From Halobacillus yeomjeoni (lineage in GTDB: Bacteria; Bacillota; Bacilli; Bacillales; Halobacillaceae): a stretch of DNA of 64,000 nt. The DNA lies in contig NZ_JAIVAI010000002.1 in assembly GCF_020171525.1 (NCBI RefSeq), forward strand, positions 186,001-250,000, in the 5' to 3' direction. Shown piece after piece: positions 1 to 64,000 of this stretch (position 1 is its first letter; each line of letters begins with the position of its first letter). The notes under the pieces are model-generated. The model was not told the origin of the DNA. It ran no database searches and saw nothing but the letters and a program-made list of their open reading frames with translations. The position numbers were made by a program, and so were the translations under genes.

Positions 1-1025
1 TTGTTTGCCGTTGAAAAGTTGACGGCACTCACTAATCCAGCAATGCTCCATTCGCCTCCACGACTGTCGTTTGTTCGTTTGTGGATGGCCTGCAATAGAA
101 AATCGATGCCTCCATTTTGGCGGATCAGCTCTACAAGTCCTCCTAGAAGTATGACGAGCAGGGATAAGTTCTGCATACTTTCGAACCCGCTCCCGAGTTG
201 ATTGATGAAATCCATGAATGTGATTTCATTGATGGAAAGTCCGATAACCCCGGCAAACACGATTCCTCCCATCAACACAAAAATGACATTGAATCCAAGA
301 ATCGCAAAGATGAGTACACCAAGATAAGGCAGCACTTTCACCAATTCAAAAGGATGTTCTTCCTGCATCGTTTGAGAAGCATCGGCTGTGATGAAACCGA
401 AGATGATCGCAGTTAAAATGGCAGCCGGCAGTACAATGAAGAAGTTCGCTTTGAACTTATCTTTCATTTCAGCGCCTTGCGTGCGGACAGCCGCAATCGT
501 CGTATCAGAAATGATGGACAAGTTGTCTCCAAACATCGCTCCACTGACAATCGCCCCCATCGCCAAAGCCACGGCAATTCCTGTTTCGTCTGCAATACCA
601 GCTCCGATCGGCGCAAGCGCCACAATGGTTCCAACTGAGGTGCCCATTGAAATGGAAATGAAACAGGCGATGACAAACAGTCCGACAATCAATAAATTTC
701 CTGGGAGTACACTCAAGCCTAGATTGACCGTCGACTCAACTGCTCCCACCCCTTCAGCTACAGAAGTAAAAGCTCCTGCCAATAAGAAAATGATGACCAT
801 CAACATGATGTTCGGGTCTCCACTTCCTTTGGTAAGCTGCTGGAGCTTCGTTTGAAAATCCGTTTTCCGGTTCATGAGCAATGCCACCAAGATCGCTGCA
901 AAGATGGCTACAAGAACAGGCAGTTTATAAAAGTCTCCGGTCACTATGCCGGATCCAATAAATAATATGATAAATACCCCAAATGGAATCAGGGCCAATG
1001 GGTTCCCTTTCGTTTGTTCACTCAT
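1..1025 (-). CDS. NhaC-family Na+/H+ antiporter (C-terminal part cut by window edge)
   Basis: About 341 codons are visible; the 3' end lies outside the window. The start is ATG at 1025 behind a strong GGAGGT site. The product is a chain of hydrophobic helices with the Gly/Ser/Thr-rich segment SMGTSVGTIVALAPIG and FGDNLSIISDTT, which are typical of NhaC-type antiporters (sodium or amino acid exchange at the cytoplasmic membrane). NhaC relatives are usually about 450-470 residues, so roughly three quarters is present. The family also includes malate/lactate and amino acid exchangers, so the substrate is not fixed by the sequence. It is transcribed divergently from the oxidoreductase at 1449 and has a short leader containing a hairpin. 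Confidence 0.88.
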   Translation of the reverse strand, partial: MSEQTKGNPLALIPFGVFIILFIGSGIVTGDFYKLPVLVAIFAAILVALLMNRKTDFQTKLQQLTKGSGDPNIMLMVIIFLLAGAFTSVAEGVGAVESTVNLGLSVLPGNLLIVGLFVIACFISISMGTSVGTIVALAPIGAGIADETGIAVALAMGAIVSGAMFGDNLSIISDTTIAAVRTQGAEMKDKFKANFFIVLPAAILTAIIFGFITADASQTMQEEHPFELVKVLPYLGVLIFAILGFNVIFVLMGGIVFAGVIGLSINEITFMDFINQLGSGFESMQNLSLLVILLGGLVELIRQNGGIDFLLQAIHKRTNDSRGGEWSIAGLVSAVNFSTAN

Positions 1026-1053
1026 CCCAGTACCTCCTTTATACAAAATAAAA

Positions 1054-1073
1054 AAGCCTTGAATCACAGGCTT
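1054..1073 (-). terminator. Terminator-like hairpin in the leader of the NhaC gene
   Basis: On the minus strand AAGCCT and AGGCTT form a 6-bp stem with an 8-nt loop, followed at once by a T run (TTTTATTTTG). It sits between the predicted promoter and the ribosome site of the antiporter gene, so it would stop transcription before the gene unless bypassed. The short stem makes this a weak call. Confidence 0.4.
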
Positions 1074-1106
1074 AGTTTCTCTCCACATCCATATAAATAA
1101 ATCCCT

Positions 1107-1112
1107 ATTATA
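1107..1112 (-). promoter_or_regulatory. -10 element of the NhaC gene promoter
   Basis: The minus strand reads TATAAT here, about 80 nt upstream of the start codon. The -35 region 17 nt upstream (TAGCGG) is a poor match, so the promoter is weak or activator dependent. Confidence 0.45.
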
Positions 1113-1252
1113 CTCTACAACACATTACTCCGCTAAAGCAAATAGCAATGTTCCCCTTCACCCTATCAGGTTTTTGAAAAAAATAATTAGAAACCCCCAT
1201 ATTTTTCTTCTTCTTAGAGAAAGATGTGAACGTAATGATCTCCCCTTATTAC

Positions 1253-1287
1253 AAAAGGCGCAGCCATAGTGGCTGCGCCTTTTTTTA
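1253..1287. terminator. Strong intrinsic terminator between two divergent genes
   Basis: GGCGCAGCC and GGCTGCGCC form a long GC-rich stem around a 5-nt loop and are followed on the plus strand by seven T. The flanking genes point away from it on both sides, so it ends neither of them; it may belong to a small RNA starting near 1190-1220. Confidence 0.75.
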
Positions 1288-1385
1288 GGTATGTGTAAAG
1301 GATCAAGGATATTTCCTTCCTGATTGTTTAAGCTATCTAGGTAAACAGTTGTCTTCTAGAGAGCACACCCAGTTAAGCATATATC

Positions 1386-1414
1386 TTGAATTAAAGATAA
1401 ATGGCATCTATGAT
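1386..1414 (+). promoter_or_regulatory. Sigma-A-type promoter of the OYE gene
   Basis: TTGAAT at 1386-1391 and TATGAT at 1409-1414 are separated by exactly 17 bp and lie about 35 bp upstream of the start codon. Confidence 0.6.
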
Positions 1415-1448
1415 GAAATTAGACTTTCTAAAGAAAGGAAGATGAATA

Positions 1449-2558
1449 ATGCAATTCGATAAACTTTTCTCAAATACAGAAATCAAAGGAAAAACATTGA
1501 AAAACCGTTACGTCGTCGCTCCGATGACACGGATCAGTGCAGAAGCAGACGGACGCGCGAACAAAACGATGGAAAAATATTATGAGCGTTATGCTAAAGG
1601 TGGATTCAGCACCATCATCTCCGAGGGTATCTACATCGATCAGAGCTACAGTCCAGGGTACAAAAACCAACCGGGACTTGCTACTGACGCACAAAAAGAA
1701 GCCTGGAAATCCGTAGTCGAATCCTCACAAAAGCAGGGCGCACACTTTATTGCTCAGTTGATGCATGCAGGAGGGCAGAGCCAATACAACGCTTTTACGG
1801 ATGAAACGATCGCTCCTTCAGACATCCCTCCGAAGGGTGAACAGCTCGGGTTTTACGGAGGTTCTGGTCCGTTCCAAAAACCTAAAGCTATGACGGATGA
1901 AGATATCCACCAAGTGAAAGAAGCTTTCGTCCAAAGTGCCGAGCGTGCAAAAGATGCTGGCTTTGATGGTGTCGAGATTCATGGAGCGAACGGATACCTC
2001 CTTGACCAGTTCCTTACGGATTACTTGAATAACCGTGAAGATCAATACGGAGGTTCAGTAGAAAACCGCCTTCGTCTCATCCTTGAAATCATCGAAGACG
2101 TAAGAAACGCTGTCGGTCAGGATTTCATCGTAGGAATCCGAATTTCCCAAATCAAAGTGGCGGACCCTGAGCATAAATGGGCCGGTGGTGAAGAAGAAGC
2201 AGAACAAATCTTTTCTGCACTCGGTGAGGCTTCTCTTGATTACATCCATGTGACAGACGGTGACGGTGCAGCACCATCCTTTGGTGAAAACAGCCGTACG
2301 TTAGCGAAAGCAGCAAAAGATTTCGGAAAGCTTCCGGTCATCGCGAACGGAAAACTTACAGACCCTGAAAAAGCCGAAAAAGTGTTGGCTGAAAACGAAG
2401 CTGACCTTATTTCTCTAGGAACAGGTGCTTTGGCTAATCCAGATATGCCTAACAAAGTTCAACAAGGTAAGGAAATCGAAGAATTCGACTTCCAGAACAC
2501 CTTACTTCCTCAAGCAGAAGTAAAAGAGCACGAAATCGAAAAAGAATTAGTCAAATAA
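1449..2558 (+). CDS. NADH:flavin oxidoreductase, Old Yellow Enzyme family
   Basis: Predicted FMN-dependent ene-reductase-like enzyme of 369 residues, a normal length for the family. It is a TIM barrel; the family signature HGANGYLLDQFL followed by NREDQYGGSVENR lies around residues 178-212 and holds the substrate/FMN-binding His-Asn pair and the GGS-ENR phosphate site. The segment APMTRISAE near residue 25 lacks the cysteine that tunes FMN in the YqjM subgroup, so it looks closer to the B. subtilis YqiG-type branch. ATG start follows AAGAAAGGAAG. It has its own promoter and terminator and forms a single-gene unit; physiological substrate unknown. Confidence 0.9.
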   Translation: MQFDKLFSNTEIKGKTLKNRYVVAPMTRISAEADGRANKTMEKYYERYAKGGFSTIISEGIYIDQSYSPGYKNQPGLATDAQKEAWKSVVESSQKQGAHFIAQLMHAGGQSQYNAFTDETIAPSDIPPKGEQLGFYGGSGPFQKPKAMTDEDIHQVKEAFVQSAERAKDAGFDGVEIHGANGYLLDQFLTDYLNNREDQYGGSVENRLRLILEIIEDVRNAVGQDFIVGIRISQIKVADPEHKWAGGEEEAEQIFSALGEASLDYIHVTDGDGAAPSFGENSRTLAKAAKDFGKLPVIANGKLTDPEKAEKVLAENEADLISLGTGALANPDMPNKVQQGKEIEEFDFQNTLLPQAEVKEHEIEKELVK

Positions 2559-2562
2559 TAGT

Positions 2563-2596
2563 AAACAGCTGCCTCTATAGAAGAGGCAGCTGTTTT
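2563..2596 (+). terminator. Terminator of the OYE gene
   Basis: AACAGCTGCCTC and GAGGCAGCTGTT form a perfect stem just after the stop codon and end in a short T run. Confidence 0.85.
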
Positions 2597-2644
2597 CACT
2601 TTGATATAAGTCCATATTTCTTCTGACTATGAGAGATCAAAGAG

Positions 2645-2679
2645 AAAAAAGACCATCCTGATGTCAGGATGGTCTTTCG
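2645..2679 (-). terminator. Terminator of the alkaline phosphatase gene
   Basis: Minus strand: AAAGACCATCC and GGATGGTCTTT pair over a short loop and run into TTTTTTC, a few bases past the stop codon at 2689. Confidence 0.85.
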
Positions 2680-2688
2680 TTCAGTCTA

Positions 2689-4257
2689 TTATTGACGGGA
2701 GTTTTTTCTTCTGAATACGAAGAATGCACCAGCACCCACAAGCAGAGTACCAAAGATGGCACCTGAAGGGTAAATTGCGCTCTTCATAGCGAATTCATCT
2801 TCGTTTTCTTCTTCATTTTCATCTTCGTCTTCGTGGTCACCTTCTGCATCTTTTCCTTCCAGGATACTGAAGATGTTTTTCGCTTGATCGGTGTTATCGA
2901 TCAAACCGGAGAACATTTCAGATTGTGGACCATAAGCGTATACGTTTACGTCCACTCCTGTGTGACCGCTTGTCGTCCAGCCTGTACCGGAACGCTCGTT
3001 GAAGATTTTTTCGATTTGGTTATCTACTTCTGTCACCTTGCCGTCTTCTTCTTCATACGTTGCTTCATTAGCATCTTTGACTGCTTGGATTTCTTCTTCA
3101 GTCAATTCGAATTCGATGTTCTTGTTCAATACTTTCTCAACATCCTGGCCTTCTTCTACAATTTGCTTCGCCATGTAATCCGGTGTCTTCTTCGCAGCAT
3201 GGATCACTTCAGGATTCCACTTGTAAGGGCCGCCTTCACCGATTGAAAGTCCACCTGTAGAGTGGTCAGCTGTCGCAACGACAAGTGTTTCTTCGTCTTC
3301 TTTGGCAAAATCAATGACTTTTTGGAATGCTTTTTCAAAGTCTTCCATTTCGCTCATTGCACCGACGACATCATTGTCATGTCCTGCCCAGTCAATTTGA
3401 CTTCCTTCTACCATCAGGAAGAAGCCATCTTCGTTCTTGCTCAATTTATCCAGAGCTGTCGTTGTCATTTCTTCAAGAGACGGCTGTTCTTTTGGACGAT
3501 CGATCGCTTTGTCCATTCCGACTGGAGCAAACAACCCAAGAATCTGATCGCTGTCAGACTTCTTCATTTCTTTTGCCGTTGTTGCATAGTCGTATCCATC
3601 CTTTTGGAATTCCTCCGCAAGGTTACGATCTTCACGTTCAAAATAATCTGTACCCCCACCAAGCAGTACGTCTACTTTGTGTTCGCCATTGATCATATCA
3701 TCATAATAATCGTTTGCGATTTCGTCATAGTTGTGACGGGATTCATCATGTGTACCGAAAGCTGCTGGTGTCGCATGGTTGACTTGTGAAGTTGAAACAA
3801 GACCTGTGGACATTCCCTTTTCCTTCGCAGCTTCTAATACTGTATGTGTATTTTCTTTTTCCATATCTACAGCGATAGCACCATTATAGGTTTTCACACC
3901 GGAAGACATGGATGTTGCTGTTGCAGCGGAATCTGGAATGTTTTCTTTATCATCCTCTTCTCCACCATCATGGTATGGATCGTGGGAATAAACGGTTTGT
4001 ACACCGACTAAGTGAGGATCGAAAGCTGTCTGCTCCATTTCCTTCGTGCTCATATCATCTTTGAAATAACGGTACGCTGTATTATAAGCAGGTCCCATGC
4101 CATCCCCGACAAGGAAGATGACGTTTTTGACTTCTGAGTCATCCCCGTCGTCATCTGCATGGACGAAAGTATTTTGAGTTGCGCCTGCAGCTGTTCCGAA
4201 AAGCATAGCGGACAAAGCTGTGACTGAAAGTACTTTTTTCATAAAACGATTTTTCAT
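2689..4257 (-). CDS. phoA: Secreted alkaline phosphatase with C-terminal membrane anchor
   Basis: Hydrolyses phosphate monoesters outside the cell to release phosphate. The 522-residue product has a signal peptide (about residues 1-34), the metal-site motif VGDGMG with Asp52, and the nucleophile motif PDSAATAT with Ser110; later ATADHSTGG and TSGHTG carry further metal-binding His/Asp residues of the PhoA superfamily. After the catalytic domain comes a very acidic linker (about residues 472-490) and then one hydrophobic helix ending in FRRKNSRQ, which suggests that the enzyme stays anchored to the membrane outer face. Bacillus PhoA/PhoB-type enzymes usually lack such a tail. A PHO box upstream points to control by PhoPR under phosphate starvation. 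Confidence 0.93.
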   Translation of the reverse strand: MKNRFMKKVLSVTALSAMLFGTAAGATQNTFVHADDDGDDSEVKNVIFLVGDGMGPAYNTAYRYFKDDMSTKEMEQTAFDPHLVGVQTVYSHDPYHDGGEEDDKENIPDSAATATSMSSGVKTYNGAIAVDMEKENTHTVLEAAKEKGMSTGLVSTSQVNHATPAAFGTHDESRHNYDEIANDYYDDMINGEHKVDVLLGGGTDYFEREDRNLAEEFQKDGYDYATTAKEMKKSDSDQILGLFAPVGMDKAIDRPKEQPSLEEMTTTALDKLSKNEDGFFLMVEGSQIDWAGHDNDVVGAMSEMEDFEKAFQKVIDFAKEDEETLVVATADHSTGGLSIGEGGPYKWNPEVIHAAKKTPDYMAKQIVEEGQDVEKVLNKNIEFELTEEEIQAVKDANEATYEEEDGKVTEVDNQIEKIFNERSGTGWTTSGHTGVDVNVYAYGPQSEMFSGLIDNTDQAKNIFSILEGKDAEGDHEDEDENEEENEDEFAMKSAIYPSGAIFGTLLVGAGAFFVFRRKNSRQ

Positions 4258-4327
4258 AAGTAGTTCCCCTCCATCTGTTGTTCTACTTGTGAGTATAACG
4301 GCACATTGTTAAGAGAAAACTAACGAC

Positions 4328-4366
4328 CTGTTACACCCGTGTAACGAATTGTATATTCCTTGTAAA
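4328..4366 (-). promoter_or_regulatory. PHO box: four PhoP-type direct repeats upstream of the phosphatase
   Basis: Read on the minus strand, TTTACA, TATACA, TTACAC and TAACAG occur in this order, each separated by exactly 5 nt (11-nt period). The known Bacillus PhoP site is four TT(A/C/T)ACA-like repeats at that spacing. A possible -10 TATACT lies at 4292-4297, between the box and the start codon. Confidence 0.75.
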
Positions 4367-4490
4367 TCCATGTAGAAAAAGGTCTTTTATTGGTATGTCG
4401 TTTATTGGAAATTATATATAAATTGTAACAGGATTTGGGAGGCATAACGCAACCCTGCCTTTCGTAGCACAATCGGAACTTATGGACCAC

Positions 4491-4527
4491 ATAAAAAAAC
4501 TTGTGCAGTCAAAAGCTGCACAAGTTT
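4491..4527 (-). terminator. Terminator of the DUF4870-type gene
   Basis: Minus strand: AAACTTGTGCAG and CTGCACAAGTTT pair around a 7-nt loop and are followed by a T run, just past the stop codon. Confidence 0.85.
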
Positions 4528-4531
4528 ACGT

Positions 4532-4906
4532 TCACTTCATTTGTTTTAGTTGAAACTCTGCTACTTTACCCAGCCCAGAAAGATGGAATCTTTCTCCTTT
4601 GTACGCCTTGATCATCAAAAGGACCCATAACGCCAGAGCGACGGGGACTGTAAACAAAGCGATCATCGGTCCTATGATTGGAATCAAGTTCACTGTCATT
4701 CCAAATACGAAGAAACTCGCGAAAACGACAATGGCCTGCATGGCGTGAAAACGAATATAGTCGTTTTCTTTTTCTACCATTAATAAAACGAAGCCGCTGA
4801 TAAAGACTAAAGAATAAGCAAGCAACCCTCCGACGTTTTCCTGCAAACCGGTGGAAGAAAAGCGCGCTTCTTTTGGACGAAGCGAGTGTCCTGACTTTTG
4901 TGCCAT
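4532..4906 (-). CDS. DUF4870-like small membrane protein
   Basis: A 124-residue protein with about three hydrophobic helices; the core ENDYIRFHAMQAI followed by a Gly/Pro-rich helix pair matches the small DUF4870 (Tic20-like) membrane family. I chose ATG at 4906 because GAGGAGGG lies 9 nt upstream; a longer in-frame start at 4984 would place that ribosome site inside the gene. Monocistronic with its own terminator. Function unknown. Confidence 0.75.
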   Translation of the reverse strand: MAQKSGHSLRPKEARFSSTGLQENVGGLLAYSLVFISGFVLLMVEKENDYIRFHAMQAIVVFASFFVFGMTVNLIPIIGPMIALFTVPVALALWVLLMIKAYKGERFHLSGLGKVAEFQLKQMK

Positions 4907-5156
4907 GTTGCTCATCCCTCCTCGTTTCATCTCATGGAATGTTTTAAAAAATTTAAAAACAGAGTAGCCAATACAATCGGACAAAGAGCCTACCTAAATT
5001 GACTGATTTTTCTGTATATTTATTATACGAAGGGGTTAGGACAAGGTCAATAGGAGGTCAGACGGAATTTTATTAATAATGATTTTCTAAAGTGGACCAC
5101 CTTTCAGTGAATTCTTCCCTCCCCTACAGCGCGTTTTAAATTATGATGTTTATTAC

Positions 5157-5184
5157 TTGATAATTATTATAAATAAGGTATTAT
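5157..5184 (+). promoter_or_regulatory. dps promoter overlapped by a PerR box
   Basis: TTGATA (5157-5162) and TATTAT (5179-5184) form a promoter with a 16-bp spacer. The 15-mer TGATAATTATTATAA at 5158-5172 matches the Bacillus PerR operator consensus TTATAATnATTATAA with one mismatch and overlaps the -35, so peroxide-sensing repression is expected. Confidence 0.75.
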
Positions 5185-5215
5185 AAGAATTGTAATCATA
5201 AAAGGAGTGATTGTA

Positions 5216-5653
5216 ATGAATCAACAACTAATTGAATCATTGAATCAGCAGCTTGCAAACTGGAACATTTTATACACAAAGCTTCATAATTACCATTGGT
5301 ATGTAAAAGGTCCTGAATTCTTTACTCTTCACGAAAAATTCGAAGAATATTATACAGAGGCTGGAACGTATATCGATGAAATTGCAGAGCGTATCCTTAC
5401 CATTGAAGGCAAACCTCTTGCGACGATGAAGGAATACTTGGAAGCTTCGACGATCGAAGAAGCTACAGGACAAGAGAATGCCAAAGATATGGTGGACCAG
5501 CTCGTCAAAGATTTTCAAACCATCGTGAAAAATGTGAAGCACATCATTGAAACAGCCGAGGATGACCATGATCAACCGACCGCTGACTTGTTCATCGGAA
5601 TTAAAACCTCCCTCGAGCAGCATATCTGGATGTTGAAAGCTTTCAATTCTTAA
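5216..5653 (+). CDS. dps: Dps-family ferritin-like DNA-protection protein
   Basis: Predicted 12-subunit mini-ferritin that oxidises Fe(II) with peroxide and shields DNA. Length 145 residues. The ferroxidase ligands are visible with the family spacing: His27 in HNYHWYV, His39 in FTLHEKFEE, Asp54 and Glu58 in [12 protein letters not shown] at 5216 sits 7 nt after AAAGGAGTG; the GTG at 5207 is inside the ribosome site and is not used. The PerR-like box makes it the counterpart of B. subtilis mrgA. Ends in a strong terminator. Confidence 0.93.
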
Positions 5654-5666
5654 TAAAGAAATCAAA

Positions 5667-5706
5667 ATCTCCCTCCAAGTCACCGTCTTGGAGGGAGATT
5701 TTTTTC
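5667..5706. terminator. Terminator of dps
   Basis: ATCTCCCTCCAAG and CTTGGAGGGAGAT form a 13-bp stem followed by TTTTTTTC. The hairpin can also work for the gene entering from the minus strand (CHY zinc-finger protein). Confidence 0.88.
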
Positions 5707-5729
5707 GTTATCACACCAATAGATTGAGC

Positions 5730-6074
5730 TCAGTCACCTATGCTTTTGTCCGTTTCAAAATAAAGGTGGTGGTGATAGCTGCAGTTTGTATTGAATGGAT
5801 GCTCACAGTTCGGGCATTGATTAACACCCATATAAATATTAATGGATAGCTCTGTTTTACAATGACCGCATAGAATGGCAGGTGTACTCCACTCTTCTCT
5901 CGGCCACTTCTCAGGTGAATGCTCCACTTTTTCCTGATGGCAGTAATAACAAGCGTAGTAGTCATCACAGCAATAGAATTTGATCGCTACGACATCCACT
6001 GGACTGTGATAATGCCTGCAGCGTGTCTGTTCGTCCACACTAGTTCCCTTCACTACAGGGTTCTTTTTTTTCAT
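5730..6074 (-). CDS. CHY zinc-finger protein
   Basis: A 114-residue protein rich in paired Cys and His: CRHYHSP, FYCCDDYYACYYCH, ILCGHCKTE and CPNCEHPFN. The order C-x-H-Y..CC..CYxCH..H..CxxC..CxxC is the CHY zinc-finger domain, which binds three zinc ions. Small bacterial CHY proteins like this have no assigned role. ATG follows GGAGGTCGTAAT. It lies 53 bp downstream of the DASS transporter gene on the same strand and could be read through from it. Confidence 0.85.
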   Translation of the reverse strand: MKKKNPVVKGTSVDEQTRCRHYHSPVDVVAIKFYCCDDYYACYYCHQEKVEHSPEKWPREEWSTPAILCGHCKTELSINIYMGVNQCPNCEHPFNTNCSYHHHLYFETDKSIGD

Positions 6075-6127
6075 ATTACGACCTCCATACAGAGAACACT
6101 AGAAATACCTGGGCCATCAAACCCCTT

Positions 6128-7789
6128 CTATTGATTGAACGATGTTGGGAAAGTCGTCAAATCGATTCCCCAAATAAGAGGTAGATAAGCGTAAATCGCC
6201 AACGTCACCAGTCCGATCGCTACTATGTTGAGTAAAAAACCAGCCTTCGCCATATCAGGAATCCGCAAATACCCCGATCCGAAAACGACGGCGTTTGGCG
6301 GTGTAGCGACAGGCAGCATAAAAGCACAGCTTGCAGCTACACCCGCTCCGATCATCAAGCTGTATGGATGGACGGATATCGCCTGGGCCAAAGACGCCAT
6401 GATCGGAAACATCATCGTCGCTGTAGCAGTATTTGATGTGATCTCCGTCAAAAAGATGACGAGAGTTACGACGATCGCCAATATGAGTACAAAGCTGACT
6501 CCTTCCAGAATCGTCAATTGGTTTCCGATCCACATCGCTAATCCGGACTCCTGAAAACCTGTGGCGATTGCAAGCCCTGCCCCAAACAGAAGCAGGATTC
6601 CCCACGGTAATTTTTTAGCCGTCTCCCAATCTAAGAGGAATTCCCCCTTTTTACGAATGGAAGGGGTTAAAAACAACACCATCGCAGCGATCATCGCAAT
6701 AATCGTATCATTGATATTTTCATTGATATGGACGAGGACGAAGGAACGTGTGATCCATGCAAGAGCCGTCAATCCAAAGATTGTCAGGATGATTTTTTCT
6801 TCCGGGGTCGTTTTCCCAAGAGCATTACTCTCTTCCCGGATGACCCATTTGCCCCCGGGCAGTTCTTTCATTTTCATCGGAAACGCTATTTTGACGAGGT
6901 ACAACCATCCGATGACCATAAAGATGATGGAGAGAGGCACCCCAAAGGCCATCCATCCGGCAAACGATATTTCCACTCCATACGTCTTTTCAACCACGCC
7001 CCGGAAAATCGTATTCGGAGGTGTCCCGATCAACGTCGCCAATCCTCCGATTGAAGCACTATACGCAATCCCGAGCATGATCACTTTTCCAAAATTGAAG
7101 GAATGATGCTGTACCGTTTCTCCTGTTTCTTTTTTCAACTGATCGGCAGCCTGGTAGACGACGGCCATCCCGATCGGCACCATCATCATGGAAGTCGCTG
7201 TATTAGAGATCCACATGGACAAAGCTCCGGTAGCGATCATGAAGCCAAGCACAATCATTTCGGTGCTTGTTCCAACAGAAGCTATGATGGATAATGCGAT
7301 ACGTTTATGTAAGTTCCACTTCTGCATCGCCAGAGCAATAAGAAAACCACCCATGAATAAGAAGATGGTGTTATCCCCATAAGAAGATGCCGTCGCTCCC
7401 CCATCCAGTCCACCGGTAAGAGGGAATAAAATGAGCGGCAGCAAAGAGGTAGCAGGAATAGGCATAGCTTCGGTAATCCACCAAGTGGCAATCCAAAGAG
7501 TACTCGCCAAAATAGCTGTGCCCCCTTGTGACAAACCTTCCGGATGAAAGAAAAGAAGCGTCAATCCAAAAAGGATCGGTCCTAAGAACAAGCCGATTTT
7601 TTGGCGCGTATTGTAAGAAGGGCCTTCGCCGCCTGGGTCTTCAGTGGCTTTTGATCGTTCCTTTTTCACATTTGTTTGTTTCTTTTTCTCAGGCGTAGCC
7701 GTAACACTCAATTTCAATAAATCTTTGGCCTGATCGTGCAGGTTCCATAATTGATTCCAGTAACTCTTCCACATGCTTTCCCCTTGCAT
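6128..7789 (-). CDS. DASS-family sodium-coupled carboxylate transporter (SLC13-like)
   Basis: A 553-residue membrane protein with about 12-14 helices. Both Na+/substrate-binding Ser-Asn-Thr motifs of the DASS family are present: ISNTATSMMMVP in the first half and TSNTATATMMFP in the second, each after a re-entrant loop. The family imports succinate, malate, fumarate, citrate or sulfate with sodium; the Bacillaceae versions are usually dicarboxylate carriers. A basic, cytoplasmic N-terminus of about 70 residues precedes the first helix. ATG at 7789 is chosen because AGGAGG lies 6 nt upstream; the in-frame start at 7810 would overlap that site. Confidence 0.9.
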   Translation of the reverse strand: MQGESMWKSYWNQLWNLHDQAKDLLKLSVTATPEKKKQTNVKKERSKATEDPGGEGPSYNTRQKIGLFLGPILFGLTLLFFHPEGLSQGGTAILASTLWIATWWITEAMPIPATSLLPLILFPLTGGLDGGATASSYGDNTIFLFMGGFLIALAMQKWNLHKRIALSIIASVGTSTEMIVLGFMIATGALSMWISNTATSMMMVPIGMAVVYQAADQLKKETGETVQHHSFNFGKVIMLGIAYSASIGGLATLIGTPPNTIFRGVVEKTYGVEISFAGWMAFGVPLSIIFMVIGWLYLVKIAFPMKMKELPGGKWVIREESNALGKTTPEEKIILTIFGLTALAWITRSFVLVHINENINDTIIAMIAAMVLFLTPSIRKKGEFLLDWETAKKLPWGILLLFGAGLAIATGFQESGLAMWIGNQLTILEGVSFVLILAIVVTLVIFLTEITSNTATATMMFPIMASLAQAISVHPYSLMIGAGVAASCAFMLPVATPPNAVVFGSGYLRIPDMAKAGFLLNIVAIGLVTLAIYAYLPLIWGIDLTTFPTSFNQ

Positions 7790-7866
7790 CGAATTCCTCC
7801 TCTTCCTCAAAATGTAATCGCTTTCTATTCATCCTAGCATTCTATCATACTTTAATTCCATAAAAT

Positions 7867-7903
7867 AGCGTAAGACCATCCATAATCTGGGTGGTCTTAC
7901 GCT
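7867..7903 (-). terminator. Terminator-like inverted repeat after dsdA
   Basis: AGCGTAAGACCA and TGGTCTTACGCT pair in a 15-bp stem with one wobble. On the minus strand it is followed only by ATTTTATGG, so the T run is poor, but its position after dsdA fits a terminator. Confidence 0.55.
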
Positions 7904-7976
7904 GGAGATAAATACTTCATTCATTTCAAAAGACATTCCTTTGAGTAACATACTAGAAGGATGCTCTTAATGAAAA

Positions 7977-9326
7977 TCATCTTCTTAACAAAGACTTTCC
8001 TTTTTCATAGAATACTTTCATTTCTTCTTCAGGTACCAGCGAGCCTCCGGTCGACCAGGCGATGTGAGTCCCATCAATCAGCTGGCTTTCCAGACCATAC
8101 TCTTTCACATAGCCGGATTGCATCAATTTAAGTGGACCGATCAGCCCTGCAGCAGCGGAGGGTTCCACATAGATGCCTTCACGATCCGCAAGCATCGTCA
8201 GCAGCTTGTACAACTCATCATCTTCAATCGTATAAGCCCCTCCGACCAGCTTTTGGCTGATTTCTGTGGCAAACCTTGATGGGCGGCCAACGGCCAGGCC
8301 ATCCGCTTCCGTTTTATTATCTATTCCAAAGTCTTGGACACACAACTTTTCATGCCTCTCTGTCATCATTCCGAGCAGTACGGAAGGAGAGTGTGTAGGC
8401 TCTACAAAAATACAATGTACTGCATCTCCGAAGACCTGCTTCAAACCAAATGCGATGCCTCCAGGAGATCCGCCTACACCACAAGGAAGATAGACGACTA
8501 ACGGGTGTTTTTCATCGACGGTTATTTGTTTTACATCCAATTGAGCTTTCAACCGTAAAGCCGCTACACTATAGCCTAGGAAAAGTGCCTTTGAATCTTC
8601 ATCATCGACAAAGTATCCATTCGGGTCCTCTTCTGTCTTTTCTCTTCCCTGCGTGATGGCTACGCTGAAGTCCCCGTCATATTCATGAACGCGGACACCT
8701 TTTTTGCGCAGAAGGTCTTTTTTCCATTGTTTCGCATCGGAGGACATATGGACATCGACTGTAAACCCGAGCTCCGCGCTGATTGTACCGATACTTAATG
8801 CCAGGTTTCCCGTAGAGCCCACGCCAATCGTGTACTGTTTGAAGAATTGTTTGAACTGGGGTTCAGTGAGTTTTTCATAATTATCTTCTTTTGTGATCAT
8901 CCCGTTTTCCAGAGCCAGTTTTTCTGCAAACTCTAGAACTTCGAACACTCCCCCACGGGCTTTGACGGATCCTGAAATCGGAAGCTCGTGATCACATTTC
9001 AAATAAAATGTTCCCGGTAACGTCTCGTGGTGTTGTTTTTCAAGAGCTTCTTTAAAATGAGAGATTTCACGTAACGGAGATTCAATGATTCCATTCAGTG
9101 GCTTGGTTTCAGGAAATGCTTTCGCTAGGTAGGGAGCAAACCTCTGCCACAACTTTTCAGCTTCAATGATATCCATTTTGGTTAACGGAAACGAGCGATC
9201 CGTCTCTTCCTTTTTCGCAAAGGGATTGATCCATGTCACAGGCTTCAAATCCCGCATCGATTCAATCAATGGATATTCCATCGCCCATTCCTGCATCGTT
9301 TTTCCTTCTATTTTCTTTTGTACCAA
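7977..9326 (-). CDS. dsdA: D-serine ammonia-lyase (D-serine dehydratase)
   Basis: PLP enzyme that converts D-serine to pyruvate and ammonia. The 449-residue length fits DsdA. The Schiff-base lysine is Lys122 in SGSVKARGG; the Gly-rich PLP phosphate loop is GVGSTGNLALS, and the C-terminal ALADREGIYVEPSAAAG region is also typical. Translation starts at TTG 9326, 6 nt after GGAGGG. It stands alone between convergent and divergent neighbours, with no DsdC-type regulator next to it. Confidence 0.92.
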   Translation of the reverse strand: MVQKKIEGKTMQEWAMEYPLIESMRDLKPVTWINPFAKKEETDRSFPLTKMDIIEAEKLWQRFAPYLAKAFPETKPLNGIIESPLREISHFKEALEKQHHETLPGTFYLKCDHELPISGSVKARGGVFEVLEFAEKLALENGMITKEDNYEKLTEPQFKQFFKQYTIGVGSTGNLALSIGTISAELGFTVDVHMSSDAKQWKKDLLRKKGVRVHEYDGDFSVAITQGREKTEEDPNGYFVDDEDSKALFLGYSVAALRLKAQLDVKQITVDEKHPLVVYLPCGVGGSPGGIAFGLKQVFGDAVHCIFVEPTHSPSVLLGMMTERHEKLCVQDFGIDNKTEADGLAVGRPSRFATEISQKLVGGAYTIEDDELYKLLTMLADREGIYVEPSAAAGLIGPLKLMQSGYVKEYGLESQLIDGTHIAWSTGGSLVPEEEMKVFYEKGKSLLRR

Positions 9327-9526
9327 ATCAAACCCTCCTCAATTACGATCTACTTATAAAATTCCCTTGAAACAGCAAATTAATCGACTTGTTTGAATGA
9401 GGTCCTTTATATAGGAGCAGACTCTCACGCGATTGTTCCCCCTTAGAGCAGCAGCCTGTAGAAAACCCTTCCATAAGAATAGTAACACGAATACTCCCAT
9501 ATATTTTCAAAGGGGAGGAATGCCCA

Positions 9527-11008
9527 TTGAAAAATACTCGGGAACAACCTACTGGAAAAATTCAATACCCTTCGGACATGGTTTCCATTATCAAGAACGG
9601 GTTACCTAAAACGGACACACCGAAAAAAGTGCTCATCATCGGGGCAGGTATGGCCGGTCTTGTGGCAGGATCTCTTTTAAAAAAGGCAGGACATGAAATT
9701 GCCATCATTGAAGCAAACGACCGGGTGGGTGGGAGAATTTATACTGACCGAGCCTCTTTTTCTGATGGGGCTTACCTTGATTTCGGTGCGATGAGAATTC
9801 CTGAAAACCATAAGCTCGTCTTTGAGTACATCAAGAAATTCAATCTTCCTTACAACCGATTTTTGAATACATCCCCAAAAGACATCATTTTTGCTAATGG
9901 TGTGAAAACGACAAGAGCCATCTATGAAGAAAATCCTGATATTCTCAACTTCCCTGTAGAACCACACGAGAAAGGAAAAACCGCCGCTGAACTGCTGATT
10001 GAAGCAGTCAAACCTTTTCAAATTTTGTACCAGAACAGCACACCGGAGCAGCAGCAAAACCTGATAGAGAAATTCGATCGATATTCCATTGAAAACTTTT
10101 TGCGATTCAATCCGATCGGCCCCTCCTTGTCTCCGGCTGCCATCCGCTTGGTGAAAGTCATGTTAGGTATTGAAGGGTTTGCGGAATTGTCATTTACGAA
10201 TATCCTCTTCGATATCGTCAATACCGTTTTCAACGAAGACTTGCAGTTTTATGAAATTACAGGCGGCAATGATCAGCTGCCGAAATCTTTTTTGAAAGAA
10301 TTGAAGGATGACATTTATTTCAATGAAAAAGTACTGCGGATTTTTCACCGTGAAGATAAAGTCATCGTACAAACGAGAAACATGAAGTCAGGAGAATTCC
10401 ACACCTTCCACGGCGACTACCTAATCCTTGCGCTGCCGTTTTCCGTGTTTCAATTCATCGAAGTCTCTCCTTACGAGACGTTCTCGTTTGAAAAATGGAA
10501 AGCGATCCGGGAGCTGCATTATGTCGCGGCGGTCAAAGTGGCCATCGAATTCAAGCGGCGGTTCTGGGAGGAGCAAGGATTGGATGGAGCTAATTTGATC
10601 ACAGATTTCCCCAACCGTTTCACCTACACTCCGAGCCCCATGTCGCCTGAACAGACGAGTGGTGTCGTTTTGGCAAGTTACAGCTGGGGGGATAATGCAA
10701 AACTATGGAATGCTCTCTCCGAACAGGAACGGGTAAACCAAGCTCTCCAAGACCTCGCAAAAGTCCATGGAAAAGAGGTTTATGACGAATTTCTAAACGC
10801 CGCCTCCTTTAGTTGGAGTCAAAACCCATACTCCGCTGGGTGCTTCACTTTATTCAAGCCGAACCAAGGAGCATACTTCCCCGAAATCATCAACCGGCCT
10901 GAAGGCAGAATCCATTTTGCCGGAGAACATGCCTCCGACTTTCACGGGTGGATCGAAGGCGCAATCCAGTCCGGTGTGCGTGCAGCACACGAGGTTAACA
11001 ACCGATAA
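9527..11008 (+). CDS. Flavin amine oxidase / L-amino acid oxidase-like protein
   Basis: FAD-dependent oxidase of 493 residues. The dinucleotide-binding fold VLIIGAGMAGLVAGSLL (residues about 35-51) is followed by EANDRVGGRIYT; the C-terminal HFAGEHASDFHGWIEGAI closes the FAD site as in monoamine and L-amino acid oxidases. The closest Bacillus type is the YobN group, whose substrate is uncertain. The start is TTG at 9527, 8 nt after GGGGAGGA; an ATG at 9520 is out of frame and leads to an early stop. No signal peptide, so cytosolic. A repeat composite begins 55 bp downstream, and no ordinary terminator is visible. Confidence 0.88.
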   Translation: MKNTREQPTGKIQYPSDMVSIIKNGLPKTDTPKKVLIIGAGMAGLVAGSLLKKAGHEIAIIEANDRVGGRIYTDRASFSDGAYLDFGAMRIPENHKLVFEYIKKFNLPYNRFLNTSPKDIIFANGVKTTRAIYEENPDILNFPVEPHEKGKTAAELLIEAVKPFQILYQNSTPEQQQNLIEKFDRYSIENFLRFNPIGPSLSPAAIRLVKVMLGIEGFAELSFTNILFDIVNTVFNEDLQFYEITGGNDQLPKSFLKELKDDIYFNEKVLRIFHREDKVIVQTRNMKSGEFHTFHGDYLILALPFSVFQFIEVSPYETFSFEKWKAIRELHYVAAVKVAIEFKRRFWEEQGLDGANLITDFPNRFTYTPSPMSPEQTSGVVLASYSWGDNAKLWNALSEQERVNQALQDLAKVHGKEVYDEFLNAASFSWSQNPYSAGCFTLFKPNQGAYFPEIINRPEGRIHFAGEHASDFHGWIEGAIQSGVRAAHEVNNR

Positions 11009-11141
11009 TACGAACCAGATACCACTCACAAGTCCAAGCGGTATCCCCCTTCCCTTTCACAAAAGGCTCTGTCTGTTATTGCTTGGTGTTGTTATTTCAC
11101 CTAGAAGCTTGTATCCGCTCTTTCTGTCTTGAAATTTGTAT

Positions 11142-11265
11142 GAGGCGGCCTTTTAGAATGACTCCCTTTCCGTGGGGTACCGTGAGCCTCCTCAGGCTGC
11201 GCCTTCCGGGGTCTCACGATGTACCTTTATCCCACAGGAGTGTCGCCATTCTAAAAGGCCGCCTC
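11142..11265 (-). repeat. Hairpin repeat unit A
   Basis: Bounded by a perfect 19-bp inverted repeat (GAGGCGGCCTTTTAGAATG and its complement). The interior carries family motifs CTCCCTTTCCGTGGG, GAGCCTCCTCAGG, CCGGGGTCTCAC and CCACAGGAGTGTCG. One of its arms, with flank, reappears at 16.3 kb. Confidence 0.85.
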
Positions 11266-11322
11266 TTCAAAATAGAAGGGTCAGAAAGGCCACAACCGAA
11301 GTCCGTTACACCAACTACGAAC

Positions 11323-11444
11323 GGGATGGCAGGGAAAACAGGTAGACTCCTGCGGGAAAAAGGAACAAGGTGAGACCCCGGAGAACGAAGTTCGAGGAGA
11401 CTCAGCGTTCCCCGCGGAAAGCGGACTGTTTTCCCTGCCATCCC
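11323..11444 (+). repeat. Hairpin repeat unit B
   Basis: Bounded by a perfect 19-bp inverted repeat of different sequence (GGGATGGCAGGGAAAACAG). The interior matches unit A in reverse: GACTCCTGCGGGA, GAGACCCCGGAG, GAGGAGACTCAGCG, CCGCGGAAAGCGGA. Same family, opposite orientation, independent stem arms. Confidence 0.85.
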
Positions 11445-11643
11445 ATGCTCTGAGTAAATAACGGACCGAACACCTAATCCCAGACAGGGACTATTTAGTA
11501 ATCGTTCAAAATATCAACAACAGACTTTAACAGAGCCTTACAAAAAGAAAAAAGTCCATATGAAACCCCTCTTCCCTTCCAACCCATACCTTCACTCACT
11601 TCTCGGAATAGAATATAAGACTATGGCTTTGGGAGGTGAAAAG

Positions 11644-12087
11644 ATGCAGAAATTTTTCGCAAAGCTTAAAGGAAAAAATGAAGTGCCGGATCCCGTATTC
11701 ACTGAAGCATTCGGGGTCGCTAAGTTCGTAACGAACCGACGCGGGAATAAGATCAAATTCTTTCTTGAAGTAGAGTTGTTGGATAACTTTGTCCAAGCTC
11801 ACATCCACTTCGGAGGAAAGAGAGAAAACGGACCGGTTTTGGCTTTTCTTTTCGGGGCTGATGTCGCAACACTGACGGAACAAAACGGAATCACGACACG
11901 AAGAGGAGTCGTGACAGGAGTCATCAAAGACGAAGACATCGAGGACAACGACCTCGGAGTAAAATGTGTTGAAGACCTTCTTGAACTGATGACCAAAGGG
12001 CTCACATACGTGAATGTTCATACAGAACAAAACCCTGCAGGAGAAATCCGTGGGCAGATCATGCCGTTGTATCAAGACCGATACTAA
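11644..12087 (+). CDS. CHRD-domain protein
   Basis: A 147-residue protein that is essentially one CHRD domain (a beta-rich module first seen in chordin). Family marks are AHIHFGGKRENGPVLAFL in the middle and VNVHTEQNPAGEIRGQI near the end. No signal peptide is seen, which is unusual since many CHRD proteins are secreted. ATG at 11644 follows GGGAGGTGAAAAG; a longer frame from 11560 starts within the flank of the repeat and has no ribosome site. Role unknown. Confidence 0.85.
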   Translation: MQKFFAKLKGKNEVPDPVFTEAFGVAKFVTNRRGNKIKFFLEVELLDNFVQAHIHFGGKRENGPVLAFLFGADVATLTEQNGITTRRGVVTGVIKDEDIEDNDLGVKCVEDLLELMTKGLTYVNVHTEQNPAGEIRGQIMPLYQDRY

Positions 12088-12437
12088 TAGTATATACCGG
12101 TTCTTTACGAGCCGGTTATTTTTATGTCATCCCCTTTACATATATTACAGGGGGGAGCTTTTCAAAAAGACTGTCAATCTATAAAAACTAGTAATTGTAT
12201 CTTTTGAAGTAAATGATTTCCTATAAAATCATTAGATGCTCATCTTTCTATAATAGAAACAGCAGCTCCCTTCACTACCCTGAATCATTCATTTTTTCTA
12301 CTTCACTGCCCCCGCAGGATCCATTCTCAAGTTGTCACTCCTCCTTCATTTACCAGAATCATCCTCTTTTGTTACAAAAAACGGATGGTAGGATGAAGTT
12401 GTTGAAAAACACAAAATTTTTCAAGGAGGATTTCAAC
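12088..12437. other. 350-bp gap between CHRD and CAP genes
   Basis: Contains the CHRD terminator, an AT-rich stretch with an 8-bp inverted repeat AATGATTT/AAATCATT (12212-12233), and a TATAAT at about 12249. The rest is an untranslated leader to the CAP gene; no further gene or known RNA is visible. Confidence 0.5.
12096..12125 (+). terminator. Terminator of the CHRD gene
   Basis: ACCGGTTC and GAGCCGGT pair (one wobble) over a 5-nt loop and are followed by TATTTTTAT. Confidence 0.75.
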
Positions 12438-13199
12438 ATGAAATTCAAATCTCTTATTCTAGCAGGTGCAACAGCTTTCGCTTTACTAGCATCCCCTGCT
12501 GCATCACTAGCTTCAACAGATTCAGAAACATCTGTTCACGTAAATCAAGAACAGATCTCATTCGATCAAGTCGTGAACTGGATGAATACAAATAAATTGG
12601 ATGTGAACGCACAAATCCAGTCCTTTGACCTTTCTTCTTTCTTCGAGCAGTTCCAGGTAGAACAGACACCTTCTAAGGAAAAGCCTGAAGAAAAACAAGA
12701 TGCAGTCAAAGAACCAAAAGCCGAGGAACAAGCAGAACCACAAGCTGAGCCAAAAGCAGATGTACAACAAAAACAAGAAATGAATCAAGATGCAGGCACA
12801 CAAACAGAAACAAACGCAGAAGTAAGCGCATTTGAAAAGGAAGTCGTTGAATTGACCAACCAGGAACGCGCAAAACAGGGGCTATCCCCATTGAAACTCG
12901 ATACTGAGCTAAGCGCAGTGGCTGAAGACAAATCATTGGATATGCAGCAAAACAACTACTTTTCTCACAACAGCCCGACTTACGGCTCCCCTTTTGATAT
13001 GATGAAAGCCTATGGCATCGACTACCGTACGGCTGGTGAAAATATTGCAATGGGACAAACATCTCCACCACAAGTCGTAAATGGATGGATGAACAGTGAA
13101 GGTCACCGTAAAAATATCATGAACCCTGACTTCACTCACATCGGTGTCGGCCATGTAGAAAACGGAAACTATTGGACGCAAATGTTTATTGGAAAATAA
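12438..13199 (+). CDS. Secreted CAP/SCP-domain protein (YkwD-like)
   Basis: A 253-residue exported protein. A signal peptide (about 1-26, ending ASLASTD) is followed by a helical stretch, a Glu/Lys/Pro/Gln-rich linker (about residues 75-130) and a C-terminal CAP domain. CAP motifs are ELTNQERAKQGLSPL, YFSHNSPTYGSPFDM, AGENIAMG and GWMNSEGHRKNIMNP, containing the conserved His and Glu residues of the family cleft. Family members in Bacillus are extracellular and of unknown biochemical role. The ATG at 12438 follows AAGGAGGATTTCAAC; the upstream in-frame extension to 12213 has no signal sequence and is rejected. Confidence 0.9.
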   Translation: MKFKSLILAGATAFALLASPAASLASTDSETSVHVNQEQISFDQVVNWMNTNKLDVNAQIQSFDLSSFFEQFQVEQTPSKEKPEEKQDAVKEPKAEEQAEPQAEPKADVQQKQEMNQDAGTQTETNAEVSAFEKEVVELTNQERAKQGLSPLKLDTELSAVAEDKSLDMQQNNYFSHNSPTYGSPFDMMKAYGIDYRTAGENIAMGQTSPPQVVNGWMNSEGHRKNIMNPDFTHIGVGHVENGNYWTQMFIGK

Positions 13200-13214
13200 C
13201 ACATGATTCTTCAC

Positions 13215-13248
13215 CTGCCAGGGGGATGTCCCTTGGCAGTTTTTTTAT
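13215..13248 (+). terminator. Terminator of the CAP gene
   Basis: CTGCCA-GGG and CCC-TTGGCAG form the stem, followed by seven T. Confidence 0.85.
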
Positions 13249-13377
13249 TCTCCACCTTTTTTCCTTGTATCCCCCTATGGAATAGGAACATAGATTGACT
13301 TTCTTCACAATAGGTTTACCCATCTTTATTTTGGTGGAATTTCTTAATGTAACCAAATAAAGGAAGGTGGTTTTTTC

Positions 13378-14010
13378 ATGAAACGGTGGGTTTTCTTATT
13401 CGCAATTGCAACGCTTGCTCTCGTCCTCAGCGCTTGTGGAAGCAGCAGTGAAACAGACTCTTCGTCTACACAGAATGAAACAGAGTCGACTACGGGAGAA
13501 ACCAATTCGGAGTACAGTGAAAACGAAGAATCCGGAAGCGATGAAAGCGAAGAAATGAGTGAAGAAATGCAGGTAACCCTGAAAAATGCGGATGGAAATG
13601 AAGTGGCGACAGCGATACTGAAAGAGGATGATAATGGTGTAGAAATTGACCTGAATGGAACGGATCTTCCTGAAGGCACACACGGATTCCACATACATGA
13701 AACAGGTTCCTGTGAAGCTCCTGATTTTAAATCTGCCGGTGGTCACTTCAATCCAACGAATGCCAGTCACGGGACTGAAACTGAGGATGGTCCGCATGCC
13801 GGAGACCTTCCGAATATCGAAGTAAGTTCAGATGGTATGGTCCAAACAACGGTGAACGCAGATATGGTGACATTGAAGCCCGAACAGGACAACTCTTTAC
13901 TTAAAGAAGAAGGAACAGCCCTGGTTATTCACGCCGGCGCTGACGATAAAACATCCCAGCCATCCGGTGATGCAGGTGAACGAATCGCCTGTGGTGTGAT
14001 TGGGGAATAA
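13378..14010 (+). CDS. sodC: Lipoprotein Cu/Zn superoxide dismutase
   Basis: Extracytoplasmic, lipid-anchored SodC of 210 residues. Signal peptide with lipobox LSAC (Cys20), then an acidic Ser/Thr/Glu linker to about residue 58, then the SOD fold. All metal ligands can be seen: GFHIHE (two Cu His), GGHFNP (bridging His), ASHG and GPHAGDLPN (Zn His, His, Asp), VIHAGADD (last Cu His). The active-site Arg is in GERIACGV and the disulfide Cys pair in GSCE and IACG. The B. subtilis paralogue YojM is known to lack Cu ligands, so this one is more likely to be an active enzyme. Single-gene unit. Confidence 0.92.
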   Translation: MKRWVFLFAIATLALVLSACGSSSETDSSSTQNETESTTGETNSEYSENEESGSDESEEMSEEMQVTLKNADGNEVATAILKEDDNGVEIDLNGTDLPEGTHGFHIHETGSCEAPDFKSAGGHFNPTNASHGTETEDGPHAGDLPNIEVSSDGMVQTTVNADMVTLKPEQDNSLLKEEGTALVIHAGADDKTSQPSGDAGERIACGVIGE

Positions 14011-14019
14011 CATACTAAG

Positions 14020-14046
14020 GACTCTGGACATCCAGAGTCTTTTTTA
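14020..14046 (+). terminator. Terminator of sodC
   Basis: GACTCTGGA and TCCAGAGTC form a tight stem, followed by TTTTTTA. Confidence 0.88.
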
Positions 14047-14104
14047 ATGGACTGATATGAGCTGATTCACTGAACTTAAGTACAATCATGTCTTCTACCT
14101 TTCA

Positions 14105-14446
14105 TTACTCTCCTGTCTGCAGAAGATATCTCTTTGCCTTTCCGTTATGTTCCACTATGAGTATAGGGGATTTTTCTTTGGTCCGAAAAATCCCGGCACC
14201 CACGGAAGCTTTTGTTGCCATCCCTTTTTGTACTTCTCCTATTTTCTTTCCTTTTTGATAGTTTCTTTCTTCTATCCAATCCACACCATGCTTATAGACC
14301 TTCCCATCCTCTAACTCTATAATGTCAGCATTAGAATTACCCTTTAAAACTCGCTCACTGGACAACGCTCCACCTTCACCTGCACCCGGGTAACACCCAG
14401 ATAATAGAAAGCTTAGGAAGGTCAAAATCATTACTGTATACTTCAA
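14105..14446 (-). CDS. Small lipoprotein of unknown function
   Basis: About 113 residues with a lipoprotein signal: a short hydrophobic helix ending in LLSGC. The mature part has no family I recognise; it contains VLKGNSNADIIELEDGKVYKHG-like beta segments. Start is taken as TTG at 14446, 7 nt after GGAGG; an upstream TTG would place the ribosome site within the gene. The downstream end faces sodC. Confidence 0.65.
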   Translation of the reverse strand: MKYTVMILTFLSFLLSGCYPGAGEGGALSSERVLKGNSNADIIELEDGKVYKHGVDWIEERNYQKGKKIGEVQKGMATKASVGAGIFRTKEKSPILIVEHNGKAKRYLLQTGE

Positions 14447-14488
14447 TATCAACCCTCCTTCCCTCAAATCTTACAATATACCCTTTAT

Positions 14489-14782
14489 CTATCCTTCAAA
14501 ATACACAGCCAACAAAAAACCCACCATAAAAGCAGAAACCACAAAGGCAAGGATGGTAATGACAACTTTTAGCTTTGTAGACACCTCTTTGAACCTTCCG
14601 AATAAATCACCGGTTAATTTGAAATATGACAGGACTGCCATCAACAGGATGACCGCCCTTACAAGGTCTGAATGACTGAAATCACTGATTGGTTTTCTGA
14701 AATGATCATTCGCATAGAAGTAAGTTAATTGAAAAATGAAATGTAGGAAACAATTGTATAAGAAAAAATTCATGACATTCAC
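14489..14782 (-). CDS. Small membrane protein of unknown function
   Basis: 97 residues with hydrophobic segments near residues 5-22, 42-55 and 72-92, so two or three helices. Likely cotranscribed with the lipoprotein 42 bp downstream. The GTG start has only a weak ribosome site (AGAGGACGG, distant), so the start could be the nearby ATG at 14773. No family recognised. Confidence 0.5.
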   Translation of the reverse strand: MNVMNFFLYNCFLHFIFQLTYFYANDHFRKPISDFSHSDLVRAVILLMAVLSYFKLTGDLFGRFKEVSTKLKVVITILAFVVSAFMVGFLLAVYFEG

Positions 14783-14856
14783 GTAAGCGCACCCGTCCTC
14801 TTTTGTTCAACTATATCCATCCTATCGTTCATTTTGAAAACATCAACCCTACCAAG

Positions 14857-14891
14857 AATAAAGAAGGACGCTGCATCAAGCAGCGCCCTTC
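14857..14891 (-). terminator. Terminator of the DAACS transporter gene
   Basis: Minus strand: AAGGGCGCTGC and GCAGCGTCCTT pair with one mismatch, followed by CTTTATTC. Confidence 0.75.
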
Positions 14892-14924
14892 AATATCTCT
14901 TATCTTCCACTCAACGATTTAAAT

Positions 14925-16157
14925 TCAACCAGCCACTCTTTCTTCTTTCCAATCCTTTTCTGAGCGATCGATGACTGTCGTCCCGACTAAATCACCGGTC
15001 ACATTCAAAGCGGTCGCTCCCATTCCGACCAGCACATCGACAGCGGTCAGTAGTGCAACAGCTTCCATCGGTAAGCCGACTTGTGCAAAAACAGTGGCAA
15101 TCATGATGATTCCGGCACCTGGAACACCGGCAGTACCTACAGAAGCAAGCGTTCCTATGATGACGATTTGGATGATCGACCCGAAACTTAACGGATCTCC
15201 TACGACATTAGCAGCAAACACGGCAGATACAGCAATCCGAATCGCTGCACCGTCCATATTGATGGTTGCACCTAATGGCAGACTGAAGCCGTATAAACTC
15301 TTCTTCAGGTTCAACTTTTTAGCGGCATTCAACGTGACAGGCAATGTTCCTGAACTACTCTGCGTGACAAACGCTGTCAGCATAGGAGTTCGCGCTTCAC
15401 GGAAAAATTGAGCAGGGGAATTTTTCGTCACAAGAAGGAACCCGATATAAAACAGAAGTTGTACAAAGATCCCGATATAAAGAACCCCGATGAACCCTCC
15501 GAGAGACAATAACGTATCCGTCCCTTGCGTACCGACGATTTTAGCGACAATGGCTAAAATACCGATCGGAATATACTGCAGAATACCTTTCATGACCGTG
15601 AGCGTCACTTCATTCAAAGCTTCCACTCCCCGGTACAACCGGTTCCCGATTTCTTTATACTGTTGACTCGAACGCAGATAAGAAATGGCAATGCCGAAGA
15701 CGATTGCTGTAAAAATGATCCCGAGCAGATTCATTTCTGAAAAAGCTGTCACGATATTGGTCGGGACAATATTCAAAAGGACGCTTGAAAGCCCTGGATT
15801 GTCCGGAACCTCAAAGCTTTCACTTCCTGTGAGTGAAAGACCTGCCCCAGGATTGAAGAGCTTGGCGATCAGCACACCGACCATAAGGGCGAACGCCGAA
15901 GTAGCCAGGTAATAGAGGAAAACCTTTCCTCCCTTGCGTCCAAGACTGCCAATATTCGTTTGATTGACTCCTACGATGACGGTGAACAAAATTAACGGTA
16001 CGATGATGAACTTAAGCAATCGAATCATCAGGTCACCGAACGGCTGTAATACAGCAGCGTCACTTCCGAAAACTAAACCTACAATAACGCCCAATATGAG
16101 TGCTGCGGTAATCTTTTTTATCAAAGATAATTCCACGTATTTCTTGAAGATGGACAT
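14925..16157 (-). CDS. Dicarboxylate/amino acid:cation symporter (DAACS family)
   Basis: 410 residues, about eight helices plus two re-entrant hairpins, as in GltPh-type transporters. The hairpin-1 serine motif QSSSGTLPVTL, helix-7 motif INMDGAAI and hairpin-2 GVPGAGII are intact, so sodium-coupled transport is expected. In helix 8, however, the sequence GMGATALNVTGDL has Ala381 where acidic-substrate members carry Arg, and Gly378 where amino-acid members carry Asp (alignment by eye to the invariant NVxGD). Glutamate or aspartate are therefore unlikely substrates; a neutral or non-amino-acid substrate is possible. Start ATG with AAGGAGAG upstream. Confidence 0.9.
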   Translation of the reverse strand: MSIFKKYVELSLIKKITAALILGVIVGLVFGSDAAVLQPFGDLMIRLLKFIIVPLILFTVIVGVNQTNIGSLGRKGGKVFLYYLATSAFALMVGVLIAKLFNPGAGLSLTGSESFEVPDNPGLSSVLLNIVPTNIVTAFSEMNLLGIIFTAIVFGIAISYLRSSQQYKEIGNRLYRGVEALNEVTLTVMKGILQYIPIGILAIVAKIVGTQGTDTLLSLGGFIGVLYIGIFVQLLFYIGFLLVTKNSPAQFFREARTPMLTAFVTQSSSGTLPVTLNAAKKLNLKKSLYGFSLPLGATINMDGAAIRIAVSAVFAANVVGDPLSFGSIIQIVIIGTLASVGTAGVPGAGIIMIATVFAQVGLPMEAVALLTAVDVLVGMGATALNVTGDLVGTTVIDRSEKDWKEERVAG

Positions 16158-16274
16158 GACCGTTCTCTCCTTTTATATCATTTAATTCCTATGAATTTAG
16201 TAAGCATTGAATTACAATCTATCTGATTTTTGTCCTGGTGTCAAAAACAAAGTTTATGAGTCTGTTTAAGGATA

Positions 16275-16392
16275 GGCCTGAGGAGGATCAAGGTCCCCCA
16301 CGGAAAGGGAGTCATTCTAAAAGGCCGCCTCACACAAATTACAGGACAGAAAGAGCTTATATGAGCTCACATGTGCAATAACAGAGCTTTCA
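16275..16392 (+). repeat. Truncated copy of the hairpin repeat (copy C)
   Basis: Matches the reverse complement of the left half of unit A at 11.1 kb: GCCTGAGGAGG, CCCACGGAAAGGGAGTC, then the same arm CATTCTAAAAGGCCGCCTC (16313-16331) and flank (CACAAATT..GGACAGAAAGAGC..CAATAACAGAGC). The other half and arm are missing. Confidence 0.8.
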
Positions 16393-16410
16393 ATAAAATT
16401 TCCGGACATA

Positions 16411-16450
16411 AAAAACGCCGGTTCAAGGATATACCCTGGAACCAGCGTGT
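16411..16450 (-). terminator. Terminator of the Z1-domain gene
   Basis: Minus strand: ACGCTGGTTCCAGGG and CCTTGAACCGGCGT pair with mismatches and are followed by TTTTTTATG. Confidence 0.78.
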
Positions 16451-16456
16451 TTATTT

Positions 16457-18649
16457 TTATTTCACTGTCTTATTCGCGTAAACTGTCGGAGATGTATGTC
16501 GCTGGGCAACCAGTACCGGCCACCAGAAAGGCGCACCTCTCCAACCATTCTCTTTTTTCCCTTCCTGTCTGAGCATGATCAGGGCAGGGTGGTTTACAGC
16601 GACTTTACGAGCGACGCTCAATTCTCCTTTTTCTCCTCCCGGTGTATCCGGGGAGTTTTCGAACTTGCCATTCTCTTTGAATCTCCGGATTTGGCGCTTC
16701 TCACGTGTCAACAGCCACACATAAGCACCGGACCCGTTTTCAGAACTCAAGTAATCGAGGACACCGTGATACTCTTCAAGATGAAAGTCTCTTCCTTCCT
16801 CCATTTCAAGGGTGGAGTGTATCAGACCGATCAGCTCTTTCGCATCCTCCAGCCGGACCAAATACGCGCCGTTTTCCGTATAACGGGCATTCTTTTTCAG
16901 TTGTTCCACTCTCCGGTCAATCTCACCGACCGTTTTTTTAATATGTGTTTTATATCCGGTCTGAAAGCCGATCGGGAGCATCCGCTTGTGAGGCTTTATC
17001 ATCGTCAGATTGGATAACAAAAGCTTATTCGGACTGCACGGCTGGATGGAAGAATCCATATCACGCTGGACGAAAACGACTCCCCGCTTGTGCCCTCCGC
17101 GCTCAAACGCATGTCTGAGCTCACGGTCGAATTCGTGGATCCGCTTCATGACAGCATAAATCTTCTGTGTCGTATAAAACCTCGTAACCGCAAGATCTTC
17201 CATCGGTCTCGCTCCGTACATCCTCGAATGCTGAAGGACGGTATCCTGTTGGAATGACTTCGGATTGCGGCCATAGAAAAATCCGATCAAATTGTTGATG
17301 GTGACCCCGCGGTCGAGAATCTGTCCTCCGATAAAGATATTCATCGGAGCTCTCAACTGAAGCTGGCCGGTTCCATCCAGCAGTTCAGTCACATCTTTTT
17401 CAGAATTGACGATCGAACTGACGATGTATTCTTCATCAAGGGACATCCGTACTTCTTCATATACGTCATTGTACGTAGGGATGGTATTGCCTTCGAGAGC
17501 TTTTACCGATCGAATCAAATCCTGATAGGAAGCATGGATCAGTTCTTTGAAAACCGTAGACTCTTCCCTTGCCCCTTCAATCAATAAATCTTCGAAACTC
17601 CGAATCAATTCTCCCTGCCAGGCATGAGCATGCTTTCCACGTTCTGTATGAATGATAAAGGAATACTTTTCAGGACGACTGCCTTCCTGTTTTTGCTGCC
17701 AGCGCCGGATACTGCTTGCAACAATGAAGTTCAGGATGGCTTCCCTGATGTTCGGAATGTTTTTCTGAGTAAGCAGACGGTCCATCTTCACGCGCCGGCC
17801 GTCCATCTTTTTCATCACTTCCAGTTCATTTTCCTTCACCTCATGGTAAAGGTAGGAAGCTACATCCCCTTCGACGTCTGCACGATCGAAATACACATCT
17901 CCTCCGACATAACGACCATGGATGGGAACCAGTTCTGTGAAGGCCGGACGGATCGGCTCAAAAACCTTGCCCTCATGGATGGTCATGTCTTCCGGCTGAA
18001 GGTACAGCGAATACGGAGTAGCGGTCACTTGAAGAAAAGAAGGCCGGTTCAAAGTCGATCGCAATTCATTGATCTTGGACGCAATGACCCGCATGGTTTT
18101 CAGGTTCTGCTCCCGTTTATGCTCATAGGCGACACTCGCAAAATCCGCTTCATCATCAATGAATAAGATTTTTCTTCCTGATAGCCCGGGATATGTCTCA
18201 AGAAGCGCTTCCTTCAAACGATCAAGATTGTGGGTCTCTTTTTTTACAATCAACGCGAGCTTCTGTGACAACTCATACTTCCTGAGATTCTGAGGCATCG
18301 ACATGATGTCATAAACCCTCATATCATCCGCTTCTATCCGTTCTTCAAACTCCTGATGAAGTCGTGCATAAGTCTGCTTGACGAGCGCGTTCGTCCCTTT
18401 CGTCAAAACGACGACCACATCATATCCATGGTCATAGGCAAGCCCCATCACTCCGATGAAAGTCCGCGTCTTACCAGATTGAATTTTCCCTAGAAGCATT
18501 CCCGGGTGGTGCTCGGACGTCGAAGTCTCCAGCAATTTTTCCATCGTCCGGGTCATGCACGATTGAAGCTCTTCATTATATTGGTTCTTTCGTTTCAGGT
18601 TTTGAAAAAAAGGTCCGTCGACTTGGACAGATGTTAATGATCGATTCAT
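16457..18649 (-). CDS. Stand-alone Z1-domain superfamily 2 ATPase
   Basis: A 730-residue protein with an SF2 helicase-like core: Walker A GKIQSGKT (54-61), Walker B DDEAD (165-169), motif III TATP (209-212). The second part has the Z1 signature GGQILDRGVTINNL (around 436-449) and QDTVLQHSRMYGAR, equivalent to the second RecA-like domain. Z1 proteins are best known next to MORC-type ATPases and PD-(D/E)XK nucleases in modification-dependent restriction loci; here there is no nuclease or methylase neighbour. ATG start, ribosome site CAAGGAGCG. A role in defence or DNA processing is only inferred. A repeat remnant lies just downstream. Confidence 0.82.
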   Translation of the reverse strand: MNRSLTSVQVDGPFFQNLKRKNQYNEELQSCMTRTMEKLLETSTSEHHPGMLLGKIQSGKTRTFIGVMGLAYDHGYDVVVVLTKGTNALVKQTYARLHQEFEERIEADDMRVYDIMSMPQNLRKYELSQKLALIVKKETHNLDRLKEALLETYPGLSGRKILFIDDEADFASVAYEHKREQNLKTMRVIASKINELRSTLNRPSFLQVTATPYSLYLQPEDMTIHEGKVFEPIRPAFTELVPIHGRYVGGDVYFDRADVEGDVASYLYHEVKENELEVMKKMDGRRVKMDRLLTQKNIPNIREAILNFIVASSIRRWQQKQEGSRPEKYSFIIHTERGKHAHAWQGELIRSFEDLLIEGAREESTVFKELIHASYQDLIRSVKALEGNTIPTYNDVYEEVRMSLDEEYIVSSIVNSEKDVTELLDGTGQLQLRAPMNIFIGGQILDRGVTINNLIGFFYGRNPKSFQQDTVLQHSRMYGARPMEDLAVTRFYTTQKIYAVMKRIHEFDRELRHAFERGGHKRGVVFVQRDMDSSIQPCSPNKLLLSNLTMIKPHKRMLPIGFQTGYKTHIKKTVGEIDRRVEQLKKNARYTENGAYLVRLEDAKELIGLIHSTLEMEEGRDFHLEEYHGVLDYLSSENGSGAYVWLLTREKRQIRRFKENGKFENSPDTPGGEKGELSVARKVAVNHPALIMLRQEGKKENGWRGAPFWWPVLVAQRHTSPTVYANKTVK

Positions 18650-18682
18650 GGTGTTTCGCTCCTTGTCACTCTCACTATCTAT

Positions 18683-18724
18683 GACTATACGTATGATTTG
18701 TGCTTTTATTACATAGGTATAGTC
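18683..18724. promoter_or_regulatory. Inverted repeat upstream of the Z1 gene
   Basis: GACTATAC (18683-18690) and GTATAGTC (18717-18724) form an 8-bp dyad 34-75 bp upstream of the Z1 start codon, in the region expected to hold its promoter. Possible operator. Confidence 0.35.
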
Positions 18725-18863
18725 TAGTACGACGTTCGTTCATCTCCATACATAACCAGCTTTCTTGAAGAAAGGATGGGGCAGGCAGATGGAACACATG
18801 AAAAAAATTATAACATCTGAGACTTAAAATTACTGCTGGAAAACTTTAAATTGGAGGGATTCG

Positions 18864-19958
18864 ATGCCGACCATCAGTTTGTGTATGATCGTGAAGGATG
18901 AAGAGGAAGTATTGGATCAATGCTTGAACAGCGTCAAAGAGGTGTGTGATGAAATCGTCATCGTCGACACAGGTTCCATCGACCGCACCAAGCAAATCGC
19001 ATCCAAGTTTACGGATAAGATTTTCGACTTCACATGGGTGGAGGATTTTTCTGCAGCTCGAAACTATTCGTTCAGCCTAGCGAATATGGAATACATTTTA
19101 TGGCTGGATGCAGATGACCTCGTGCAAAAAGAAGACTTTGAGAAACTTTCGAAGTTGAAAAATGAACTCGATGAATCCATCGACGCCGTATCGATGAATT
19201 ATGACATCAGTTTTGACGCATCCGGAAACACCACCTTTAAACTAAGGAGAAACCGGCTAGTAAAAAAATCCAAACAATATCAGTGGATTGGAGTGGTGCA
19301 CGAGTACCTGGATGTACAGGGGAATATCCTTGAATCGGATATCGTCATCACCCACACCAGACATTTGAGAAAACAAAATACGGATACGAACAGAAATCTT
19401 CGCATTTATGAAGCCCAGCTGAAGCAAGGGAAACTCTTATCTCCAAGAGACCTCTATTATTATGCCAATGAGTTGAAGGATCATCGCAAATACAAGCGTG
19501 CGATCCTCTATTACGAAAAATTCTTATCCCTCTATCAGGGGTGGATGGAAGATAAGGTCATGGCCTGTCTATACCTGGCTGATTGTTATCAGGAAATCGG
19601 AGCCAAAGAAAAAGTGATGGACATCCTGTTGGAAACGTTCAAATATGATAACCCAAGACCAGAGGCCTGCTGTAGAATAGGTGATCACTTCAGAAAAAAT
19701 GAAAAGTATCACACCGCAATTTTCTGGTACCAGACGGCCACCCAGGTGCCCATCGATCACATCCGGGGATTCTACCAGCCCTCCTACTCGACATGGATTC
19801 CCCACCTTCATATGTGTGTCTGTCATTGGAAACTTGGAAATGTGGAAAAAGCTATCGAGCATAACTCCATTGCCGGTACGCACAAACCTGAGGACGAAAG
19901 TGTGTTGAATAATAAGAAGTTTTTCTCCGATTACTTGAAAGAAAAGCGTTCTGAGTGA
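18864..19958 (+). CDS. Family 2 glycosyltransferase with C-terminal TPR helices (SunS-like)
   Basis: 364 residues. The GT-A domain fills about residues 1-185: SLCMIVKDEEEVLDQCL at the start, IVDTGSIDRT, and the metal-binding WLDADD motif. A conserved GVVHEYL segment follows. The remainder (about 200-360) is helical with TPR-like pairs, as in SunS-type glycosyltransferases that modify proteins or cell-wall polymers. No substrate protein gene is adjacent. ATG follows GGAGGGATTCG. It is divergent from the Z1 gene. Confidence 0.85.
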   Translation: MPTISLCMIVKDEEEVLDQCLNSVKEVCDEIVIVDTGSIDRTKQIASKFTDKIFDFTWVEDFSAARNYSFSLANMEYILWLDADDLVQKEDFEKLSKLKNELDESIDAVSMNYDISFDASGNTTFKLRRNRLVKKSKQYQWIGVVHEYLDVQGNILESDIVITHTRHLRKQNTDTNRNLRIYEAQLKQGKLLSPRDLYYYANELKDHRKYKRAILYYEKFLSLYQGWMEDKVMACLYLADCYQEIGAKEKVMDILLETFKYDNPRPEACCRIGDHFRKNEKYHTAIFWYQTATQVPIDHIRGFYQPSYSTWIPHLHMCVCHWKLGNVEKAIEHNSIAGTHKPEDESVLNNKKFFSDYLKEKRSE

Positions 19959-20006
19959 TGACCGACCTGTCTCTTTAAAAGAAGCATATCTCCTCCAAAT
20001 AACTTG

Positions 20007-20040
20007 AAGGTCCAGCTTCCTCACCGAAACTGGACCTTTC
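20007..20040. terminator. Bidirectional terminator between glycosyltransferase and YkvA-like genes
   Basis: AAGGTCCAG and CTGGACCTT pair around a 15-nt loop; T-rich on the plus side. It lies between convergent genes. Confidence 0.7.
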
Positions 20041-20463
20041 TTAATTCAATTTATCCTCATACGCTTTCACATCCATCTTTTCCCCGAACAGCTGCTCCAT
20101 CCTTTCACGGGCTTTCAAGCGTACCTCATCATCAATATGAGAAATCACTTGGTAAATGGCGTACAAGATTACCGCACTGTCATCGGCGAATCCGATCATC
20201 GGTAGAAAATCAGGAATCAGGTCGACGGGTAAAATCAAATACCCGAGAGCTCCGGCGATGGTCAATTTCGCTTTTTTCGGTGTGGAAGGGCTCTGGAATG
20301 CGTAATAGAGCAATAGACTGTAATAAACACTTTTTGCTCCGATCAAGCCTCCGTATTTTTTTATTTTTTCACCATAATCCTTTTTTGAAAAATAATCTCT
20401 GCTTTGTTCGATCGCTTGTCTCGGATTCAGCTTTTGTAAGCGCTCTTTGTACATCAGTTTCAT
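20041..20463 (-). CDS. YkvA-like DUF1232 membrane protein
   Basis: 140 residues. The DUF1232 motif GALGYLILPVDLIPDFLPM followed by GFADD lies in the middle (about residues 75-100), in the form seen in B. subtilis YkvA. The family has a hydrophobic core and no known activity. ATG at 20463 is used because GAGGAGGGG lies 7 nt upstream; a longer in-frame start at 20484 would run through the ribosome site. Confidence 0.85.
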   Translation of the reverse strand: MKLMYKERLQKLNPRQAIEQSRDYFSKKDYGEKIKKYGGLIGAKSVYYSLLLYYAFQSPSTPKKAKLTIAGALGYLILPVDLIPDFLPMIGFADDSAVILYAIYQVISHIDDEVRLKARERMEQLFGEKMDVKAYEDKLN

Positions 20464-20695
20464 ATTTCTCCCCTCCTCTGTCACCTATATTTCCCCCTCC
20501 TGATGAGCTGCAAACTCATTCAAAGGAGCTGTTGAGATTACAAATAACCATACTAATTTTGTATATATTTGTCGAATTAAGATAAATCGCTTACAGTTTT
20601 CCTAATAGTTTGATACTTTTAGTGTAATAGAGTACGAGAAGTGTCTCTAATTCATGCTTTTTGTTTCATAAATCAATGTAAGGGAGCGATAAGGA

Positions 20696-21964
20696 ATGGA
20701 ATTGGATCAAATCGAAAAGGATTCATTAGTGGAAGAAGCACAGCAGGATGCAGAAACGAAGCCCTATTTGACAGCTCTAGTCGGATGGAGTGTACAAGCG
20801 ATTGAAGCTGCAGCCCGTATGAATCGTCCGTTTGTCGTGGTAGGACCACCTGAATTCGAATCGTATGCGGAAAAACACGACATCAAATTCGTCGGATGGG
20901 ATTTCAACAAAATCAATGAAAGTTCTGATGGATTGTACAAGCAGTTGAAAGCGATGGGTGCAGAATTAGCCATCCCCCTTTATGAAGAGTGTGTGGAATG
21001 GGCCGGTGCGCTGAACGCCCGTTTCCGTGAAGAGCCACGCGTCTTCAACAGATCGTTGTTGCTGCGCGATAAAGGGATGATGAAGCGGAAAGCCCAAATC
21101 TCAGGAATCAAAGTCGGTGTCTTTGAAGAAGCAAGAAATAAAGATGACGTAAAGCGATTCTTACAGCGCGTCAACGAAGCATTACTAAAACTGGAAGGCG
21201 ATCACCTCGATCCCATCCACGTCAAACCCCTCGATAAAGCCGGATCCGTAGGTCATATGGCGATCAACACCGTCGAAGGTATAGAGAAAATCCAGGATAC
21301 AGACTTCCCACTATTGATGGAAAGCCATTTGGATGGCCAGGAGTTCTCTTGTGAAGCGTTCGTCCATAAAGGTAAAGTACGCTTCTTGAACATTACGGAA
21401 TATGTACGCTTAGGCTACTCGAATTTCGTACCTGCCTCCCCTAAACTTGAACAGAAACGCCCACAGATTGAAGAAGCTGTCCAAAAACTCGTGGATGCTT
21501 TTGAAATCGAATACGGCGTCATCCACCCGGAGTACTTCCTGACTCCAGATGGAACGCTGCACTTCGGTGAGGTTGCAGCACGTGTGCCGGGCGGCCATAT
21601 TTTCGAATTGATCGAGCGCGCCTATGGATTCAGTGCGTATGAAGCTCAAATTCTCTGCAGTGACCCGAATACGACAGAAGCGGAATTGGAAGCCTTCTTC
21701 CCGAACCCTTATGACTATGACGGGTATGCCGGGTGCTTGATGGTTCATCCGAACATTGATTACGTCCAGGATTTGAACATCCCTGATGAACTCGAAGAAC
21801 ATCCTTACTTTGAAAAACACGACATGTTCACCCCTCCTCAAGGAAAGGTTGCAGAACGTGTCGGATTCGGGAACCATTATGGAACGATTTTCTTCTTCGG
21901 CCGGGACAGTGAAGAAATGTATGATCTTGTGAAAGAATACGAACAGTACGATTTCTATAAATAA
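20696..21964 (+). CDS. ATP-grasp ligase-like protein
   Basis: 422 residues with an ATP-grasp architecture: N-terminal pre-ATP-grasp fold (to about residue 110), a central lid containing HVKPLDKAGSVG and FPLLMESHLDGQEFSCEAF, and the catalytic end GEVAARVPGGH with Glu292 and Arg296, which fit the Mg-ATP ligands of carboxylate-amine/thiol ligases. Such enzymes form amide or peptide bonds through an acyl phosphate. The substrate cannot be told. ATG follows AAGGGAG. The next gene starts 33 bp downstream and shares its terminator, so the two form an operon. Confidence 0.85.
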   Translation: MELDQIEKDSLVEEAQQDAETKPYLTALVGWSVQAIEAAARMNRPFVVVGPPEFESYAEKHDIKFVGWDFNKINESSDGLYKQLKAMGAELAIPLYEECVEWAGALNARFREEPRVFNRSLLLRDKGMMKRKAQISGIKVGVFEEARNKDDVKRFLQRVNEALLKLEGDHLDPIHVKPLDKAGSVGHMAINTVEGIEKIQDTDFPLLMESHLDGQEFSCEAFVHKGKVRFLNITEYVRLGYSNFVPASPKLEQKRPQIEEAVQKLVDAFEIEYGVIHPEYFLTPDGTLHFGEVAARVPGGHIFELIERAYGFSAYEAQILCSDPNTTEAELEAFFPNPYDYDGYAGCLMVHPNIDYVQDLNIPDELEEHPYFEKHDMFTPPQGKVAERVGFGNHYGTIFFFGRDSEEMYDLVKEYEQYDFYK

Positions 21965-21997
21965 GAGATTAAAACCATAAAGGGAAGGAGAGGACTT

Positions 21998-23959
21998 ATG
22001 CCTCAACCGACAGGTGTCATCGTTGAACGATTCGCTCAAAGCTTGGAAGATTTAGAAAAAGCTCCATCTTTTGCAAAATCGAAATATCAGACAGATGTCT
22101 ACCAGGAAGCCAACCGGCTCATTGACGCTGAGAATGGTTTGAATCACTTATACCAATATGCGTACCGCTTCGAAGAGACAGGCGTTTTTCAAGACAGCGC
22201 CTGGGAGCAGGCCAACAAATTGCAGCCCCCTCTCGTCGCGGGATCATTGAAGGCGAAAGGACTGCCGATGGTCATCGAGGTGCTCAGTGAGCTGCGGATG
22301 CTCGCCATCGCTGAGAACAAATACACGCACCCGACCGTGTCTGCAGAAGACGCAGAGGAATTTTTGAATGAAGTCATGGTGCTGAACTTGAATTTACTTT
22401 TCCCTGCTGCTACTGAAAGCACAAGGATTGAGAAACATGAAAACGATGATAAAATCAGCAAGCTGTTTCAATTTTTGATCAGTCATCTATCTTCAAAAGC
22501 TCTCATCAAAACACTCATTCATGAAATCGAACGATTGACAGCACAGCGACCGATTATGATCAAGCGCATCGTATCGATGATTGGTACGGCGAAGAGGATG
22601 CTTGACTCAGATAGTGACGGCGATGATCATGCTGAGTTGAAAAAATATATTGCCGCCATTGAAGGACCATCACCGATGAGCGCAAAATACAAAGATATTC
22701 CGACCTATCGTAAAGAACTGAAGGAACTTTCACGATCCGAATTGATTTCGGAAAGTGTCGCGCTTGCGAAATCGATGCGTGAGACAGGGTTAGTCGCCCC
22801 TCACCATGCGACCATTATCCGGTTCTTATGCAAGCATCACCCAGGCTTGCTGGTCTATACTTTGAACTTAAGCAGTAAAGGAAGCGCCAACCTGGAAGAA
22901 AACATGGAACTCGTGCAGCAAGTGATAAAAGCCTCTATCTTCCCTGCTACAAAACAGGCGATATATGGACTTGCTCTGATGCTTGAGCGCGGCGTGCTTT
23001 CCCATTCCCCTGTAGCTCCCGGACTGCGTAGGTTAGTAGAACTGGACATCCGTGCAGACGTAAGGAACGCTCTACATGAGACCGTCCAGCAAGGAGAAGG
23101 TCTTACAGCGAACAGCATTCTCGTCGCTGGAACTATCCAGGTCCTCGGGCAGCCGCTCGGAGTGGGACAAGGATTCAACCCGACGTGTCAGGCCGCAAGA
23201 GGAATCAGCCTTTGGGCGCAGCATGCCCCTGGATTCCTGCTTGAGATCATCCCGCGTGCAGCGAGAGACGGAGACTTGGACTTCACATTCGAAGGAGCTA
23301 CGATCCATTCCAAAGATTTGAGTGGCGGACTGGCACCTGATCTTGATATGGAACTCGATCCCGTTTCTCTCGTTCTTGTTCCGCATTTGGACAAGATCTA
23401 TAGCGAGATGATGTCGAGAGTCGCGCTCCGCGGCGAAGACGGTCACCGCTGGGTGAACCCGGCCTTTTACGGCAACTGGGTTCCGAAAGGGTTCAGTACA
23501 GTCACCAACCCGATCAGTGGCTTTGTCCAGGATTACAGCGGATTCGTCCGGTTGTTCTATGCGACCCACCACCCTGAATATAACGATGATTATGAATTGA
23601 TTTACCCGAATCCTGTCGGCATTTTCATTACCAATGTCCACGGCAAAATGCTCGGTTTACATGCCGTGTCCATCATTCGGATAGCGAAAGATCCATCAGG
23701 AGTCGAACGGGTCTATTTCTATAATCCAAATAACGATGGTTCCCAGAACTGGGGACAGAACATCGTTCCGAGTGTAGCGGGCAATGGCGAGGAAGAAGGA
23801 GAAAGCTCCCTTCCATTCCATGAGTTCACCTCACGCCTTTACGCTTTCCACTACAACCCTTATGAACAGGGAGAAGCTTACGCCGTAGATGCGAGCGAAG
23901 TGAACGACGTCTTGAACCTGGCGAAGGAAAGCTGGGGCAAAGACTATACCTGGGTATAA
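21998..23959 (+). CDS. Large protein with papain/calpain-like cysteine peptidase signature
   Basis: 653 residues, no signal peptide. The first 380 residues are mostly helical and unrecognised. The C-terminal part has a papain-like set in order: Gln391 and Cys397 in GQGFNPTCQAAR (Gln six residues before Cys, as in papain), His555 in LGLHAVSI, and Asn576 in YFYNPNNDGSQNWG. The His-beta-strand-Asn spacing resembles calpain. A peptidase, transpeptidase or amidase is inferred; no named family is recognised. ATG follows GGGAAGGAGAGG. It is cotranscribed with the ATP-grasp gene and ends in a strong terminator. Confidence 0.75.
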   Translation: MPQPTGVIVERFAQSLEDLEKAPSFAKSKYQTDVYQEANRLIDAENGLNHLYQYAYRFEETGVFQDSAWEQANKLQPPLVAGSLKAKGLPMVIEVLSELRMLAIAENKYTHPTVSAEDAEEFLNEVMVLNLNLLFPAATESTRIEKHENDDKISKLFQFLISHLSSKALIKTLIHEIERLTAQRPIMIKRIVSMIGTAKRMLDSDSDGDDHAELKKYIAAIEGPSPMSAKYKDIPTYRKELKELSRSELISESVALAKSMRETGLVAPHHATIIRFLCKHHPGLLVYTLNLSSKGSANLEENMELVQQVIKASIFPATKQAIYGLALMLERGVLSHSPVAPGLRRLVELDIRADVRNALHETVQQGEGLTANSILVAGTIQVLGQPLGVGQGFNPTCQAARGISLWAQHAPGFLLEIIPRAARDGDLDFTFEGATIHSKDLSGGLAPDLDMELDPVSLVLVPHLDKIYSEMMSRVALRGEDGHRWVNPAFYGNWVPKGFSTVTNPISGFVQDYSGFVRLFYATHHPEYNDDYELIYPNPVGIFITNVHGKMLGLHAVSIIRIAKDPSGVERVYFYNPNNDGSQNWGQNIVPSVAGNGEEEGESSLPFHEFTSRLYAFHYNPYEQGEAYAVDASEVNDVLNLAKESWGKDYTWV

Positions 23960-23974
23960 CTGAATTTACGAAAA

Positions 23975-24010
23975 AGAAGTCTGTCCTTATTCAAGGACAG
24001 ACTTCTTTTT
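23975..24010 (+). terminator. Terminator of the ATP-grasp/papain-like operon
   Basis: AAGAAGTCTGTCCTT and AAGGACAGACTTCTT pair over a 4-nt loop and lead into TTT. Confidence 0.9.
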
Positions 24011-24134
24011 AAGTTTGAATCTGTTACATCTATCGCTTCTCCTCTCATATAGCTGGCCTGCCCGTGCTGTTTGCTTCCCAATGGCGCACGAATGCTGAAA
24101 TCCGTATTGCAATTGAATAAACTGCATATCCCTC

Positions 24135-25424
24135 CTAGAAATCTACCTCTTTTAATAGAGCCGCTCTTCTTTCATTGACTCTTTCATGATCCAGAGGAGC
24201 CCAATATTCAGCAACGAACTTTTGACTGATATATTGAAGGAATTCCCGGATGATTATCTTAACCTTCTTTTCACTATGTTCAGCAATGTAAATCATTGTA
24301 TCCAGTAAAGCTATAAGGATGGAAACATCTTCCCGTCCATAAAAACACACCTGGTGAAAAGTATTGTATAATAATTCATCATTGGATTCGCATTTACATA
24401 TGATCCTTAGGTTTTCCTCCTCATCATTATAAAGAGAATAGCCCCCTCCAGTTTTAAATGCCTCTACTAATGGCACTCTCAGATAATGGATACAACTTAT
24501 AGCGGTATTCGGATCGTTAATGCCCGGCGATATAGCTCTCAATGCAACTTCTACAATCTTCTGAATTGAAAAATGGATATCATGTATTGTCTCTCTTTCA
24601 TCACCCACCGTGATAAATGTATCTATATTCACCTCTATCGGTTCATGGTTGTGATAGACAGCAGCCAAAGCACTCTCCCGAGTAACGAATTGTCCAATGC
24701 TTTGCTTCAGCTCAATCACCACATCTTTTTGTTTGGCAATAGCCATAAGGTTTTCAAAATCGATTATTTGTATATAACCATATTCACTCCCATGCAATAG
24801 TTCAACATTCGAAAAAACAGATATGTCAGGGCAGGATTCCTGAACAGACACGCATTTTTCTTTTTTTAGTGTTTGCCGACTATTTCCGATTGTATTTATC
24901 GAATCCTCGGTCAAATCCCTCAGTAATTTACTGACTTGTATGGAAGTTGCTACATTATGGATGAAATAAGCAAAAAAAGCCAGGCATATAAAAGAAACTA
25001 TGACACCGACAGTAGCTGAAATGACGAGATGTTCGATTTGAGATTTCCTCATAAACAGTAACGTAAGAATGGAGAAAACGAATCCACCCATAAAAATTCC
25101 GAGAACGGTCATAGTAGTCGAGCTTGTAGTGAAGTTTTTGAGAGTTCTGGGAGAGAATTGTGAAGAGTAGGTGGTCAATACTACCATGATGGTTGAAAAA
25201 GTTATTGTAGTCATTGTCAATAATGCTGCCGAAATCGCCCCCAAAGTAGTTTGCGCTAGACCAACATCGGTCAATAGGAAAGAAGGAATAAAAGGACGCA
25301 CTGAATCACTATAAATGGTATCCACCGCTATAACCATTAACGCCAAAACAAAAGCTAATATGCAAGAAACGCTGGGTATAAACCAAATACTTTCTTTGAT
25401 ACGTAACAATACTCGCTTGATCAT
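24135..25424 (-). CDS. DUF2254 membrane protein
   Basis: About 429 residues. The N-terminal half has four hydrophobic helices, with the DUF2254 segment GAISAALLTMTTITFSTIMVV and TYSSQFSPRTL (residues about 55-95); the C-terminal half is soluble, with the conserved RAISPGINDPNTA motif. Function of the family is unknown. ATG at 25424 lies 9 nt after AGGAGG; the longer frame to 25460 is rejected because the ribosome site would be inside it. Confidence 0.85.
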   Translation of the reverse strand: MIKRVLLRIKESIWFIPSVSCILAFVLALMVIAVDTIYSDSVRPFIPSFLLTDVGLAQTTLGAISAALLTMTTITFSTIMVVLTTYSSQFSPRTLKNFTTSSTTMTVLGIFMGGFVFSILTLLFMRKSQIEHLVISATVGVIVSFICLAFFAYFIHNVATSIQVSKLLRDLTEDSINTIGNSRQTLKKEKCVSVQESCPDISVFSNVELLHGSEYGYIQIIDFENLMAIAKQKDVVIELKQSIGQFVTRESALAAVYHNHEPIEVNIDTFITVGDERETIHDIHFSIQKIVEVALRAISPGINDPNTAISCIHYLRVPLVEAFKTGGGYSLYNDEEENLRIICKCESNDELLYNTFHQVCFYGREDVSILIALLDTMIYIAEHSEKKVKIIIREFLQYISQKFVAEYWAPLDHERVNERRAALLKEVDF

Positions 25425-25651
25425 ACAATCTTTCCTCCTCATCCTAAAAGCAAAGTTCAAAACATTGCACTTTCACTACGACAATCACTCTTTTTTTAAT
25501 TACTCCTTTTTACCCATCAAAGCAACTTTGAAAACTATACCTCCAAAAATGTAATGATAATTAGTGATACGTTTTTTCACCTATCCCTTTACCCACCTCT
25601 CCCAGCACATGTGCTATAGTGGTACCATCCTAAAAATACAGGCGGGATTCT

Positions 25652-26845
25652 ATGAATCAACAAGGTTACCAAATCAATGAATCAACGTTTTGGAAAGTGG
25701 CGCTCAGTCTTGCACTCGCCTCTTTTTTTACATTTGCAAGCATTTATGCCGTTCAGCCGTTGTTTCCGGTCTTTGTCCAGGACTTTGATATCAGCATTTC
25801 CATGGCCAGTTTATCTCTCTCGCTGACCGTGATAGGACTTATTGTCGGTCTCATCGTCCTCGGCTTTTTATCCGATCGGTACGGGAGAACCATTTTCATC
25901 AAACTCTCTATCATTGGCGCATCCGTTCCCTTACTATTCATTCCAATCATCGATTCATTTACAGTCATTTTGGCGATCCGCTTCATTCAAGGATTCGCTT
26001 TCGCTGGTCTTCCTGCCGCTGCGATCGCTTATGTAAGTGAAGAAATACATTCGAAACATGTGCATGTGGCTACCGCTCTCTATATAGCGAGTAACGTGTT
26101 CGGTGGGATGATGGGACGTGTATTCGCCGGTGCTGTGACGGACTGGCTTTCCTGGGAAAGCTACTTTTACATATTGACCGGGGTGGGCGTCGTCATCGCT
26201 GGGTTGGTAATCGCTTTGCTGCCGCATTCCCGTTCCTTTACACCCAGCGACCTGACGTTCAAGCACGACATCAAGTCATTGAAATTCCACGTGACCAATC
26301 CGACACTCCTATTGATTTTTGGACTCGGAATCATTTTTCAATTGTCCTTCACTGGGATTTGGACATATTTGCCTTTCTATTTGCAAAACAGCCCTTTCTT
26401 CCTTTCCTTAAGCGCCATTTCTTTCTTTTTCTTCGCTTATGGATTGGGGGTCATCGGCTCTCCCTTCGCAGGCTGGCTGGCAGGTCATTTCGGGTTGAAC
26501 AAAGTCCGGTTGATCGGAACCTTCGTCTTTTCTATCGGAATCTGGATGACCTTGATGCCGTGGCTGTGGGCGGTGGCTCTCGGATTGTGTGTCTTATGTT
26601 CAGGATTCTTTACGGCACACTCCCTGACCGCCTCTTCGATCGGGGATTTGGTCACGCACCATAAAGGAAGCGCCGCAAGCCTCTACCTCGTTTCCTACTA
26701 TATCGGTGTCGTCTTCGGTTCATCTGCCCTCAGCCCGATCTGGAATGCTTACGACTGGGAGGGCCTTGTTCTGATTCTCGGTTTTCTTCCACCTGCCTAT
26801 ATGCTGCTGGTAAGGCTTGTTATGAAACGCACAAAAAAGGTATGA
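25652..26845 (+). CDS. Major facilitator superfamily transporter
   Basis: 397 residues, 12 predicted helices. The MFS loop 2-3 motif is GFLSDRYGRTIFIK, and LAGHFGLNKVRLIG is the equivalent in the second half. Sequence resembles the YnfM/AraJ-like drug or sugar efflux branch; the substrate is not evident. ATG with a modest ribosome site (AGGCGGG). Its stop codon lies inside the terminator hairpin. Confidence 0.87.
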   Translation: MNQQGYQINESTFWKVALSLALASFFTFASIYAVQPLFPVFVQDFDISISMASLSLSLTVIGLIVGLIVLGFLSDRYGRTIFIKLSIIGASVPLLFIPIIDSFTVILAIRFIQGFAFAGLPAAAIAYVSEEIHSKHVHVATALYIASNVFGGMMGRVFAGAVTDWLSWESYFYILTGVGVVIAGLVIALLPHSRSFTPSDLTFKHDIKSLKFHVTNPTLLLIFGLGIIFQLSFTGIWTYLPFYLQNSPFFLSLSAISFFFFAYGLGVIGSPFAGWLAGHFGLNKVRLIGTFVFSIGIWMTLMPWLWAVALGLCVLCSGFFTAHSLTASSIGDLVTHHKGSAASLYLVSYYIGVVFGSSALSPIWNAYDWEGLVLILGFLPPAYMLLVRLVMKRTKKV

Positions 26846-26876
26846 TTCCCTGCAGATTGGAATCATACCCTTTTTT
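26833..26876. terminator. Bidirectional terminator between MFS and HD-GYP genes
   Basis: AAAAAGGTATGATTCC and GGAATCATACCCTTTTTT form a long stem with A and T runs on both sides; it overlaps the 3' ends of both convergent genes. Confidence 0.88.
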
Positions 26877-27765
26877 CTTCTATTAAAATGTTTTCAAATG
26901 CATCGACCACTTCTGTATCATAATGTGTTCCTTTCAACTTCTTCAATTCATCAAGAGCGAATTGAGCTGTGAGTGCCTTTCGATAAGCGCGATCTTCGGT
27001 CATTGCATCAAATGTATCACTGACCGCTATGATCTTCGCCTCAAAAAGAATATCCTCTCCACTGATTCTATTGGGGTAACCAGTCCCATTCAACCGCTCA
27101 TGGTGCTGAAGAATGATTTTCGAAATCTCATCATGATATAGTCCTTTCACCATCTCCGCTCCATCTACCGGGTGACGTTTGATGATACCAAATTCTTCAT
27201 CCGTCAACCGTCCGGGTTTATTCAATACTTCAATAGGCGTATGAATTTTCCCTATGTCGTGTAGGATGCTCGATAAATACAACTGCTCAAGTCTCCCCTT
27301 CGGCAGCATCAGCTTCTTGGCAATCTTGATCGCATACTCCGCCACTCTTTCACTATGTTTATAAGTATAGCGGTCCTTTTTCTCCACCTCATCGACCACT
27401 TTTTTCAAATTCAGAACTTCTTCACTTAACTGATAAAAAGTCGGCTCGTTGATGACCCATAAATAAACAACGTCCGAGAGGGTCGTAAAATGAACGGCTT
27501 CCTCCAAATTATAGGCGGTATAGTGGTCACCTGGACCGAGCTTGATCTTCTCGCCGCCCCATTCACATATCATCTCACCGCTAAGGATATAAAAAAACTC
27601 CATGACACCTGGATTGTCACTGGGGTACACGTAAAACATGTGGTCTTTCGTAATGGTTTGAACCATCACTTCAGTCCCCCCGCCCCTGGACAACAGACTG
27701 ATGTCAAAGTGTTCGAATACGACCTGTTCCAAATGTTCCCCGTTCCTTCCAATCGTAAATGTCAA
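26863..27765 (-). CDS. Cupin-HD-GYP protein (second copy)
   Basis: 300 residues. The N-terminal half is a cupin-like barrel (FYILSGEM, KLGPGDHY, about residues 55-95) without the usual His metal set. After a short helix comes an HD-GYP domain with HDIGK and HHERLNGTGYP, the set seen in c-di-GMP phosphodiesterases. Cupin plus HD-GYP in one soluble chain is uncommon. The start is TTG at 27765, 8 nt after AGAGG. It is a paralogue of the gene at 29108-30007. Confidence 0.8.
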   Translation of the reverse strand: MTFTIGRNGEHLEQVVFEHFDISLLSRGGGTEVMVQTITKDHMFYVYPSDNPGVMEFFYILSGEMICEWGGEKIKLGPGDHYTAYNLEEAVHFTTLSDVVYLWVINEPTFYQLSEEVLNLKKVVDEVEKKDRYTYKHSERVAEYAIKIAKKLMLPKGRLEQLYLSSILHDIGKIHTPIEVLNKPGRLTDEEFGIIKRHPVDGAEMVKGLYHDEISKIILQHHERLNGTGYPNRISGEDILFEAKIIAVSDTFDAMTEDRAYRKALTAQFALDELKKLKGTHYDTEVVDAFENILIEEKRV

Positions 27766-27790
27766 TGGAATCACCTCTGATACGGTATAG

Positions 27791-27819
27791 AAAAAGCGAG
27801 CCTCAGTCAGACTCGCTTT
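27791..27819 (-). terminator. Intergenic terminator upstream of the second HD-GYP gene
   Basis: Minus strand: AAAGCGAG and CTCGCTTT pair over an 11-nt loop, then TTCT. It may uncouple the coiled-coil gene from the HD-GYP gene. Confidence 0.6.
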
Positions 27820-27853
27820 CTTTCCCTTATCATATATTATTTTCTGAAAATTC

Positions 27854-28553
27854 TCAATGGAATCCTCCTATGACTCTGACCGGATCGATCCATACCATAC
27901 GATCACCAAATTGCACCCATCTCCAGCTCTGTTCAGCATAGACACCTTTCTCAGCAGCTTTCTTAATAGTTTCGTTTGACATTTTTAATGTCTCATCGTA
28001 TACATCTTGAATGACTTTCTCAAGATCTTCTGTATATTCAAGCGTTTCTTCCAACTCCATCTTAGACGTTTCATTTAAGCTGTCATACAAAGTATTTACC
28101 CTATCATGCAGATTTTTTCTTTCTTCTTCATCAGCGACTAATAATTCAGATGTAACTTCATCCATGATTTTCTCCATATTAAGGAAATCATAACTCAGTT
28201 CATCCATCTTTTCTTCCAACTTGCTTCGCAATCTTTGTTCTTTTTCAATCAAACGATCCATTTGTTCATGTTTATTCGTACCTTTTTCGATTTTTTTAGC
28301 AGTTTCTTTGAGTGCATCTCTCAGTTGATAAATTTCATTTTCTTCTCTGATTTCTCTGACCTTCTGTAAGTATTCAGCTTTCATTCCATTTGATTTATCC
28401 ACTGCTTTTTGGATTTTTTCATTGATTTCCATATTGGTTTCTTCAATATCCTTCAAAGCTTTCACCCGATCTTCATCAATGTCTGCGATGACTGGAGTAG
28501 CACTCCCGAACACAACTCCTACTAACAACATAATTACCATCAGTTTCTTCATC
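27854..28553 (-). CDS. Secreted coiled-coil protein
   Basis: About 232 residues. A signal peptide (to about residue 22) is followed by a long charged helical region (Glu/Lys/Leu heptads, residues about 25-205) likely to form a coiled coil. The C-terminus WVQFGDRMVWIDPVR resembles the end of the small secreted protein at 28808-29095. ATG at 28553 follows GAGAGG by 9 nt. It sits between the two HD-GYP genes, on the same strand. No known family. Confidence 0.72.
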
Positions 28554-28763
28554 TGCCCCATCCTCTCAAATTGATATTAAAATTACAATACACTATGAGG
28601 ACTAATTGACTACGACGCTATAATTATTTGAATCTTTGTTGTTCATTATAATGTGTTACTCCGATTATACCCACCTCACCCGACATAAACTGAACTTTTC
28701 TCACACAAATATGAAAAATATTAAGGTGAATTTGGTATTAATGGATAAAAATTGTAATTCACA

Positions 28764-28797
28764 TAAAAAAAGACCTGTCCTCCTAAAGGACAGGCCT
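28764..28797 (-). terminator. Terminator after the small secreted protein gene
   Basis: Minus strand: GGCCTGTCC and GGACAGGTC pair and are followed by TTTTTTT. Confidence 0.85.
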
Positions 28798-28807
28798 CGC
28801 TAGTTGA

Positions 28808-29095
28808 TTAATACATTCCTCTTGCGGGATCGACAGCAAGAACTTTTTGTCCATCCACTTCGACCCAGATGTAATAATGATCTACTTCAGCACCTGTAGA
28901 ATCTGTCAGATAATCATGGGCCTCTTCTTGAAGTTCAAAAGATGTTTCAGCTGTATCATAATCATAAGATAAGTTTTGACCGGTATTCACGGAAACGGTT
29001 TTATCCGAATCCTTATAGTACTTTGCACTCACGGAACCAGCTGAAAAAGCAAGTATTAAACCAAAGACAAGTAATCCAAATAAAGCCTTCTTCAT
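28808..29095 (-). CDS. Small secreted protein with C-terminal VDPxR motif
   Basis: 95 residues: signal peptide (to about residue 24, VSAKYY) and a short acidic mature part ending in WVEVDGQKVLAVDPARGMY. The ATG is 12 bp past the upstream HD-GYP gene; its GGAGGTG site overlaps that gene's stop region, so the two are translationally close and in one operon. The end is similar to that of the coiled-coil protein. No family recognised. Confidence 0.68.
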   Translation of the reverse strand: MKKALFGLLVFGLILAFSAGSVSAKYYKDSDKTVSVNTGQNLSYDYDTAETSFELQEEAHDYLTDSTGAEVDHYYIWVEVDGQKVLAVDPARGMY

Positions 29096-29107
29096 CTCTT
29101 CACCTCC

Positions 29108-30007
29108 TTAGTCAATCACTTCAGTTTGTATAGAAAAGAACGCATCGACGATGTCCGGATGGAACATCGTTCCTTTATGACGTTCTAATTCTTGAAATGC
29201 TTCATCAACACTCATTGCTTTGCGGTAGACACGATCACTGGTCATGGCATCAAAGGCGTCTACGACGGTGATAATTTGAGCTTGGATGGAAATTTCGTTA
29301 CCTTTGAGTCCATTCGGGTACCCCCGACCGTCATAGCGTTCATGATGCTGCTCCACAACTTTACCTGCTTTGATCAAGTCTAAGCGATTCGTCTGCTCGA
29401 GGGTTTCACGCCCCCAAGTCGTATGTTTTTTCATAATTTCATATTCTTCATCTGTCAATTTTCCAGGCTTGTTCAGTATGTCATCAGGGACTTTGACTTT
29501 CCCGATATCATGGAGGAAAGCTGCAAGGTTCAGCGTATATTTTTCATCTGTAGATAATCCGATTGCATCTCCGATTTTCATAGAGAGATTTTTGATCCTT
29601 TCGCAATGATGAGCCGTATATCCATCCTTTTCTTCCACCCGGACAGCCAAATCCTTCATCTCCTGAAGCATATTGCTGTAGTAGTGAAACTGAGGTTGAG
29701 AGGTCACATATAAAAATTCCACATCGGTTTTGGCAGCGAAAATCGAAGTCTCCTCTACGGGACAGGAGTGGATAGAGTCTCCAGGCATAAGCAACAGGGC
29801 TCCATCAGGTGAGTGAAAGATTAGTTCACCAGACAAGATGGTGACATGCTCAAGAGCAGTCCATCCCTCTTCAGGAATCATCGCCCATCGAGCGCCTTCA
29901 TACAATTTGTGATGAATCACTTCTGTCCCATCTCCAGAGGCAAGTAAAGAAAGTTCCATGTTCTTCAGGAAGACTTTCTCCAATTCATGACTCCGAGTGA
30001 TTTTCAT
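29108..30007 (-). CDS. Cupin-HD-GYP protein (first copy)
   Basis: 299 residues, same layout as its paralogue at 26863: a cupin-like N-terminus (VTILSGEL, LLMPGDSI) and a C-terminal HD-GYP domain with LHDIGK, HHERYDGRGYPNG and DAFDAMTSDR. A c-di-GMP phosphodiesterase or a related metal-dependent phosphohydrolase is expected, with the cupin as ligand sensor (inference). ATG start with AGGAGG. A dyad just upstream of the ribosome site may regulate it. Confidence 0.82.
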   Translation of the reverse strand: MKITRSHELEKVFLKNMELSLLASGDGTEVIHHKLYEGARWAMIPEEGWTALEHVTILSGELIFHSPDGALLLMPGDSIHSCPVEETSIFAAKTDVEFLYVTSQPQFHYYSNMLQEMKDLAVRVEEKDGYTAHHCERIKNLSMKIGDAIGLSTDEKYTLNLAAFLHDIGKVKVPDDILNKPGKLTDEEYEIMKKHTTWGRETLEQTNRLDLIKAGKVVEQHHERYDGRGYPNGLKGNEISIQAQIITVVDAFDAMTSDRVYRKAMSVDEAFQELERHKGTMFHPDIVDAFFSIQTEVID

Positions 30008-30335
30008 GCCTAACCCTCCTAAAGGTATATATTACCATTACTATATACCTAATATTGGATGCAAAAAAATGAATGCAAATTTAGATCATCGTTACTTTTC
30101 ACCAAAACTTCAGACATTCAGCCTAAAAAGTAAACTTCTTCCAATATGCATTCATCTCATGTGATTTGTTCGTTATTCGACACTGTATCAGTGTTTTTAA
30201 TATACACTATCATTCTTAGTTTGAAAAGGATGGCATTCATAAATTTTCAGTCTTTTTAATATAAAAAACGGCTCATCACCCGAGATTCATACGATTGACT
30301 CAAATAAAAACCGGAACAAAAAATTTTATCGACAA
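30008..30335. other. AT-rich 328-bp gap upstream of the first HD-GYP gene
   Basis: Contains the dyad at 30023-30050, a small hairpin ACACTG/CAGTGT followed by TTTTT on the plus strand (about 30179-30200), and no open frame of note. The rest is AT-rich and unassigned. Confidence 0.4.
30023..30050. promoter_or_regulatory. Perfect 9-bp dyad at the first cupin-HD-GYP gene
   Basis: AGGTATATA and TATATACCT are separated by 10 bp, directly before the AGGAGG of the gene. The place and symmetry suggest a repressor operator or an RNA hairpin that affects translation. Confidence 0.45.
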
Positions 30336-30908
30336 TTATTTCAGTGAGGTTTTCCTTGTATATTTTTTCATTGAATCATAAAACTCATCCCATTCTTCAG
30401 GAAAACCGTTGGAACCATATTTATAAATATTCCTTCCCCTTCGAACAAGTTCGAGTTCCCACGTGGTCCCATCCATAACAGGTTCTGAATATTCTTTCCG
30501 CCAATTCAGTACATCCAGCCACTTCATGTGCTCGATGATTTTATCCACGGTCTTTGATTGAACCCGTTTATGATGAACGTCCTCGTCTCCTCCTTGAATG
30601 TGACCCCATTTCATTTTCCTTGTGTTGAAGTCCATTTCTACGAAGAATGTCCCTTCCCAAAATCCACTGGTAGAAAAGTTGAGACCTTGGATTTTTCCAT
30701 AAGCTGCGTTAATCGCTTCGCTGCGATTCCATTGGTGTTCACACTCATGGCAATGATATTCAGGATCATTAATCATGATACAGCAGCCACCTAATACGTA
30801 TTTTCCAGACTCGACCTCTGGTAAGATTTCAGGGCCAGGCATGCCATAGAGAATGGCTGCTGTATGTTTCGAACCACAGACCGGGCACCGCTTATAGTCG
30901 ATCGCCAT
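30336..30908 (-). CDS. Zinc-ribbon protein of unknown function
   Basis: 190 residues. Two CxxC pairs at the N-terminus (CPVCGSKH near residue 7 and CHECEHQW near residue 51) form a zinc ribbon; CC in LGGCCIM lies between. The rest is a soluble domain with no family I recognise. ATG at 30908 follows GGAGGAG by 9 nt; the in-frame codon at 30926 is within the ribosome site. Confidence 0.7.
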   Translation of the reverse strand: MAIDYKRCPVCGSKHTAAILYGMPGPEILPEVESGKYVLGGCCIMINDPEYHCHECEHQWNRSEAINAAYGKIQGLNFSTSGFWEGTFFVEMDFNTRKMKWGHIQGGDEDVHHKRVQSKTVDKIIEHMKWLDVLNWRKEYSEPVMDGTTWELELVRRGRNIYKYGSNGFPEEWDEFYDSMKKYTRKTSLK

Positions 30909-30970
30909 GTCTTCACTCTCCTCCATTTATTTTTTCCATTCTACCAAGGGAAAGTAAAAGCCTGCTTAAT

Positions 30971-31008
30971 AGAAGAGACTTGTACTAACCGAATAGTACA
31001 AGCCTCTC
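30971..31008 (-). terminator. Terminator of the yuiD-like gene
   Basis: Minus strand: AGAGGCTTGTACTA and TAGTACAAGTCTCT pair around a short loop, followed by TCTATT. The T run is weak. Confidence 0.65.
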
Positions 31009-31010
31009 CA

Positions 31011-31478
31011 TCACTTATTTTCAAATTTAGCTGATAATACACCCAGCACGATTCCAAGGATGGCACCACCAGCCACCTCAATCGGCTGATGCCCCAGCAA
31101 TTCTTTCAGTTCTTTCTCCCTCTCGACAAATTCGAAGCTCGGAAAATCGCCGGATAGTTGGGCAAAATTATCTTCCAAATCATTGACCAATTGTGCAATT
31201 TCACCTGTATGACGCCGTATGCCCTGTGCATCATACATGACGATGACACCGAACGTCGTGGCCAGAGCCGTTTCCGTATGGCTTGCTCCTTTATTGGCAG
31301 CCAGATATGCAGCAAGCGCAGATACTCCAGCAGAGTGTGAACTCGGCATGCCGCCTGTGGTCGCCACCTGGCTCCAATCCCATTTTCCAGTCAATTTTTT
31401 GTGAGTTAAAATTTTCATCCCTTGAGCGATTCCGATTGCGGATAGTGCAGTCAAAATTCCTCTATTCATTTTCTTCAC
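31011..31478 (-). CDS. yuiD: YuiD/DUF212 family divergent PAP2-like membrane protein
   Basis: 155 residues. The PAP2-like motif GGMPSSHSAGV is present together with MYDAQGIRRHTGE, both standard for the DUF212 family (distant relatives of acid phosphatases, predicted lipid phosphatases). Hydrophobic helices lie at both ends. GTG start, 7 nt after GGAGG. Single gene. Confidence 0.88.
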   Translation of the reverse strand: MKKMNRGILTALSAIGIAQGMKILTHKKLTGKWDWSQVATTGGMPSSHSAGVSALAAYLAANKGASHTETALATTFGVIVMYDAQGIRRHTGEIAQLVNDLEDNFAQLSGDFPSFEFVEREKELKELLGHQPIEVAGGAILGIVLGVLSAKFENK

Positions 31479-31577
31479 TTTACGCCCTCCGTTTCGAGCT
31501 TTCTTTACAGATTGCTTCTCTTATTTGCATTACCCGAAATCAAAGGTTTTATTCTACCGAATCATTTTTTGATATGT

Positions 31578-31610
31578 AGAAAGGCGGAAATCTTCGCGAC
31601 TTCCGCCCTT
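31578..31610 (-). terminator. Terminator of the 41-residue gene
   Basis: Minus strand: AAGGGCGGAA and TTCCGCCTT pair around an 11-nt loop and are followed by TCTAC; weak T run. Confidence 0.55.
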
Positions 31611-31619
31611 GTATATCAT

Positions 31620-31745
31620 TTACTTGATACGGTCATCCAACCGCTTGCCTGTTTTTGAAATCGTGATCCGTTCTTCTCCGGAACTCGGCTGCACCGCGTC
31701 ACGGCCTTTTTGGATGTTGCGTTTGGATTTGGATTTTTTACTCAT
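31620..31745 (-). CDS. Very small basic protein (41 residues)
   Basis: Reads MSKKSKSKRNIQKG at the start and ends with KTGKRLDDRIK; strongly basic. It has a good ribosome site (AAGGGGTGG, 7 nt before ATG) and its own hairpin after the stop. No family recognised; conservation would decide. Confidence 0.55.
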   Translation of the reverse strand: MSKKSKSKRNIQKGRDAVQPSSGEERITISKTGKRLDDRIK

Positions 31746-31953
31746 TGCTCGTCCACCCCTTTAAAAGTTTGGTACAAAGTTATTTTCTTCTTGATCAATC
31801 AACTTATTCTAAAAATCATTTATGAATCCTCAGCGATTCCTTAATAATAGTCCTGCTTTTCACCGGTACTAGTTGGAATATTATGTTAAGGTTGAATAAG
31901 CGGAATCACAATGAAATTTTCTTCTCTTTTCAAAAGGTATAACAGAAAATCAT

Positions 31954-32217
31954 TTGGATCACTTAAGATCCGGAGGAGGTTTTCTAATAAGAATAATTGT
32001 AAGTAATGCAGCGTTAGCTATCGTCACCGGGATCTCTTTATACTTATTGTTAGACAGTAAGATAACCGGGCTTGTTCTATTCATCAGCCTCAGCATCATT
32101 GCAGATTACATAAGAAAGTTAGAGAAACAAGCCAACATTGAAAAGAAGGAAACAAAAAAAGGTATCATCAGCTATATGATTACAGGACTGATTTTTCTAC
32201 TCATTATTTTAATGTGA
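31954..32217 (+). CDS. Small two-helix membrane protein
   Basis: Up to 87 residues; helices at about residues 11-45 and 70-87 with a charged loop (KLEKQANIEKKETKKG). The start is uncertain: TTG at 31954 has only a weak site, whereas a strong GGAGGAGG at 31972-31979 is followed by no ATG/GTG/TTG in frame, only ATA at 31987. Upstream of and probably cotranscribed with the lipoprotein at 32249. Confidence 0.5.
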   Translation: MDHLRSGGGFLIRIIVSNAALAIVTGISLYLLLDSKITGLVLFISLSIIADYIRKLEKQANIEKKETKKGIISYMITGLIFLLIILM

Positions 32218-32248
32218 TGTTCCATAATCACATAAAGGAGGATGATCG

Positions 32249-32716
32249 ATGAAATATGGTATCAGTGTTTTCGTTACTCTATTGTTCATCATTGCAGGAT
32301 GCTCTTCTGAACCACTGAACCTCTATGAGATTGATGAATCCAAGGTCAGCGAACAATTGAATGGAATCAGTTTCGAATACCTCCTCCCATCAGGGCTGCC
32401 TTTCGAGGCTGAGAGCATTCAAGCTGGACAACCGATAACCAATTCTTCAGAAGTTTTCGTAGTAGAATTTTACGGAGAAGATGGACAAATGATTTCAATG
32501 AATGCATTAAACAGAGAAGTAACTCCTACACTGGAATCCAAAAGTGAAGAAATAGAGGTCGGGGATTACGAAGGGAAGTATTTTAACGAGAATAGTACCG
32601 AATATTTGTTTTGGGAAGTGGAAGGAGTCACATACATTTTGACTTTACCAGCTAAAGAAAGTAATGAAGACTTGGGAAAATCGAATTTGCTCACTATAGC
32701 TGAAAACTTTCAATAA
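32249..32716 (+). CDS. Lipoprotein of unknown function
   Basis: 155 residues with lipobox IIAGC (Cys18). The mature part has alternating beta strands and acidic residues (SEEIEVGDYEGKYF, FWEVEGVTYIL), somewhat like DUF4367-type domains in B. subtilis secreted proteins; no firm family. ATG follows AAAGGAGG. Ends in a bidirectional terminator. Confidence 0.7.
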   Translation: MKYGISVFVTLLFIIAGCSSEPLNLYEIDESKVSEQLNGISFEYLLPSGLPFEAESIQAGQPITNSSEVFVVEFYGEDGQMISMNALNREVTPTLESKSEEIEVGDYEGKYFNENSTEYLFWEVEGVTYILTLPAKESNEDLGKSNLLTIAENFQ

Positions 32717-32745
32717 GGTCTTTAACTTTTCTGGGTACTGAATAA

Positions 32746-32784
32746 AATGAGCGTCACAGGTGATTTTCCTGGACGCTCATTTCT
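32746..32784. terminator. Bidirectional terminator between lipoprotein gene and selO
   Basis: AATGAGCGTC and GACGCTCATT with an inner CAGG/CCTG pair form the stem; T-rich on both sides. Confidence 0.82.
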
Positions 32785-32794
32785 TTGTTTAGAA

Positions 32795-34258
32795 TCAAGT
32801 ACCGCAATACGTTTGATAAGGTAAATCTGAAGGTGCAGGAAGCTTAGTATAGGGTTCTTGTTCCTCTGAATGAGCATAAGGATCAGACAATGCTTCCAAC
32901 AAACGCCCCATCACCGTGTAATCTCCCCGGCTTAACGCTGCTTCCAGTGCCTCTTCGACACGGTGGTTACGAGGAATGACAGCAGGATTCGATTTTTTCA
33001 TCAGTTGGAAAACTTCTTCTTTGGAAGCTTCCTGTCTCTCCAGTCTCGCCTGCCACTGTTTGTACCAGCTCTTGAACTGAGTAGACTCGAAGATCGGCTC
33101 TTCCGGGAACTGATCGAACGTCAGAGCACGGAACGTATTCGTGAAATCCGCCTCATGTTTTTTCATGATATCCAGCAAATCCTCGATGATCGGCTCATCC
33201 TGCCCTTTTGCATCCGCCATACCAAGCTTCGCTCTCATGCCTTCAAGCCAGTGCTCATGGTGAGCTGGATCGAACTGGGCAATCGCAGCCTGAGCGATTT
33301 TCACCGCTTCTTCCTGTTCATCATCAAAAAGCGGTAACATCGCTTCCGCTAAACGAGCCAGATTCCATTTGGCGATCGGAGGCTGATTCATATACGCATA
33401 GCGGCCTTGCGTATCAATCGAACTGAAGACCGTTTTCGGATCATACGTATCCATGAACGCACACGGTCCATAATCAATCGTTTCTCCACTGATCGTCATA
33501 TTATCGGTATTCATCACGCCATGGATAAACCCGACCAGCTGCCACTTGGCAACCAATGCGGCCTGACGCTTGATGACATTCAGGTAAAGACCGAGGTATG
33601 GATTTTCGTCCTCTTTCAACTCCGGGTGATGACGGTCGATAGCGTAGTCGGCAAGTTCCTTAAGTTCCTCGACTCCCAATCCCCTTGCATACTCGAAAGT
33701 ACCGACTCGGAGATGACTGGACGCCACCCGGGTGAGGACCGCTCCTGGGAAATCCGTTTCACGCATCACCGCTTCCCCTGTCGTCGCGACAGCTAAACTG
33801 CGGTTCGTCGGTATACCGAGTGCATGCATCGCTTCACTGATGATGTACTCACGCAGCATCGGGCCAAGATGCGCACGCCCGTCCCCTCTCCGCGAATAAG
33901 GGGTTCGGCCTGAGCCTTTCAGCTGGATATCCAACCGCTCACCGGAAGGCGTAATCTGTTCGCCAAGCAGCAACGCCCGTCCATCCCCAAGGTTGGTAAA
34001 ATGACCGAACTGGTGGCCGGCATAAGCTTGTGCGATCGGATCCGCTCCTTCAGGCACCTCATTTCCTGCAAGGATGGCTGTTCCCTCATCACTACGGAGA
34101 GCTTCAACATCCAGTCCCAACTCTTCAGCTAGATTCCGGTTGAATGCGACCAGCTCTGGAGAGGTCACAGGCGTAGGCTGGGCATGAGAGTAAAACCCGT
34201 CCGGGAGACGTGTATAACTGCTCTCCAAGTTCCAGCCCATATTATATTTTGAATTCAT
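32795..34258 (-). CDS. selO: Protein adenylyltransferase SelO (YdiU/UPF0061)
   Basis: 487 residues, full length. A pseudokinase fold that transfers AMP to protein Ser/Thr/Tyr. Family blocks seen: [50 protein letters not shown] and DYGPCAFMD, the last two holding the catalytic Asn and Asp. The C-terminus ends in YCGT, at the place where eukaryotic SelO has selenocysteine. ATG follows GAAGGTGATCAATC. Single gene. Confidence 0.94.
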
Positions 34259-34364
34259 GATTGATCACCTTCATTATTTGACTTCTTTCTATCGTAGCAC
34301 CCTTGCACAAAAAAAGAAAAGCGCCTGACCTTCACGTATTTGAAGTTCCAGACACCCTCTCTTT

Positions 34365-34520
34365 TCATGCTTTTTTGTCTGCTTCCGCCGCGTTTTTTGC
34401 CAACAAGTCTTTGACCTGATTATAGCTCAAACCGGATTGTTGGTTGAGGCGCTTCACCTCATCAATGTCGGTCCCGGCACTCGTTAACCGCCTTTTTGGT
34501 TGTTCTTCATGCTTTCTCAT
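34365..34520 (-). CDS. Small gamma-type SASP-like protein
   Basis: 51 residues: MRKHEEQPKRRLTSAGTDI and a helical second half with YNQVKDLLAKNAAE. The SAGTDIDEVKRLNQQS segment resembles the repeat of gamma-type small acid-soluble spore proteins, which are amino-acid stores in spores; the match is by eye and the protein is shorter than usual. AGGAGGTGTTTGAA precedes the ATG. Confidence 0.55.
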   Translation of the reverse strand: MRKHEEQPKRRLTSAGTDIDEVKRLNQQSGLSYNQVKDLLAKNAAEADKKA

Positions 34521-34671
34521 TTCAAACACCTCCTGAATTTACGTTTTCTAAGTTCCACCTTTTTATGCGAAAAAGAAAAATATGTCGAAATTCTTGTCTT
34601 TAAAAACCATCAAACGGCTATACATAAAAGGTATAATATAGAAAAATAGTGAGTATATGGAGGTGCTCGGC

Positions 34672-36042
34672 ATGCTGTGTCCAAAGTGCCAGTCATCGAA
34701 CACCGATCAAGCGAGATTCTGTGTCCAGTGTGGTCATTCAATGACCCCTTCCTCTAAGAAGCACATAGGATGGCTGTTTGTCATTGTCGTTTCATTTTGT
34801 CTTGTGTGGACGGGAGTCATCTACTATTATTTTGAGAATAAAAAGGAACTCGTTGAGGTCACAAATGAACCACAGCCAGCTGAGGTAGTCGAAACAACGG
34901 TAGAAAAGCCGAAAACCGATTCTGATGCTGAAAAGACCTCCCCTACTGAGAAGGACAAGGATGCCCCTTCCACAGCTCCAAAGCCAGATACACCTGAAGG
35001 CAAGGAAAAAAAGGAAATCATCGACAAAGCCCAGGGGAAAGTCTATACCATCCTTACTGATCACAGCCAAGGATCAGGATTTTTGTTCAAGAAGAACGGG
35101 ACGGTCGTAACCAACGCTCATGTAGTCGCAGGCTTCACGGATGTGCAGGTGAGGAACAGGAACGGGTCTCAAATGAGCGGGAAAGTCATCGGGATTTCCA
35201 ATGTTTATGATGTGGCTTTAATTCGTGTCGACCAGCTTGCGGGGCAGTCACCTTTACCTATTGAAACGAAAAAGTCGAAAGTGGGTACGGAAGTCATTGC
35301 TTTAGGAACTCCGCTTGGTTTGGAAAATACGGCTTCCATCGGTTATTTGACAGGGGTCGACCGATCATTTGAGGAAGGGTTCAAATACGAAAATGCTTAT
35401 CAGATCGATGCTCAAATCTCACCAGGCAGCAGCGGTGGTCCTTTACTGGATGGAGAAACCGGGAAAGTGATAGGAATCAATTCTGCACGGTTGAATGCCG
35501 ATAGTTCCATTGGATTTTCCATTCCGATGTATACGATGACTGATCAACTCAATTCCTGGTCAAACGCACCAATGAGTACTGATGACGTCATAAACGCCTT
35601 CGCTATCGACAATTCCATGGATGATTATGACTTTGGAGAAGAATATGAGGAAGAACCGTATGAGGATGACTACCCATCAGCTTTTGATGAGGCAAGTCTT
35701 TCTGCGTTCATCATCGAGTTCCGAAACAATTACGAGCTGGCTTTAGAACAGGAAGACTTCAGTTACATTGAACCTTATTTGGAATACGAAAGCACCGCTT
35801 ACCGGGATTTATATGAGTACTTGCATGAAACATTCGGTAAAGGGATGATTTTTGAATTCACTCAGAATCAAGTGACGAATGTCGAAATCCAAAACGATTA
35901 CGCCATTGTGAGTACTTTTGAAACCTTCGACTTTATGAATGCAGCTGGAGAATGGAGTGTCTATGAAAGGATCAAAGACTATGTGGTGGTGATGGATGAA
36001 TTCGATAGATATATGATCAGGAATATCGAAATCCATCAATAA
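34672..36042 (+). CDS. Zinc-ribbon, membrane-anchored trypsin-like protease with NTF2-like tail
   Basis: 456 residues in four parts: zinc ribbon CPKCQ..CVQCG (residues 3-23), one membrane helix (about 33-52), a Pro/Glu/Lys linker, an HtrA-type chymotrypsin fold (about 125-300) and an NTF2-like tail (about 345-456) after an acidic patch. The triad is visible: His in VVTNAHVVAG, Asp in YDVALIRV, Ser in SPGSSGGPL. No PDZ domain follows, unlike HtrA. The ATG at 34672 has GGAGGTG 6 nt upstream. Tail and ribbon resemble the TcaA type. Confidence 0.85.
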   Translation: MLCPKCQSSNTDQARFCVQCGHSMTPSSKKHIGWLFVIVVSFCLVWTGVIYYYFENKKELVEVTNEPQPAEVVETTVEKPKTDSDAEKTSPTEKDKDAPSTAPKPDTPEGKEKKEIIDKAQGKVYTILTDHSQGSGFLFKKNGTVVTNAHVVAGFTDVQVRNRNGSQMSGKVIGISNVYDVALIRVDQLAGQSPLPIETKKSKVGTEVIALGTPLGLENTASIGYLTGVDRSFEEGFKYENAYQIDAQISPGSSGGPLLDGETGKVIGINSARLNADSSIGFSIPMYTMTDQLNSWSNAPMSTDDVINAFAIDNSMDDYDFGEEYEEEPYEDDYPSAFDEASLSAFIIEFRNNYELALEQEDFSYIEPYLEYESTAYRDLYEYLHETFGKGMIFEFTQNQVTNVEIQNDYAIVSTFETFDFMNAAGEWSVYERIKDYVVVMDEFDRYMIRNIEIHQ

Positions 36043-36057
36043 TATCCATTCAAGAAG

Positions 36058-36108
36058 TGAACCTGTGTCTGTTGGTGTCTCCACCATCAGGCACAGGTTC
36101 ATTTTTTT
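36058..36108 (+). terminator. Terminator of the protease gene
   Basis: TGAACCTGTG and CACAGGTTCA with an inner GGTG/CACC pair, followed by seven T. It touches the 3' end of the convergent gene. Confidence 0.85.
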
Positions 36109-36364
36109 ACAACTTCCCGGCGTTTTTCAAATGTTCTTCCAAGATCCCATATAAACTGGGATTTCCTCTTTTCGATTCCGGCTTCCGGTTCACTGAGGTG
36201 AGCTTTCCATCTACATTCATATGGATGGAATCGCTTGATTCGTTGTACCAGACACTTAAAGGTACAGATAATGTTTTTGTTTTGGATTCTGACAAAACTT
36301 CCATCTCCCTTCTTGAACTAACCCTATATACAAGGAGATCATTTGTCAAAAAGTGGACATACAT
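36107..36364 (-). CDS. Hypothetical protein (85 residues)
   Basis: Soluble, basic protein; segment PLSVWYNESSDSIHMNVDGK and the end ILEEHLKNAGKL look protein-like. ATG follows AAGGATAACTTTAG. No family recognised. Convergent with the protease gene. Confidence 0.55.
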   Translation of the reverse strand: MYVHFLTNDLLVYRVSSRREMEVLSESKTKTLSVPLSVWYNESSDSIHMNVDGKLTSVNRKPESKRGNPSLYGILEEHLKNAGKL

Positions 36365-36488
36365 CTAAAGTTATCCTTAAAGTAATACAACCTTTTCAAG
36401 GAATTTACATCGTTTCGGACATTTGTCCTTTTCTACTATAAAAAAATGAGTTTCAATGGATAAAGACGAAAATAAAGGAGATTATTTT

Positions 36489-36914
36489 ATGAAAGGTGTA
36501 TTCTTTTCGATCCTTGCAGGCCTTTGTATCACCCTGCAAGGCATTTTCAATTCTAAGATGGGAACCGAATTGAGCGGATGGCATACGACTGTTGTCGTTC
36601 ACTTTGTTGCATTCAGTCTGTCCCTCCTCGTTTATATGCGTGTGAAAGATGGAAACAAAGCTGGGATGAAGCGTGTTTCCCCTATCTATTTTATCGGAGG
36701 AGCCTTCGGGGTCCCTGTCGTCTTCTCTGAATTGACGGCTATTCAACTATTAGGTCCGGCAGCCGCCATTTCGATTCTTCTCGTCGCTCAACTCGGCGCA
36801 GCATTTTTTGTCGAGCTTCTGGGATGGTTCGGAGAGAAAAAGCAGTTGATCAAAAGTCACCAGGTAATCGGTCTCACCATGATTGTTGCCGGTGTGCTTA
36901 TTTTTAAAATGTAG
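36489..36914 (+). CDS. DUF606 (DMT superfamily) half-transporter, N-in type
   Basis: 141 residues, five helices, with the family signature LAGLCITLQGIFNSKMG. Positive residues sit in loop 2 (RVKDGNKAGMKR) and loop 4 (GEKKQLIKSHQ), predicting a cytoplasmic N-terminus. The homologue at 38113 has the opposite bias, so the two probably form an antiparallel pair. ATG at 36489 follows AAAGGAGATTATTTT. It is cut off from its partner by a repeat pair and a Crp-type regulator gene. Confidence 0.85.
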   Translation: MKGVFFSILAGLCITLQGIFNSKMGTELSGWHTTVVVHFVAFSLSLLVYMRVKDGNKAGMKRVSPIYFIGGAFGVPVVFSELTAIQLLGPAAAISILLVAQLGAAFFVELLGWFGEKKQLIKSHQVIGLTMIVAGVLIFKM

Positions 36915-37007
36915 CCTGCACCTATATTACCCATCACACCTATGAGCCGGATAGATGAAGTCTCTCTAACTTCGGTTGAAGTTCAGGTCCATCATGAAAT
37001 AAAGTTT

Positions 37008-37128
37008 GGCTGGGCTGGGAAACGACTCCCTTTCCTGCGGGGGAACGGGCAAGCCTCCTCAGGTAAACCTTCCGGGGTCTCGCCACGCTCCTTCTCCCGC
37101 GGGAGTGTCGCCGTTTCCCACCCCAACC
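37008..37128 (-). repeat. Hairpin repeat unit D
   Basis: Arms GGCTGGGCTGGGAAACG (37008-37024) and CGTTTCCCACCCCAACC (37112-37128) pair 15 of 17. Interior in the same order as unit A: GACTCCCTTTCCTGCGGG, AAGCCTCCTCAGG, CCGGGGTCTCGCC, CCCGCGGGAGTGTCG. Confidence 0.82.
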
Positions 37129-37222
37129 GGCCGAATCATGACTAATGGACCTATGTTTATAAAAATAGAGTTGCCAACAGAGCTTAACTCATTTATAGCG
37201 TTTCCGTCCCTCTCATTAACGC

Positions 37223-37347
37223 AAGGGGGGCCGGGGAATCGGGAGACTCCTGTGGGAATAACATGTCAGTTGAGACCCCGGAAGGCTAAATGCCTGAGGA
37301 GGCTCAGCGCATGCCCACGGAAAGCGAGTGATTTCCCGGACCGCCTT
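37223..37347 (+). repeat. Hairpin repeat unit E
   Basis: Arms AAGGGGGGCCGGGGAATCG and TGATTTCCCGGACCGCCTT pair 15 of 19. Interior like unit B: GAGACTCCTGTGGGA, GAGACCCCGGAAGGC, GCCTGAGGAGGCTCAGCGC, CCCACGGAAAGCGAG. With D it makes the same convergent pair seen at 11 kb; AACAGAGC lies between them. Confidence 0.82.
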
Positions 37348-37402
37348 CTTTTAGGCAAGGTAAAGGAAACATTACTGAAAAAACAGATTCAAAAGGTAAG
37401 GA

Positions 37403-38101
37403 ATGAAGGATATGAAAGAAATCGATTATTGTCCGGTGCGGATCGAGGAGTTTGGTCTTGAGAGAGTCTTTACCGACGAGTCCATAAACCGGATGACTTA
37501 CTTTAAAATGAACAAAGGAGACACGCTGTGTGTAAAAGGCGATGAACTCGACCATATGTACTTTCTGCTGAGCGGGAAGATCAAGATTCACACCGTCTCA
37601 CAGGAAGGAAAAGGATTGATCCTCCGTTTCAAAACCCCGATGGCAATCATCGGAGATGTCGAATACATCCAGGGAAACTCTGTGTTTCATACTGTAGAGG
37701 CGGTCACTGATGGATATCTTATGGCGATCTCATTTCAGGACTTGAAGGTATATGAACAACACAACACCCACTTCCTCAACTTCCTGCTTGAAGTAATCAG
37801 TCATAAGTTTTACACCGAATCCCATGCATCCACGTTGAATATGCTTTACCCTGTCGATGTTCGCCTGGCAAGCTACCTGCTTTCCATATCTGAAGACGGG
37901 AAAGGATCGACGTTCCACGAAGAAATGAGAACGAGAAACCTACAGGAATTCGCGGATGTGATGGGGACAAGCTATCGTCATTTGACCCGCATCCTTTTGA
38001 GTTTTCATCAACAAGGAATCATCGAAAAACAACGAGGCTCAATCAAAATCAAAGACCTGGAAAAGCTTCGGGAAAAAGCGAAAGGCAACATTTACGAATA
38101 A
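37403..38101 (+). CDS. Crp/Fnr-family transcription regulator (YeiL-like)
   Basis: 232 residues: an N-terminal cyclic-nucleotide-binding-like barrel (KGDELDHMYFLLSGKIKI, about 45-65) and a C-terminal winged helix (LQEFADVMGTSYRHLTRILL, about 182-201). No Fe-S cysteine set. It most likely controls the DUF606 genes beside it; the next one starts 11 bp after its stop. ATG at 37403 follows AAGGTAAGGA; ATG at 37412 is an alternative. Confidence 0.85.
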   Translation: MKDMKEIDYCPVRIEEFGLERVFTDESINRMTYFKMNKGDTLCVKGDELDHMYFLLSGKIKIHTVSQEGKGLILRFKTPMAIIGDVEYIQGNSVFHTVEAVTDGYLMAISFQDLKVYEQHNTHFLNFLLEVISHKFYTESHASTLNMLYPVDVRLASYLLSISEDGKGSTFHEEMRTRNLQEFADVMGTSYRHLTRILLSFHQQGIIEKQRGSIKIKDLEKLREKAKGNIYE

Positions 38102-38112
38102 GGAGCGAGATT

Positions 38113-38601
38113 ATGTTCGGCATTCTATTATCCATCATCGCAGGTGTCCTCATCAGCCTGCAGAACGTATTCAATACCAGGATCAGTGAAAAAGGCGGAT
38201 CCTGGGCGACGACGACCATCGTTCTCGGCATCGGCTTAGTCGTATCCATTCCTGTATTCTTCATCATGGATGACACCCACTTGCTGGATTTGGGTGGCGT
38301 CCATCCGATCTACCTTCTCGGTGGAGTATTCGGCGTCGGCATCGTCTACGGACTGATGCGTGGCATGCAGGAACTTGGTCCGGCCTATGCCGTCAGTCTT
38401 GTCATGGTATCTCAACTGGCTCTCGCTTCAACAATCAATACATTCGGTCTTTTCGGATTTGAAGAAATGGCATTTACGATTGAAAAAGCGGTCGGCCTTG
38501 GTCTGCTCATTTCAGGCGTGCTCGTTTACAAACTGGGTGGGAAAGTCAAGATTTTCGAAAAAACGAAGAAGGATACAAAAACGACGGTCTACGATGTGTA
38601 G
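38113..38601 (+). CDS. DUF606 (DMT superfamily) half-transporter, N-out type
   Basis: 162 residues, five helices, signature IIAGVLISLQNVFNTRISEKGG. Positive residues lie in loop 1 (NTRISEK) and in the C-terminal tail (KLGGKVKIFEKTKK), loop 2 is acidic, so the N-terminus is predicted outside, opposite to the homologue at 36489. Starts 11 bp after the regulator gene with AAGGAGCGAG; same operon. Confidence 0.85.
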   Translation: MFGILLSIIAGVLISLQNVFNTRISEKGGSWATTTIVLGIGLVVSIPVFFIMDDTHLLDLGGVHPIYLLGGVFGVGIVYGLMRGMQELGPAYAVSLVMVSQLALASTINTFGLFGFEEMAFTIEKAVGLGLLISGVLVYKLGGKVKIFEKTKKDTKTTVYDV

Positions 38602-38616
38602 GTCGTCGTTTTTATT
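38578..38616 (+). terminator. Terminator of the DUF606/Crp operon
   Basis: AAAACGACGGTCTAC pairs with GTAGGTCGTCGTTTT and leads into TAT. It overlaps the last codons of the gene. Confidence 0.75.
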
Positions 38617-38664
38617 CCTTGCTTGCTATTACCTACCTATTTCAGGTGTCTTTTTCAATTTTTG

Positions 38665-38686
38665 TTAATCAATTTTGTTTGATTAA
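38665..38686. promoter_or_regulatory. ArsR-type operator upstream of arsR
   Basis: TTAATCAA and TTGATTAA are a perfect inverted repeat with a 6-bp centre, just before the promoter -35 TTGACT (38691-38696). Confidence 0.55.
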
Positions 38687-38727
38687 TTAGTTGACTTTTA
38701 GAATAAACTGGAATAAGCTTACATTAG

Positions 38728-38743
38728 ATCAAAAAAAATTGAT
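38728..38743. promoter_or_regulatory. ArsR-type operator between promoter and arsR
   Basis: ATCAAAAAAAATTGAT: half-sites ATCAA/TTGAT as in the upstream palindrome. The same 16-mer recurs before arsI. Confidence 0.55.
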
Positions 38744-38759
38744 GTAAGGAGGACCACAG

Positions 38760-39080
38760 GTGAATAAAGAAATTCCCGCTACAGATGTATCCCTGGAAAG
38801 AACATTCAGCCTGTATGAAAAAAAGTTCAAAGCCCTGGCTGATCATCGCCGTCTTCACATCCTTCACGAAATCACAGAACACGGCGAAGTATGCGTCTGT
38901 GACCTATCGGAAAAGCTGCAGCTGCCGCAATCCAAACTGTCCTACCATTTGAAACTTTTACTGGACGCCCAGTTGATTGAGAAAGAAACCCGTGGGACCT
39001 GGAGCTACTACACGTTGAATCACTCAGAAATCAACCACCTCTTATCAGAAGAGCTTTGCTGTTTATTCCGTCGTGATTAA
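38760..39080 (+). CDS. arsR: ArsR-family metalloid-responsive repressor
   Basis: 106 residues, one winged helix-turn-helix. The motif EVCVCDLSEKLQ places a Cys-Val-Cys pair at the start of the recognition segment, as in classical ArsR As(III)/Sb(III) sensors; further cysteines (LCCLF) lie at the end. GTG start, with AAGGAGG 8 nt upstream. Two operator-like dyads precede it, and an identical one precedes the next gene, which fits autoregulation and control of arsI. Confidence 0.85.
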   Translation: MNKEIPATDVSLERTFSLYEKKFKALADHRRLHILHEITEHGEVCVCDLSEKLQLPQSKLSYHLKLLLDAQLIEKETRGTWSYYTLNHSEINHLLSEELCCLFRRD

Positions 39081-39097
39081 ATTTTTTTCTTCAATAA

Positions 39098-39113
39098 ATC
39101 AAAAAAAATTGAT
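39098..39113. promoter_or_regulatory. Repeat of the ArsR-type operator before arsI
   Basis: Identical ATCAAAAAAAATTGAT 16-mer as at 38728, again directly upstream of AGGAGGACCA. The block may have been duplicated together with its ribosome site. Confidence 0.55.
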
Positions 39114-39128
39114 ATAGGAGGACCAAAG

Positions 39129-39491
39129 ATGAATGTACATGTAGGATTGAATGTGGTGGATCTTGAGAAATCGATCGAGTTTTATAACAAGGTGTTCGAT
39201 GAAGAACCTGTAAAAGTCAAAGAGGATTATGCTAAATACTTACCAGAAGGACTTCAATTCAATTTCACACTGAATGTCACCCCTGAAGTATCCGGGAATC
39301 AGGTCGGCCATTTCGGCATTCAGGTCGAAGAACAGAAAGCGATTGAACAACAGAAAGAACGCCTTGAAAAGCTCGGATTTTTCACACGTGAAGAAAAAGA
39401 AACGAACTGCTGCTATGCTCTGCAGGATAAGTTCTGGATCACGGATCCGGACGGAAATGAGTGGGAATTCTTCTATACGAAGAAGAGCTGA
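39129..39491 (+). CDS. arsI: ArsI/CadI-type VOC dioxygenase (C-As lyase)
   Basis: 120 residues, vicinal-oxygen-chelate fold. Metal and substrate positions: HVGLNVVDLEKS at the start, VGHFGIQVE in the middle, and WITDPDGNEWEFF at the end. The adjacent Cys-Cys in ETNCCYALQDKFW is the organoarsenical-binding pair of ArsI, which cleaves the C-As bond of trivalent methyl or aromatic arsenicals. CadI proteins share this sequence, so cadmium response is an alternative. 48 bp after arsR, same operon. Confidence 0.82.
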   Translation: MNVHVGLNVVDLEKSIEFYNKVFDEEPVKVKEDYAKYLPEGLQFNFTLNVTPEVSGNQVGHFGIQVEEQKAIEQQKERLEKLGFFTREEKETNCCYALQDKFWITDPDGNEWEFFYTKKS

Positions 39492-39504
39492 TCAACGTTC
39501 GTGG

Positions 39505-39542
39505 AAAAAGACTCGCTACAGGGGTTAGCGAGTCTTTTTTCA
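39505..39542. terminator. Terminator of arsR-arsI
   Basis: AAAAAGACTCGCTA and TAGCGAGTCTTTTTT pair around a short loop; A/T runs on both sides, so it can also serve the convergent lipoprotein gene. Confidence 0.88.
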
Positions 39543-39577
39543 TTCATCATATATAGGGTTTCTGGTTTGTTGAAATA

Positions 39578-40039
39578 TCACAAATCTCGTATTGCTGTAT
39601 TCAATTTACTATATGTTTGTTTATCACCTTGTACGTAGAACGCCAGTATGTTTTTAATCGTATATGCTTTATGAGTGACTACTTGTGCAGTAGCTGTTCT
39701 CTCTTTGAAATCTTCCATCCCCAGCTCCCTTGAGGCTGCAGATGGAAAGACATAAATGGTTAATTCAGAACCCTCTATGGAGTAGACTTCCGGTGAAATA
39801 CCATTCAATGTTTGGATGAAAAGATTATCATCCGGTAAATCTGCGCCTTCTAATACCAATCCTTGTTCAGAAATAGCGTTTTCCACCTCTTCTAAACTGA
39901 TATCAGCCGCTTCACCGGATCCTTTTTCTGCAATCTGACCACAAGCACTAAGAACGAATGCGATAAGTACAAAGGCTATAATATGCTTGACCTTAATCCC
40001 CTCCTTCTTTTCCTTTCCCTTATTAAGTAGACGAACCAT
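39578..40039 (-). CDS. Lipoprotein of unknown function
   Basis: Up to 153 residues; lipobox VLSAC near residue 33. Mature part acidic with LEEVENAISEQGLVLEGADLP, a segment that resembles other small Bacillus lipoproteins. The start is unclear: ATG at 40039 has GGAGG only 2 nt upstream, while a strong AAGGAGGGG at 39998-40006 has no ordinary start codon after it. Confidence in the gene is high, in the start low. Confidence 0.65.
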   Translation of the reverse strand: MVRLLNKGKEKKEGIKVKHIIAFVLIAFVLSACGQIAEKGSGEAADISLEEVENAISEQGLVLEGADLPDDNLFIQTLNGISPEVYSIEGSELTIYVFPSAASRELGMEDFKERTATAQVVTHKAYTIKNILAFYVQGDKQTYSKLNTAIRDL

Positions 40040-40056
40040 AACCTCCAGAAGTTACT

Positions 40057-40093
40057 AAAAGAACGCTTAAAATAATATGTGAGCGTTCTTTTC
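40057..40093 (-). terminator. Terminator of the 69-residue membrane protein gene
   Basis: Minus strand: AAGAACGCT and AGCGTTCTT pair over a loop, then TTAG. Confidence 0.65.
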
Positions 40094-40170
40094 AAACTTT
40101 TTCCGCCATTTATCCACTGAAGCTTTATGAATATTCTTGCTCACCAACTGTTGTCAGTGATGTCACTTCT

Positions 40171-40380
40171 TCATAGAATTCTCTCCAGTAAAAAGCCGAC
40201 CCCGAGGCCTATGAAAATCGGCAGGATGGAACCACCGACTTCAAGTCCCCTTCCTTCTGCTGTTGTATATTCGTTCCGATAAGAAAAGTCGAGCCATTCC
40301 ACATCAATGAAAATCCCGAGTGTGTATAAGAGAATGATCGTAACGATGGATGCAAGGAATGGGACGAATGTTTTAAGCAT
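40171..40380 (-). CDS. Small membrane protein (69 residues)
   Basis: Two hydrophobic helices (about residues 4-24 and 46-66) joined by a charged loop with EWLDFSYRNEYTTAEGRG. ATG at 40380 follows AGGAGAGGTTTC. No family recognised. Confidence 0.6.
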   Translation of the reverse strand: MLKTFVPFLASIVTIILLYTLGIFIDVEWLDFSYRNEYTTAEGRGLEVGGSILPIFIGLGVGFLLERIL

Positions 40381-40432
40381 GAAACCTCTCCTTTTTTTCA
40401 TAACCTAACTATCTGAAACCAATCACCTGAGT

Positions 40433-40447
40433 TATTCGTAACGAATA
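40433..40447. promoter_or_regulatory. Perfect palindrome TATTCGTAACGAATA
   Basis: A 7-bp perfect inverted repeat with one central base, ending 3 bp before the AAGGAGG of the next gene. Possible operator that blocks transcription or the ribosome site. Confidence 0.4.
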
Positions 40448-40463
40448 GTAAGGAGGTGTACAT

Positions 40464-40760
40464 ATGGGCATATTGGTTTTATTTTTAATCATTGCTGTTT
40501 TTTCAACCATTGTCTATTCCGCTTATAAACATTCAGTCTACCAAAAAGGGAATATCGTCTTTCACTTGGACGAATGGTATAAAGACTATAATAAATATGT
40601 AAAAGCTATAGAGGTTGAACTGAAAAACAGAGGCAGAGAAGCGAACTATCTTGGGAGTTTTCACTTTGAAATAGATGGAAAGTTGTATGTATTTCACCCA
40701 CAGATTGTCACACAGGCCCGTGTTCCCACCCAGCGTACCATACTGATTCCCAAAAAATGA
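40464..40760 (+). CDS. Hypothetical membrane-anchored protein (98 residues)
   Basis: One N-terminal helix (about residues 2-20) and a soluble part with a helical, basic segment and the end FEIDGKLYVFHPQIV. ATG follows AAGGAGGTGTACAT. No family recognised. Confidence 0.6.
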   Translation: MGILVLFLIIAVFSTIVYSAYKHSVYQKGNIVFHLDEWYKDYNKYVKAIEVELKNRGREANYLGSFHFEIDGKLYVFHPQIVTQARVPTQRTILIPKK

Positions 40761-40822
40761 GTGGGCATTTTCATCCAATCTAGGCACTGTATATGCTGGC
40801 ATGGAAGAAAGTAATGATAACC

Positions 40823-41287
40823 TCAGTCCTTTACCTCAACAGAAAACGCGTAACTCCCATCGCCACGCTCCCATTCAGCAATGATGTGGTATACATATAC
40901 ACCTTCTTGTTCCGGTACTGTGATCTTGCTGTCGATTACGTCCATATCCTTCGGAGGATCGACATCGTTCCATTGCTTGACCTCTATCGACCCTTCAGTC
41001 GGAGCCTGTTCGAAACTTATGTTTACCTTCTGGCCAGGCACAACTTCCGTTGGTTCATGATTCATGCCCATTTCAATTTCATTCGCGTATGCTTTATCTA
41101 CACATTTCCCTTGCGAATCCCCTTTCCAGCAATAAGAGCCCTGGGTAGTAGGAATATTCACTTCACCGACTGACACTTCAGGTGAAGGTGGTTCCATCGG
41201 CCCCTCAGAGTCTGTCAGAGCCGTAATCAATACATATGTACCTATAATCAGCAATCCTATGCCCATCCATATCGAAAATTTTTTCAT
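40823..41287 (-). CDS. Hypothetical membrane-anchored extracellular protein
   Basis: 154 residues: one N-terminal helix (about 6-24), then an acidic, beta-rich domain. Motif GSYCWKGDSQGKCVD has a Cys pair that could form a disulfide outside the cell; this resembles a segment in several Bacillus lipoproteins of unknown role. ATG at 41287 follows AGGGGTTGAGACAA. Confidence 0.65.
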   Translation of the reverse strand: MKKFSIWMGIGLLIIGTYVLITALTDSEGPMEPPSPEVSVGEVNIPTTQGSYCWKGDSQGKCVDKAYANEIEMGMNHEPTEVVPGQKVNISFEQAPTEGSIEVKQWNDVDPPKDMDVIDSKITVPEQEGVYVYHIIAEWERGDGSYAFSVEVKD

Positions 41288-41342
41288 TTGTCTCAACCCC
41301 TATAGAGATGTGACGTTTCAATCCTTAATAGAGTTCCATATT

Positions 41343-41537
41343 TCAGCTTACAGTCTTCAAGTGTCTTTTTATTCTTGCTCTTACTTCAATAGAAAAATAG
41401 AATACTGCTGTGATAAACAATATAATGGAAAGAAACAGGACAATCCCATTCCATTCACCATCAAAAATGAGGATATTCATGAAAGTGATTGAATGCATTA
41501 ATGCGATGATAGTAAATAATATCGTAGTAGTCTTCAT
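41343..41537 (-). CDS. Small membrane protein (64 residues)
   Basis: Two helices (about 5-25 and 33-52) and a basic tail RARIKRHLK. ATG at 41537 follows GAGGGAG by 9 nt; ATG at 41543 is an alternative. Within a run of small minus-strand genes. Confidence 0.55.
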   Translation of the reverse strand: MKTTTILFTIIALMHSITFMNILIFDGEWNGIVLFLSIILFITAVFYFSIEVRARIKRHLKTVS

Positions 41538-41581
41538 AAACATTTTCTCCCTCTGCACAACCGAAAGTCCGTTTACTCGGT

Positions 41582-42229
41582 CTACTCCTCTTCTTTATCC
41601 TTGTATAGTTCCGACTCTTCTCTTATCTCCACCTTAAAGACAAGCGCGTACTCCGCCTCCTTCACTGTTTCGGGTAAGACCGTCTGATCCACAAACCCTC
41701 CACCTGTCAATTGATTTTGACTTGTTCCAATAAGGTAGGACAAATAGAGCGGAGTGCCTTTGGTGACCGTAACGTCCTCTTCAAAGGAATCAAAACGGTA
41801 GCCTCGAAGATCTTTTGGCATGGTGGTTGTGCCTCTGGCATACCCTTTTGGATTTCCGAGAGTAAGATAGGTTTCCTTTTCTTCAAGCAGGACCTGGAAG
41901 GAATGCAAGCCGCCATCAAATTCCTTGGCATCTCCTGTTCTTGATATAGATACTATTTTCTCTTTCGGCTCTTCATCTGCCTCGTAAACGATGACAGAAG
42001 ATACAACAACATCACCTTTTCCCAATTTCCCACTAACTGTATAGAAAGTTTTATGATCAACACCCATTTGAGTGACAAGACTTTCTTCACGCTCCGTCAG
42101 TTCGGCTGGCTTGATGACCAGTGAGGAAGATTTGTCTTGATTTGTTCCCTCTTTGGTTTCACTTTTTCCTTCGGATGTACAAGCGGATAATAACACCATG
42201 ATTCCAATCATAATAATAAATCTATTCAT
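41582..42229 (-). CDS. Lipoprotein of unknown function
   Basis: 215 residues, lipobox LLSAC at Cys16, followed by a charged linker and a beta-rich domain with EREESLVTQMGVDHKTFYT. ATG follows GGAGAGTGTAA. Next to two small membrane protein genes on the same strand; function unknown. Confidence 0.68.
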   Translation of the reverse strand: MNRFIIMIGIMVLLSACTSEGKSETKEGTNQDKSSSLVIKPAELTEREESLVTQMGVDHKTFYTVSGKLGKGDVVVSSVIVYEADEEPKEKIVSISRTGDAKEFDGGLHSFQVLLEEKETYLTLGNPKGYARGTTTMPKDLRGYRFDSFEEDVTVTKGTPLYLSYLIGTSQNQLTGGGFVDQTVLPETVKEAEYALVFKVEIREESELYKDKEEE

Positions 42230-42259
42230 TTACACTCTCCTTTCTTATATTAACGGTGT

Positions 42260-42439
42260 TTAGTTAAATAAAAACAATGCAATGACTCCCACTACCATCA
42301 TCAACAAAAAACTTCCAAACAGAAAATAACCGATGATTCTTATAAACAAAGGAAGCCTTCCCCTCCCCGTCTTCGGAGAGCCTTCAATATGTTGTTGATG
42401 AGCGATTACATCATTGAATGGCTTATTGTTGTAGTTCAT
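42260..42439 (-). CDS. Small membrane protein (59 residues)
   Basis: Polar N-terminus with HQQHIEGSPKTGRGR and one C-terminal helix (about 32-58). ATG at 42439 has a weak upstream site (AAGGCGG, distant). Lies 30 bp upstream of the lipoprotein gene. Confidence 0.5.
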   Translation of the reverse strand: MNYNNKPFNDVIAHQQHIEGSPKTGRGRLPLFIRIIGYFLFGSFLLMMVVGVIALFLFN

Positions 42440-42590
42440 AGATTCAAAGCACCGCCTTTTTAAAGTGGAAACGCATGATTGCACAAGTCCTCTTCATTCG
42501 TATACGAAAAACCTCGCGTTTAGTTTCATACAGTTTCTCAATAAATGGAATCCCCTCCTAAAGACCCCGTGGTCATTTATAAATGTAATC

Positions 42591-42624
42591 AAAAAGCACT
42601 CAACAGGATTTGTTGAGTGCTTTT
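42591..42624. terminator. Terminator of the giant membrane protein gene
   Basis: AAAAGCACTCAACA and TGTTGAGTGCTTTT pair over a 5-nt loop; T-rich on the minus strand. Confidence 0.85.
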
Positions 42625-42633
42625 CATGATTAT

Positions 42634-45600
42634 TCAATTCCATCGCTTCAAAGCGAGCCACAGTCGTTTTAACTTCCGTTCTACAGGCTTGCCGCTGCTC
42701 GACTGCTGCTTCTGCCATTCATTGTAGCTTGCCACACTAATCAGAAGTAGACCAGCGATCAACAAGTACACCCACCACGGGGCATTGCCCCAGTATGGTT
42801 TTGTCTGATAAAGTACATTGAATATCAATACACCCATACCGACGAAAAAGTAGGATTTGATTTTCAACTGCATACCGGCGACCATCGATACGAGCGATAG
42901 CCCGCCGATGATCCAGGCATCCCAAATCGTATGACTTTGAATCGCATCAACGACGAGAAACGCAGCCACCAATAAGAGGATGCCGAACTGGACTTGGTTC
43001 ATGATGAACGGATAGGCTTTCCACGTCCGTACTCTCAAATAAACGAGCAGTCCAAGGACCGGCAGTGCCTGAAGTTCCGCTTCAATCAAATCAGGAATAA
43101 TAGATTGATAATCAACCAGAACGAGCACATAGGCAGAATAAAAACCCACCATACCAGCCGTGAAGGAAATCCCTGTGATCAAAGGGGCTTTCCATTTGCG
43201 GGAAGTGATCCACAACCATCCGCCAGCCAAAACAAGCGGAAGTATATGGATCCATATACTCTCTTCCATGGATGTGTACGTCACGAGAAAAGCGATATAA
43301 ACGAGCGCCATCCATGAATAGGCGTCGACATTCTTTTTCCCGTCCAACAAGTGGGTATGAAAATGATATCCTGCGCCCATCAATACGAAAATACCCGCGA
43401 TAAGTGCAACAATCATGGACCGGGGCTCCCAAACGAATCCCACCGTTTCCCAGATGCTGATCGTCAAAAGCAGCGGGACGAACCGGACCCAAGGCCATCT
43501 CCGAATATGGAGGAAGACCAAATTCAGGACTGTATAGCCGAGGATGAGCACCAGCTCGACATTTGACACTCTACCCGTCTGACTCGTCAAAAACATCAGA
43601 CCGATAAGAGAGAAAGGAATCCAGTACCACTCCAATCGTTTCTTCCAAACGTGCGGAATAGCGACCCATATTCCACTGAGCAGCACACTCGTAATCAAGA
43701 ACGCATGTAGAGCATCTCCCCACCACCCGTAATATTCAGGTACAGTGAGGATGAGCAGAAACAAAACACTTGATGCTGCGTATAACATGGCACTGATTTC
43801 TGACTCCCTAAGAGCACTCAAAGAACTATACAGATAAACAAGCAATGGGACCATCAGAAAAGCAGGGTGAACCGGATCGAATACGAATTGATTCAACAAA
43901 ATGAGAACGATTATGAAAGGCTGAACGATATGGGCCAGCCAATAAAAGTACGGACGCATATCCCCCCATTTCCTGCTCCCCACCTCTGCAAGAAGAATCA
44001 ACAGTACAGGTGCAAAAGTGATGTAGATCACCATCGATTCATGTGCTTCAAACCCGAATGGATCGATCAAGGATAAATAAAATCCGAGCGTGACGAGCGA
44101 CACAAATCCCCACAGAACCGAATACTTGGCATACTGGACGAGGCTGTACATCATTGCGATTCCAACCGAAAGCATCAAGGGACGGATGACGTTCACGTCG
44201 ACACCTGGATAGTCAATTAAGAGGACGATCGCCCCCAGGTAAGTTCCCTGTCCGACATAAAAAGTCGTGGAAGATAGCTTCCTCTTTCCCATAAGCCGCC
44301 AACCGAAGAAGACCGCGATCAACAGGACACCTGTAACTCCTATGTGGAACGGAAACGCAAAGGTTTCCTCGTACCGTGGCAGCCACCCCCGAAGAGGTTC
44401 ATAGAAGAATGTGGATGCCAATACAAGGGCAGCGGGATTCGTCCATAGTGCGATTTTCTGGATGAATTTCCTTCTCGATTTTTTAACGGTAAGATAAGCG
44501 AGCATGCTGATACCGAAAAACATCAGAGCAGTTTTTCCGTAGGCAGATACCAGCACGCTGAACCCGATACTTCCGAATAGAACAATCAAAGAAGTATAAA
44601 AGCTAGATGTCTTTACTACGCTCATCCAACGGTTTCTGCTCCACAAACCCGCATATACGAATAACACCACAGCTCCTCCATATAGGAAGAAGTACAACGG
44701 TCCGAGATCCACCAGTGACCAAAGCTGACCTAAACTGATGAAGTAAAAGATCGGTGTCATGTATTTAAATACAAGGTGAGGCGTCACATTTGCTAAAAGG
44801 AAATAGTTGAACGTGATGACTACATAAGCGAAGAACAATAACCATGCCCCTTCGTCCCCTCTTAAAGCAATCGCCTCATAAGTGATGAATACGAATGCAC
44901 AAAAGGAAACGACACCACTCGTATAGTGGAACACTTTTTGTATGAATGCATGATTGTTGAAAGCATAGGCAAAACCGAGATACAACAGTCCAGCCAAAGC
45001 ATAAATGGTCCAGTCAACCTGCTCTAGCGGAGAGTGCTCGACCAGCTGATAGATGGCGTACACCATCATGACGGAAAAAACGAACTGATACTCCTTCGTT
45101 TTGTAGACGAACACCATCGCCATGTAAATGCTTGCGGTCAACAATAAGTTGAAGCTGTAGAACACTTCACTCTCGAAAAAGAAAAGCATCAACAATGTCG
45201 ATAACACCAAATTCAATTGAGCGAATAAAGGCAGTTCCTTCGTAAACAACTGGATCCGTCTATCGTCCTTATAACGTACATACGCTGCAATGAGCGCAGC
45301 ATTGTAAACCATCAGCATCAAATAAAATCCGTCTGTTGTTAAAGGCGTAGACCCAAGGGCAAACCCGACCGACAACGTAAGGAATAGGAAGGAAATCCAA
45401 ACGTACATCCGTGATTGATGAACGATGGCATGTCGGACATACAACGGAAGCGGAAGCAATGTGCCGATCAGTCCGAGAAGATACTTCCCCTCACCGAAGA
45501 GTGATAAGTAACTCCCGAATAGTTCAAAATATCCGATGGCAAGAATCGTAATCGGAATCAATAAACTTCCGAGCGTCAAAAAAGCGAATGACGTCTGATG

Positions 45601-46047
45601 GATCTTCAAGAATCGTCCGGTGCCATAGCTCAACCCGAAGAAGAACAAGGAAACGAACGCAATTGAAACGACTTTCACCCCAGGTCCCATTTGTGCCCAT
45701 TGACTCGTCGCCACGATGAGACCGGTGATCAACAGTAAAGCCACTCCGAGAATCAACGACCAGGTGATGTTCCGTTCACGGATCTGTTCAGGCGTCTTCA
45801 CTTTTTTCTTCTTCTTGGGCTTGGCTGGTTCAGGAGTTTTCACCTGCTCTTGTTCATGTTCAACCGCAGGCTGTTCTTTTGCCTCCGATGAAGTTTTGGC
45901 TTCCACATAGGAGCGCTCTCCGTCCATGACCTGCTCGTACGTCTCTTTTGAAATGTAGCCATTCGCCATCAGGTGAAACAGCTTTTCTTTGAATACTTCC
46001 TGTTTCCACACTTCGGGCTTCCGTTCGTCTGAGTGATGTCCCGCCAT
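42634..46047 (-). CDS. Giant polytopic membrane protein (1137 residues)
   Basis: After a cytoplasmic N-terminal 90 residues (a short helix module with LFHLMANGYISKETYEQVM, then a Glu/Lys/Pro-rich linker ending in KKKKKVKTPEQIRERN) the chain is almost all hydrophobic, with around 30 helices separated by short loops and a basic C-terminus. No transport or catalytic motif is visible. Related proteins exist in Bacillaceae and actinomycetes as SCO7613-type uncharacterised membrane proteins. ATG with AAGGGAGGGTG. Single gene. Confidence 0.85.
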   Translation of the reverse strand: MAGHHSDERKPEVWKQEVFKEKLFHLMANGYISKETYEQVMDGERSYVEAKTSSEAKEQPAVEHEQEQVKTPEPAKPKKKKKVKTPEQIRERNITWSLILGVALLLITGLIVATSQWAQMGPGVKVVSIAFVSLFFFGLSYGTGRFLKIHQTSFAFLTLGSLLIPITILAIGYFELFGSYLSLFGEGKYLLGLIGTLLPLPLYVRHAIVHQSRMYVWISFLFLTLSVGFALGSTPLTTDGFYLMLMVYNAALIAAYVRYKDDRRIQLFTKELPLFAQLNLVLSTLLMLFFFESEVFYSFNLLLTASIYMAMVFVYKTKEYQFVFSVMMVYAIYQLVEHSPLEQVDWTIYALAGLLYLGFAYAFNNHAFIQKVFHYTSGVVSFCAFVFITYEAIALRGDEGAWLLFFAYVVITFNYFLLANVTPHLVFKYMTPIFYFISLGQLWSLVDLGPLYFFLYGGAVVLFVYAGLWSRNRWMSVVKTSSFYTSLIVLFGSIGFSVLVSAYGKTALMFFGISMLAYLTVKKSRRKFIQKIALWTNPAALVLASTFFYEPLRGWLPRYEETFAFPFHIGVTGVLLIAVFFGWRLMGKRKLSSTTFYVGQGTYLGAIVLLIDYPGVDVNVIRPLMLSVGIAMMYSLVQYAKYSVLWGFVSLVTLGFYLSLIDPFGFEAHESMVIYITFAPVLLILLAEVGSRKWGDMRPYFYWLAHIVQPFIIVLILLNQFVFDPVHPAFLMVPLLVYLYSSLSALRESEISAMLYAASSVLFLLILTVPEYYGWWGDALHAFLITSVLLSGIWVAIPHVWKKRLEWYWIPFSLIGLMFLTSQTGRVSNVELVLILGYTVLNLVFLHIRRWPWVRFVPLLLTISIWETVGFVWEPRSMIVALIAGIFVLMGAGYHFHTHLLDGKKNVDAYSWMALVYIAFLVTYTSMEESIWIHILPLVLAGGWLWITSRKWKAPLITGISFTAGMVGFYSAYVLVLVDYQSIIPDLIEAELQALPVLGLLVYLRVRTWKAYPFIMNQVQFGILLLVAAFLVVDAIQSHTIWDAWIIGGLSLVSMVAGMQLKIKSYFFVGMGVLIFNVLYQTKPYWGNAPWWVYLLIAGLLLISVASYNEWQKQQSSSGKPVERKLKRLWLALKRWN

Positions 46048-46249
46048 GATTCACCCTCCCTTACATCTTAAGTGTAATTTTACACCTTAACTGTGTGTTC
46101 TTCAACCATTTTTTTCAATATTCTTTTACGTATGCACGACTGATACGTTCCAACATTTATTAAGTAAATTTATTTATTCACGTTCATGTAATGAGTGAAG
46201 TGTTATCAATATTCATCACATTTAAATTGCTGGACCTCCGTATATAAAC

Positions 46250-46284
46250 AAAAAAAAGGAAGGTTTAATAATCTTAAACCTTCC
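46250..46284 (-). terminator. Terminator of mqo
   Basis: Minus strand: GGAAGGTTTAA and TTAAACCTTCC pair and are followed by TTTTTTTT. Confidence 0.9.
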
Positions 46285-46300
46285 CTTGACCTTATATCAT

Positions 46301-47815
46301 TCAGCTGTATGCCTGTTTTTTCTCATCAGTACTCGTTTCAAGTTCCAACGCACGATCGGCTGTCTCATGAACCTCTTCGAGAAGCTCAGGATTTTCCGCC
46401 AGCTGCTTCCCATAAGAAGGAATCATTTCCTTGATTTTCGCTTCCCATTGTCCGATGTGGTCAGGGAAACAATTTTCAAGCACTTCCAACATGACCGATA
46501 CCGCAGTAGAAGCTCCCGGAGAGGCCCCTAACAAGGCTGCAACCGAACCGTCAGAGGAGCTGACGACTTCTGTCCCGAATTGCAGCGTTCCTTTTCCGCC
46601 ATCTTCTGTATCCTTGATGACTTGGACACGCTGACCCGCCGTGACAAGGTCCCAATCTTCGCTTTTCGCATCCGGAATGAACTCACGCAAATCTTCCATG
46701 CGCTTGTCTTTGGATGCAATGACCTGCTCAATCAGGTATTTTGTCAAAGAAGCGTTCTTCACGCCGGCAGCCGACATCGTCATGAGATTATCGGACTTCA
46801 CGGAAGTAATCAAGTCCATCAGTGAACCCGTTTTCAAAAATCTAGGTGAAAATCCGGCAAACGGGCCGAACAGCAATGATTTCTTCCCATCAATGAAACG
46901 AGTGTCCAGGTGTGGCACAGACATCGGAGGAGCTCCGACCTTTGCCTTTCCATACACTTTGGCATGATGCTGCTCGATGATCTCTGGATTCTTACATACC
47001 ATGAACACCCCACTTACAGGGAAACCACCGATTTGTTTGGATTCCGGAATGCCTGTTTTTTGAAGCAAATGCAGACTTCCTCCTCCACCGCCGATAAAGA
47101 CGAAATCGGTCGTATGGTATTCAATTCTATCACTTTCCAAATCATGGACTTTCACTTCCCATGATCCGTCACTCGTGCGCTTAATATCTTCTACACTATG
47201 TTTGTAGTTGACCTCAAGACCGCCGTTCTCAAGATTATTGAACATTTTTCGCGTCAAATCACCGAAGTTGACGTCCGTACCTTGATCGATCTTCGTAGCC
47301 GCAATCGGCTCGTTCAAGTTCCGATCATTCATGATCAATGGAATCCAATCCTTCAGCTGATCCGGATCCTCAGAAAATTCCATCGCTTTGAACAAAGGAT
47401 TTGCCGACATCGTTTGATAGCGCTTTCTCAGAAATTCTACATTTGAAGCACCATGAACCAAACTCATATGTGGCAGAGGCCGAATGAATTCGTGTGGGTT
47501 GCGGACTTTTTGTGTGTTGACCAAATAAGACCAGAACTGTTTGGAAACATTGAATTGTTCGTTGACCTTCACAGCTTTTTCAATATCAATGGAGCCATCA
47601 GGCTGCTCTTTCGTATAGTTCAGCTCACAAAGGGCCGCATGCCCGGTACCCGCATTATTCCATACGTTCGAGCTTTCTTCACCTGCGCGGTCGAGCCTTT
47701 CAAAAACACGGATGTTCCATTCGGGCGCCAGCTCTTTCATAAGTGAGCCCAATGTTGCACTCATAATTCCTGCACCAATCAAGATTGCATCTGTCTTCGT
47801 GTAGTTTTTACTCAT
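46301..47815 (-). CDS. mqo: Malate:quinone oxidoreductase
   Basis: FAD enzyme of the TCA cycle that oxidises malate to oxaloacetate and passes electrons to menaquinone at the membrane. 504 residues, typical length. FAD fold [17 protein letters not shown] (about residues 10-26), then [16 protein letters not shown], and [18 protein letters not shown] and QIGGFPVSG in the middle, all hallmark blocks of Mqo. ATG start with GGGGAG further upstream. Single gene with terminator. Confidence 0.95.
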
Positions 47816-48207
47816 ATGCTACTCAAACTCCCCAAGTTTTACAGAAATAGATATCGTCGATCTCCTATTGCGTCACAGCAAGACAAAAGTCGACTCCGTC
47901 CACATCTTTTCTAGATTTTTTATTCCAATCTAATTTTATCATTATTATCTGTAAATTCAAATATCTACCCATATGTTGGTAATCCACATTCTTTCATTAT
48001 CGAGATTTGCTTTATAAATCCGTAGATTTTGTGATAAATTATCGAAAAATCATAGATTTTCTTCAAATAAAATAGTTATAATGTAACTATTAGAAATTTT
48101 ATAATAACTTATTTATTATACCAAATTATTACATATATTTACAACTGTAAGAGTAGGACATTTGAAACCTCATAATAAATAAAATCACATAAAAGGAGTA
48201 GGTGAAT
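47816..48207. other. AT-rich 392-bp leader between mqo and the WxL cluster
   Basis: Very AT-rich, holding the promoters of both divergent genes. TATAAT near 48074 in AGTTATAATGTAAC is the best -10 for the WxL-like operon, without a good -35. The motif TAGATTTT occurs twice (about 48025 and 48054). No open frame of note. Confidence 0.45.
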
Positions 48208-48789
48208 ATGAAAAGGAAGTTTTATCAATTTGGAATCAGCTTATTGCTGTTCTTCGGGTTGCTTACAGGAGGTACACAGGCAGTCACAGCAGCAGGCGCA
48301 GTCGTCATTACCGGTGAAGGAGCTCCAAGCCTCAGTGCAATAACCGTCGGAGATTTTTCAGGAGTGACCCTTGATGGTACGACACAAACCACTACTTTAG
48401 TACTTCCATCCTTCACGGTAACAGATGCTACGGGGACAGGGGCAGGATGGAATGTCAATTTATCTGCTACTCAATTCAGTGAAGCAGACCCTGGCACTAA
48501 AACCTTGAGCACAGGATCGCTCACTCTGACGACTGCACCAGATGTTGCCTTGGCAGATACTGAATCTTCCCCCACCAATACGGTTACGGTAGCTGACGCA
48601 GGACCATCTGCAACCATTGACGAGGGCAGCGGAATCAAACTTTTGTCTGCTGCAGTAAATGGCGGTATGGGAAGTTACACGATCGGCGGTACGACACCTG
48701 CAGTTTTGACTCTTACATTGAAGCCAAAAGAAGTTTATGAAACTACCTATAATTCGACGCTAACTTTTACAGTTTCTACTGGACCATAA
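48208..48789 (+). CDS. WxL-domain-like surface protein 1
   Basis: 193 residues: signal peptide (to about residue 30) and a Thr/Ser/Gly-rich beta domain like the WxL cell-wall-binding domain. The proximal motif is GWNVNL; the distal motif, where WxL proteins have W-x-L (TLTWTL), reads TLTFTVSTGP, so the Trp is replaced by Phe. ATG at 48208 follows AAAAGGAGTAG. Paired with the DUF916 gene next to it and duplicated further down. Confidence 0.75.
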   Translation: MKRKFYQFGISLLLFFGLLTGGTQAVTAAGAVVITGEGAPSLSAITVGDFSGVTLDGTTQTTTLVLPSFTVTDATGTGAGWNVNLSATQFSEADPGTKTLSTGSLTLTTAPDVALADTESSPTNTVTVADAGPSATIDEGSGIKLLSAAVNGGMGSYTIGGTTPAVLTLTLKPKEVYETTYNSTLTFTVSTGP

Positions 48790-48841
48790 GTTTTTAGTAA
48801 TTCGTTTATTATCATAAACATAAGGACTCCTGTCCTCTTTT

Positions 48842-48874
48842 GAAAAGCAAAAGGTTCCAGACCTTTTGCTTTTC
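48842..48874 (+). terminator. Hairpin between WxL-like 1 and DUF916 1
   Basis: GAAAAGCAAAAGGT and ACCTTTTGCTTTTC pair perfectly over 5 nt. The following bases are CTGCATC, so it lacks a T run; it may lower downstream expression or stabilise the upstream message. Confidence 0.6.
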
Positions 48875-48949
48875 TGCATCTTAAGCTTGATTACATATGT
48901 TTACAAATTGTTATTCCGTAATAATACAAGTCAGTGAGAGGGAGAATCT

Positions 48950-50017
48950 ATGAAATTCAAACGTACATCTACACTCATAGCCATGCTGTTCATTTGTTTC
49001 TTTCTTCCATCGAATTTTAAAGCATACGCTAATGAAAAACCTCCGATTTATGTAGAACCCGTCTACCCACAAAATCAAAACAAAGAGGTTGAGGGATACT
49101 TCGACTTGTCCGTTCAACCTGGAGACTCTCAACAATTAAAATTCAGAGTAGAAAACAACTGGGAGACTTCAATTGAAGTGATGGTCATGCCCGCTAATGC
49201 CTACACGCACCCTTCTGGCGGCATTGTCTACCTCGACAATATGAATCCTGAGGAATCTTCTATCAACGACCCGGAATTTCATATGGCTGATAACATCGAG
49301 ACACCCGAATCGGTCATAATCCCTCCAAAAGATACAGTAGAAATACCGGTAACCTTGAAGGTCCCTGAATTAAATAAAGGTGAACTTGTAGGAGGGGTCC
49401 GTTTCGTTGTAGACGGAGGGACGAATAAAGCGGAACACAACATAGCAGAAGAGAAAACAGCTCAGTTTCAAATCAAGACTCTCATGGCTACTGAGATAGG
49501 AATTAAATTATCCTTGCCGGAAAAAGCTGAACCTTCTTACCGATTCGGTAAGGCAGGGTTTGTCGGTAAATCTACACACGCCTATATCGAACTCATAAAC
49601 GGTGCTCCCCTCATTCAAGAGAGAATTGACGCAACATATGAAGTTACAGATCAAGAAGGTCGAACTTTGTTCAGCGGCTCCATTGATTCTGTCAAAATGG
49701 CTCCCAAAACGACGATCCAATATCCGATTCCATGGACAGCAGAAACGATAGAGGATGGTACCTACACCCTGCATATCACCTCGACCAACGAAAATGAACG
49801 AGTTTCAATAAAAAGAGATATCACTATCCAACGGGAAGAACTGATGGATTATCAGGAGCAAACCGCTCAACCTGGGAATCCTGATGTCAGAATGAAGGGT
49901 ATCACTCTTTCTGTTAAGGAAATGATCGCTTTAGTATTCGGCGTCATTGCCTTGGGTATCACTGGTACCTTGATCAGCCTCAAACTCCTTCGAAAACGGA
50001 AAAGACACGCAAACTGA
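48950..50017 (+). CDS. DUF916/DUF3324 WxL-interacting protein 1
   Basis: 355 residues: signal peptide (to about 26), DUF916 domain (PPIYVEPVYPQNQ, GYFDLSVQPGDSQQLKFRVEN), DUF3324 domain with PKTTIQYPIPW, then a C-terminal helix and basic tail KLLRKRKRH. Members are membrane-anchored at the outer face and bind WxL proteins and peptidoglycan. ATG with GAGAGGGAGAATCT. Its partner is the WxL-like gene 160 bp upstream. Confidence 0.85.
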   Translation: MKFKRTSTLIAMLFICFFLPSNFKAYANEKPPIYVEPVYPQNQNKEVEGYFDLSVQPGDSQQLKFRVENNWETSIEVMVMPANAYTHPSGGIVYLDNMNPEESSINDPEFHMADNIETPESVIIPPKDTVEIPVTLKVPELNKGELVGGVRFVVDGGTNKAEHNIAEEKTAQFQIKTLMATEIGIKLSLPEKAEPSYRFGKAGFVGKSTHAYIELINGAPLIQERIDATYEVTDQEGRTLFSGSIDSVKMAPKTTIQYPIPWTAETIEDGTYTLHITSTNENERVSIKRDITIQREELMDYQEQTAQPGNPDVRMKGITLSVKEMIALVFGVIALGITGTLISLKLLRKRKRHAN

Positions 50018-50020
50018 AGA

Positions 50021-50052
50021 GTACCTGTCTCCATTAGAGGCAGGTATTTTTT
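50021..50052 (+). terminator. Terminator after DUF916 1
   Basis: TACCTGTCTC and GAGGCAGGTA pair with one mismatch and run into TTTTTTT. It separates the two WxL/DUF916 pairs. Confidence 0.82.
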
Positions 50053-50224
50053 TAATGTTATCACTGATACAAATCATTAAAATCTTACAATAATGAGTAT
50101 ACGAAATTTATATTGTAATACAGCGTCACTTCTTCCAGACGCTCCCATACACTATTGTGGAACTCCGTTGAGAATAAGGAAATAGATTTCCAGGAGTTTA
50201 CTCAATGTAAAAGGAGTAGATGTA

Positions 50225-50803
50225 ATGAAGAAGCTTATGAAGTTTATAGGCATCGGGTTGAGTTGTCTGGCTCTTACCCTTTTTCATGTTTCCGCTGTTT
50301 CAGCAGAAGGAGATGTCGTCATCACTGGAGAAGCTGCGCCGACTATGACCCCGGTCACATTCGGAGACTTTTCGGCGGTTGCATTAGATGGAACCACTCA
50401 GACTACCACGATGAACATCCCACAATTTACAGTCACAGACGCGACAGGGTCGGGATCAGGATGGAATGTGACGTTGACAGGGACTCAGTTCAGCAATGCC
50501 GATCCGACACCTAAATCACTTAGCACAGGCTCTCTCACACTGACTACCGCTCCGAACGTATCTTTAGTAGACCCGAATTCTTCTTCGGCAGATACCATAA
50601 CAGTAGCAACACCAGGTCCCTCAGCGACCATTGATACTGGGACTGGACTAAAGTTGTTGTCAGCAGCCGTTGACGGCGGGATGGGAAGCTACTTGATCGG
50701 TGACACGACGCCTGGCGTTATGACTCTTGAACTGATGCCGAGAGAAGTTTACGCGACCACTTACACGTCCACCTTGACTTTGACCATCGCCACTGGACCT
50801 TAA
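50225..50803 (+). CDS. WxL-domain-like surface protein 2
   Basis: 192 residues, paralogue of the protein at 48208 over its full length (shared DGTTQTTT, GPSATID, KLLSAAV.GGMGSY). Signal peptide to about residue 27. Proximal motif GWNVTL; distal motif reads TLTLTIATGP, so again the second W-x-L is lost. ATG with AAAAGGAGTAG, the same leader as copy 1. Confidence 0.75.
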   Translation: MKKLMKFIGIGLSCLALTLFHVSAVSAEGDVVITGEAAPTMTPVTFGDFSAVALDGTTQTTTMNIPQFTVTDATGSGSGWNVTLTGTQFSNADPTPKSLSTGSLTLTTAPNVSLVDPNSSSADTITVATPGPSATIDTGTGLKLLSAAVDGGMGSYLIGDTTPGVMTLELMPREVYATTYTSTLTLTIATGP

Positions 50804-50893
50804 TGTTCAACTCGTTTCACCTAATCAAACCTGACCTGGTGTTCAAAATAGTTCCATTCACGATTCAAAATTGTTCATAAAGGGGTGGGGAAC

Positions 50894-51952
50894 TTGGATC
50901 GATGGAAATCTCTTCTGTTTATTGCGTTCTTCGCGTGTTTTTTGTCTTTCGGTTCTACAGTCTCGGCAAATAATCTTCCTCCTATTTACGTTGAACCTCT
51001 ATATCCTGATAACCAAAACCCTGACGTAAGAGGGTACTTGGACTTGGACGTACAACCCGGAGACACGCAGACGGTCATTTTCCGGGTGACCAATAATGAC
51101 GAGGAAAGCCTTACCGTAACGATTCAATCCGCTAATGCTTATACCCACCCGACTGGAGGAATCATCTATTCGGATGACCTTACGGGCGAAGAGTCTTCCA
51201 TTATCGACGATCGATTTAAAATTGCAGATTTGATCCACACACCATCAACCATCACCCTGGCCCCGGATGAGACCGATGAAGTTCCTGTCACCCTGCACAT
51301 TCCGGACATGGACAATGGAGAAGTCATCGGAGGTGTCCGTTTCATCGTTGATGGGGATACAACCGAACAGAACTATACCATTTCAGAAAACCAGGATGCG
51401 ACGTTTAAAATCAAGACACAAATCGCTACCAATATCGGCATCCGACTAGCCTTCCCTGAATCAGCGGAACCGGATTTTTCATTCGGAGAAGCAGGGTTCA
51501 GTGACGAAAAAAATGCAGCATTCATCGAAATGACCAATTCAGGACCTACGATACAACCAGATCTCCACATCAGCTATGATATCTTGACCGATACAGGAGA
51601 ATCGGTGTTCACCGGTTCTATCGAATCTTTGAAAATGGCTCCGAAAACATCTATCACATTCCCGATCCCTTGGGAAGCGGACCCTATAGAAGATGGCACC
51701 TATACACTTCAAATGACGGCCGATAACGATGGTGAAAAAATTGAGGCAGAACGCAGCATTCAAATCGGGCAAAGCAGCCCACCGGAAAATGAAGAACCAA
51801 ACGAACCACCGAAAGATCCCGAGCAGCCAGATGAGGAAAAAGATAAGTTCACCCAATTTCAAGTGACTATCCTTATCATAGGAGGCATTCTTGTTGCCAT
51901 TGCCGGAATATACTTCATCGTTAATCTATTCAGAAATAGACACGACCGATAA
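50894..51952 (+). CDS. DUF916/DUF3324 WxL-interacting protein 2
   Basis: 352 residues, paralogue of the protein at 48950: signal peptide, PPIYVEPLYPDNQNPDVRGY, GDTQTVIFRVTN, PKTSITFPIPW. An extra Pro/Glu-rich linker (about 295-315) precedes the C-terminal helix. TTG at 50894 is preferred, 8 nt after AAGGGG; GTG at 50885 lies inside the ribosome site. Confidence 0.83.
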   Translation: MDRWKSLLFIAFFACFLSFGSTVSANNLPPIYVEPLYPDNQNPDVRGYLDLDVQPGDTQTVIFRVTNNDEESLTVTIQSANAYTHPTGGIIYSDDLTGEESSIIDDRFKIADLIHTPSTITLAPDETDEVPVTLHIPDMDNGEVIGGVRFIVDGDTTEQNYTISENQDATFKIKTQIATNIGIRLAFPESAEPDFSFGEAGFSDEKNAAFIEMTNSGPTIQPDLHISYDILTDTGESVFTGSIESLKMAPKTSITFPIPWEADPIEDGTYTLQMTADNDGEKIEAERSIQIGQSSPPENEEPNEPPKDPEQPDEEKDKFTQFQVTILIIGGILVAIAGIYFIVNLFRNRHDR

Positions 51953-51954
51953 CT

Positions 51955-52000
51955 AAAAAAAGTGCCTGCTCTCATTTAATGAGAAGCAGACACTTTTTTC
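51955..52000. terminator. Bidirectional terminator after the WxL cluster
   Basis: AAAAAGTGCCTGCT and AGCAGACACTTTTTT pair with one mismatch, plus inner CTCAT/ATGAG. Overlaps the end of the convergent gene. Confidence 0.85.
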
Positions 52001-52755
52001 TTCTTAACAGCCCATACGACTTCGAACAAGAGGATGATTGCAAACATAACGACTACTGCAGAAAACCAGTAATTCATCGGAGATGTAACCGTCATCGTAC
52101 AACAACTCCCACTGTACGTATACGGTAAAGGGGGATCGATGGTTGGATTCTCAAGCTTGGCGAACTCCAGCGGAAACCCTGTATGTATCGGAAAAGCCGA
52201 TGCAAGCTCTTCCCGGTTATCGACCCTCTTTCCTCTGAATCCTGTCATAAATACGAAAAGAAGCGCAGCGATTGCGCTGATGCTGTACCCAGCGAGACGG
52301 ACCCACGCGGTGTCATTCATTTTCTTCCTTACTGAATATCCGGTTACGATCAGTACAGAAGGAATGAGCGAAAACAAGAATCCCCCATGAAGGATGACAT
52401 CTTCAAACGGACCTCCATACGATTGATCCAACCAGAAGGACGAACTGAATCCAGCGATATGATATGTATAAAATATGGTCGCAGCTCCTGGATCAATTAT
52501 GTACAACCCCCAAATTATCAACCCGATTCCAGTGAATGTTGCTGTGGAGAGCCAAACGTCTATCCTCTGAGCTTTTTTAAGAAGCACCATGCTCAATACC
52601 AAGTACCCGATAACATTCACGACCAGCATGACAATGGAGAGAAAAGCTGCTCCGGCGTGATCGAGGCTTTGAAAAGAGATGATATAAAAAAGCAGACTGA
52701 TGCTTCCCATGATGAGGTGAATGCCTAATACGCTCCACCACTTGATCTTTTGCAC
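51976..52755 (-). CDS. Hypothetical seven-helix membrane protein
   Basis: 259 residues with about seven hydrophobic helices. An extracellular loop near the end contains YTYSGSCCTMTV with a Cys pair. No family recognised. GTG at 52755 follows AAGGGGGG by 5 nt; the in-frame start at 52782 is further from any site. Confidence 0.6.
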   Translation of the reverse strand: MQKIKWWSVLGIHLIMGSISLLFYIISFQSLDHAGAAFLSIVMLVVNVIGYLVLSMVLLKKAQRIDVWLSTATFTGIGLIIWGLYIIDPGAATIFYTYHIAGFSSSFWLDQSYGGPFEDVILHGGFLFSLIPSVLIVTGYSVRKKMNDTAWVRLAGYSISAIAALLFVFMTGFRGKRVDNREELASAFPIHTGFPLEFAKLENPTIDPPLPYTYSGSCCTMTVTSPMNYWFSAVVVMFAIILLFEVVWAVKKKKVSASH

Positions 52756-52827
52756 ATTATCCCCCCTTTCAATTTGCAGCATTCTATCATTATATTAAAG
52801 TTAGAAGATGGAATGAAAGTTTTACAT

Positions 52828-52864
52828 AAAAAAAAGACTTTCTTCTAGTACTAGAAGAAAGTCT
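52828..52864 (-). terminator. Second terminator after the ribose operon
   Basis: AGACTTTCTTCTAGT and its perfect complement form a 30-bp palindrome; minus strand runs into TTTTTTTT. Confidence 0.85.
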
Positions 52865-52888
52865 CTTGCTTAAAAGAAGCTTACCATA

Positions 52889-52928
52889 TAAAAACCCCCT
52901 CTCCAGATCTTACTCTGAAGAGAGGGGA
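52889..52928 (-). terminator. First terminator after rbsB
   Basis: Minus strand: CCCCTCT and AGAGGGG with inner CTTCAGA/TCTGGAG pairing, then TTTTTAT. In tandem with the one at 52828. Confidence 0.8.
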
Positions 52929-52933
52929 TAGAT

Positions 52934-53881
52934 TTATTCAGTTACCAGCTGCAATTCAACAGGAATGAACTCTTCGACTGTTTCACCAGCCACCACTTTT
53001 CCAGCGGCAGTGATCGCTTCTTCACCGATCAATTCAGGCTGCTGGGCGACGGTTGCATCCATACGGCCTTCAGAAACGGCTGTACGTGCATCATCTGTCG
53101 CATCAAAACCGACCACGATGACATCTTCAAGCATGTTCTGAGATTCCAAAGCTTGTACAGCACCAAGTGCCATTTCATCGTTGTGGGCAAAAACGGCATC
53201 CAGAGAATCCGTACTTTGAAGGATGTTTTCCATGACTGTCAATCCTTCAGAACGGTCGAAGTTCGCGGATTGCTGAGCGACGACTTCGATGCTGTCTTTG
53301 CCATCTACGATGTTGTGGAACCCTTCGCCACGTTCACGTGTGGCAGAAGCACCCGGAATTCCTTCCAGTTCCACGACTTTTCCGTTTTCACCAAGCTGTT
53401 CAGCAATGAATTCCCCGGCCATTTCACCACCGGCTACGTTATCTGAGGCAATGTGTGTGACCACTTCACCGCCATCAGCTGTACGGTCTACGGTGATGAC
53501 AGGAACACCCGCTTGGTTCGCTGATTCGATCGCAGATACAATCGCTGCAGAATCAGTCGGGTTGACGAGCAGTACGTCAATGTCCTGCTGCAGTAAATCC
53601 TCAATATCACTGACTTGTGTCGCCGGATCGTTTTGAGCATCTACCGTTTTGATTTCATAGCCAGCTTCTTTGGCAGCGGCTTCCGCACCGTCACGAAGAG
53701 ATACGAAGAACGGGTTGTTCAAAGTAGAAATCGATAGACCGATTTTCGTCGTTTCATCTCCAGAAGCTTCTTCTCCCTCGCCGCCTTCGTTATCAGACGA
53801 ACTTCCCGGCTGTTCCGTTGAACAAGCGACAACAAACAATAGTAATGCTAGAATTCCAAAAGCCTTCATCCATTTCATCAT
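52934..53881 (-). CDS. rbsB: Ribose ABC transporter substrate-binding lipoprotein
   Basis: 315 residues; lipobox VVACS (Cys20), acidic linker, then a periplasmic-binding-protein type 1 fold with LSISTLNNPFFVSLRDGAE, PTDSAAIVSAIESAN and AHNDEMALGAVQAL, typical of RbsB. Captures ribose at the cell surface. ATG follows AGGAGGAATCAACC. Last gene of rbsRKDACB, 58 bp after rbsC. Confidence 0.94.
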   Translation of the reverse strand: MMKWMKAFGILALLLFVVACSTEQPGSSSDNEGGEGEEASGDETTKIGLSISTLNNPFFVSLRDGAEAAAKEAGYEIKTVDAQNDPATQVSDIEDLLQQDIDVLLVNPTDSAAIVSAIESANQAGVPVITVDRTADGGEVVTHIASDNVAGGEMAGEFIAEQLGENGKVVELEGIPGASATRERGEGFHNIVDGKDSIEVVAQQSANFDRSEGLTVMENILQSTDSLDAVFAHNDEMALGAVQALESQNMLEDVIVVGFDATDDARTAVSEGRMDATVAQQPELIGEEAITAAGKVVAGETVEEFIPVELQLVTE

Positions 53882-53939
53882 GGTTGATTCCTCCTAAAAA
53901 GTTTTTATATCATCTGTCCATAAAGAACAGGATGGACCA

Positions 53940-54875
53940 TTATTTGGATCTGCGATCAAGTAGGACGGCAAGTAGGATGACGCCGCCTTTTACAATTTGC
54001 TGGTAGAACGAGGATACGTTCAATAGATTCAATCCGTTATCCAGAACCCCGATGATCAAAGCACCGATCAATGTCCCGACGATTCGTCCACGACCACCGG
54101 CAAGACTCGTACCGCCAAGGACGACGGCTGCGATCGCATCGAGCTCATACATCGTACCGGCTGTCGGCTGGGCGGAGTTCAAACGGCTGGTCAAGATGAT
54201 CCCGGCAAGGACGGACAGCATACCGGTCAAGGAATAGACCCATATTTTCACGCGGTCCGCTTTGATTCCTGATAGAATCGAAGCTTCTTCGTTTCCACCC
54301 ACTGCATAAACCTGCCGTCCGAAAACGGTTTTTCGTAGTAGGAGAAAGAGGATAAAGAAAATGATGATCATTAAAATACCAGGAAACGGGATACCGAATA
54401 CATATCCGCGTCCGATCATTTCAAAAGCGAAACTGTCGGAAAGACCGGTAATCGGACGTCCATCCGTGTAGACGAGTGTGGCGCCCCGGAAAATCGTCAT
54501 CGTCGCCAATGTAGCGATGAATGGCGCGACCTTCCCCTTCGTGATGATCAGACCGTTGAACGCTCCCATCGCAAGACCGGCAAGCAGTCCGATAAACACG
54601 GCAAGTAATGGATCCATGCCGCTTGCAAGCATGCCCGCGGTGAGCGCACTACCGAAGGCCAGGATCGAGCCTACCGATAAGTCGATGCCGCCCGTCAAAA
54701 TGACAAAGGTCATCCCGAAGGCGATCAAGGCATTAATAGATATTTGTCTTAATAAGTTCAGTAAATTATTGACCGTGAAAAAGTTTTCGCTCATGAATCC
54801 GAGAATGGTCATGATCAAGATGAGACCAATCAAGGGTCCGAGCTTCGACAGGTTGTTGGTGACCAGCTGCTTCAT
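53940..54875 (-). CDS. rbsC: Ribose ABC transporter permease
   Basis: 311 residues, about eight to ten helices. The permease signature is ALIAFGMTFVILTGGIDLSVGS, and GGTSLAGGRGRIVGTLIGA is the cytoplasmic coupling loop. Forms the membrane channel with RbsA. Two bases separate it from rbsA. Confidence 0.94.
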   Translation of the reverse strand: MKQLVTNNLSKLGPLIGLILIMTILGFMSENFFTVNNLLNLLRQISINALIAFGMTFVILTGGIDLSVGSILAFGSALTAGMLASGMDPLLAVFIGLLAGLAMGAFNGLIITKGKVAPFIATLATMTIFRGATLVYTDGRPITGLSDSFAFEMIGRGYVFGIPFPGILMIIIFFILFLLLRKTVFGRQVYAVGGNEEASILSGIKADRVKIWVYSLTGMLSVLAGIILTSRLNSAQPTAGTMYELDAIAAVVLGGTSLAGGRGRIVGTLIGALIIGVLDNGLNLLNVSSFYQQIVKGGVILLAVLLDRRSK

Positions 54876-54877
54876 CG

Positions 54878-56377
54878 TTACTCTCCTCCCGTTGCGGCTT
54901 GCATGATTTTTTCCTGAGTGGCTTCCTCACGAGGAAGAATACGGGCCACTTTTCCTTCATGAATGACCATGATGCGATCACTGACGCCAAGCACTTCAGG
55001 AAGTTCTGAAGATACCATGATGATAGCGACGCCCTGCTCCGTGAGTTCATTCATGATGTGATAAATTTCTTTTTTCGCTCCGACATCCACGCCTCGTGTC
55101 GGTTCATCAAGTATCAAAATTCTCGGCTTGATCCCGAGCCACTTGGCGATGACTACCTTTTGCTGGTTACCTCCACTCAGCGATTTCACTTCCTGCTCGC
55201 GGCCGGTGGTGCGGACATGAAGACGCCCGATGAGATCATCGATCAACTCCGCTTCCCGCTTCGACGAAATCCACCCGTTATCAGAAATCGCTTTCATATT
55301 TGTCAATGCGACATTTTCCCGAATCGACAAATGAAGCACGAGCCCTTCGCCTTTTCTATCTTCTGTAATGAACCCGATGCCCGCCTGGATTGCATCCCGG
55401 GGGTGCTTGATATTCAGAGGCTCGCCATCCAAAAGGACTTCTCCCTGTTTTTTCTTCACAGCTCCGAAGATCGCTTCCATGATTTCTGTCCGCCCTGCTC
55501 CCATCAATCCGGCGACTCCGAGGATTTCCCCTTGATTCACGTGGAAGTTGACATCTTCAAACCAACCGTCCCTTGCCAGGTGCTTCACTTCAAACACTTT
55601 ATCACCGACCGTCGATGTCCGGGCTGGAAAACGTTCACCGAGCTCCCGGCCGACCATCATTTTCACGACCGATTCAAAGTCGGTTTCCTTCACCTGTTCG
55701 GTCCCGATGTATTCTCCATCCCTGAGGACAGTGATCCGGTCACAGATTTGAAAGATCTCTTCCATCCGGTGGGAAATATACACGATGCTGACGTTCTGCT
55801 TTCTGAGTGATTCGATGACTTTGAACAAACTCTCAATCTCACGATCTGTCAGTGCTGCTGTTGGTTCATCCATGATGATCATTTCCGCATTGGTCGAGAT
55901 CGCCCTTGCGATTTCAATCATCTGCTGCTTTCCGACTGATAAATCCCCGGCTGTTTCATTCGGATGGATGCTCGTGACTCCGAGCCGTTCCAAATGATCC
56001 AACGTTTCTTGATACATTTCTTTTTTCTTTAAGATCCCGGTTCGTCCAAGCGTCTTCTCCTTACCGAGGAACATATTTTCGGAAACCGTCAAATGCGGAA
56101 TGATGTTGAGTTCCTGGTGGATGACGACGATACCGTCTTTCTCTGCTTCTTTCGGATTGGAGTACGTCTTTTCTTCTCCTTTGACTTCGATTGTCCCGCC
56201 ATCCCTCTGATGGATACCTGTCAGCACCTTGATGAGCGTCGACTTTCCGGCACCGTTTTCCCCCATCAGGGCATGGACTTCACCTGGCTGGACATCAAAA
56301 TCCACTTTTTTCAACACCTGGTTTCCGGCAAATGCTTTTTCGATCGCTGTCATTTTCACGAACGGTTGATTTCCCAT
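54878..56377 (-). CDS. rbsA: Ribose ABC transporter ATP-binding protein
   Basis: 499 residues with two ABC domains. The first has Walker [10 protein letters not shown], signature [15 protein letters not shown] and [11 protein letters not shown]; the second has a degenerate P-loop GLMGAGRTE, signature [15 protein letters not shown] and [11 protein letters not shown]. This is usual for sugar importers of the RbsA type. ATG at 56377 follows AAGGTGGTG; the GTG codons upstream belong to the ribosome site. Confidence 0.94.
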
Positions 56378-56397
56378 GTTGTTCACCACCTTACGGA

Positions 56398-56790
56398 TTA
56401 AAAAATGACCCCTGAATGAAGAATGATATTGGCATAAGGCGTCGCTTCACCGGTACGGATGATCGCCTTCGCTTGAGAAGATTGCGCTTTGAACTTCTCA
56501 TGTGAAACGAAATCCGCTTCACTCTGGACCAGGTCCTGCACCTTGCTCAAAAGTTCCGGATTGTTTTCCTTCATTTCTTCTGCCAACGTGTACTGTTCAA
56601 CTTCCATATCTTCCAAAATGGCTTCGAGCACATCGGCGAACCGAGGCATGCCCTTTTCAATCGATACATCGATGCACGGCGTATCATTCGGAATAGGAAG
56701 ACCGCAGTCCGCAATGACAATCGTATCGGTATGACCTAAACGCGCAAGAACAGAAGCGATTTCTCTATTCAAAATTCCTTGTTTTTTCAT
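56398..56790 (-). CDS. rbsD: D-ribose pyranase
   Basis: 130 residues, full length. Interconverts pyranose and furanose forms of ribose for RbsK. Family blocks [16 protein letters not shown] with the catalytic His, and [15 protein letters not shown] at the end. Its ATG overlaps the rbsK stop codon (ATGA), so translation is coupled. Confidence 0.95.
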
Positions 56791-57677
56791 CCTTCCGTTC
56801 CCCTTTCTTCTATCAACATTTCCACTTCCTTTTTCGTCGGCATCCCACTTTGTGCCCCCTCTTTCGTGATGGAAAGCGCGGCAGCTGCATTTGAGAATTG
56901 CACCGCTTCCTCAAGCGAATATCCGAGGGCGATACGGGTGACGAGTGCTCCATTGAACGTATCCCCCGCCCCTGTCGTATCCTCTACCGGAACTCGATAA
57001 CCCGGAACGATCACTTTTTCTCCATTCAAAGTGACTTCCACACCAAGCGCTCCTTTTGTCGTGACGCACTTGTTTTGAAAATCTGCATCAAGTGCTTCAT
57101 TCAATAAGACCGCTTCCGATTCATTCGGTGTGAGGAACGTCGCAATTTCCAGCACCTCTTTCGGCAAGTCATGATAGGGTGCCGGGTTCACGACCAGTGG
57201 AATTTGATATTCTTCCGCCAGTTCTGCGACTTTTCGAATCGTCTCAATTGGAATCTCAAGCTGCACAAGCAGGATGTCGCTGTCTTTGATCAATGCCCTC
57301 ATGCTTTCTACATACTCCGGTGTGACTTCCGCGTTCGCCCCCGGTGCTACGATGATCCGGTTGTCCTGTTCACATAAAATGATCGTTGCCGTTCCCGTCG
57401 ATACCTCCGGCAGCTTCGTTAAACCGGACAAACCTATCCCCTCAGATTCAAGGTGGCGGGCCAACTCATCACCGAATGCGTCTTCCCCGACAGCACCGAC
57501 CAAGCGGACATCCGCCCCCAATCGTGAAGCGGCTACGGCTTGATTCGCTCCTTTTCCACCTGGATACGTAGCGAAACGATCGCCAAGGACAGTCTCTCCT
57601 TGTTTAGGAATCACGGGAGTGGAAACTGTGAGATCCATGTTGATGCTCCCCACTACCGTCACTTTAGGTTTCGTCAT
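56787..57677 (-). CDS. rbsK: Ribokinase
   Basis: 296 residues, PfkB family. Phosphorylates ribose to ribose 5-phosphate. GSINMDLT at the start, YPGGKGANQAVAASRLG, and the catalytic DTTGAGDTFNGAL near the end with the base Asp. ATG at 57677 follows AAGGAGG; it overlaps the last 14 bp of rbsR. Confidence 0.95.
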   Translation of the reverse strand: MTKPKVTVVGSINMDLTVSTPVIPKQGETVLGDRFATYPGGKGANQAVAASRLGADVRLVGAVGEDAFGDELARHLESEGIGLSGLTKLPEVSTGTATIILCEQDNRIIVAPGANAEVTPEYVESMRALIKDSDILLVQLEIPIETIRKVAELAEEYQIPLVVNPAPYHDLPKEVLEIATFLTPNESEAVLLNEALDADFQNKCVTTKGALGVEVTLNGEKVIVPGYRVPVEDTTGAGDTFNGALVTRIALGYSLEEAVQFSNAAAALSITKEGAQSGMPTKKEVEMLIEERGTEG

Positions 57678-58665
57678 CGTTCTGCCTCCTTTTTGTGGAT
57701 TCCCGTTCAATCAGCTCCACCTCGAATTCTTCGACCTGAGTTCCCTGATCAGCCTGCTCGATTTGCTGTATAAGCATCTCGGCCGCCCGGGATCCGATCG
57801 TGTAAATCGGCTGAGCCATCGTCGTAAGCGTCGGTGTCGTCGTTTCACCGAGGGTGATTCCGTCAAAAGCGATGATCGACAACTCTTCTGGTACGGAAAC
57901 CTTCATGGCTTCTGCACCTTTCAATGCTCCGACGCCCATCAGATCGTTGGCAACGAACAGCCCATCGATTTCCGGATGACGCTCCAATAAACTCTGGGCC
58001 GCTTCTTTCGCCGATTCAAACCGATATTCTCCTTGTTCGATATAACTGAATTTGAACCACTCTTCCTGTTGGACGGCGTCCAAATAGCCGTTCATCCGCT
58101 GCTTCGCGTTGCTGATATGCTCCGGCCCTGCAATATGAGCGATCCTTGTGCACCCCTGTTTTTTCAAATGTTCCACCGCCTGCCTTGCTCCTTCGCGGTT
58201 ATTGACCGTGACGGATGACAAGTCTTCGTGAAGGATACGGTCCAAGGCGATGACCGGTATGTCCACGTTTTTCACATAGTCCCCCGACATCGTACTGGAA
58301 ACGACGACGATGCCATCCAGAGACTTCTGCCTTAAGGCATCGATATAAGCGATTTCCTTCTCAGGATCGTCATCTGTATTGCAAAGGACGAATGTATAAT
58401 CTTTCTGCTTCGCCGTATCCTCGACGGCCCGCGCCAGTTCCGGGAAGAAAGGGTTCATGATATCCGGAACAAACAAAGCAATCATTTTGGACCGCCCTTT
58501 GAATAAACTGCGGGCGACGTCATTCGGACGATAATTCAATTGCTGGATCGCTTTTGCCACACGGTCCTTCGTTTCCTTATGCACATAACCGTTCCCGTTC
58601 AATACGCGGGAAACGGTCGCTACAGAAACTTCCGCCAGGCGGGCAACATCTTTGATTGTGGCCAT
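57664..58665 (-). CDS. rbsR: LacI-family repressor of the ribose operon
   Basis: 333 residues: helix-turn-helix TIKDVARLAEVSVATVSRVL (residues 3-22), hinge NYRPNDVARSL, and a periplasmic-binding-like effector domain with IMNPFFPELARAVED. Expected to bind the two TGTAAC-CC-GTTACA operators upstream and release on ribose. The ATG has only a weak upstream site (GAAAG, distant). First gene of the operon. Confidence 0.93.
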   Translation of the reverse strand: MATIKDVARLAEVSVATVSRVLNGNGYVHKETKDRVAKAIQQLNYRPNDVARSLFKGRSKMIALFVPDIMNPFFPELARAVEDTAKQKDYTFVLCNTDDDPEKEIAYIDALRQKSLDGIVVVSSTMSGDYVKNVDIPVIALDRILHEDLSSVTVNNREGARQAVEHLKKQGCTRIAHIAGPEHISNAKQRMNGYLDAVQQEEWFKFSYIEQGEYRFESAKEAAQSLLERHPEIDGLFVANDLMGVGALKGAEAMKVSVPEELSIIAFDGITLGETTTPTLTTMAQPIYTIGSRAAEMLIQQIEQADQGTQVEEFEVELIERESTKRRQNDDET

Positions 58666-58696
58666 TTTTATCGACTACTTTCTTTGTAAATGAATG

Positions 58697-58710
58697 TGTA
58701 ACCCGTTACA
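58697..58710. promoter_or_regulatory. RbsR-type operator 1
   Basis: TGTAACCCGTTACA, a perfect 6-bp dyad with CC centre, 32 bp before the rbsR start codon. Confidence 0.72.
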
Positions 58711-58751
58711 TATCCGCGTAAAAAAATTTACCAAGTATCCGTTTCGGTTTA

Positions 58752-58765
58752 TGTAACCCGTTACA
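58752..58765. promoter_or_regulatory. RbsR-type operator 2
   Basis: The same TGTAACCCGTTACA, 55 bp from operator 1 (centre to centre) and directly downstream of the promoter -10, where bound repressor would block initiation. Confidence 0.72.
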
Positions 58766-58768
58766 CAT

Positions 58769-58797
58769 ATAGTAAAGCGCTTACATTAAGTTGTCAA
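58769..58797 (-). promoter_or_regulatory. rbs operon promoter with internal cre site
   Basis: Minus strand: TTGACA (58792-58797), 17-bp spacer, TACTAT (58769-58774). A catabolite-responsive element (TGTAAGCGCTTTAC, 58772-58785) fills the spacer and -10 and matches the CcpA consensus at 14 of 16 positions, predicting glucose repression. Confidence 0.78.
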
Positions 58798-59014
58798 CTC
58801 TTCTACTTTCTCCAGTTCAGAAATTGCAAATGAAATTCTTCCTCCCGTAGTCTTCAAATACAGAGTGGTTGTAATTCAAAATACTCATTCCTTAATACTT
58901 ATTTAAAACCAATATTTGAATATTATGGAGGGGAGATTAATCATTATTCCCATATAATTTCCACTTTTCATAATAGTTTGTTAATATGTGTGGTACTAAA
59001 GGGAGGGAAAATAA

Positions 59015-59962
59015 ATGCAGGTTATCGAAGCAGATGAAATCACTCAGAAATTTTCTATGAAAGAAGCGATGGAAAGCATTGAATCCTTCTATTTTCGTTC
59101 TGAACGGGAGTACATATCCCCCGATCGAATGCATATTGAGGATGGAGACAACACTGCATTGCTGATGCCCGCTTTCTGTGGTGATTATTATGCTACGAAA
59201 CTCGTAGGTGTAGCACCAAATAATACGAGTATAAAGAAAGACACGATCCATGGGTTGATGGTTCTCAATGACCGGAACACGATGGAACCCTTATATATGT
59301 GTGATGCCATTGCCATTACTTCCTTACGTACAGGAGCATTAGGCGGACTAGGAATGAAGTATCTGGCTAAGAAAGATGCAGACACGTTAGGGATCATCGG
59401 GACAGGTACCCAGGGCTGGAGTCATCTGCAGTCAGCTTTGGTTGCCAGAGACATCAAAAACGTACATATTTTCAATCGGACACTGGAAAAAGCTCATCAG
59501 TTCAAATCAAAAGCGGAAGCTCAGTTTCCTGATGTCACATTCAAGGTTTCTTCAGTCGAAGACTTAGTCAAAGAATCGGATATCATTGTGACCACGACAA
59601 CATCTTCAACTCCGGTTCTACCACAGTTGAATTCCGAAGATTGGAAGGGGAAATTAATCGTCGGCGTGGGGTCATTCCGTCCCTCCATGCAGGAGTTTTC
59701 GGATCAAGTATTAAGTGAAGCAGACGAAGTATACGTCGATGCAAAATCAGCCTTATTTGAATCAGGAGATATGATTCGTGGAAAAGATTTGCGATCTGAC
59801 CTGGACGACTCCTGGGATCTGGAGCGAATCATTACAGAGGAACATCACCCAAAGGATCCAGAGGATAAAACGATCCTTTACAAATCCGTTGGAGCTGCCA
59901 TTTTCGATTTGGTCGTCGTGCAGTCCATCTATGAAAACTACTATCAAACGAAGGAGGGATAA
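59015..59962 (+). CDS. Ornithine cyclodeaminase / mu-crystallin family protein
   Basis: 315 residues. N-terminal substrate part with SLRTGALGGLGMKYLA (conserved Arg-Thr-Gly) and an NAD(P) Rossmann fold IIGTGTQGWSHL (about residues 127-138). The family includes ornithine cyclodeaminase, alanine dehydrogenase and imino-acid reductases, and EutC-like proteins, so the reaction is open. ATG follows AAAGGGAGGG. First of four genes; the next starts 1 bp after its stop codon. Confidence 0.85.
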   Translation: MQVIEADEITQKFSMKEAMESIESFYFRSEREYISPDRMHIEDGDNTALLMPAFCGDYYATKLVGVAPNNTSIKKDTIHGLMVLNDRNTMEPLYMCDAIAITSLRTGALGGLGMKYLAKKDADTLGIIGTGTQGWSHLQSALVARDIKNVHIFNRTLEKAHQFKSKAEAQFPDVTFKVSSVEDLVKESDIIVTTTTSSTPVLPQLNSEDWKGKLIVGVGSFRPSMQEFSDQVLSEADEVYVDAKSALFESGDMIRGKDLRSDLDDSWDLERIITEEHHPKDPEDKTILYKSVGAAIFDLVVVQSIYENYYQTKEG

Positions 59963-59963
59963 T

Positions 59964-60221
59964 ATGAAGAAAATGACTCGGAAAAAATGGAAGGACCCCG
60001 GCATCATCATGGTGATTTCCCTTTCCATCATCTCTTTGATCTTTTGGATATGGTGGCCTACCGAAACATTCATCGCCGGGATTTCATTAGCAGGTTGGGC
60101 GATGTTTGCCTGCTTCTTCATCTGGTTGGGATTGACCGTGACTTATGTCATTTGGATGGAGAAATTAGAGAAAAAAGAAGCCGAGCAAGCCGAAGAAACC
60201 AATAATAGAAATGTGTTGTGA
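59964..60221 (+). CDS. Two-helix membrane protein, possible symporter small subunit
   Basis: 85 residues: basic N-terminus MKKMTRKKW, two helices (about 13-30 and 37-62), charged tail. The AAGGAGGG site lies in the end of the preceding gene, so translation is coupled. Its place just before an SSS symporter resembles the small partner proteins (YhdT, YjcH, DUF4212 types) of that family, but the sequence is not clearly one of them. Confidence 0.65.
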   Translation: MKKMTRKKWKDPGIIMVISLSIISLIFWIWWPTETFIAGISLAGWAMFACFFIWLGLTVTYVIWMEKLEKKEAEQAEETNNRNVL

Positions 60222-60235
60222 AGGAGTGATAACCC

Positions 60236-61672
60236 GTGCAAATAATGGAAACAACGATATTAGCCATTTACTTAGGAATCATGACGATCATAGGAATATG
60301 GTTTGCCAAACGCGCCCACTCCTCGGAAGGAGACTATTGGACTGCTGGAGGGAAGATCAATAGTTTTGTAGGGTCGTTTGCGTTTTTCGCAGCTGTCGCG
60401 AGTTCGAGTTCATTGATGGGTGCCGTAGGTTCAGGCGTTGCACTTGGCGTGCCGTTTTTACTTGCCTACGGTTTTGGTGCAGTAGCCATCCCGTCTTTTG
60501 CCATGTTTTTAATTTCCGGACAAATCAGAAGAACCGGCGTAAAAACCCTTCCGGAATTCTTCAAACATCGATATGGAAAATCCGTTCAAATCGTAGCTGC
60601 AATCTTAGTCGTCCTGAGCATGACTTTTTATATGATTCCTCAATTGACTGCTTCAGGACTGATTGGATCTTATGTATTAGGCATCGATTACGTCACGGCA
60701 GTCATCGTCTTAGGATTAGGCTTCACCTTATATGCCGCCCTTGGTGGTATGTGGGCGATTACATATACAGACTTGATCCAGGGAGCTGTGATGGTGATCG
60801 GCATGTTCATTCTGGCCATCATCATCCTGATGGACCACGGCGGGATGGCAACGTTAATTCAAGACGCCTTAGCGGTCGATCCCCAATTCGGCTCTATGAC
60901 GCAGCCTTGGATGTCCTACTTCGGATTATTCATCGCCTTTTTGTGGTTCGGAGTGGTATCTCCTTCCGCCGTTATGAGAAACTTTGCTGCTCGTGATGCA
61001 AAGACAGCGCGAAGATCAGCTCTCGGAGCCTGCTTCCTTTATGTGACCGTCTTTATTTTCGGTTTTGTCATTGCCTCAGCTGGGGCAAGCCTTGGAATAG
61101 CAGACTCGCTTGAGAACCAGGACATGATCTTCATATCGGTCATTGAACATTACATGCCCGCTCTGTTAGCCGGCGTGATGTTAGCAGGACTCTTAGCAGC
61201 CATCATGTCATCTGCTGATGCTATGTTATTAGCCGTAGCAGCAGGAATCGCGCATGACATTTATAAAGAACATATCAATAAAGATGCTTCAGAAAAAGCG
61301 GTGACACGCCTGGGACTTGTCGTCATGATCCTGGCCAGTATCGTAGGAATCATCTTTGCCATCGATCCACCTCAATTGATTGCAGTCATGGTCGGCTGGG
61401 TCAGCGGAGCGATGTTATCGGCATTCGGCTTCCCTCTTGTCCTCGGATTGTGGTGGAAGCGTGCCAATACCGCTGGAGCTTTAGCCGGTATGCTTGGAGG
61501 AACGATCACATTCATCGTTATGGCCCTCCTCCCATTCGCATTGGTGTCTGAACACTTAGTGTCTGCTCCAGTTTCCGCGATATTGACGATTGTGGTCAGT
61601 TTAATGACCGAACCACCGACGAAAGAGAAACAAATGCAAGTGGACCGATACCATATGGATATTGACGCTTAA
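60236..61672 (+). CDS. Sodium:solute symporter (SSS family)
   Basis: 478 residues, about 13 helices. SSS hallmarks: AVASSSSLMGAVGSG, the GGMWAITYTDLIQGAVM motif (about residues 169-185), and SSADAMLLAVAAGIAHDIY. LeuT-fold, sodium-driven import. By company with the OCD-family enzyme, an amino acid or imino acid is a reasonable guess. GTG start, 9 nt after AAGGAG. Third of four genes. Confidence 0.88.
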   Translation: MQIMETTILAIYLGIMTIIGIWFAKRAHSSEGDYWTAGGKINSFVGSFAFFAAVASSSSLMGAVGSGVALGVPFLLAYGFGAVAIPSFAMFLISGQIRRTGVKTLPEFFKHRYGKSVQIVAAILVVLSMTFYMIPQLTASGLIGSYVLGIDYVTAVIVLGLGFTLYAALGGMWAITYTDLIQGAVMVIGMFILAIIILMDHGGMATLIQDALAVDPQFGSMTQPWMSYFGLFIAFLWFGVVSPSAVMRNFAARDAKTARRSALGACFLYVTVFIFGFVIASAGASLGIADSLENQDMIFISVIEHYMPALLAGVMLAGLLAAIMSSADAMLLAVAAGIAHDIYKEHINKDASEKAVTRLGLVVMILASIVGIIFAIDPPQLIAVMVGWVSGAMLSAFGFPLVLGLWWKRANTAGALAGMLGGTITFIVMALLPFALVSEHLVSAPVSAILTIVVSLMTEPPTKEKQMQVDRYHMDIDA

Positions 61673-61684
61673 GAAGGTGACAGA

Positions 61685-62251
61685 ATGAACGTGAACATTT
61701 TAGGAGAAGAAACCGTAACAGAACAAGAATTACCAGAGTACATGTATAAAAACTTGAAGCCCTCACTGAAAATGAATCGTAATGTAACGAAAGAAACATT
61801 AGAAAATGGGATCGTGAAAAAAGAGAAACTTTACCACCCTATGTGGATCGTAAAGATGCTCATCATCGCTGATCGGAAGCCCTTCCCACCTAAAGTAAAA
61901 CCGAATATGGCTTTTATCGATGCGGTTTCGGGATATCGGGGATTATTCCCTAATGTCCCCCCTATCAACGAGAAAGAAGTATCGGAATCAAAGGTGAAGA
62001 AGGCAAGAATCACAAAGCAGGATTTATTGAGCAAGTATGTTGTAAATATTCAAGAAAAACAAATCAACCGGAATTACATCTTGAAAAAACCCAGGTATGA
62101 AATCAAAGAAACCAGTATCGTTTATCTTCCACTCTGGGAGGTGGAAGTCGACACCAAGTACCTGACCAAAACGTTCGTCATCAATGGAAATACAGGAGAA
62201 TCAGAGAACCTTTTGTATGATTTGTGGCAGTCTGGTGAATGGATGTTGTAA
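61685..62251 (+). CDS. Unknown protein in the symporter operon
   Basis: 188 residues, soluble, basic in the middle. Visible features are YHPMWIVKMLIIADRKP and YLPLWEVEVDTKYLTKTFVI near the end followed by GNTGE. I do not recognise a family. ATG 12 bp after the symporter stop, with AAGGTGACAGA. Last gene before a terminator, so part of the operon. Confidence 0.6.
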   Translation: MNVNILGEETVTEQELPEYMYKNLKPSLKMNRNVTKETLENGIVKKEKLYHPMWIVKMLIIADRKPFPPKVKPNMAFIDAVSGYRGLFPNVPPINEKEVSESKVKKARITKQDLLSKYVVNIQEKQINRNYILKKPRYEIKETSIVYLPLWEVEVDTKYLTKTFVINGNTGESENLLYDLWQSGEWML

Positions 62252-62267
62252 GTATGTTTTTTATAAA

Positions 62268-62305
62268 AAAGGGGTGACCACGAAACAACATCGTGGCCAC
62301 CCTTA
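62268..62305 (+). terminator. Terminator of the symporter operon
   Basis: GGGGTGACCACGA and TCGTGGCCACCC pair with one mismatch and run into TTATTTA. Confidence 0.75.
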
Positions 62306-62350
62306 TTTAGAGCAATATTTGTTCCCCTATTTCCCGGTTATCCAGGTTTT

Positions 62351-62719
62351 TTATATAGCATGCTTCTCCATTTTAGTAGACTCCAACTGTTCAATGACTT
62401 TCTGGAAACCGACCGTCACTTCACTCACCTTATACCTGACCTCACTCTTTTCCTCCGACTTTTCCGTTTCATGCTGTTCGCTCGTTGAAACCAGGTTCCC
62501 CAGAAGTTCCAATGCTTTCAAATCATGCACGACTTCTTCTAAACTATAATTCTCAAACTCATCGGTCCCCTGCAGGTATTCTAGTAATTCTTCAGGGGTT
62601 ACATAGCCGTCAGAACCTTTATAGCGTTTATAACAATAATGGATGATAACACGGTAAACCCACTGATCTGTACATAAATAGAGCGTTTCTTGTAAAAGAG
62701 GTTTGCGGATGCCGTTCAT
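62351..62719 (-). CDS. Hypothetical protein (122 residues)
   Basis: Helical and acidic; YVTPEELLEYLQGTDEFENYSL-like region could be a winged helix. No family recognised. ATG follows AAAAAGGTGATTCT. Convergent with the symporter operon. Confidence 0.6.
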   Translation of the reverse strand: MNGIRKPLLQETLYLCTDQWVYRVIIHYCYKRYKGSDGYVTPEELLEYLQGTDEFENYSLEEVVHDLKALELLGNLVSTSEQHETEKSEEKSEVRYKVSEVTVGFQKVIEQLESTKMEKHAI

Positions 62720-62958
62720 AGAATCACCTTTTTCAGTGTTTTAGTATAAGAGTGTCCACTGAACAGCGGGAATATACCTATACAGTCACTACAAGGTTGA
62801 ATATGATAACGAATTGGAAAAACTTTCACAGAGTCTCTCGTATCAATTCTATAAGTGAAATGATACAATGTTCACCGTTTGCGTCTTCTTCCCTTTCTAT
62901 GAACTGCACAATCGGTGATGAATGGAATTGAAGATGACAGAAAGAAAGGGAGTGTAGT

Positions 62959-63720
62959 ATGAATTTTGCATGGAAGCGGTTTGTAACCGACTTATTTTCA
63001 AATAAAGGGTACGTCCCTGCACTGATGATTCTGGGAATGCAGTTTCTCATTTTTATTGGAATTGGTGGATTCGCTGTCGCATGGTTGTTAGGAAACGGCT
63101 TATCCTTCCGAATGATTGAAACGGACCCGGGGCAGTTGTTGACATTCGTCCCCTTCATCATCGGTGCCTTCGTCTTAGCTTTGGCCATTGGGATTTATTC
63201 ACAAGCCGCAATGATCGGTTCGTTTGTGGATGTAGTGAAGCTTGGTAAATTCCAAGGGTTTAAAAGCTTCTTCAAAAACGGTCTCCGTTATTTCTGGCGT
63301 CTAGTGGCCTTTTCTTTATTAATGACGGTTTTAATCATGGTGTTACTTATTCCACTTGGCCTCCTATTCTTATTCGGTGGGTTTATGTTTGGGAGCCAGG
63401 GACCAGGTATGGAGCCTGCAATCAACTTCGTCTTTACCGTTCTGACCTATCTAGTGATCGCCATTTCTTCACCTCTCATTTATATCGCATTTTACGAGAA
63501 GCAGAATGTGTGGAAAAACTATTTTTCATTCTTGAAGAAGAAGTGGCTTGTGCTGCTGATTGTCGGTCTGATCGTCGGTATACTTGCGGGAATTCCGCTC
63601 ATCGGCATGATTTTTCAATTTGTCTTCCTACTTCCGATGCCGCTCTATCTTCTCGTCTTGTATGATGAGTCAAAAGAAAACTATCAAACGGAGGAAGAAG
63701 AGGGTTCTTCCTTGGTATAG
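62959..63720 (+). CDS. Six-helix membrane protein (DUF975-like layout)
   Basis: 253 residues with about six helices and basic cytoplasmic loops such as KLGKFQGFKSFFKNGLRYFWR, whose beginning is typical for YciC/DUF975-like or glycerophosphoryl-diester-associated membrane domains. Acidic C-terminal tail. Function unknown. ATG follows AAAGGGAG. Single gene with terminator. Confidence 0.7.
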   Translation: MNFAWKRFVTDLFSNKGYVPALMILGMQFLIFIGIGGFAVAWLLGNGLSFRMIETDPGQLLTFVPFIIGAFVLALAIGIYSQAAMIGSFVDVVKLGKFQGFKSFFKNGLRYFWRLVAFSLLMTVLIMVLLIPLGLLFLFGGFMFGSQGPGMEPAINFVFTVLTYLVIAISSPLIYIAFYEKQNVWKNYFSFLKKKWLVLLIVGLIVGILAGIPLIGMIFQFVFLLPMPLYLLVLYDESKENYQTEEEEGSSLV

Positions 63721-63727
63721 ACCTGAC

Positions 63728-63768
63728 ATAAAAAACGCACGAAGAATTTTTTCTTCGTGCGTTTTTTT
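63728..63768. terminator. Bidirectional terminator between the membrane protein and metQ
   Basis: AAAAAACGCACGAAGAA and TTCTTCGTGCGTTTTTT form a long stem with A/T runs on both sides. Confidence 0.9.
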
Positions 63769-63780
63769 AATAGATTCAAT

Positions 63781-64000
63781 TTACCAGCCAATCTTCTCAA
63801 GCGGGACGAATGTAGGAATCAATGAATCATTGTAAACGTCTCTGATATGATTGGCGACATCCTCTTCTTGATAGAGGTCTACAATTGTTTGATAGACTTC
63901 TTTATCTGCTTCATCGGCTCTCGCCGCAATAATGTTGATGTATGGCTGGGCAGTATCATCCTCGATGAAAACTGCATCATCGACAGGGACAAATCCAGCT
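63781..64000 (-). CDS. metQ: Methionine ABC transporter substrate-binding lipoprotein (3' end only)
   Basis: Only the last 73 codons are inside the window. AGFVPVDDAVF, PYINIIAARADEAD and the C-terminal VYNDSLIPTFVPLEKIGW follow the pattern of MetQ/NlpA proteins, which capture methionine for MetNPQ import. The stop codon is at 63781-63783, next to the terminator. The start, signal peptide and operon partners are outside. Confidence 0.82.
   Translation of the reverse strand, partial: AGFVPVDDAVFIEDDTAQPYINIIAARADEADKEVYQTIVDLYQEEDVANHIRDVYNDSLIPTFVPLEKIGW

Follow-up and report, generated by a model that had tools for sequence, protein, structure and literature searches.

The principal finding of this analysis is that, in the 64,000-nucleotide stretch of Halobacillus yeomjeoni DNA considered here (the window), the gene for an ATP-grasp ligase (P1, 422 aa, positions 20696..21964, forward strand) lies directly upstream of the gene for a protein with a predicted calpain/papain-like catalytic domain (P2, 653 aa, 21998..23959, forward strand), and that the two genes are strictly linked across the loci surveyed. 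The pair may give rise to a small peptide-like compound in salt-water relatives of Bacillus, and we put at about even the chance that P1 and P2, encoded in one transcription unit, act one after the other in the cytosol in a pathway for a small, peptide-like amide. If this is true, a calpain-like catalytic domain so strictly linked to a bacterial enzyme that ligates amino acids would represent a new metabolic use of a protein-cutting fold, and the pair may yield a novel peptide metabolite. The P2 family is widespread, yet it is nameless in Pfam and NCBIfam, and no description of the P1-P2 pairing was found in the literature searched, the scope of which did not take in a 2009 review of amidoligases.

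The first-pass annotation had read this region as a two-gene operon, and the layout of the locus agrees with that prediction. Both open reading frames were recovered with the coordinates and lengths given above. P1 is preceded by a ribosome-binding site (AAGGGAG, 20680..20686, forward strand), with the ATG 9 bases further on, and the gap of 33 bases between P1 and P2 holds a second such site (AAGGAG, 21985..21990, forward strand). Immediately 3' of P2 lies a terminator-like hairpin (23971..24010, no strand assigned) with perfectly paired 18-nt arms, a 4-nt loop and a run of T residues. The promoter scan returned three matches against 5.3 expected and the terminator scan three against 3.3, the 18-bp hairpin after P2 being missed by the latter. 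On these signals, and on the gene order at other loci, P1 and P2 are predicted to form one transcription unit.

Linkage of the two genes was examined in a gene-neighbourhood survey, as the first-pass annotation had proposed. One scan of species genomes with tblastn confirmed 526 stretches encoding the P2 family, and in the best 80 of these, many of them from close relatives, P1 was directly upstream of P2 without exception (80/80). The survey considered open reading frames of at least 60 aa and reached at least 7 kb upstream of P2 in 75 of the 80 loci, gap lengths being set by the first possible start codon. Apart from P1 and P2, no neighbour family of this minimum size was present in more than 18 of the 80 loci. 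With E limits of 1e-60 for P1 and 0.001 for P2, both proteins were found in an identical set of 47 among 299 genomes of the order, a coincidence with a hypergeometric probability of 5e-56 when kinship is ignored. The pair was also found in Planococcus and in one Halomonas record; since we take the biology of these genera to count against it, a role in sporulation was set aside. A second P2 gene lies downstream on the same strand in seven of the 80 loci, as if one ligase fed two acyl acceptors. Separately, solo P2 paralogues in two genomes (L141 and L142) are divergent from an M20 peptidase gene.

The assignment of P1 to the ATP-grasp enzymes, already made from the sequence alone, was upheld by a match to ATP-grasp_4 (PF13535) of 36.7 bits, above the curated Pfam cut-off of 27. 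Its best solved match is the L-amino acid ligase 4wd3 (E 1.3e-11, 240 residues aligned), in an alignment that takes in the E..R..GG stretch. Comparison of 81 P1 sequences identified 88 invariant positions, including K177, E279, E292 and R296 (81/81 in each case), which we take to be the conserved ATP/Mg residues of the ATP-grasp fold. P1 differs from 4wd3 in forming a group of its own that is found beside P2 at every place examined. An amide-forming ligase role is thus predicted for P1, which probably joins amino acids.

The case for P2 as an enzyme starts from four residues that the first-pass annotation had picked out as a papain-type active site, and all four were present at the positions claimed: the predicted oxyanion-hole residue Gln391 (CAA, 23168..23170), the predicted nucleophile Cys397 (TGT, 23186..23188), His555 (CAT, 23660..23662) and Asn576 (AAT, 23723..23725), all on the forward strand. 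Variation among homologues at these positions would have counted against an active site; none was seen in 88 sequences (the window protein, 80 orthologues and seven paralogues, many of them close relatives), and the four residues were likewise unchanged in 23 of 23 sequences of a second alignment that included Halomonas. P2 has two cysteines, of which C278 is variable, leaving C397 as the sole invariant Cys. Elsewhere in the catalytic domain, further polar residues do not vary either (D454, S457, D481, H483, N487, N578, N579, D580, E598 and E602), a pattern to be expected of an enzyme with a single fixed substrate and not of a general protease.

We consider a peptide or amide modification pathway, as suggested in the first-pass annotation, to be a reasonable reading of the pair. 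In such a pathway P1, as an enzyme of the L-amino-acid-ligase type, would activate a carboxylate with ATP and join it to an amine, and P2 would take the resulting amide as its substrate. Cys397 would form an acyl-enzyme, aided by His555 and Asn576 and with Gln391 in the oxyanion hole. The odds seem to us roughly balanced that P2 then hands the acyl group to a second amine (transacylation); its release by water, in a trimming or recycling step, is the less likely outcome and is put forward tentatively. What the comparisons establish is the predicted fold class, the invariance of the four residues, and the strict pairing and order of the genes; that P2 acts on the product of P1 is an inference, as are the transfer step and any role in salt adaptation. 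Transfer and hydrolysis by P2 cannot be separated from sequence alone.

A possible, if rather doubtful, alternative is that P2 is a dedicated hydrolase, so that P1 would convert amino acids or an osmolyte into a storage amide, to be degraded by P2 once unneeded, in the manner of the peptidase of the NAGGN osmolyte cluster (TIGR03103/03104/03106), in which ligase, acetyl transfer and peptidase genes serve a peptide osmolyte. Papain-type Cys-His-Asn sites do usually hydrolyse, the solo paralogues described above are divergent from an M20 peptidase gene, and an M42-like gene lies upstream of the pair in two loci (L048 and L050), albeit under every NCBIfam cut-off. However, translating both a maker and a breaker from a single message would make little sense unless the two were controlled, the P1-P2 order is fixed in all 80 loci, and a Pfam scan of the window neighbours at 14925-27774 revealed no M20 or M42 gene. 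The likeness of some pair loci to the NAGGN cluster consists of two nearby genes, the M42-like one in L048 (56 against a trio cut-off of 398) and, in L039, one resembling asparagine synthase (361 against 570), but both fall short of the cut-offs, and none of the trio models was among the matches of the six window proteins scanned.

The predicted structure of P2 falls into two parts. The N-terminal region (residues 1-365, 21998..23092, forward strand) is all-helical in the AlphaFold model, where helices continue to about residue 384, in keeping with the helical region of some 380 residues noted before the active site. In a fold search with the whole model this region had no confident match of its own, and whole P2 gave faint matches to ARM/HEAT-type scaffolds with probabilities of about 0.1. 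The catalytic domain (residues 366-653, 23093..23956, forward strand) was also modelled separately (pLDDT 84.9, pTM 0.82). In the AlphaFold model of whole P2, where the block with Q391 and C397 is of modest confidence (mean pLDDT 68), the papain-type order is respected: Cys397 opens a helix (397-409), His555 lies within a strand (551-564) and Asn576 directly follows the next strand (570-575). A search of the catalytic domain against the PDB placed calpains at the top, as had been anticipated: the 16 best chains (10 entries) were all calpains, followed by two staphopains, with probabilities for the calpains of 0.69-0.99, although TM-scores were only 0.3-0.4 and one calpain match alone had an E-value under 0.001 (1ziv, probability 0.99, E 2e-4). 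The catalytic domain is described here as a predicted member of the calpain/papain-like fold class.

That the nearest folds are endopeptidases could also be read as a sign of protein modification, with P1 tagging a protein with an amino acid or a peptide, P2 trimming or removing the tag and the helical region serving for docking. The faint ARM/HEAT-type matches would fit such docking, but their probabilities are those just given, and the survey disclosed no third neighbour family of at least 60 aa in more than 18 of the 80 loci. We consider this explanation improbable, and the neighbouring genes together with the many invariant polar positions of P2 would point instead to a small-molecule amide. 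It is very unlikely, in our estimation, that the calpain likeness is a chance local match and that P2 has another fold and chemistry. Such a view would draw on TM-scores below 0.5, on the modest confidence of the Q391/C397 loop and on the outcome of the profile searches, in which catalytic-domain sequence profiles matched no PDB chain or Pfam family; against it, the four residues had been predicted from sequence alone, are invariant in all 88 sequences and occupy the expected helix and strand positions in the model, and the ranking of folds is uniform. An anti-phage defence pair with P2 as effector protease is hardly credible, and a defence or phage origin was rejected, because PADLOC gave no match to either protein at an E-value limit of 0.01, searches of phage records, viral contigs and PHROG with P2 gave no significant match, and the presence of P2 in 19 of 21 relatives from the same genus is not what one would expect of a mobile defence gene. 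A comparison of the catalytic domain with viral structure models likewise gave nothing under E 0.001.

The amide pathway that we favour can be set beside several known systems. Calpains carry a Gln six residues before the Cys and an Asn-Pro about 20 residues after the His, and P2 resembles the calpain catalytic core (C2, PF00648, clan CA) in its best fold match, 1ziv, low as the TM-scores to calpains are, in its Gln-Cys spacing and in its His followed at a similar distance by Asn-Pro; with the wider papain-like superfamily (clan CA) it shares the conserved Gln-Cys-His-Asn order and the placing of helix and strands in the predicted model. It differs from calpains in its long helical N-terminal region, its partner ligase and the want of a PDB profile match. 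At E up to 1, PF00648 matched neither P2 nor a set of 36 catalytic domains; it was found in none of the 299 genomes of the order, and in none of 14 controls either. P2 had no significant match in Pfam, NCBIfam, PHROG or PADLOC. Butirosin biosynthesis similarly pairs an ATP-grasp enzyme, BtrJ, with a papain-like acyltransferase, BtrH. The latter is described as working with an acyl carrier protein (PMC10318531). In contrast, P2 lacks a BtrH_N Pfam match, and no carrier gene is constant near the pair, as the neighbour-family counts above make clear. Glutathione synthetase is an ATP-grasp enzyme that forms an amide, and together with a papain-fold enzyme that transpeptidates it offers a second parallel for P1 and P2. 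This second enzyme is phytochelatin synthase (C83), described as a papain-fold transpeptidation enzyme (PMC10318531). P2, however, has no PF05023 match. To our knowledge, glutathione synthetase and phytochelatin synthase do not occur as one operon. P2 is a new, unnamed family within a type of ligase and papain-fold partnership that is already known.

The neighbours of the pair offer some indication of what its product might be. An AblB-type acetyltransferase gene stands beside the pair in 18 of the 80 loci, and in 18 of the 19 loci of one P1 group; in L039 it scores 228.3 bits against the TIGR03827 cut-off of 205.1, and pair-linked copies exceed this cut-off in 13 genomes. The classic beta-lysine pathway was nevertheless rejected as a role for the pair, because AblA (lysine 2,3-aminomutase) over its cut-off is missing in 11 of these 13 genomes (three of the 11 having a sub-cut-off match of 213-214 bits) and in the other two AblA lies no more than about 2 kb from an AblB other than the pair-linked one. 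In L039 an ectoine synthase gene starts 51 bases after P2, but ectoine synthase is not enriched in genomes with the pair (17/47 versus 69/252 others; Fisher p 0.22), so that an osmolyte link has no support beyond gene neighbourhoods, and an osmolyte as the product is a possible but weak proposal. At an E-value limit of 0.001, AblA, AblB and ectoine synthase were all absent from the genome that contains the window, and such neighbours are therefore dispensable for the pair. Speculative and on balance unlikely, in our view, is a fuller scheme for salt-adapted Bacillales and Halomonas, in which a dipeptide-type ATP-grasp ligase and a finishing calpain-fold transpeptidase would make an undescribed compatible solute or stress metabolite, acetylated in one branch by an AblB-type enzyme recruited from beta-lysine synthesis. 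A 2013 review leaves the acetyltransferase for N-delta-acetylornithine without an assigned gene, and its assignment of the N-epsilon-acetyllysine step to Hbhal_3877 is based solely on the genome (PMC4187189). The pair-linked AblB-type group is a candidate for the acetyltransferase of either compound in Halobacillus. A GNAT-like gene is also found near the pair, in 17 of the 80 loci.

P1 and P2 lie on the forward strand of the window, each with a good ribosome-binding site ahead of it and at the positions at which the first-pass annotation had reported a two-gene operon. The ATP-grasp ligase gene P1 (20696-21964, 422 aa) is followed after 33 bases by P2 (21998-23959, 653 aa), and 3' of P2 is a hairpin with two perfectly pairing 18-nt arms and a T run (23971-24010). 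The neighbour upstream encodes a DUF1232 protein and the one downstream a DUF2254 membrane protein; both are on the opposite strand, and the unit at 20696-23959 therefore comprises two genes. The window also encodes a family-2 glycosyltransferase with TPR repeats (18864-19958, +) that is weakly similar to SunS, a peptide S-glycosyltransferase (67.9 bits, cut-off 350).

The linkage of the two genes proved to be conserved when gene neighbourhoods were surveyed. When the contigs of GTDB species were scanned once, 526 stretches encoding P2 relatives were obtained, and in all of the best 80 of these 526 P1 is immediately upstream of P2 on the same strand, at gaps of -26 to 129 bases. Among 299 genomes forming an even sample of the order, the identical 47, spanning 19 of 116 genera, carry both genes at E thresholds of 0.001 for P2 and 1e-60 for P1. 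P1 is present once in each of these, except for two copies in one genome (G009), so that extra copies of P2 sit in pair-bearing genomes. A second P2 follows downstream on the same strand at 7 of the 80 loci, and in two of the genomes examined solo paralogues of 663 aa (locus L141, 8284-10275, -) and 692 aa (locus L142, 8854-10932, -), with no adjacent ATP-grasp gene, are divergent from an M20 peptidase gene on the opposite strand. P1 and P2 distances are correlated over the 80 loci (Pearson 0.80, Spearman 0.68, values uncorrected for kinship), and no other neighbour family (at least 60 aa) exceeds 18 of 80 loci. P2 was found in 19 of 21 same-genus relatives (one copy being split in two pieces), in the window's own genome alone among 398 sampled Bacillota genomes and, 40% identical and with its P1, in a single Halomonas record, the sole match among 72,556 plasmid records.

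P1 is very probably an active carboxylate-amine ligase, as judged from its profile score, its nearest solved chain and its invariant residues. It scores 36.7 bits against ATP-grasp_4 (Pfam cut-off 27), and among solved chains 4wd3, an L-amino acid ligase, is closest (E 1.3e-11), followed by 2pn1, 4dim and 3vot, in agreement with the ATP-grasp identity originally assigned; no NCBIfam model reached its cut-off, the top one being PRK07206 (49 bits against 302). The 88 positions invariant in 81 sequences (window plus 80) include K177, H277, E279, E292 and R296, whose roles we presume to be those seen in other ATP-grasp enzymes.

Searches of Pfam, NCBIfam, PADLOC and PHROGs gave no significant match for P2, and its catalytic-domain profile, searched up to E 10, matched no chain in the PDB. 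Its nearest named relatives are from Halobacillus and Pontibacillus, with 73-82% identity at loci L001-L014. The residues proposed as a papain-type active site, Q391, C397, H555 and N576, are among 64 positions invariant in 88 sequences (window, 80 orthologues and 7 paralogues), and all are invariant too in an alignment of 23 that includes Halomonas; of the two cysteines of P2, only C397 is conserved. The hydrophobicity peak is low (19-residue mean 1.28), so P2 is probably cytosolic. An AlphaFold model built with 36 sequences (mean pLDDT 85.8, pTM 0.81) is helical across residues 1-384, consistent with the N-terminal helical region of about 380 residues described previously. Helix 397-409 starts at C397, H555 is within strand 551-564 and N576 comes right after strand 570-575, which is the arrangement of papain; mean pLDDT is just 68 for the block with Q391 and C397. 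In the Foldseek search calpains rank first: they occupy ranks 1-4 for the whole model (probability 0.91-0.97, best E 0.03, nothing below 0.001) and the top 16 chains (10 entries) for the catalytic domain alone, followed by two staphopains, among the best 50 of 526 matches. TM-scores of this domain against calpains are low (0.3-0.4), and 1ziv (E 2e-4, probability 0.99) is the sole match below 0.001 in those best 50. The motifs QGxNPxCQ, GxHAxxI and YNPNND are similar to those of calpains. We conclude from the conserved residues and the predicted fold that P2 is a putative calpain-like member of the papain-like superfamily, yet of a separate family.

BtrH and BtrJ are a known partnership of a papain-like protein with an ATP-grasp enzyme. 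Such partners are already known in kind, as PMC2922099 indicates, and we found no description of the present pair in searches of open-licence literature; we therefore call P2 a new enzyme family in a partnership of known type.

The strict pairing and fixed order suggest that P1 and P2 would carry out successive steps, in which P1 would form an amide at the expense of ATP, and the predicted site of P2 would be suited to attacking the carbonyl of an amide or ester. Invariant polar residues beyond the catalytic four suggest that the P2 substrate may be one fixed small molecule. Transfer of an acyl group by P2 is, in our estimate, about an even chance. Hydrolysis of P1's amide would suit the same predicted site, and we think it less likely than transfer, because a hydrolase undoing the work of P1 at once would waste ATP. 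The favoured acyl transfer would be analogous to the action of phytochelatin synthase on glutathione and to that of BtrH with BtrJ, both of which are precedents. BtrH_N and C83 are treated in PMC10318531.

A salt role for the pair is suggested by the organisms' names, several soil genera also being included, and by part of the neighbours. At locus L039 an ectoine synthase gene (9996-10382, +; 188 bits, cut-off 128) begins 51 bases 3' of P2; a gene of the ectoine synthase cluster follows P2 at L047, and betaine-aldehyde and choline dehydrogenase genes follow it at L060. A BCCT-like transporter gene is downstream at nine loci, the one member scanned scoring 356 bits, below the NCBIfam cut-off of 408. 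Against this role, ectoine synthase shows no association with the pair (17 of 47 pair genomes, 69 of 252 others, p 0.22), and in the window's own genome (completeness 98.48%) a search up to E 0.001 found neither AblA nor AblB nor ectoine synthase.

Scored against the window's P1, the 80 loci split into 19 at 444 to 544 bits and 61 at 625 bits or more. A gene distinct from the AblB-type one described below is divergent upstream at 17 of the 61; two of three members scanned (L054 and L063, L040 failing) pass the Pfam GNAT cut-off, as does a similar gene in L143. Within the stretches examined, an acetyltransferase of the type of AblB of the beta-lysine pathway (TIGR03827) is encoded beside the pair at 18 of the 19 lower-scoring loci (13 upstream on the same strand, five downstream on the opposite strand) and at none of the 61; that of L039 (5481-6329) scores 228.3 bits (cut-off 205.1). 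The lysine 2,3-aminomutase AblA was looked for in 13 genomes whose pair-linked AblB is above cut-off (G001, G009, G017, G019, G028, G031, G034, G035, G051, G589, G614, G700 and G703). It was not found at cut-off level in 11, three of which have a weaker match (213-214 bits against 525); in G051 and G700 it is at most about 2 kb from a second AblB. The search itself works, since in it five of 20 genomes scored above the cut-off for AblA. When 31 distinct AblB sequences were placed in a tree, the five near AblA were separated from the 26 others with 99/99 support, at a split where, the program warned, long branches meet. The 26 comprise 23 pair-linked sequences and three solo ones from genomes of the window's genus, and because of these three the pair-linked sequences are not one clade. 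The pair-linked group is a candidate N-delta-acetylornithine or N-epsilon-acetyllysine enzyme.
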